DNA from: a virus | Length of the DNA stretch: 25,140 nucleotides | IMG/VR virus record: IMGVR_UViG_3300010885_009523 | Span: 1 to 25,140 of that record | Strand: one strand, 5' to 3' | Shown: positions 1 through 25,140 of the stretch, piece by piece | Numbering within the stretch: position 1 is the stretch's first letter | Layout of the letters: every line of letters starts with the position of its first letter | Program-made: the position numbers and the translations under genes | The notes under the pieces: model-generated | Told to the model about the DNA's origin: nothing | The model's database searches: none | The model's input: the letters and a program-made list of their open reading frames with translations, nothing else

Positions 1-1
1 C

Positions 2-91
2 ATCAAGCCTTTGAAAGCGGGGGGCAAGTCAACAAAGGGCAACCTAAGACTACGATCTCCCAAAGCAAATATGTCAGACAACAAAAAATAA
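2..91 (+). CDS. 3' end of an unidentified upstream gene (partial)
   Basis: An open frame enters from the left edge and stops at TAA 89-91, giving about 29 residues that are basic and end in MSDNKK. The 24 bases between this stop and the next ATG hold a clear Shine-Dalgarno sequence for that next gene, which is the spacing seen elsewhere in this operon. A second frame from base 1 is also open, to about 153, but it would overlap the next gene by some 38 bases, so it is less likely. Too little is visible to name a function. In related phages a nuclease (VRR-NUC type) often precedes an SNF2 helicase, but nothing here proves that. Confidence 0.4.
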   Translation: MKPLKAGGKSTKGNLRLRSPKANMSDNKK

Positions 92-115
92 TACTGACAA
101 CAACGAAAGGAAAAC

Positions 116-376
116 ATGGAACTACTAAGCAGTTTATTCAGAGATTTTGGTGAAGTTTTTAATGAAGCATCACCAGCTTTTGATACACCTACTGATACGC
201 TTGAAGCTATGTGGTTGGCTAGATGGGGCAACAACTGGGTTACTGTTGAAGAAATTAAAGAAGACCCGTTTTGGGCTAATACGTTTATGCGTTTAGTTAT
301 GGCTAACCTTTTAGAATCTCACAGACTTGTTACCGCACCTGATGGTAACTCGGGCTTAACCTACAGGATGGTGTAA
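116..376 (+). CDS. Hypothetical 86-aa protein coupled to SNF2 helicase
   Basis: Unrecognised small acidic protein of 86 residues. It has an amphipathic start (MELLSSLFRDFGEVF), a Trp-rich middle (WLARWGNNW), and a stretch 'VTVEEIKEDPFWANTFMRLVMANLLESHRL' (shown as two parts: VTVEEIKEDPFWANT and FMRLVMANLLESHRL) that reads like a short winged-helix-type helical segment; this fold is a guess. The start is supported by AAAGGA five bases upstream of the ATG. Its TAA (374-376) overlaps the next gene's ATG (376-378) as TAATG, so it is probably translated together with the helicase and may be its partner. Confidence 0.7.
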   Translation: MELLSSLFRDFGEVFNEASPAFDTPTDTLEAMWLARWGNNWVTVEEIKEDPFWANTFMRLVMANLLESHRLVTAPDGNSGLTYRMV

Positions 377-1935
377 TGGAAATTGTACAAAACAAAGCGC
401 TGGTGTTTAATACCCGCAACCCTGAAAAATACGCAGTCATACCTAACCACGCCATTGTGGAATCGAATGGCAGCATACATAAAGTCGCAGTTAAGTGGGG
501 ACTAGACGAAGTGCGTGTGTTACGCAATCTAGGTGTTAAAGGCGCCCCTTCTCCCATACGCGCTAGGTATAAATGGCCCGGAATGTATAAGCCGTTTGCA
601 CACCAAGAAGATACCTCAGAGTTCTTAACGCTCAATCGCAGAGCCTTTGTATTTAATGACCCCGGCACAGGGAAAACCCTCAGTGCTTTATGGGCGGCTG
701 ACTACTTAATGAATTTAGGGATTGTGCGCCGTTGCCTTATCCTCTGTCCGCTATCTATCATGCACGACGCTTGGATGAATGGTGTTGGCAAGAGTATTAT
801 TCATCGTTCGATTGTGGTGGCTCATCATGCGCAAGCTACTCGCCGTATAGAAATGGTTCAGGGTAGTTACGAGTTTGTAGTAGTCAACTATGACGGATTA
901 AATCTAATTGCTGACGAGGTAGTTGCCAACGGCAAGTTTGACCTAGTGATTGTTGACGAAGCTAACGCATACAAAAACACATCCACTAAACGCTGGAAAT
1001 CACTTAACAAAATACTTAAGCCTGACACAATGCTTTGGATGATGACAGGAACGCCAGCTTCTCAATCGCCTGTAGATGCGTACGGTTTGGCTAGGTTAGT
1101 TAATCCCGGCGGTGTGCCTAAGTTTGCTACTGCATGGCGTGACAAGACTATGCAGAAACTTACACAGTTCAAATGGGTTCCAAAGAAGGGTGCGGCTGAA
1201 GCAGTATTTGAGGCGCTACAACCAGCCATTAGGTTTACCAAAGAAGAATGTACCGACCTACCACCAGTCCTTACAGAAACCCGAGAGATACCGCTAACTT
1301 CACAGCAAGTTAAATACTACAGGCAGTTGAAAGACAAAATGGTTATGCAAGCGGCTGGAGAAACAATTACCGCAGTTAATGCGGCGGCTGGTGTTAGCAA
1401 GCTTCTTCAAATCAGCGCTGGTGCGGCATACACAGACGACCATGAAGTTGTGGAGTTTGATTGCGCCCCACGTCTACAAGTACTACTGGAAGTATTAGAA
1501 GAAACTAACCGCAAGGTCATTGTCTTTGCGCCGTTTAGACACAGTATAGAAACCATTCATACGCACCTTTTAAAGCACAATGTAGCCTCTGAAGTAATTC
1601 ATGGGGATGTAGGGGTATCCAAACGCACAGACATCTTTAAACGCTTCCAAACGCTTCCTGACCCCCGTATTTTAGTAGTTCAACCGCAATCCGCATCTCA
1701 TGGTGTAACGCTTACTGCGGCTGATACAGTAATTTTCTATGGACCAGTTATGTCTGTAGAAACCTACCTTCAATGTATTGCTCGTGCTGACCGAATCGGA
1801 CAGGATTCTACGAAAGTAACTGTGATACACTTACAAGGTAGCGAGATAGAAAAAAAGATGTTCGCCCAATTAGAAAAACGGGTAAGAGGACACGACATTC
1901 TGTTAAGCTTGTATAAAGAAGAGATTAACGGATAA
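376..1935 (+). CDS. SNF2-family DNA helicase/translocase
   Basis: A 519-residue superfamily 2 ATPase of the SNF2/Rad54 type, expected to translocate on duplex DNA during phage replication, recombination or repair. Motifs seen in order: Walker A DPGTGKT (about 95-101), motif Ia-like LILCPLSIMHDAW (121-133), Walker B VIVDEAN (191-197), motif III MMTGTP (222-227), motif IV KVIVFAPF (380-387), VIHGDVG (407-413), motif V region SASHGVTLTAADTVIFYGP (439-457), and motif VI QCIARADRIGQ (466-476), whose RIGQ ending is typical of SNF2 proteins. The Walker B box is DEAN, not the commoner DEAH/DEGH. The protein is compact, with only a short N-terminal extension of about 90 residues. The start overlaps the upstream stop by one base. 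Family assignment is strong; the specific role is inferred from position beside primase and ssDNA-binding candidates. Confidence 0.93.
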   Translation: MEIVQNKALVFNTRNPEKYAVIPNHAIVESNGSIHKVAVKWGLDEVRVLRNLGVKGAPSPIRARYKWPGMYKPFAHQEDTSEFLTLNRRAFVFNDPGTGKTLSALWAADYLMNLGIVRRCLILCPLSIMHDAWMNGVGKSIIHRSIVVAHHAQATRRIEMVQGSYEFVVVNYDGLNLIADEVVANGKFDLVIVDEANAYKNTSTKRWKSLNKILKPDTMLWMMTGTPASQSPVDAYGLARLVNPGGVPKFATAWRDKTMQKLTQFKWVPKKGAAEAVFEALQPAIRFTKEECTDLPPVLTETREIPLTSQQVKYYRQLKDKMVMQAAGETITAVNAAAGVSKLLQISAGAAYTDDHEVVEFDCAPRLQVLLEVLEETNRKVIVFAPFRHSIETIHTHLLKHNVASEVIHGDVGVSKRTDIFKRFQTLPDPRILVVQPQSASHGVTLTAADTVIFYGPVMSVETYLQCIARADRIGQDSTKVTVIHLQGSEIEKKMFAQLEKRVRGHDILLSLYKEEING

Positions 1936-1940
1936 GTAAA

Positions 1941-1956
1941 AACCCTATATCGGGTT
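1941..1956 (+). other. Small hairpin in the gap after the helicase gene
   Basis: The 79-base gap 1936-2014 holds a five-base-pair inverted repeat AACCC-(tatatc)-GGGTT followed by GTATTTTG-like sequence. It could be a weak terminator, an attenuator or a 3' end stabiliser. The stem is short and the T-run interrupted, so I do not call it a terminator outright. Confidence 0.25.
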
Positions 1957-2014
1957 GTATTTGCACCGCTGTAGATGTAAAGTATTTGACAAAGACATTG
2001 AAAGGAGAAAATAG

Positions 2015-2413
2015 ATGTCAGAAGAAAACGAAGTAATACCGCTAGAAACTTTAGCAAGAGTGTATCGCAAGATATATTTAAAAACGCAAGAAATACAAAA
2101 GCAGTTAGACAAACTGGAAGAACAGAAGGACGAACTCAAGAACGCTATGAAAGATCAAATGCGTGAACTTGGACTTAAGTCTGTTAAAACAGAGGGCGGC
2201 AACATCTCCCTGTCTACTAAAAAGAGGTACTACACAGACGATTGGGATTCATTCAAAACATTTATGATGGACAACGATGCTTTGGATTTGGTAGAAAGAA
2301 GAATTTCTCAATCTAATATGGCTTTATTTTTGGAAGAAAATCCCGGAAAGGTTCCGGCGGGGTTATCTTCTTTAACTGAAAACACCGTAACCGTTACTAA
2401 ACCAACAACTTAA
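2015..2413 (+). CDS. Coiled-coil phage protein of unknown function
   Basis: A 132-residue protein with a predicted coiled coil over about residues 16-52 (regular L/I spacing in KQLDKLEEQKDELKNAM) followed by a small globular half: LGLKSVKTEGGNISLST (52-68), a KKRYYTDDW stretch, the ERRIS region (94-98), and a VPAGL near residue 113, then a Thr-rich tail. This coil-plus-small-domain layout with a P.GL near the end is seen in replication-region proteins of many phages that have no assigned function; it resembles Gp157-type proteins only loosely. The start is supported by AAGGAG eight bases upstream. It sits between helicase and the ssDNA-binding candidate with an 11-base gap after it, so it is probably a replication accessory factor. 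Function not recognised. Confidence 0.8.
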   Translation: MSEENEVIPLETLARVYRKIYLKTQEIQKQLDKLEEQKDELKNAMKDQMRELGLKSVKTEGGNISLSTKKRYYTDDWDSFKTFMMDNDALDLVERRISQSNMALFLEENPGKVPAGLSSLTENTVTVTKPTT

Positions 2414-2424
2414 GGAAAAAACAA

Positions 2425-3309
2425 ATGAGTGAACTCACTACATTTAATCCCTCAAAACTGCCTGCCTTTGCTAAGAGTGCAGAACTTTCATCATTAGCTA
2501 AGAGCCTTGCCGGTGGCGTAGGGTCATCAACAAAACGTATTTCAACAAAGGGCGGGGTATTCCGCTTGGTCGCTGGCGGTAAAGAAGTTGCGTCTATTGA
2601 AGACCGCCACCTTGACGTAGTCATTGTGCAAGCCGCACCAAAAATCAGCCGCACATTCTATGCTGGCACTTACGAGGAAGGCGCTACCTCTGCGCCTAAT
2701 TGTTGGTCTGCTGATGGCGATAAGCCTGACGCAAGCATTGATGAACCTCAATCTGATTCATGTGTTAACTGCCCACAAAATGCCAAGGGTTCAGGGCAAG
2801 GTGATTCTCGTGCTTGCCGTTTCAGCCAACGCTTAGCGGTTGTATTAGCTAACGATATGGATGGCGATGTTATGCAGTTGACCCTAGCCGCTACTTCTAT
2901 CTTTGGTAAGGAAGATGGCGATAAGCGCCCACTACAGGCATACGCACGCTACTTAGCGGCACAGAGCATTAACCCCGAAACCTTGGTAACTCGTTTACGT
3001 TTTGATACTAAAGCCGCAGTACCCAAGTTGTTCTTCCAACCACAGCGTTGGTTGACTGATGATGAGTACGAGGTTTGTGCAAAGAAGGGGCAGTCTACTG
3101 AAGCCAAGCAAGCTATCACAATGAGCGTATCTAAGAAGTCAGATACGCCATTAGCGTTAGAAGGCAAGAAGCCAGTTAAGGTAGAAGCCTCTGATGAGGT
3201 TGATGAGCCTGAGAAACGCAAACCCGCCGTTAAACCCAATGCAGTACCAGCCAAGAAAACAGGCAAGCTAGCCGAAGTTATTGGCGAGTGGGAAACAGAC
3301 GACGAGTAA
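2425..3309 (+). CDS. Putative single-stranded DNA-binding protein
   Basis: A 294-residue protein with a compact N-terminal domain (about 1-215), then a Lys/Glu/Pro-rich linker (about 235-282) and a strongly acidic end, EWETDDE. That layout (binding domain, flexible linker, acidic tip) is typical of phage ssDNA-binding proteins such as T7 gp2.5 and T4 gp32, where the acidic tip recruits replication partners. Cysteines at 93, 113, 116 and 131 (with CVNC as the centre) could bind a zinc ion, as gp32 does with a different ligand set. Start: AAGGA eight bases before the ATG. Neighbours (helicase before, primase-polymerase after) fit. The assignment rests on architecture and context, not on a recognised signature, so it remains putative. 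Confidence 0.6.
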   Translation: MSELTTFNPSKLPAFAKSAELSSLAKSLAGGVGSSTKRISTKGGVFRLVAGGKEVASIEDRHLDVVIVQAAPKISRTFYAGTYEEGATSAPNCWSADGDKPDASIDEPQSDSCVNCPQNAKGSGQGDSRACRFSQRLAVVLANDMDGDVMQLTLAATSIFGKEDGDKRPLQAYARYLAAQSINPETLVTRLRFDTKAAVPKLFFQPQRWLTDDEYEVCAKKGQSTEAKQAITMSVSKKSDTPLALEGKKPVKVEASDEVDEPEKRKPAVKPNAVPAKKTGKLAEVIGEWETDDE

Positions 3310-3315
3310 AGTTTT

Positions 3316-3403
3316 GGGGGAAAGCGTGGGTCGGCTCGGCGACCTTAAATAGCCTGTATAACCGTTAATTTATGACGGCTCCTTCACATCACGCAAGTAC
3401 CCC
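3316..3403 (+). ncRNA. Candidate structured intergenic RNA, three-way junction
   Basis: The 115-base gap between the ssDNA-binding candidate and the HTH gene can fold by hand into a three-way junction. Closing stem: GGGG (3317-3320) with CCCC (3400-3403), then an AAA/AAGTA internal loop, then GCGTG (3324-3328) with CACGC (3390-3394). First arm: GGTCG (3329-3333) with CGACC (3340-3344), six-base loop. Second arm: AGCC-t-GT-ATAA (3351-3361) with TTAT-g-AC-GGCT (3370-3380), ten pairs with one single-base bulge on each side. It ends 21 bases before the ATG of the HTH gene, so it could be a cis-regulatory leader for it, a processing signal, or a small RNA. It matches no riboswitch I recognise. Seen by eye only, with no covariation support. 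Confidence 0.4.
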
Positions 3404-3424
3404 ACCCTAACTAACGAGAGAAAT

Positions 3425-3688
3425 ATGCCGTATTCAGAAACTATAAGACAAACAACATCAAGCGCCCCAAAGACGCTAGGTAATCAACTAGGTCGTTGGG
3501 CTATTAAGTTGGACTTCCCTGTAATAAAAATTGCAGAATACACAGGCGCAACAAGACAATCAATTTATAACTGGTTTGGCGGGTCCGAGGTATCACCAGC
3601 ATATCGTAAGAGTGTAGAAAACCTATTAATTATTCTTGCATCTAGCGCAACATCGGAAGAAGCAATGAGAAAATGTAATCGTAAATAA
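3425..3688 (+). CDS. Small helix-turn-helix DNA-binding protein
   Basis: An 87-residue protein with a helix-turn-helix over about residues 31-53: VIKIAEYTGATRQSIYNWF, in which TGATRQSIYNW is a good recognition-helix turn for the Cro/XRE or resolvase type. A further helix (YRKSVENLLIIL, 60-71) follows, and the basic C-terminus ends in KCNRK. It probably acts as a phage transcription regulator or as a replication-origin-binding accessory. It is preceded by the structured gap 3316-3403 and a moderate ribosome site (GAGAG, six bases before ATG), and followed nine bases later by the primase-polymerase gene, so it may control this operon itself. The operator is not identified. Confidence 0.75.
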   Translation: MPYSETIRQTTSSAPKTLGNQLGRWAIKLDFPVIKIAEYTGATRQSIYNWFGGSEVSPAYRKSVENLLIILASSATSEEAMRKCNRK

Positions 3689-3697
3689 AGGGCAAAT

Positions 3698-6565
3698 ATG
3701 AAGTCGCAAGATTTTTTAGCGACTGTGCTACCGTCATCGGGGTATTACTGCTCTTGTGAATTAAGTACAGCCAAGAAAGAACACAAGTTTGTTGAATCAA
3801 TTGAAGACTTATACAAAGAAGCTATGCAGTTTAATAGCCAAGGACTCAATGCGTTTTACGCACTAGCATCATTTAAAGAATCAGGCAAGCGTGTAGCAGA
3901 GAACGCATCCAAAATCAAGTCGCTATTTTTAGATATTGATTGTGGCGAAGGAAAGGATTATTCTAATAAGAACGAAGCTGCGGCGGCGCTGGACTCCTTT
4001 TTGTCTACAACTTCGTTAGCCGACCTTGGAACCCCATACATCTTATCTAGTGGGGGTGGACTGCACGTTTATTGGCCCCTGATAGAAGAGGTTGATATAG
4101 CCACTTGGAAGCCCGTAGCAGAGAACCTAAAGCGTCTTTGCAAACAGGAAGGGCTACGTATTGACTTCGGCGTTACAGGCGATGCGGCGAGGGTTTTAAG
4201 GGTTCCTGACACCAACAACTACAAGCAAGAGAAACCTCGTAAAGTGGTTATTAAAGTGGCTGGCGGGGTGTTTGAACTAGACAAGATCAACGCTATCCTC
4301 AAAGACTTGCTAACTACTAGCTACGAGCAGACCTCCCTCAATATACCCGGCAAGCGCCCTAAAGCAACAGGAGCAACCAGTGTCAAACTAATAGAAAACA
4401 ACTCAACGTTTTTCAAAAACATAGACGCAACAAAACAATGCGGTCAACTTGAGCACTACAAAGCCAACGCAAGCAAAGATGGCATGGAGCCATTGTTTTT
4501 CAACATAGTGTCATGGGCTAAGAAATGCGATGACGGCTACGAGTGGGCGCAAAAACTAGGTGCAATGCACCCATACGATGAAGAACGCATCAACGCTAAA
4601 TGGAACAGCACCAAGGGTCCAAGTCCTTGCTTAAAACTAGATGAAATAAACCCCGGCATTTGTACCTCATGCCCGCACCTAGGTAAAATTACTAACCCTC
4701 TGGTATGGGGGAGAGAATTAAAAACTGACAACACCGAGAAAGAATTGGTGATTGAGCAAGCCAAAGAAGAAGCTGAGATAGAAACACAAGCTGTGCCAGT
4801 AGCAGTTACACGCCCTGTACCACCAAAAGGATTTAGCTACGGCGAACATGGCGGTATCTACATGGACAAAATCATGGAAGATGCTGATGGCAGTAAATCT
4901 CGCAAACAAGTTTTGCTATTGCCGTATGACTTATTTGTTGTGGACATTCTTAACCGCAACGGGGAGCATAGCGTTCACATGATGGCGTTTAGACCTGAAG
5001 GCGTAGTAGATATTCTGCTTCCACAACGGGCTGTAGTAAGTAAAGACGAAACTGTAAAGGCTTTAGCTAGCCAAAACATTATTGCAGCTTTTGGTTCAGG
5101 CAACGATAAGAACTTGTTTGAATACATCCGTGCCTGCGTAGAAGTAGCTAGCGCTAACAAAGCGGCAATCAAGGTTCCTAATAAATATGGTTGGCAAGAA
5201 GATAGAACCTTTGTATATAGCAGTTGTATATACTCGCCCAACGGCAAAAAAATGTTTGTCCCAACACCCGGACTTGAGAATATCAATAAGGCTTGTAAGT
5301 CGGCTGGCTCCATAGAGGAGTGGCGTGAGGTTATGAATCTGTTTATTAAACGAGAGATTTGGAACATCCTGACTATCGGTATAGCGGGTCCAGCGTCTAT
5401 CCTTATGGAGTTCACAGGCTTTAGCGGTATGACATACCACCTCGGTTCAGATACATCGGGTACTGGCAAGTCACTAGCGCTAGCGCTTGCTGAAAGCTTC
5501 TTTGGCGAGCCTGAGAAATACAGGGTAGGGCAAGCTACATCAGCGGTTGCTTTGCAACAACGTCAAGGTTTGCTAGGTAGTTTGCCTTTGATCTCTGACG
5601 AGATTACGGCTAAGAGTCGTGAAGACTTTGAGTGGTTGCCTACCTTCTTGCTAGACCAATCACAGGGTAAGGGCAAGGAGCGTATGGAGAGTAATGCGAA
5701 TAAAGAGAGGTTAAATGTATTGGACTGGAAGTCAATAGCTTTGCTTAGTTCTAATACCCACGTCTATGATTACCTTGGCGGTATGAGAAAACACGCTTCA
5801 CAAGCAGAGATGCTTCGTATTCTTGAAGAATGCCCAACAGTTAAACTAGAATGGAACGTAGTGGAATCCGCTACGCTAGATAAATTAAAACTAAATTACG
5901 GCGTAGCAGGCGAACGCTTTATTCATTGGGTAGTGCAGAACAGGGAGACAGTTAAAGATGTCTATAAGAAAACTTACGACTCGCTTAAGAAAGAGTTTAA
6001 ATCCACCAACGACGAGCGCTTTTGGTCTGCTGGCAACGCTTGTATTGTTGCTACTACTATTCTTCTTAGTTCTAAGTACGCCAATATTATTGATATACCT
6101 GTTAGGCCAGTTGTTGATGTTTTGCGTGGAATGGTTGACAGGGCTAGGGTAATAATCTTTGGCTCACAGCGTACAGCAGAAGACATCCTCAATGCCTACA
6201 CCCGAGAGAACTATGGCAAGTTTGTTATTGTTAAAATTTTTAACGGTACAACAGAAGCCATGCTTGGAACCGGCGAGGCAGTAGACCAATCACTTACACG
6301 CTCGCAGATTGCCGGTAGGGTAGATCATAATATGACCCCCGGCTGGATTGATTACTACATTGAAGAGCAACAACTTCGGTCGCACTGCGTATCAATGAGC
6401 TTTGGCTATTCAAATTTCAAGAAACAAATGGAAGCGTTACCAGCTTATATGGTTTCGTATCACGAAAAGAAGAACCTATTGTTTAAAACCAAGGGTCCTA
6501 GTATGCGTGTCAACGTAATGAAAATAAGTCGCAGAGTAGACGCATCGGATGAGCAGGAAACTTAG
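3698..6565 (+). CDS. Primase-polymerase (AEP) fused to DUF927-type helicase
   Basis: A 955-residue replication enzyme combining a primase-polymerase and a ring-helicase-type ATPase. The N-terminal archaeo-eukaryotic primase (PrimPol) domain shows LFLDID (D79, D81, metal-binding), SGGGLHVYW (118-126, with H123) and RIDFG (D156), followed by RVLRVPDTNNYK (165-176), all typical of phage and plasmid PrimPols. A Cys-rich linker (C311, C322, C325) may form a zinc knuckle. The C-terminal half resembles DUF927 helicases: PPKGFSYGEHGGIYM at 375-389, Walker A GSDTSGTGKS (583-592) and Walker B LPLISDE (629-635). Together they would unwind and prime DNA, so one gene could serve as the replisome core; no separate DNA polymerase is visible in the window. 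Start: AAGGG five bases before ATG. It is the last large gene of the rightward operon. Confidence 0.9.
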   Translation: MKSQDFLATVLPSSGYYCSCELSTAKKEHKFVESIEDLYKEAMQFNSQGLNAFYALASFKESGKRVAENASKIKSLFLDIDCGEGKDYSNKNEAAAALDSFLSTTSLADLGTPYILSSGGGLHVYWPLIEEVDIATWKPVAENLKRLCKQEGLRIDFGVTGDAARVLRVPDTNNYKQEKPRKVVIKVAGGVFELDKINAILKDLLTTSYEQTSLNIPGKRPKATGATSVKLIENNSTFFKNIDATKQCGQLEHYKANASKDGMEPLFFNIVSWAKKCDDGYEWAQKLGAMHPYDEERINAKWNSTKGPSPCLKLDEINPGICTSCPHLGKITNPLVWGRELKTDNTEKELVIEQAKEEAEIETQAVPVAVTRPVPPKGFSYGEHGGIYMDKIMEDADGSKSRKQVLLLPYDLFVVDILNRNGEHSVHMMAFRPEGVVDILLPQRAVVSKDETVKALASQNIIAAFGSGNDKNLFEYIRACVEVASANKAAIKVPNKYGWQEDRTFVYSSCIYSPNGKKMFVPTPGLENINKACKSAGSIEEWREVMNLFIKREIWNILTIGIAGPASILMEFTGFSGMTYHLGSDTSGTGKSLALALAESFFGEPEKYRVGQATSAVALQQRQGLLGSLPLISDEITAKSREDFEWLPTFLLDQSQGKGKERMESNANKERLNVLDWKSIALLSSNTHVYDYLGGMRKHASQAEMLRILEECPTVKLEWNVVESATLDKLKLNYGVAGERFIHWVVQNRETVKDVYKKTYDSLKKEFKSTNDERFWSAGNACIVATTILLSSKYANIIDIPVRPVVDVLRGMVDRARVIIFGSQRTAEDILNAYTRENYGKFVIVKIFNGTTEAMLGTGEAVDQSLTRSQIAGRVDHNMTPGWIDYYIEEQQLRSHCVSMSFGYSNFKKQMEALPAYMVSYHEKKNLLFKTKGPSMRVNVMKISRRVDASDEQET

Positions 6566-6566
6566 A

Positions 6567-6746
6567 GTGCATTATCCTTGGCAGACAACGCCCCCAAAAG
6601 GGGCGTTCTTTGTTCCTACTTTAAAGCTAACCGAAGTCCGAGAGGAAGGACTTAAAGCCGCCGTACATCACCACATCAAAGGCAAAGCCGAGTTCGGCAT
6701 TGTTAACGGGAAGATTGGCGTTTTGTTTCGGCGATCTGGGCACTAA
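6567..6746 (+). CDS. Small conserved-looking protein over the terminator
   Basis: A frame of 59 codons from GTG 6567 (a longer version from ATG 6549 would overlap the primase gene by 17 bases). The GTG is preceded by CAGGA eight bases upstream, the better ribosome site. The product reads as a plausible basic beta-rich protein: PPKGAFFVPTLKLTEV, then EEGLKAAVHHHIKGKAEFG, then IVNGKIGVLFRRSG. The residues TTPPKGAFF are encoded by the terminator hairpin itself. Its last 44 bases overlap the 3' end of the opposing giant gene. No function recognised. It may be a small phage protein expressed by terminator read-through, or a chance frame; the protein-like composition favours the former. Confidence 0.42.
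   Translation: MHYPWQTTPPKGAFFVPTLKLTEVREEGLKAAVHHHIKGKAEFGIVNGKIGVLFRRSGH
6587..6607 (+). terminator. Rho-independent terminator of the rightward operon
   Basis: A perfect eight-base-pair stem AACGCCCC (6587-6594) and GGGGCGTT (6600-6607) with a five-base loop CAAAA, followed by CTTTGTT on the + strand. It starts 21 bases after the stop of the primase-polymerase gene. On the - strand the sequence after the stem is not T-rich, so it mainly serves the rightward transcript, though the stem could also slow leftward transcription leaving the giant gene. Confidence 0.8.
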
Positions 6747-9700
6747 ATTGTTTTGCTAGTTTTGCTCTAGTTCGCATCAATTCATCTAACTGTTCACGTT
6801 TTTGAATTGCAAACTGTTTAGAATCCATACCGGAAGGTAAACGCTGTTCTTTTACTTTGCGAATTTGTCCTGACAACTGATCTAACTCAGCTTTCATACT
6901 AGCAGCGCCCATACCAATATTAATTTCTTGTTCGTATTTTTTGCCGTATTCTTCAGCTTCTTTTTCAGCGCCCGTTTCTTGGAAATGCTTATATGTTTCA
7001 GAATACTGCGATGCTTTTTCTAAAACATCGTACGCTTTCATAGTAAGACCGCCAGCATCTTTAGGTTGGAACATTTGACCAAACACAGGCAAATCAGCCA
7101 TTGTGCCGTCAGGTTTTACAGTAGATTTATCACCGCGTATATCGGCGATTAAAGGATTTACCAATGTAGCAACGGTTGTATACAGCCCACCAAAATACCC
7201 TTTAGCTAAGTAGTCTATTTTAGCTGGTGATATACCAAAGAAGTTACCAACCTCTCCAAGATTACCGCCAATTAACTTAGCCACTTCTGTAGTCGTATCG
7301 TAATAACGCTCGTTTGGTCTTAACCCCTGCAAACGTTTGCTTTCTACTTCCGCCCCTGAATACACTGAACGGTTCATAGCAATTTCAAGCGGTGCTTTAA
7401 TAGCGGTGGGTATTCCAATAGGATTAGTTGCTTGCAATACAGTCTTAATTGCATCTAAGCCTTCTTTAGCTTTGTCGTCAGCATAAGCCATACGTACAAT
7501 AGCTTCAGGTAACGCTTTAAATATATAACCTATTTCAAACGGGATTGGCAATCTAAATGATTCTTTACCATCTTTGCCCATGCCGGGTATAAACCAATTC
7601 ATGTAACGCTGTTCAGGCGTAGCGTTTTGATACGCTTCGTTATCTTGTTGCGCTATAGCATACAAAATAGACATACCCATTATCATTGAGCCACGTTTTA
7701 TTAATTTGTTTTGCAACTCTAAACGCTTAGCGTAAGGCATATTGCCACTAAACGCTTTATACATTACGTTGTAGCCTTGAATCGCCGAATTAAAAAACGG
7801 CACCATTGTGTTAACCCAGTGCATAGAAGGCGACGCACCACGAGTATTGAAGTTCATTGACTCCATTGTGGCAATCTGCGCTTCCATATCTGACAAGCCT
7901 TGCTTGCGATAGTTTTCGTATATAACAGAACGAGTGGACGCATCTGCTTCAGTAGCTACTCTATCCATAAAAGCCATAGCGCCATTTAAATTAGCTTTGC
8001 CTGACTTAAGGCGAGTAACAATTTGATTTAAATCTTCTGCACGCCCTGTGTAAATTTCCCCACCTAAAATACCGGCTTCTTGTAATTTTTTAGCTGTATC
8101 GCTTTGACCACGTACGGCTTTATTAATCTCATTAAGCGACGATAAAATAGGCACAAAATCAGCGCCTGATGTTAACCAAGCGGATATTGGGTCACGCACT
8201 AACTGTTTGTACGCATAGAATGGGTTACGTGTTACGCCTTTACGTAGCCAGTTAGCCGGTATGCCAAGCAAACGCACAATACCCGGAAGCTGAGTAGGTA
8301 TGCCTTCTAAACCTTTAACTAAAAGCTCTGAGCTAATATCGCTAAACTCGGCGTTTTTAGATGTATCAATTACAGCGTGGTAGTCCTTACCATCGTTTTT
8401 AAACCGTATTACGTTTGGTCCTGCTGGCCCGCTACCTTTATGAATTTCAGCAATTCCAAGATTCTTTAACGTGTTAGCTACGCTGGCTGTTGCATCATTG
8501 CGCAAAGCCATTTCAGTAATCATGTTGGTGTTCTGTACAGAAGTACGGAAAAAGTCTTGAATCTTTGTGTTGTCACCAACTAGTTCATGTAGATATGGTT
8601 GGTCTTTTAAAGAACCAATACGAATTGGAGACTCGTTACCAATGATTAAATCTACGTTACCGCCACGAGCACGATAGTAAGGTATGTAGTTTTTAGCTTT
8701 AAACTTAGCCGCACTATCTTTAGATATGTATCCAGAACTAGCTAAGGAATCAATTAAGCCGTGGTTATATTTTTGATATGTTTCAAACGCTTTAACAAAC
8801 GCAGGGTCCGCATCGCCTGATCTTTCAGCGGCAGCCAGCATATCTTTGGTAATTTTGTTACCGTCAATTTCACCGTCACGTACCAGTTTTTCAAACCCAA
8901 CGCTTTTAGCACGTTTAGCTGCAGCATATGCAGTAAACATTTGATTTAACGCTTCAGGATTACCTTTAGTTGACTTAAGCAACTCATCTAAAACTTGTTT
9001 CATGCCGGGTCCACCCGACGCACGGATAGTTACTTCGCCTGTAGTTGGGTCGGTGTAAAACACACGAGCGCCGTTTACCAAAGTTTCACTAGTAATGTTA
9101 GTCCGCTGTCCATGAGACAGTAGTTTGTAAATCATTTGTGAAGATGCCGCATTTTCACCCATACGGCGCCATATCTCTTTAATTGGCGCTAGGCGATCAA
9201 CAAACTGCGTATTAAAAGCCGCTAAGTTGCCTTTAAAAGATTCGGTAACTGTTTTTGGTTTAGCAACTAATGTGTTAGAAAGCTGCATCAACGGATCGTT
9301 GCTGTCAGTAGGTTTAGCTTTACGGAAAGCAGTTTCCATGCCAATATCGCCGGAACGTAAACCGCCTCTGCTTTCCATTGCTTCTTTAGAACGCTTAAGC
9401 ACAAACAATAAGTCGGCGTCAGTAACCTTACTTAACTCCATTAAATTGTTTTTACGTAGCCAATCTTTAAACTGACCTATTAACTCTTTAATAAAACGTT
9501 GAGCTTTTTGTAAAAAGTTTTTGCTATCTAAACGCTGTTCTTCAAAGTGCGCAATCATTTCACGCACGCCCACCATCATTTCTTGTTCAGGCGTTAGATT
9601 AGGGTCGCTCTTTCTAGCTTCTCTAATAGCGTGCATAACATCATCAAGTACGCCAAGTTCTCTAGACATACGAACAAACCCGCCGGGCTGTGCTTCAATG

Positions 9701-12700
9701 CGCTTAGCTAAATTAACCATACCTTCTAGCCCAAGCAAACGATCTAATCCGTAGTGTCCAACAGCTTCGTGTGCTAACGTTTTTTCAAAGTCCAGCATAG
9801 TCTTGTGCGTGTCGCCAACAATAACAATAGTACCGTCTTTAAGTACGGCACCCTTCATTATGTCCGCTTCTTCTTTAGAAATTTGACGGCGAACATAGTC
9901 AGGCAACTCTACTGCAGTATCAGCGTATTCAAACTTAACTCCTTCAGGCAGTTTAGCTTTAAACTCGTCAGCAACACGTCGTGTTTCTTTAAGGTTTGCC
10001 GTAGTTTTTTCTTTTGAGCCTAAACGGAACACGTTACCAAAATCGTCATAGTTATCGTAATCTAACTCTGAAAGGTCTCTATCAAATAGATTACGTATAT
10101 CTCGTGTGTTTTCTTCAACGTCCATTGACTTGCTGGCGTTGCGAATATAACGCTCCATCTCTTCGGGAGATTGAAAACCAGCCTTACGTGCTTTAAGCAT
10201 TTCAGCTTCATACATTTCAGCGGCTGACGCAAACGCTTTCTTTGTTTCTTTTTCAGCAATACGCTTTTTAACAAACCCAATACGTTTGGCAGTTTTCTTA
10301 CCGGCTGGCGATGCGGCATATTCCGCTTCTTCACGAGCAGCATGTTTTTCTAAAGCTGGGGCAGCGGCTTCTTCTTGTAAAGTTTTAAGGCGTTTTGATA
10401 CGTCTTTTACTTGTTTGTCTAAATATAAAAAGTCAGCGCGCTGTTCTTTTTTACGAGCAATACCGCGCCACTTTCTAAGAGTGTCAACGTAATATATAAG
10501 CTCTTTTTTGGTAGCTGCTTCGTCTAAATATTTTTGCTTTATTTCATCAATAGCTCTTATTGTGGTTTCTGCTTCGCCTTTTAACCATCCTTCGGCATTA
10601 ATTCCTTTAGACGAAGCGTCAGTATAAATTTTTTCTTCAGCATCAGTTAATTCAATGCCTTTTTCATCTTTCTCTATTACGTCACGAAGTTTCTTATCTT
10701 CTTCTTTTTCAAAAGCAGATTTTTTATACAAACGGTCAGAAGCTTCTTCTTTAATCTTGCCACGAGTGCGCAACGCCTCAAAATCACCGCCATTAATAAT
10801 ATCGAGCTGAGCTTCTAAAGTTTGTCTTTCAATACGAATTTTGTCATTGGCTGCGTTGATAGACTTTCTTTGCGCTGCCGTAGCATTATCGGGTACTTTT
10901 TTAATTAATTTAGCTCTAGCAGCCGCAAGTTCTTTTTCAACAGTTGCTTTAATTGCAGCACGTTGTTTTTCAGTAACACGATTTTTTCTACGCTCAACGG
11001 TGCGTTTAGACTCTTCAAGTTGTTCCGCTTGTAGTGCTTTAGCTTTCTCTTCTTTTTCTATTGAGCTTTCGCCAATATCTTTTTTGAAACGTTCTGCTTT
11101 AGTTATTCTGGCGGCGGCTTCACGCAACGAGTTTTGTTCTTTATTAATGCTGTCGGTTAAACGTTTGTATTCTGCCGACTTAGGGTCGTCAAGTTTTGCA
11201 CGAGCAAGCAGCATACCCGCTAAACTGTCTTCGTCTTTTACGTCACCAAAGCCTAAATCTTCTAAACGTTTACCATCTTTTTCAAGTGCCTCTTCATATA
11301 CTTTACGGGCAGCTTCACGCTCATTTTCGCTTTTTAGTTGGTCGTTAGATTTTTTAAACAAATTACCAAGTTTTTTAGCTGTTTTATCGGCATTGACTAA
11401 ATCGGTTTCATATATTGTGCCGGTAGATACTTGAGTAGTAACTCGTTTACCGGGTAGTCCAAGACCTGTTTCACGAGCAGCTTTTTTCTCGCCTTCTTTT
11501 AAAAGTTTTGCCGTATCAGCTTCTTTTGGTGTTACATTAATGTCTTTAGTCTCGCCCATCTTAGTGGCGGTAATAGCAGGCGCTTCTCTATACTTATACG
11601 CTTTAGAACCAAACGCTTCTTTAAGAGCTTTAAGTCTGTTTAAAATTTCATCAGCTTCTTCTTTTTTAACACCCGTACGAATTACACCTGTTTCTTCTTC
11701 TGCGCCTTCAACAAACGCTTTTGTAGCGGTATCGTACTTAGCTTTAACTTCGTCAAGACGAGTTTTAAGTTTGTTTTTTCTAACTTTAAATTGTTTTTGC
11801 GCATCAATATCGCCCGAAACTTGCGCTTTTTCTAAACCAGCGGAAGCGGCGTCGTATTGTTTTTGTACAAAGTTAACACGGTTGTACAGCGCTTGTATTT
11901 CAGCTGATGAGTGCCCATCAAATTCTGTTGGATCAATACCAACAGCCTGCATAATTTGTTTTTGCTTTTTAGTTAATTCGCTTGCACCTTCAAATCCGGC
12001 TTTTTCAAATGCTTCAGCTATGGCTGTATCTTCAGGAGTAAGCTTAGCGGCGCCTTTTTCTTGAGCACGCAAACGAGTCGCACGATACCCTGTAGCACGT
12101 TCAGCTTTAGTTCCAAGATACACTTCAACAACGGTACGTACTGTATTCTCTTCTTGCTTTGTTAAGTCGGGCAAGTCGTTACTACGGCGCCCAGCATTAA
12201 TTTCCGTAATAGCGCCAGCAGCGTACGTGTCAATTTCATTACGAATAGAACGCAAAATAACTTCACGAGATCTGCTTTCTAAAAGGCCTTCTTTACCAGC
12301 GGTACCACCAAAAAACTCGCCTTTACGCAACGAATCAATATTGTCAATAATTTCAGAAATGGCAGTTTCTTGACGTTTAGCAGGCACAGCCTGCTCACCC
12401 GCTACCGTACCTTTAGGCGTAGGCGCCCCAGCTAACTGTCCAAACTCACCTTGTTGCGCTTTAGCTAAATCAAGTTCTAAACGCTTTTTAAGGTTAAGTA
12501 GGTTGGCTACCCCGTTCTTTGTTATTTTTGTTTTTGGGTTGTTTTTAGCGTCTTCAATTTTTAAATTTACATCTTCTAACGCAGCTTGAATTTTTAAGGA
12601 TTCTGTAGCTTTCCACTCACCCTGCATTTGCGCATCTTCTAAATCTTGTTCAAGACGTGCTTTGCGGCGCAGCATACGCGCTTTTTCATCTTTAGTAAGT

Positions 12701-15126
12701 TGTTTATATTGAACAATCTCTACTGCAAACTTACCGGCTTTTTTGTTTTTTTTCTTAGCTTTTTTAGCTTGATCTTCATCAATTTTTAATGTGTTTTCAA
12801 TATCCGCAATTTCTTTGCGAATACGTTCTAAATGTTCTGGACGGTAGCCTTCTTTTAGTTTAGGCTCCTCTAGTTTTAAACGTTTAGCCGCCGCTTTTTT
12901 AGCAACGTATTGTAGGTACGGTTGTTCTCCTCTAGCAGAACGCAATAAACTAACCGCTGAAGTCGGGGCTTTTTCTCCTTCTGCCGGCTTTATAGCGTTT
13001 AATTTTTCATACAAGTTTGTTAATACACCAACACGAGCATCCGGTTCTATCTGCAAGTTGTGCGCTTTGGCAAACGCTGCATCTTCTTCAATCGTTGCAA
13101 GTGCTTCTGCTACGTGGTTACGTAGCGTATCTACTTTTTTGGTTGGCCCCTTATCAAAATACCAAGCAGTTTGCCCAGCCGGTAAACCTAATGCGTTTGC
13201 TGATTCTTTGTTTAATTTATTTTTATCTAAATCATCTGCAACTTTAGTTAAAGTGTCTGTATCAAGCATTTGACGATATTTGATGTTATCGCTTTTAATA
13301 CCAACTAATCTAGCTATGCGCTCCTCTTCGGGAATATCACGATAGTCTTTAGGGTTAGGGAGTTCAGCTTTTTCTTCGCCACGCAACACATCACGGCGGT
13401 TTAAATCATTAATGTACCCTTGTAAAGCCGTTACTCTAGCTTTAGCAGCATCAACTGCGGCAGCCATTTCTTCACGTTTACCGGGTTCTAATACTTTGTC
13501 ATCAGCCAGTTTTTTAGTTACGTTTGCTAGCTGTCTTTTAGCAGCAGCCAATTGTTTTTCTAACGGCTCAAAACTAATACCGGCTTCTTTACCGTGCGCT
13601 TGCAATCTTTGTAAGGCGGCTAATTTTGTGTCGTATTCTTCACCAATTTTTTTTACTTTTTCAACGTCCCCGTTTTCGGCAGCGTCACGCAGACGAGTTT
13701 CAAGATCGTCAACTTGTTTATATAGTTCCGCATGAGCAGCTTGGGCTAAATCGGGATTCTGTTTAATAACTTCAGCGCCTTGTTTTAATTCTTCAGCTTT
13801 GGCTGCGTCATCAATTTCTTTTTGCTTAATTATCTGTTCTTGTTGTTGTGCGGCTATAGCTTCTTGCTCACGCTTTAACCGTAGTTCTTCTAAACGGCCT
13901 TCAAGCGTACTAGGTTTTTCTTCAACTTCGCCAGTTTGTTTTTTAAGTTCGTTTAGCTGCTTATACAGATCACCTATTTGTTCTTTACCCAAAAGGCGCT
14001 CTTCATCAGGTAAAGTTTTATCTTTGAGTACAGCTTTAAGATCGGCAATTTGTTGTTCTAACGTGGTGCGTTGCTGCGCCATTTCCGCTATACCTTCCGG
14101 GCTTTCACGGTAGGCTTTTTGTTCTGCTTCAGCGGCAGCTTTTTCTGTAGCCAGCTTTTCGCTCTCTACTTTTTTACCGGCTTCATCAATAAGTTTTTTA
14201 GCTCTGCGTGGCTCGCCCATACGAAGCAAACCAAAAAACGGAGCAACCATACCCATATCTTTAGCGGCTTGAATATATTGTTCATAAGCTTCAGGGCTAA
14301 ATATATCTTTGCCAATAGAATATAAACGACCCGCTTCATTGGCTATACCAGACGCAGCACCAGCACCAGCCGCTTCAACCGTGCCTTTTAATACGTTAGA
14401 TAGTTTGCCAGAAATTTGTGCGGCAGCTTCTTGTGCCCCAAGTTCACCGCTTAATACTTTAGGTGCTAGTAGTTTAGCTTCTTGAGTTGCCGTTCTTAAA
14501 GCAAAGCCTTTCATAGCTCCGCCAACAATTTCGTTACCTAAAGAATCAACAACGGTAGAAACTAATGCGGGTACTAATGCTTTACCAAAGTCAGCTTCTT
14601 GACCTTTCTCTTTTTGTGCTTGAACAAATTCACCTAAATATGCAGGGAAGTTTGTAGCAGCAAAAGCTGCAGCGCCTACTACAGGACCGGCAACACGCCC
14701 AACAGTGTTAGCAGCAATAGGAGCACCGTAACGACCGGCAAGACTACCAAGCATTCCGCCAACAGGTTCTGTAATATATTTGCTAAGTCCGGTACCAAGT
14801 AAAGATGTAATGCCTTGACGTTTGGCAATCTCTATATCTTGGTCAGTAGTACTTTGAAAACCTTCTTCACCGGCTTTTTTTAATTCTGTGCCGTATTTGT
14901 TTACGCCTTCAAGATTTGCTGTATTGCCTATGCCCTGTGCATAAGAGCCAGCGCCAGTTTTAAAACCGGAAGTAAGTGCTGGAAAAAAGCCAGTTTTTTC
15001 TTTATGCTTAGCGTAATCTTCAAAACCCTCAGGGAATTGTTCTTTTGCTAACTTAAGCGCCTCTTCATCAGATAAACCTTTTGGCACTTCAACATAAGAC
15101 CCATTGGGTAATGGTAAATACGGCAT
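6703..15126 (-). CDS. Giant (2807-aa) internal virion / polyvalent ejection protein
   Basis: A 2807-residue protein occupying a third of the window, in the position of T7 gp16. N-terminus: short start motif LPNGSYVEVPKGLSDEEAL typical of phage ejection proteins, then a Gly/Ala-rich region with a hydrophobic stretch at about 145-168 (VAGPVVGAAAFAATNFPAYL) that could insert in a membrane. Residues of about 310-1690 are charged Lys/Glu/Ala coiled coil. At 1786-1791 lies LAHEAVGHYGL, a zincin-like HExxGH motif (H1786, E1787, H1791). The C-terminal 800 residues carry features of the LPD38 large-polyvalent domain: TRNPFYAYKQLVRDPISAW near 2300, MNFNTRGASPSMHWVNTMVP, and a region around NPIGIPTAIKAPLEIAMNRS. 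It is probably packaged in the capsid and injected, helping DNA entry and perhaps cleaving a host target. Start: AGGA seven bases before ATG. Assigned from architecture and synteny; protease activity is unproven. Confidence 0.8.
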   Translation of the reverse strand: MPYLPLPNGSYVEVPKGLSDEEALKLAKEQFPEGFEDYAKHKEKTGFFPALTSGFKTGAGSYAQGIGNTANLEGVNKYGTELKKAGEEGFQSTTDQDIEIAKRQGITSLLGTGLSKYITEPVGGMLGSLAGRYGAPIAANTVGRVAGPVVGAAAFAATNFPAYLGEFVQAQKEKGQEADFGKALVPALVSTVVDSLGNEIVGGAMKGFALRTATQEAKLLAPKVLSGELGAQEAAAQISGKLSNVLKGTVEAAGAGAASGIANEAGRLYSIGKDIFSPEAYEQYIQAAKDMGMVAPFFGLLRMGEPRRAKKLIDEAGKKVESEKLATEKAAAEAEQKAYRESPEGIAEMAQQRTTLEQQIADLKAVLKDKTLPDEERLLGKEQIGDLYKQLNELKKQTGEVEEKPSTLEGRLEELRLKREQEAIAAQQQEQIIKQKEIDDAAKAEELKQGAEVIKQNPDLAQAAHAELYKQVDDLETRLRDAAENGDVEKVKKIGEEYDTKLAALQRLQAHGKEAGISFEPLEKQLAAAKRQLANVTKKLADDKVLEPGKREEMAAAVDAAKARVTALQGYINDLNRRDVLRGEEKAELPNPKDYRDIPEEERIARLVGIKSDNIKYRQMLDTDTLTKVADDLDKNKLNKESANALGLPAGQTAWYFDKGPTKKVDTLRNHVAEALATIEEDAAFAKAHNLQIEPDARVGVLTNLYEKLNAIKPAEGEKAPTSAVSLLRSARGEQPYLQYVAKKAAAKRLKLEEPKLKEGYRPEHLERIRKEIADIENTLKIDEDQAKKAKKKNKKAGKFAVEIVQYKQLTKDEKARMLRRKARLEQDLEDAQMQGEWKATESLKIQAALEDVNLKIEDAKNNPKTKITKNGVANLLNLKKRLELDLAKAQQGEFGQLAGAPTPKGTVAGEQAVPAKRQETAISEIIDNIDSLRKGEFFGGTAGKEGLLESRSREVILRSIRNEIDTYAAGAITEINAGRRSNDLPDLTKQEENTVRTVVEVYLGTKAERATGYRATRLRAQEKGAAKLTPEDTAIAEAFEKAGFEGASELTKKQKQIMQAVGIDPTEFDGHSSAEIQALYNRVNFVQKQYDAASAGLEKAQVSGDIDAQKQFKVRKNKLKTRLDEVKAKYDTATKAFVEGAEEETGVIRTGVKKEEADEILNRLKALKEAFGSKAYKYREAPAITATKMGETKDINVTPKEADTAKLLKEGEKKAARETGLGLPGKRVTTQVSTGTIYETDLVNADKTAKKLGNLFKKSNDQLKSENEREAARKVYEEALEKDGKRLEDLGFGDVKDEDSLAGMLLARAKLDDPKSAEYKRLTDSINKEQNSLREAAARITKAERFKKDIGESSIEKEEKAKALQAEQLEESKRTVERRKNRVTEKQRAAIKATVEKELAAARAKLIKKVPDNATAAQRKSINAANDKIRIERQTLEAQLDIINGGDFEALRTRGKIKEEASDRLYKKSAFEKEEDKKLRDVIEKDEKGIELTDAEEKIYTDASSKGINAEGWLKGEAETTIRAIDEIKQKYLDEAATKKELIYYVDTLRKWRGIARKKEQRADFLYLDKQVKDVSKRLKTLQEEAAAPALEKHAAREEAEYAASPAGKKTAKRIGFVKKRIAEKETKKAFASAAEMYEAEMLKARKAGFQSPEEMERYIRNASKSMDVEENTRDIRNLFDRDLSELDYDNYDDFGNVFRLGSKEKTTANLKETRRVADEFKAKLPEGVKFEYADTAVELPDYVRRQISKEEADIMKGAVLKDGTIVIVGDTHKTMLDFEKTLAHEAVGHYGLDRLLGLEGMVNLAKRIEAQPGGFVRMSRELGVLDDVMHAIREARKSDPNLTPEQEMMVGVREMIAHFEEQRLDSKNFLQKAQRFIKELIGQFKDWLRKNNLMELSKVTDADLLFVLKRSKEAMESRGGLRSGDIGMETAFRKAKPTDSNDPLMQLSNTLVAKPKTVTESFKGNLAAFNTQFVDRLAPIKEIWRRMGENAASSQMIYKLLSHGQRTNITSETLVNGARVFYTDPTTGEVTIRASGGPGMKQVLDELLKSTKGNPEALNQMFTAYAAAKRAKSVGFEKLVRDGEIDGNKITKDMLAAAERSGDADPAFVKAFETYQKYNHGLIDSLASSGYISKDSAAKFKAKNYIPYYRARGGNVDLIIGNESPIRIGSLKDQPYLHELVGDNTKIQDFFRTSVQNTNMITEMALRNDATASVANTLKNLGIAEIHKGSGPAGPNVIRFKNDGKDYHAVIDTSKNAEFSDISSELLVKGLEGIPTQLPGIVRLLGIPANWLRKGVTRNPFYAYKQLVRDPISAWLTSGADFVPILSSLNEINKAVRGQSDTAKKLQEAGILGGEIYTGRAEDLNQIVTRLKSGKANLNGAMAFMDRVATEADASTRSVIYENYRKQGLSDMEAQIATMESMNFNTRGASPSMHWVNTMVPFFNSAIQGYNVMYKAFSGNMPYAKRLELQNKLIKRGSMIMGMSILYAIAQQDNEAYQNATPEQRYMNWFIPGMGKDGKESFRLPIPFEIGYIFKALPEAIVRMAYADDKAKEGLDAIKTVLQATNPIGIPTAIKAPLEIAMNRSVYSGAEVESKRLQGLRPNERYYDTTTEVAKLIGGNLGEVGNFFGISPAKIDYLAKGYFGGLYTTVATLVNPLIADIRGDKSTVKPDGTMADLPVFGQMFQPKDAGGLTMKAYDVLEKASQYSETYKHFQETGAEKEAEEYGKKYEQEINIGMGAASMKAELDQLSGQIRKVKEQRLPSGMDSKQFAIQKREQLDELMRTRAKLAKQFSAQIAETKRQSSR

Positions 15127-15152
15127 AAATTTTTCCTAGCAGTTTGCAGGTA

Positions 15153-17306
15153 TTACTTTGGTTTAATTGCCCCAATTACATTTCCGGGGACGGTATCTAC
15201 TTGTAAACTAGGCGCAGTTAAATCTCCGCCTTGGTCACTGAACCATTGTACCAGTTTTGGGTTACTTTTTATTATTTCAAGGAAACGTTTTTGTCTATAC
15301 GCATCAATTTGATTTGCGGGTAACATTCGTTTGTCGAGTTCTTTTTGTATTGTGTTGTGAATGTTTTGTAACTGCAAAGAATATTTAGCGTCGCTTCCTT
15401 CTCCTACTTTAGAGCCATAGTATTTATCTAATATTTGGTTTTTGTCTAGTGCAAGTTGCGCTCCTAAGCCTTGAGCCATAGCGGTGTTGTATCCTTTTTG
15501 CGCATCGCCATAATAACCTAAGCCTGTTTGAGCGCCTTTTGAAATTGCGGAACTTAATGGTCCTGCTGAACCGGCAGTAGTTAAACCGCTCAATATCATA
15601 CCAATACCTCTATCTTCTTTACGTTGTTGCGCTAAACCAGCTAAATACTTATCAAGAGTTGTTTGAGAAGCCGCAAATGGGTTAGCTGTAGGGGTAGAGT
15701 CTTCAGTTTTTGTACCTAGTATTTTTTGAATGTCTGCAGGTACGGCGTTAGTTTGTGTGTCGTTTGTTGCAGGCGCTTTAGCTGTTGGTTTAACTGCGGA
15801 TACTTCTTCTCTTGCTTTTGCTAAAGCTTCGGGGTTTTGCCGAAGTATTTGATTGCCTACAGCAAAATCACCGTTCATTGGATCACTAAAATTTTCAAAA
15901 TACGGGTTGCCAGCCATAGTACTCATAGTACCTTCACCTAAATTTTTTCCACCTTCATAAATCAATCCGGGTATACCAAGAGTAGCAGCCTGTTTCTGTA
16001 AAAAACCTCTAACGCCACCCGGCATATTAGGGGCGTTTGGTATTGTAGATGTTGGTGCAGAAGGTGCGGCTGGAATAGGCGCTTTTTTAGCTGCTTGTTT
16101 TTGTAAAAAATCGGCAGCTTCTCTGCTCATTGTTCTGTTAGGTGCTTTAGGACTTTTAATTTTTTTATCTTTTGGCCCGTACTCTTCTTCTAAAAGTCTT
16201 TCTGCTTGATTTGGGTACCCATATTCAGCATTTAATAGCGCTTCTGTTGCGGGTGTTCCACCGCCAGTTAAACCTACAATGCCGCCGTGCGCCAAAGAAA
16301 CAACACCCGTACCGGCTTTAGAATTAAGAAACGATAAAGTGTCGCCAACAGTTTTACCTTTTAAATATGGGTTACTTGCTATTACTTGGCGAGATACAAC
16401 ACGGTCAATAGGCGTATCATGTTTTTTATTTAACATACTTTTAATTCCCGCCAAACCAAAATGATGCGCACCGTATACTTCGCCGTATGTTGGGTCACGT
16501 CCAAGAGATTTTTTAAGTCCTTCTGCGTTTTGACGCAAATACGCCGCACCTAAGTCGGCATTTTTTACAGGGTCAAACTGCTCGCCCTCTTTACCGCCCA
16601 TGCCTTTCCAAGTTCTGTCTGTAAATTGAAAAAGTCCTTTAGCAGTACTGTGTGGGTTTTTAGCGTCTGTTTTACCGCCGCTTTCAGAATGCGCTATACG
16701 AGCCAACAAATCTGTAGGTAGGCTATGTTTTTCTGCAGCGCTTGAAAGAATATTTGAAATGCCTTTGTTATCTCCGGAGATTGTTTTAGAGGCAGAAATA
16801 ATACTGGCTGCAGCAGGTTTAGTTATTGAACTATATTTAGCTGCTTTAGGGTTCGCTACAGCCATAATGCCAGCGCCTAAACCACCCAAGTCGCCATAAC
16901 GTGCAGACATAGCTTCTAATTCAGCAAAATCATCATCTTCAGCGTCTTCGTCATCTTCATCAAAAACGTTAAAACCGCCTGTAGCAAAAGACACCAAACC
17001 GCCGCCAGCGCCCATAGCAGGTTCGCCCATGCCTTCCATTGTAGGAGCAGGCAACTGATCTAAACCAGCCATTTGTGGCTGCGCTTGAGCAACCATTCTA
17101 TCTCTTACGCTAGGCTGAGCGCCTTTGGCTTTAGCTTGCGCTCCTTTGAGTGCAGTAGCTTGTTTATCCCGCATTTGTTTAGCGGACATAGCAACAGCCA
17201 TAGGCAAAGAGTTATCTTGCCCTTGCATAATTCTTAACAATCTGTCATCTGGGTAAATCTTTGGATTCAGCGCCAGTTTGTACATCTGTTCTAGATTCAT
17301 TCCCAT
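15153..17306 (-). CDS. Virion protein with lytic transglycosylase (SLT) domain
   Basis: A 717-residue internal virion protein whose middle (about 183-330) is a soluble lytic transglycosylase-like domain: LLARIAHSESGGK (E208 as catalytic acid), STAKGLFQFTDRTWKGMGG (220-238), and DLGAAYLRQN, with the usual E..GG / GLFQ(F) pattern. It would cut peptidoglycan glycan strands locally during DNA entry, as the T7 gp16 N-terminal domain does. The rest is low-complexity: an acidic run DEDDEDAEDDDF (117-127), and Gly boxes GAGGGLVSFATGG (99-111) and HGGIVGLTGGG later on. Start: TAAGGA, in which TAA is the stop of the upstream gene, lies six bases before the ATG; this coupling indicates co-translation. 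It lies between the gp14-like protein and the giant protein, so it belongs to the ejection apparatus. Confidence 0.85.
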   Translation of the reverse strand: MGMNLEQMYKLALNPKIYPDDRLLRIMQGQDNSLPMAVAMSAKQMRDKQATALKGAQAKAKGAQPSVRDRMVAQAQPQMAGLDQLPAPTMEGMGEPAMGAGGGLVSFATGGFNVFDEDDEDAEDDDFAELEAMSARYGDLGGLGAGIMAVANPKAAKYSSITKPAAASIISASKTISGDNKGISNILSSAAEKHSLPTDLLARIAHSESGGKTDAKNPHSTAKGLFQFTDRTWKGMGGKEGEQFDPVKNADLGAAYLRQNAEGLKKSLGRDPTYGEVYGAHHFGLAGIKSMLNKKHDTPIDRVVSRQVIASNPYLKGKTVGDTLSFLNSKAGTGVVSLAHGGIVGLTGGGTPATEALLNAEYGYPNQAERLLEEEYGPKDKKIKSPKAPNRTMSREAADFLQKQAAKKAPIPAAPSAPTSTIPNAPNMPGGVRGFLQKQAATLGIPGLIYEGGKNLGEGTMSTMAGNPYFENFSDPMNGDFAVGNQILRQNPEALAKAREEVSAVKPTAKAPATNDTQTNAVPADIQKILGTKTEDSTPTANPFAASQTTLDKYLAGLAQQRKEDRGIGMILSGLTTAGSAGPLSSAISKGAQTGLGYYGDAQKGYNTAMAQGLGAQLALDKNQILDKYYGSKVGEGSDAKYSLQLQNIHNTIQKELDKRMLPANQIDAYRQKRFLEIIKSNPKLVQWFSDQGGDLTAPSLQVDTVPGNVIGAIKPK

Positions 17307-17315
17307 AATTAGTCC

Positions 17316-18380
17316 TTAACTAAACGCTTTGTATGCACCCAAACCAGCAATACCTAAACCTGTCATTTGATTTAGCGTACTTGGAGCGGCTTGATAGTTT
17401 TGTGTTGTTGTAGACTGAGTTGGCAATCCACGCAGCATTGCGTTCATAAATGACAGCTGTTGTTGCGGATATTGTTGCGCTGTAGCATAGTTTTGGATTG
17501 CTTGGTTAATCATGTTTTGTTGTTGCTGTTGTTCAGCAGTACCGGCTTGCATTTGAGATTGCGCAATACCTTGTTGAGCAGCCAGTTGTTGACCGCCAAT
17601 ACCAGCTAGTTGATTGGCGGCGCTAGCTCCTTGGCCTAAACCTTGCAAACCTAAATTAGCCCCAAACTGTTGCGCCTGTTGTGCTTGTTGAAACGCATTG
17701 TTGTACCCTTGACCAATTGCTTGGTTCATAGCCATGTTTTTATTACGCTGATTTTCAGAAGCCATCAAAGCCTCACGAGATCCACCAAAAGCGCCAGATT
17801 TAGTAGCGTTACCCATTTGTTGCGTGCCAGTAATATCGTACTGTCTTTGAATTTCTGCAAGTTGTGGGTTTAATGACGCCTGTAAATACGGGTTCATGTA
17901 CGCTTGACTAATGCGTGGGTCTGTAGCCTGCATAGCATAGTTACGACCAGCTTGTAACGCACCCATACCGCTAGCAGCAGCCATCTGAGACGCATCTTGG
18001 TATTGTTGTGGGGTCTGCAAATTAGCCGCAGTATTCATTGCCTGTTCTTGCAGTGGGCTAAATTTAGCTATGTAGTCTTGCGGATTTTCGCTGTATGGTA
18101 CATAAGGTTTAACGCCAGTAATCTGGGTTGTGCCGTCTTCGTTTTGCTGGGTATTAAACAACTGTTGCTGAGTAGCGCCAAGCATTGTTTCTGCATAAGG
18201 ACGCAAGTATTCAGGGATGTTTGTATTCTGTACAGTAGTTTGAGTAGGTGCCGCAGGGGGAGGAGGGGGAGGAGTACCACCACCGCCGCCTTCAAGAGTC
18301 ATACCACCAGCGCCAAAACCACGGCCCATGCGTGGTTTAAAAGCCTGTTCAGGCAACATTGAATCTAGTGTGTATCTCAT
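17316..18380 (-). CDS. Q/A-rich internal virion (ejection) protein, gp14-like position
   Basis: A 354-residue protein, strongly enriched in Gln, Ala, Asn and Met, with a polyproline stretch TPPPPPPAAP (36-45). It then has helical repeats such as YMNPYLQASLNPQLAEIQRQ (161-180) and TKSGAFGGSREALMASE (193-209), signatures recurring in podovirus ejection proteins ('NPY...', 'GAFGGSR'). It ends with a hydrophobic LGIAGLGAYKAF tail. By position (after the GNAT protein, before the transglycosylase protein) it corresponds to T7 gp14, which forms the outer-membrane part of the ejectosome. The start overlaps the GNAT stop as ATGA. No catalytic motif is seen; assignment is by composition and synteny. 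Confidence 0.7.
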   Translation of the reverse strand: MRYTLDSMLPEQAFKPRMGRGFGAGGMTLEGGGGGTPPPPPPAAPTQTTVQNTNIPEYLRPYAETMLGATQQQLFNTQQNEDGTTQITGVKPYVPYSENPQDYIAKFSPLQEQAMNTAANLQTPQQYQDASQMAAASGMGALQAGRNYAMQATDPRISQAYMNPYLQASLNPQLAEIQRQYDITGTQQMGNATKSGAFGGSREALMASENQRNKNMAMNQAIGQGYNNAFQQAQQAQQFGANLGLQGLGQGASAANQLAGIGGQQLAAQQGIAQSQMQAGTAEQQQQQNMINQAIQNYATAQQYPQQQLSFMNAMLRGLPTQSTTTQNYQAAPSTLNQMTGLGIAGLGAYKAFS

Positions 18381-18790
18381 ATTTTAGTCTCTACAATTCT
18401 GTACCGCTCTTCAAACCCATAACGACTCCACAAACGGGCAATTGCTTCTCTAGCTGCACCCTGTATTTTAGTAGCTCCGTTAGCCTTAAGTAAATCTTTA
18501 AATTGCCCAAACGTATCTTTATTTGATATTAACTTGCCGCCAATAAATGTTACAAAAGCGACTCTATCATTTGGGTAATTTGAAAATGTTACTGTTGCTG
18601 CTCCGTGTATTGCACCCTCATCATCTACTGCTACAACCAAAAGCCACTGCCCTGATGACACGTAGACTTTAACTTGTTCCAACGTGTAATCATCTCCGCA
18701 ATACTGCTGCGCTTCGCTAATATATTTCTCAACCAAAGGCCAAGCTTGATTAACGTATTGAACTGGAACATGTCTAATTACCAAACTCAT
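18377..18790 (-). CDS. GNAT-fold protein, T7 gp13-like
   Basis: A 137-residue protein with the GNAT layout: helix AWPLVEKYISEAQQY (16-30), strands WLLVVAVDDEGAIHGAATV (49-67) and DRVAFVTFIGGKL (75-87), and a final helix-strand AIARLWSRYGFEERYRIVE (116-134) similar to the C-terminal 'YGFE' found in GNAT enzymes. The usual acetyl-CoA loop (R/QxxGxG/A) is not evident; at its place stands FIGGKLISNKDTF. The acetyl donor site may therefore be degenerate and the protein may act structurally. T7 gp13 is a small virion protein of this fold (Pfam family Phage_T7_Gp13), and the gene order here matches. Both ends overlap neighbours as ATGA. Confidence is good for the fold and moderate for gp13 orthology. 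Confidence 0.75.
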   Translation of the reverse strand: MSLVIRHVPVQYVNQAWPLVEKYISEAQQYCGDDYTLEQVKVYVSSGQWLLVVAVDDEGAIHGAATVTFSNYPNDRVAFVTFIGGKLISNKDTFGQFKDLLKANGATKIQGAAREAIARLWSRYGFEERYRIVETKI

Positions 18791-19896
18791 GCTGGCATGT
18801 ATTTAAATGCGTTAATTTGTGGCGCTTGTTTCTTTTTGCCTGTACGAGCTTTACGTACATTATTCATCATAGAGTACAACTTCTTAGCACCAGCGTCACT
18901 AGAACCGTTTCCTAAATGGCTTACCACATCAGCCGGTACAACAAATTCATTATCTGCAAGCCGGGCAGGTTGTTTTCTACCAATAGTCGCTGGAATAGAA
19001 TCGCTCATGCCGTCACCCGGACCTTTAAGCATACGTCCACCATCAGAATAACCGCCTAAATCAGCTAGACCACCGCTAGCCATATGGGTAGTAAGTTCGC
19101 CCGTTATTGGGTTAGTCATTGGGTCATACCCAGCCATAGTAGCTTGCATACTCATTGGGGTTTGTGGGGATGTCGCATATTGCGTTTTATCAATTTGGCT
19201 ACCGGGATACATACCCCCAGACTGCATTAAACCACCGCCAGCAGCCATCATAACGGGCTGGTAAGGAGTCATAGGCGTTACTGTATCAGGCGGGTTTCTA
19301 CGGTCTATATATTGCGGTTGATAATGTGGGTTAGGCGGTGTTACTGTATCTGGATTATACCTATCTGGGCTATAACGGAATTTAGATAAAGAACCGCCAT
19401 TCCAATTAACTTGGTCGTTTGACGGCACGCCGTATTGTTTTTTATCTTGGTTCATTAAACTCATTAAACCCAAACCACCAGCACCTATACCAAGAGCGGT
19501 ATTTGAAATGCCGGGAATAAGAGATGCGCCAGCACCAGCACTAGCTCCAACCCCACTAAGCGGTCCAGATACAGCATCAACAAGTTGAGGACCACCAGCA
19601 CCAGCACCAACACCCAGACCAGCAGCAGCTGCGCCGCTTAAACCGCCCATAAGACCTGTTTGAATAGGGTCTCGACCTGCTACAGCGCCACCTAAAGCGC
19701 CAATACCAGCACCCGTTAAACCGGTAGCCAACATGCCATCTCCAGCTAAACCTAATCCGCCTAAAGCTGCGCCTTCACCAAACAATAAAGGGGCTGCGTA
19801 AGGCGCGGCAATAGCCGTACCAGCTACTAGAGCTAGCATTAGAGGATCACTAAAAAGGCCTCCGCCTCCTCCACCACCACCAAATCCACCAGACAT
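18787..19896 (-). CDS. Gly/Ala-rich virion protein with tape-measure-like SDSIPA tail
   Basis: A 369-residue protein in three parts. Residues 1-150 are Gly/Ala-rich and hydrophobic (for example LALVAGTAIAAPYAAPLLFG, 21-40), suggesting membrane or lumen packing. Residues 151-220 are Pro/Tyr-rich with a near-duplicate: NPDTVTPPNPHYQPQY (181-196) and NPPDTVTPMTPYQPVM (201-216). The C-terminus carries Gly boxes (MAAGGGLMQSGGM; GGLADLGGYSDGG), then KGPGDGMSDSIPATIG (291-306), ARLADNEFVVPADVV (311-325) and LGNGSSDAGAKKLYSMM (328-344), ending in a basic tail ARTGKKKQ. The GPG.G.SDSIPA...L...EFVV pattern is well known from tail tape-measure proteins of long-tailed phages. Start: AAAGGA six bases before ATG. 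It is probably a minor virion or tail-lumen protein; the exact role is unknown. Confidence 0.7.
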   Translation of the reverse strand: MSGGFGGGGGGGGLFSDPLMLALVAGTAIAAPYAAPLLFGEGAALGGLGLAGDGMLATGLTGAGIGALGGAVAGRDPIQTGLMGGLSGAAAAGLGVGAGAGGPQLVDAVSGPLSGVGASAGAGASLIPGISNTALGIGAGGLGLMSLMNQDKKQYGVPSNDQVNWNGGSLSKFRYSPDRYNPDTVTPPNPHYQPQYIDRRNPPDTVTPMTPYQPVMMAAGGGLMQSGGMYPGSQIDKTQYATSPQTPMSMQATMAGYDPMTNPITGELTTHMASGGLADLGGYSDGGRMLKGPGDGMSDSIPATIGRKQPARLADNEFVVPADVVSHLGNGSSDAGAKKLYSMMNNVRKARTGKKKQAPQINAFKYMPA

Positions 19897-19930
19897 AATC
19901 TATCCTTTACTTTTTGCTAATTTTACCATG

Positions 19931-20227
19931 CTAAACCGTCGTGCCGCTAGCGTTTTTCCACACAGTACCGTTCCACCAAATAGGAATTCCAAGGGTTGTA
20001 TCGTAATAAATCTGCCCAATAACCAGCGGCGCTGCTAATGTATTTGTTGGTCTTTCTGCTGTAGTACCCGATGCAGGCGTTGTAACGGCTTGGGTAAGGT
20101 TATCTATCTGATTAAAATACAAACGAAGCGCGTTATTTAACTGGTCTTGATACATCTGTGCATATTCAACCGGCGCAATAGGCAGGTTAGGAGCTTTTGA
20201 AGGGCGAATTCTAGCGTTATATGTCAT
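19931..20227 (-). CDS. Small tail-associated protein with WNGT motif
   Basis: A 98-residue protein: a basic start with [18 protein letters not shown], a helix [21 protein letters not shown] (shown in parts [13 protein letters not shown] and NQIDNLTQ), and a C-terminal [20 protein letters not shown], a motif widely shared by phage tail and fibre-tip proteins (YYDT.L..PIWWNGT.W). It follows the 874-aa tail protein with an ATGA overlap, so it is co-translated and probably attaches to or caps the tail. No enzymatic site is visible. Confidence 0.75.
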
Positions 20228-22848
20228 CTTCTACCATCCGGTCTAATGTCCATACGTGGGCTACCTAACTGCCAAGCAACACCCAATGTATTAGACTCAA
20301 GTCTAAACGCCATTTGCCTACCTCTTAATCTTGTGTATACCTGCCCATCAAATTCTTGAACATTGTACACACTTCTAGTCGCATAATTATTTTGGCTTTG
20401 AACTGTAGGATTATCCGCAGTGCCATAGGGAGTACCCGAGTTTTGTCTTGGTCTTATAGTCATTGTTACAGACGGCTGGTTAACAGTAGAACCGTTAAAG
20501 TTAACGTCAGGAAGAATTCGCCACACAAATCCAAAATTATGTCCATCCCCAATATCAAAATCAGAAGATTGAACATAAGAACTAATAGCTCTAGGTGTTA
20601 AACCGGATACATCATCTACGCCATTCTCGTGATATAAAAGCTGCCCAGTACCACCAGTAATAGACATACTAGTAGAAGATACCGTTTGGTTTACGTTTAG
20701 TTCATATGTGCCAGTACCGCCTGTACCCGTTATGTAATTTGTAATTTGGGTACCCGCAGAAACCCCAGACCCAACAATAGTAGTATCTAAAGTAATAGTG
20801 CCAGAAGTTACGTTGCTAACAGTTAACGTTGTTCCGCTAATAGATGCTGTAAATGTAGCGCTGGGGGTGTAAGATGCCGCTACTGGGTACTGTTGAATTC
20901 CAGTTTGCAACCAAGCCGTACGAGATAACGTACCATAATACCAAACACGGTCTAAATAATTATAAATCACGTATTTATCAACCGCAGTACTTTGGCTTGA
21001 GTTGCTAACATAATACCACCAGACTTCGTTGTACCCTTCGTTAGCGCCGGCAAATACTTGGTATGCTTGGTTCTGATTAATGTCATCAAAAATGTATTGA
21101 CGCAGCGAGCATGGCAATGTCTCAACCCTACCAGAATATTGGTAGAACTTTTCTGTACCCATCCAGTAGGTTACGTTATTAACAGTAACCATGCAGTTAG
21201 GTGAAATAATAGAAATGTTATCCATTAATACTTGAAAGCCCCAAACATACGGAGCGCCTAAATACTGCATAGAATAAATAGCGGAATCAGTCCATACTAA
21301 AATCTCTTGGCGTGTAGCCCGTGCGCCCATAATGTAAGAACCGTTAGTTAATGCAAACTCGCCTGACTGGTTTGTAACATCCGGAACCCATTGGTACTCA
21401 TTATTTTGATCTGACCAGCGTACCAGCATTGGATTAAAAGTAGTATTTGGGGTTCCAGAAGTATATGGATTAGCCCCCATAGCAATAACAAACCGCTGAA
21501 TAGCCGAAGAAACTACTTGGTAAGTTGCCGTTGGAACATATGCTGAAGACGCTAAGGTAGCTAAAAGTTGCGCCCTTGTAGTTACTCCAGAAGAGGCTAG
21601 CCAATAATATATAGGGCCACCACGAGGGGCAATTAATAAGTTTTGACCGTAGTTGTCGTTAGACCATAAGCGTAATTGCGAGCCAATGCCTACAGTAGCA
21701 GCAGAACCCCAAGGACGTATGCCGTATTGAGGGTACACAACAACATTAGAGCCACCACCAACACCGCCATAAGGGGCAGCAGCAGCGATAGTAATTGTGT
21801 AAGTATTGGCATCTACATAAGTAATTTCAAAAGTGCTATTTAAAAGAGTAGCTGGTACAGGTGTTACAGTACTATGTCCAGAAAGCCCATAAGTGCCTGT
21901 ACGCAATCCATAAGTGCCTGTAGAAAAACCATAAACAGTTGGTACGGCTGTCACATCTATAGCACCGGCAAAAGACACCCAAACAATAGAAGCCGTGCCA
22001 GAACCAGTACCCGCTCCAGTTGCAGTAAATATTGTCCCAACCGTATTAGCAGAAGCGCCAATAGACGTAAAGCTAGTGGACCCTACAGAAACAATTTTGT
22101 ATTGTTGACCAACAGTAAAAGCGCCAGCAGTAGTTAAATATCCATGAGCATTTTGAGTTACCGTAACTGTAGTACTTCCCCCAGAAACAGTAAAGGGGTT
22201 TGTGCCTAATGCAACGGTGCTTGTTGGCGACCATGCGCCTGCGCCCCAGCCGTTACTTGTAGTGTATACGTCATTACCTATTGGGTATTCATACTGGATT
22301 GTTACTGTGCCCCCGCCTGTAGTAGTAGAAGAAGCGGTACCGCTAGCAGTAATTTCAAACTGTACGCTACTAATAACTTTAGTAACTGTGTATTCGCCAG
22401 AAATGGTTAACCCACCAACTGTAGCAGTGCTAGTTAAAATTACATAATCCCCAATGTTCGTAGAAATTCCGCTAACCGTGTCTGTCACCGTTACTGTTGA
22501 AGAGCCGCTTTGTGTAGATAACGGGCTAGCCCCTAAAGTAGTGGTTGTGCTGCCGCTACCGTTTACAAGCAGTGGGGTAACGTCGTTATAAACGCCGCCT
22601 TTGGCAATATAGTATTTAACACTCGTGCCAACACCCATGTAGTTGTTGCCAGATAAGTCAACCCAGTTCCATAAAGAACGGCAAACACCTAAAAATGTGG
22701 TGCTAGCAAACCGAATCCAACCACCGAGTTTTTCAGGAAAACCAGAACGAAAACGAATTTTATCCCCATCATACCAACCACCCTCGTTTGAGTAATCAGT
22801 ACCTTCACGGTTTAAACCGGGGCGAAATTGTATTTTCTGTAATGGCAT
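20224..22848 (-). CDS. Tail tube/nozzle protein (T7 gp12-like) with inserted modules
   Basis: An 874-residue tail protein. The first 90 residues ([46 protein letters not shown]) form the start typical of podovirus tail tubular B / nozzle proteins, and later segments ([57 protein letters not shown]) fit that family's beta-propeller. It would form the lower tail tube through which DNA leaves. Compared with a compact nozzle it carries extra low-complexity segments: an adhesin-like module at about 240-288, a heptad repeat near 305-325 (YGFSTGT / YGLRTGT / YGLSGHS) and a second module at about 658-735. RBS: AGGG within the lysozyme stop region, six bases before the ATG. Family placement is by start signature, size and synteny. 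Confidence 0.85.
20640..20872 (-). other. Inserted adhesin-like module B in the tail tube protein
   Basis: Residues of about 658-735 of the 874-aa protein read as [18 protein letters not shown]... and [18 protein letters not shown], a Thr/Gly/Ser-rich repeat unit common to many phage surface proteins. It interrupts an otherwise continuous nozzle segment between QQYPVAAS and [12 protein letters not shown]. Boundaries are by eye. Confidence 0.55.
21887..21940 (-). repeat. 21-bp tandem repeat coding a heptad peptide
   Basis: On the + strand CCATAAGTGCCTGTA occurs at 21887-21901 and 21908-21922, a period of 21 bases, with a third partial copy at 21929. It codes the heptads [14 protein letters not shown] and YGLSGHS within the tail tube protein. 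Confidence 0.8.
21985..22130 (-). other. Inserted adhesin-like module A in the tail tube protein
   Basis: Residues of about 240-288 include [14 protein letters not shown] and [20 protein letters not shown], a repeat family that appears in many phage and prophage fibres. It splits a domain that begins [16 protein letters not shown] and resumes [13 protein letters not shown]; without the insert these parts would read as one TVTVT.NAHG...VTFAGA unit, as in the domain just before it. Boundaries are by eye. Confidence 0.6.
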
Positions 22849-22851
22849 GGT

Positions 22852-23448
22852 TTACCCTAATGCTTGCGCTGCTTTGGTTGTTTTAGCAATTCTATCATCT
22901 AGACCTAGGGTTCCGCCATTAATTCGTTTAGTAATTTGCCCGTGTTCTTGTTGGTCGGCTAACTCATTTAATCCTTTTTTGTTCCAGAACCACCCCGCAG
23001 ACATAGCGGCATAAGTAGGCTCAACCAAAAGATTAGGTTGCCCAATAAGGTCAACGCCAATTGCACTTCCACATCGCTCATAGTTTTCACGCCCAGTCAA
23101 CTGAATTAACCCTCTACCGTGATATTTCCAACCATCGCCTGTTTCTTCCGTACCGTTACCCATGCGCCCACCATAAACTTTGTTAGCAATCTTTTCTGGG
23201 TTATTGGCGTAGGCATTGGCAACCAGTGTATCTGTAAATCGACTAGGCCAAACTTTCATTAAAGACTCGGCTTTGTAATGGAGGTTTTCTTCAAGAGTCT
23301 TAAAATTACCAGATTCATGAGCGCACTGACCAATAAACGCTGCTTGACGCTTTGGTGTGTTGATGTCATATTTATCAAAGGCAGCCTGCAAAGGCGCTTC
23401 CCATTTTGGGTCAATACCTAATGTTTGTAGTGCGTTACTCAGACTCAT
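22852..23448 (-). CDS. GH19 (chitinase-like) endolysin
   Basis: A 198-residue enzyme with the glycoside hydrolase family 19 fold, degrading peptidoglycan at the end of infection. Features: AAFIGQCAHESGNFKTLEEN (36-55), where E45 in HESG is the likely acid and E53/E54 the likely second carboxylate; DGWKYHGRGLIQLTGRENY with the RGLIQLTGR signature; and SAGWFWNKKGLNELAD near the end. Length is normal for a phage GH19 endolysin without a cell-wall-binding domain. There is no signal peptide, so it relies on the holin. Its ATG overlaps the holin stop as ATGA. Confidence 0.92.
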   Translation of the reverse strand: MSLSNALQTLGIDPKWEAPLQAAFDKYDINTPKRQAAFIGQCAHESGNFKTLEENLHYKAESLMKVWPSRFTDTLVANAYANNPEKIANKVYGGRMGNGTEETGDGWKYHGRGLIQLTGRENYERCGSAIGVDLIGQPNLLVEPTYAAMSAGWFWNKKGLNELADQQEHGQITKRINGGTLGLDDRIAKTTKAAQALG

Positions 23449-23846
23449 TCTTTTTTAGCTTTCATATCCATAATTTTTTCAAGAGTGCGTCCGCCAAAAT
23501 AAAATGACATAATAAGCATACCCCATTGACCTAGCAGTTCTACGTAAGTTTTGTTAGTATTTAGGTCAAACGCCGACATCATAGCAAACACAAAATAACC
23601 GACTAAAATAGCAATTAATGTTAATGGACGAATATTTTTCGATAGCCAACTATCTGACGACATATCTGCTTCTTGTCGCTTGGTCAGCTCTTGAGTTTCT
23701 GCTGTGTCTGCCTGTAACTCTGCTAATCGGCCTTGCTGTTGTATTTCTAATAGTTTTGCTTGTGCTTCAGCTTTTGCGGCTGGATCTGGAATAACTTTGT
23801 CTAGGATTTTCATTCCTACATTAATAATATCGTCTACGCCAAACAT
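23445..23846 (-). CDS. Holin (GTA_holin_3TM-like, two visible TM helices)
   Basis: A 133-residue membrane protein that should permeabilise the inner membrane for the endolysin next to it. An upstream in-frame ATG at 23906 would add 20 residues, but AAGGGG just upstream of ATG 23846 makes the latter the likely start. Residues 19-55 (VIPDPAAKAEAQAKLLEIQQ and following) form the amphipathic, charged region typical of the three-TM gene-transfer-agent holin family (Pfam GTA_holin_3TM). Two hydrophobic helices follow: PLTLIAILVGYFVFAMMSAF (74-93) and about 101-119 (VELLGQWGMLIMSFYFGG), with a charged C-terminal tail MKAKKE. The third helix of the family name is not evident. The ribosome site lies at the end of the preceding gene, whose TAG is two bases before this ATG. 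Confidence 0.8.
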   Translation of the reverse strand: MFGVDDIINVGMKILDKVIPDPAAKAEAQAKLLEIQQQGRLAELQADTAETQELTKRQEADMSSDSWLSKNIRPLTLIAILVGYFVFAMMSAFDLNTNKTYVELLGQWGMLIMSFYFGGRTLEKIMDMKAKKE

Positions 23847-23848
23847 AA

Positions 23849-24301
23849 CTACCCCTTTATTCCCCAAGTAAAATACCAAGCAATTAATGCTGCAACTGCA
23901 AAACAATACATCTGAACCCGTCTTACTTCTTTTATATCATGCTGATATTCTTCGTTGTCTTTACGTTGAAGGTTTTCAATATCTAGCTTAATCTTTAATA
24001 CTGCGTCCCATTCTTTAGCGCCGTACTTTTTTACAAACTCAATCTTCAATCTTGCTTCTTCATCACTTATTTGTTTTTTATGTTTCCATGCTTCAAGCGC
24101 TTTAATCAGCGCCATTTCCTTTTTTATTTCTGCTTCTCGTCTTGCCCGTAATCGCTCTTGGGCTTGTCTTTGTGCTACATCTAATCCGTCTTTTTGTATT
24201 CCTTCAATGCTTTTGGACAGCCCTTTACTAGCCTCCCGACTTGCATCTAGGCTTCCGCTAAGAGTCTTTACTCCTTCGGACAAACCAAACGGGTCTGACA
24301 T
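23849..24301 (-). CDS. Coiled-coil protein with C-terminal membrane anchor (lysis cassette)
   Basis: A 150-residue protein: Gly/Ser-rich N-terminus, long charged helix of about 40-125 (QRQAQERLRARREAEIKKEM and onward), then one transmembrane segment MYCFAVAALIAWYFTWG (131-147) ending GIKG. It is therefore a tail-anchored protein with its bulk in the cytoplasm, unlike classical i-spanins, which have an N-terminal anchor. It lies directly before the holin and endolysin and may be an antiholin, a lysis regulator or an adaptor; function not recognised. The ribosome site is weak (AAGTG), and it starts ten bases after the stop of the H1-tailed gene. Confidence 0.7.
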   Translation of the reverse strand: MSDPFGLSEGVKTLSGSLDASREASKGLSKSIEGIQKDGLDVAQRQAQERLRARREAEIKKEMALIKALEAWKHKKQISDEEARLKIEFVKKYGAKEWDAVLKIKLDIENLQRKDNEEYQHDIKEVRRVQMYCFAVAALIAWYFTWGIKG

Positions 24302-24310
24302 GGCACACTT

Positions 24311-24490
24311 TTATTTCACCTTCTTTGTGGTTTTACGTGCCGTGGTTTTCTTAGCAGCTGGTTTTTTCACAGCCGGTTTTTCTACTTCTTCCGGAAAAGG
24401 CCACGCTGCCTTGATATTAACTTTACCGACTTGCATATCAATTTTTGGCATATAACCTAATTTATCAAACATCCAGTGAATAATAAACAT
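24311..24490 (-). CDS. 59-aa protein with histone-H1-like basic tail
   Basis: A gene of 59 codons, ATG 24490 to TAA 24311. It begins MFIIHWMFDKLGYMPKIDMQ (1-20), continues VGKVNIKAAWPFPEEVEKPA, and ends in a Lys/Ala/Thr tail KKPAAKKTTARKTTKKVK, similar in style to histone H1 and bacterial HU-like tails that bind nucleic acid. The ribosome site TAGGA lies eight bases before the ATG, and its TAG is the stop of the upstream fibre gene, so the two are coupled. The N-terminus is partly hydrophobic. Whether it binds DNA, the membrane, or the virion is unknown. Confidence 0.75.
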   Translation of the reverse strand: MFIIHWMFDKLGYMPKIDMQVGKVNIKAAWPFPEEVEKPAVKKPAAKKTTARKTTKKVK

Positions 24491-24500
24491 TATTTAATTC

Positions 24501-24983
24501 CTAACTTAGTATTGATACACAAATAGTTGAGTAGTCTGCTGCTACTTTAGTAGTGCCAGAAAGATAGTATGTACTAATACGAACCCCAGTGGTTGTATAG
24601 CTTGTGATTACTGCGCAATCAGCTACAGTTCCTTGTGTTGGTCCAAGAGATATAAATGTTGCGTAGTTTGTATTTGCAAAAGCATTAGTAAAATTAATGG
24701 TGTAATCACCAGTACCGTGTTTTGTTACATCTGTAACATTGTAAGAACTTCTAGGAGTTATTGGAGTAGATAAAGTGCCATTAAAATTACACCAAACCTT
24801 TGCAGCACCTTTAATACAGTTAGTAGAAGAAGTGCTATTAGTACCGTCTGAAATAGTTGTTGTTGTTAAAGTAGTAACTGTTCCAGTAGCAATAGTACCG
24901 CCAGCAACTAATCCAGTAGTAGCTTGCGTAGTTGAATCACTAAACGTAATTGATGGGCTTGAGCCGTTAATGATTGTAGTCAT
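24501..24983 (-). CDS. Short tail-fibre tip-like protein
   Basis: A 160-residue Thr/Ser-rich protein. It starts with INGSSPSITFSDSTTQ, a motif found at the start of many fibre tip domains, and continues with KVWCNFNGTLSTPITPRSSY and KHGTGDYTINFTNAFANTNY (89-107 region), the widespread C-terminal receptor-binding tip pattern (W.NFNG...GTGDYT.NF). No trimer stalk or tail-attachment domain precedes it, so the protein may assemble onto a separate carrier or be a fibre fragment. Start: GGA plus nine-base spacing after the upstream stop. Confidence 0.8.
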   Translation of the reverse strand: MTTIINGSSPSITFSDSTTQATTGLVAGGTIATGTVTTLTTTTISDGTNSTSSTNCIKGAAKVWCNFNGTLSTPITPRSSYNVTDVTKHGTGDYTINFTNAFANTNYATFISLGPTQGTVADCAVITSYTTTGVRISTYYLSGTTKVAADYSTICVSILS

Positions 24984-24992
24984 AATTATTCC

Positions 24993-25140
24993 TTATTCAT
25001 ACAAGACGTTAATTGAGCCACCAGTATAAGTAGTGCCAGAGTTATACAAGGCAATTCTGTCTAAAGTTCCAGTTACCACAACGCTACCAGAAACTGTGAT
25101 TGCTACATTTGATTTCATTCCTACTGTTCCATGACAAACC
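24993..25140 (-). CDS. 3' end of another fibre-like gene (partial)
   Basis: A frame entering from the right edge codes about 48 residues, including VAITVSGSVVVTGTLDRIAL and a final GGSINVLYE before TAA 24995-24993. The 'G.I.VLYE' ending is typical of phage fibre and virion-associated beta domains. The gene reads into the fibre gene at 24983 with nine bases between stop and ATG. Only the tail is visible, so identity remains open. Confidence 0.6.
   Translation of the reverse strand, partial: VCHGTVGMKSNVAITVSGSVVVTGTLDRIALYNSGTTYTGGSINVLYE

Follow-up and report, generated by a model that had tools for sequence, protein, structure and literature searches.

Phage-type polyvalent proteins are believed, as a class, to travel inside the virion and to be injected along with the DNA. 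The metallopeptidases described in such proteins include a HEXXXH variant, whose histidines are separated by four residues, and these enzymes have been proposed to release the domains of the protein that carries them, although host-directed action is also among their proposed roles (PMC5512222). The virion RNA polymerase of phage N4 has a related domain, yet it is packaged unprocessed (PMC5512222). In purified virions of Burkholderia phage JC1, gp69 was detected by mass spectrometry with 51 unique peptides and the second-highest score (PMC9144972). The first 30 residues of P1 DarB target the capsid (PMC9024508), and Ip2 and Ip3 of phage T4, which are injected, block host defence in a subtype-specific manner (PMC12373910).

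We analysed a stretch of viral DNA of 25,140 nucleotides (IMG/VR record IMGVR_UViG_3300010885_009523), referred to here as the window, in which a gene at 6703..15126 encodes a giant protein of 2,807 residues; nucleotide positions are those of the window, residue numbers those of the giant, and all genes and domains given with coordinates are on the minus strand. From translation of the open reading frame, the gene is a single frame from ATG to stop with 2,807 codons and zero internal stops. The preliminary description had claimed such a frame, a third of the window and about twice the length of T7 gp16, and this was borne out: the frame is kept in related phage contigs (L003-L010; full-length relatives have 2,418-2,779 residues), it takes up 33.5% of the window and it is 2.1 times as long as T7 gp16 (1,318 residues). 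A 66,558-bp IMG/VR contig (L002) encodes letter for letter the same protein. This contig looks complete because at least 50 bases are repeated at its two ends, and a terminase large subunit, a portal and a head protein were recognised on it with PHROGs. The source is a 66-kb podovirus-like phage. We propose, with a probability of about 0.5, that the giant is an LPD38 protein packed in the virion and injected, which would cut itself by means of a zincin and so free a host-directed cassette.

The C-module (residues 1926-2807, about 900 residues; 6706..9351) is supported by identity to the sister phages, which is 72-75% (74% for the nearest sister, L010), and by its structural matches. It contains the LPD38 domain (PF18857, residues 2497-2680; 7087..7638), found by hmmscan with an E-value of 4.3e-33 and a score of 115 bits against a Pfam cut-off of 27, and the hallmark of the module, the PFFNSAIQG motif (PFFNxxxQG, residues 2443-2451; 7774..7800), of which P754, F755 and Q761 (alignment columns) are invariant in 38 relatives. 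The C-module model matched solely LPD-type viral proteins (best E 7e-45), while a Foldseek search of the PDB with the whole 1,118-residue C-terminal model gave nothing significant. An LPD38-like end in a C-terminal module of the polyvalent-protein class had been suspected earlier; LPD38 does lie within the last 800 residues, and with the structural matches it agrees with that class. The giant is a phage-type polyvalent protein. One nearly full-length relative of the C-module, at 35% identity, is on an 83.8-kb contig of a Chitinophagales metagenome-assembled genome (L114, JAGYJT010000012.1), and this binning is a possible hint of the host for part of the group.

At the other end, the N-module (residues 1-316; 14179..15126), supported by alignment and an AlphaFold model (pLDDT 71), is all-helical after a short N-terminal tag of residues 1-35 (MPYLPLPNGSYVEVPKGLSDEEALKLAKEQFPEGF; 15022..15126). 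The tag starts with MPYLPLPNGSYVEVPKGLS and is modelled as beta-beta-alpha, with block pLDDT values of 77-87. A start of the LPDG/GPDG type is present in 51 of the 67 relatives with a complete 5' end, the remainder beginning with other short sequences, and by analogy with P1 DarB the tag is a candidate packaging signal. Two Gly/Ala-rich hydrophobic helices were modelled at about 109-173, and charged residues make up just 9% around 113-168, in keeping with the hydrophobic N-terminal region of the preliminary description. The module is 43-72% identical to those of the sister phages per block of 100 residues and 64% identical to that of L010. Foldseek found no significant match to its model in the PDB, and profile searches of both the N-module and the C-module against solved structures gave weak or chance-level matches at most. 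In L153 and L154 the N-module is 51% identical to that of the window over 86%, yet the C-module is 37% identical; the N-module may also be exchanged.

Between these ends, residues about 317-1693 (some 1,380 residues; 10048..14178) make up an exchangeable cassette without a known family, recognised from DNA breakpoints against the sisters and from cassette typing. This exchange was absent from the first reading of the sequence. Similarity to the sisters at the DNA level ends at residue 300-316 in four of them and at 140 in the most divergent, and it restarts in all five at residues 1694-1723; the boundaries coincide with the end of the N-module and the start of the zincin. In L010 the middle is nearly unmatched, with 4% covered. 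Among 53 relatives we counted from 19 (BLAST, 30% coverage) to 25 (50% coverage) mutually unrelated cassette types, numbers that vary with the BLAST thresholds and with the choice of the 80 relatives kept out of 584, which had been found with a wider alignment in a search whose E-values are relative to the candidates only. Cassette and C-module are uncoupled, and pairs with C-modules 90-91% identical share no middle. For example, L034 and L084 have C-modules 91% identical and nothing common in the middle, whereas L034 and L068 share 84% of the middle with C-modules 40% identical. The window and L039 share 73% of the middle with C-modules 38% identical, and the cassette type of the window recurs in L039 and in L140-L149, whose C-modules are about 37-39% identical to that of the window. 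As a single-sequence query the cassette alone retrieved only itself; its relatives surfaced through phmmer on fetched loci and then through a profile. The wholesale swapping of the middle, with the ends and the protease conserved, points to the middle as the likely payload.

The alternative that survives best, which we nevertheless consider unlikely, is that the middle serves structurally as a spacer or scaffold. It would then be an extended helical arm, rich in charge, that gives the internal core or a trans-envelope channel its shape and drifts freely, with only composition and length counting. All the middles are indeed alike in composition, with 24-38% charged residues and little Gly or Pro, and that of the window is 38% DEKR, 60% helix-prone and poor in Gly and Pro. 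The preliminary description had spoken of about 1400 residues of charged coil; the charge and the helix propensity were confirmed, but a regular coiled coil was rejected, because in Fourier analysis a periodicity of 3.4-3.75 was significant in 12.6% of 42-residue segments of the middle, compared with 61% for tropomyosin and 27% for the C-terminal part of the giant itself. By charge and hydropathy the middle falls almost at the limit for disorder (H 0.405 versus 0.416), and therefore it may be partly disordered or single-helix. Pfam, PHROGs and PADLOC applied to the window revealed no known domain in the cassette, including no enzyme or anti-defence domain, a set of 37 middles gave zero matches to Pfam and PHROGs at E 1e-3, and profile searches against solved structures gave weak or chance-level matches at most for the cassette and likewise for the inner domain described below.

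However, a spacer in which only composition and length count is difficult to reconcile with middles that range from 371 to 1,888 residues, or with the sharpness of the DNA breakpoints. The middles of the window and L039 align collinearly, in blocks of 48-62% identity that exceed the C-module average of about 38%. In addition, a small inner domain (residues about 905-1030; 12037..12414; motif D-x-ID-x-x-RKGE-x-x-GG ... I-x-x-x-R ... K-x-x-x-ATG-x-x-A, with RKGEFFGG...ATG in the window) recurs inside otherwise unrelated cassettes and has 17 invariant columns in 11 proteins; 20 open reading frames were checked, and every one of the 19 that run on into the C-module is a giant of the LPD38 type. 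Within cassette types dN/dS is 0.14-0.18, about twice the 0.07-0.12 of the C-modules, as rough values with dS at 0.7-1.8 and partly saturated. The cassette therefore has a sequence-specific function and is no neutral spacer. Hypervariability through positive selection is unsupported, dN/dS being far below 1. The giant had been put forward as a carrier of an undescribed function; no known domain was found in the middle, and the candidate site can be narrowed from the whole protein to the exchangeable cassette, which is under purifying selection.

Adjoining the cassette is a putative metallopeptidase domain of the zincin type (residues 1690-1925; 9352..10059), supported by the alignment of relatives and the AlphaFold model. 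The HExxGH motif and metallo site noticed at the outset are present as HEAVGH (residues 1786-1791; 9754..9771), in which HE and the final H are separated by three residues, making the motif one of the HExxxH form, and they are conserved. In 31 relatives chosen for HExxxH, the invariant columns are H1786, E1787 and H1791 (alignment columns H97, E98 and H102), E1856 (E167; 9559..9561) and one Ala, and no others. E1856, which played no part in the selection of these relatives, is the candidate third metal ligand, and H97, E98 and E167 are invariant also in a set of 14 proteins that includes a HExxH form. The chance of any HExxH or HExxxH in the equivalent 470-residue stretch of a shuffled sequence is 0.0025; such a motif lies within this stretch in 53 of 74 relatives, with HExxxH in the slot in 36 and HExxH in 17. 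The model arranges a helix, strands, the helix with HExxxH and then the helix with the Glu in zincin order, at pLDDT values of about 80-93 across most of its length; from motif, conservation and model topology a zincin fold is tentatively assigned. The Foldseek search with the C-terminal model (pTM 0.50) returned no zincin among its PDB matches, and the zincin sequence profile gave weak matches only, to 3e11 (E 0.058) and Peptidase_M76 (E 0.21). In L010 the domain is 79% identical to that of the window. In L042, L043, L044, L047, L053 and others, a HExxH-type zincin replaces the HExxxH type in the same slot, which looks like an exchange of the protease itself. The relatives most distant from the window have the motif far upstream of the slot.

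Perhaps the effector is the zincin itself, with a host protein as its substrate, and the cassette is a targeting or carrier arm. This would be in line with the host-directed role proposed for polyvalent metallopeptidases (PMC5512222), and with the retention of HExxH or HExxxH somewhere in the protein in 73 of 74 relatives. However, the two motif types share one slot beside unrelated cassettes, and because of this a generic processing role fits better than one fixed host substrate; we consider an effector zincin improbable. It counts against self-cleavage of the giant that the zincin could have a host or virion protein as its substrate, or serve assembly only.

The genes upstream of the giant were annotated with Pfam and PHROGs. 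In the direction of transcription they are a virion structural protein of 874 residues in a tail tube B-like position (20224..22848; phrog_3287, E 2e-64), small proteins, a 137-residue protein (18377-18790), a DNA ejection protein of 354 residues (17316..18380; phrog_4287, E 2.4e-12) and a protein of 717 residues with an SLT transglycosylase domain (15153..17306; PF01464, E 2.9e-12), which is probably the ejection protein that opens the peptidoglycan. Compared with L010 these neighbours are 76-98% identical, except one (369 residues) at 44%. The tube-type protein has 874 residues in the window and L010 versus 703-709 in L004 and L007, and this length polymorphism suggests an inserted domain. 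The SLT protein is patchy among the sisters (36-91% covered, 601-720 residues), and given this coverage it, too, may swap segments. The 137-residue protein, at 74-96% identity between sister phages, is among the most conserved of the cluster; it occupies the slot of the annotated acetyltransferases HTVC034P gp47 and JC1 gp63, and its sole PHROG match is weak and to a family of unknown function. Downstream, a strong hairpin at 6587-6607 with eight pairs (six G-C) between the convergent 3' ends of the giant and a primase-like gene is suited to act as a terminator in both directions.

The giant gene is thus the last of a podovirus ejection-gene cluster, amid late virion genes. The preliminary description had likened this position to that of T7 gp16, and the likeness holds for gene position alone. 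That the giant is merely a long ejectosome protein of the T7 gp16 type would agree with this position and with the hydrophobic helices near the N-terminus, and T7 gp16 is itself injected. We regard this as very unlikely, since homology was rejected by hhalign (0.1% for both modules), and T7 gp16, half the length of the giant, has its own N-terminal transglycosylase domain, whereas SLT is absent from the giant and present in the neighbouring gene. Finally, although all close relatives are metagenome contigs, chimeric assembly can hardly account for the cassette pattern, given that the same two boundaries occur in many independent contigs with frames open throughout and that the cassette type of the window is found in about ten other contigs.

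Returning to the self-cleaving, injected LPD38 protein that we favour, the steps we infer would be as follows. The giant, last of the ejection proteins, would be taken up into the virion and later injected together with the DNA. Its C-module and the short tag at its N-terminus would serve as a delivery frame for packaging and for passage through the tail and periplasm, while the hydrophobic helices of the N-module would contact the inner membrane. Inside the cell, the HExxxH zincin would cleave the polypeptide beside the cassette and free a fragment of about 1,380 residues. The target of the freed cassette in the host would most likely be a factor of defence or early takeover, and one that varies from host to host. 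We propose that whole cassettes are swapped while the frame is kept because the target would differ between hosts. More tentatively, modular injection may be clade-wide, one frame of tag, hydrophobic helices, zincin and LPD38 module carrying in each phage a different uncharacterised anti-host payload cut free by the protease, much as polymorphic toxins have interchangeable toxin tips.

Polyvalent proteins have so far been described by their recognisable enzymes, and here a large set of phage contigs combines one frame with at least 19 kinds of payload in which the searches detected no known domain. Should these payloads be effectors that are released, they would form a sizeable and easily mined reservoir of proteins acting in the first minutes of infection, and the boundaries at residue about 316 and at the zincin near 1694 would define what to clone.

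Several described proteins can be compared with the giant. P1 DarB, likewise a giant of the virion, is believed to be injected and has an N-terminal packaging signal (PMC9024508), but it acts against type I restriction, an activity not recognisable in the giant of the window. The 'DarB-like' JC1 gp69 (4,515 residues; PMC9144972) and Bcep22 gp75 share with the giant an LPD38 near the C-terminus, and their genes likewise close the virion module, behind acetyltransferase and ejection-type genes. Through this LPD38-bearing relative, the mass spectrometry of JC1 supports by analogy the presence of the giant in virions. JC1 gp69 and Bcep22 gp75 carry transglycosylase, helicase and methylase-type domains and LPD3, whereas in the window a separate gene encodes the SLT domain and no known cargo is recognised in the giant; Pfam and PHROGs found none of the helicase or methylase domains of DarB-like antirestriction proteins in the giant. 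Pelagibacter phage HTVC034P has a closely similar gene order, with tail tube, acetyltransferase, internal virion protein, one more gene, a giant LPD38 protein and then the tail fibre. The C-module of this protein, gp44 (1,229 residues), is homologous to that of the giant (hhalign 99.8%), but gp44 is without HExxH or HExxxH and without a long cassette. Among cultured phages, a relative that shares the architecture of the giant is that of Escherichia phage PTXU04.

In more distant relatives, recognised effectors do occur between the same ends: a helicase and a methylase in Vibrio phage D274, a methylase and ddrB-ParB in phiARM81mr, an inorganic pyrophosphatase and LPD3 in CF418P1, and a weak ART match in Pag-Yong1. 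The polyvalent proteins with LPD38 and a HEXXXH zincin described by Iyer et al. 2017 (PMC5512222) are like the giant in the phage-only LPD38, in HExxxH with a Glu, in giant size and in late virion context. The giant differs from them in that its chain combines the zincin with no recognised effector, its cargo being instead a charged, helix-prone cassette that is swapped as a unit at fixed boundaries.
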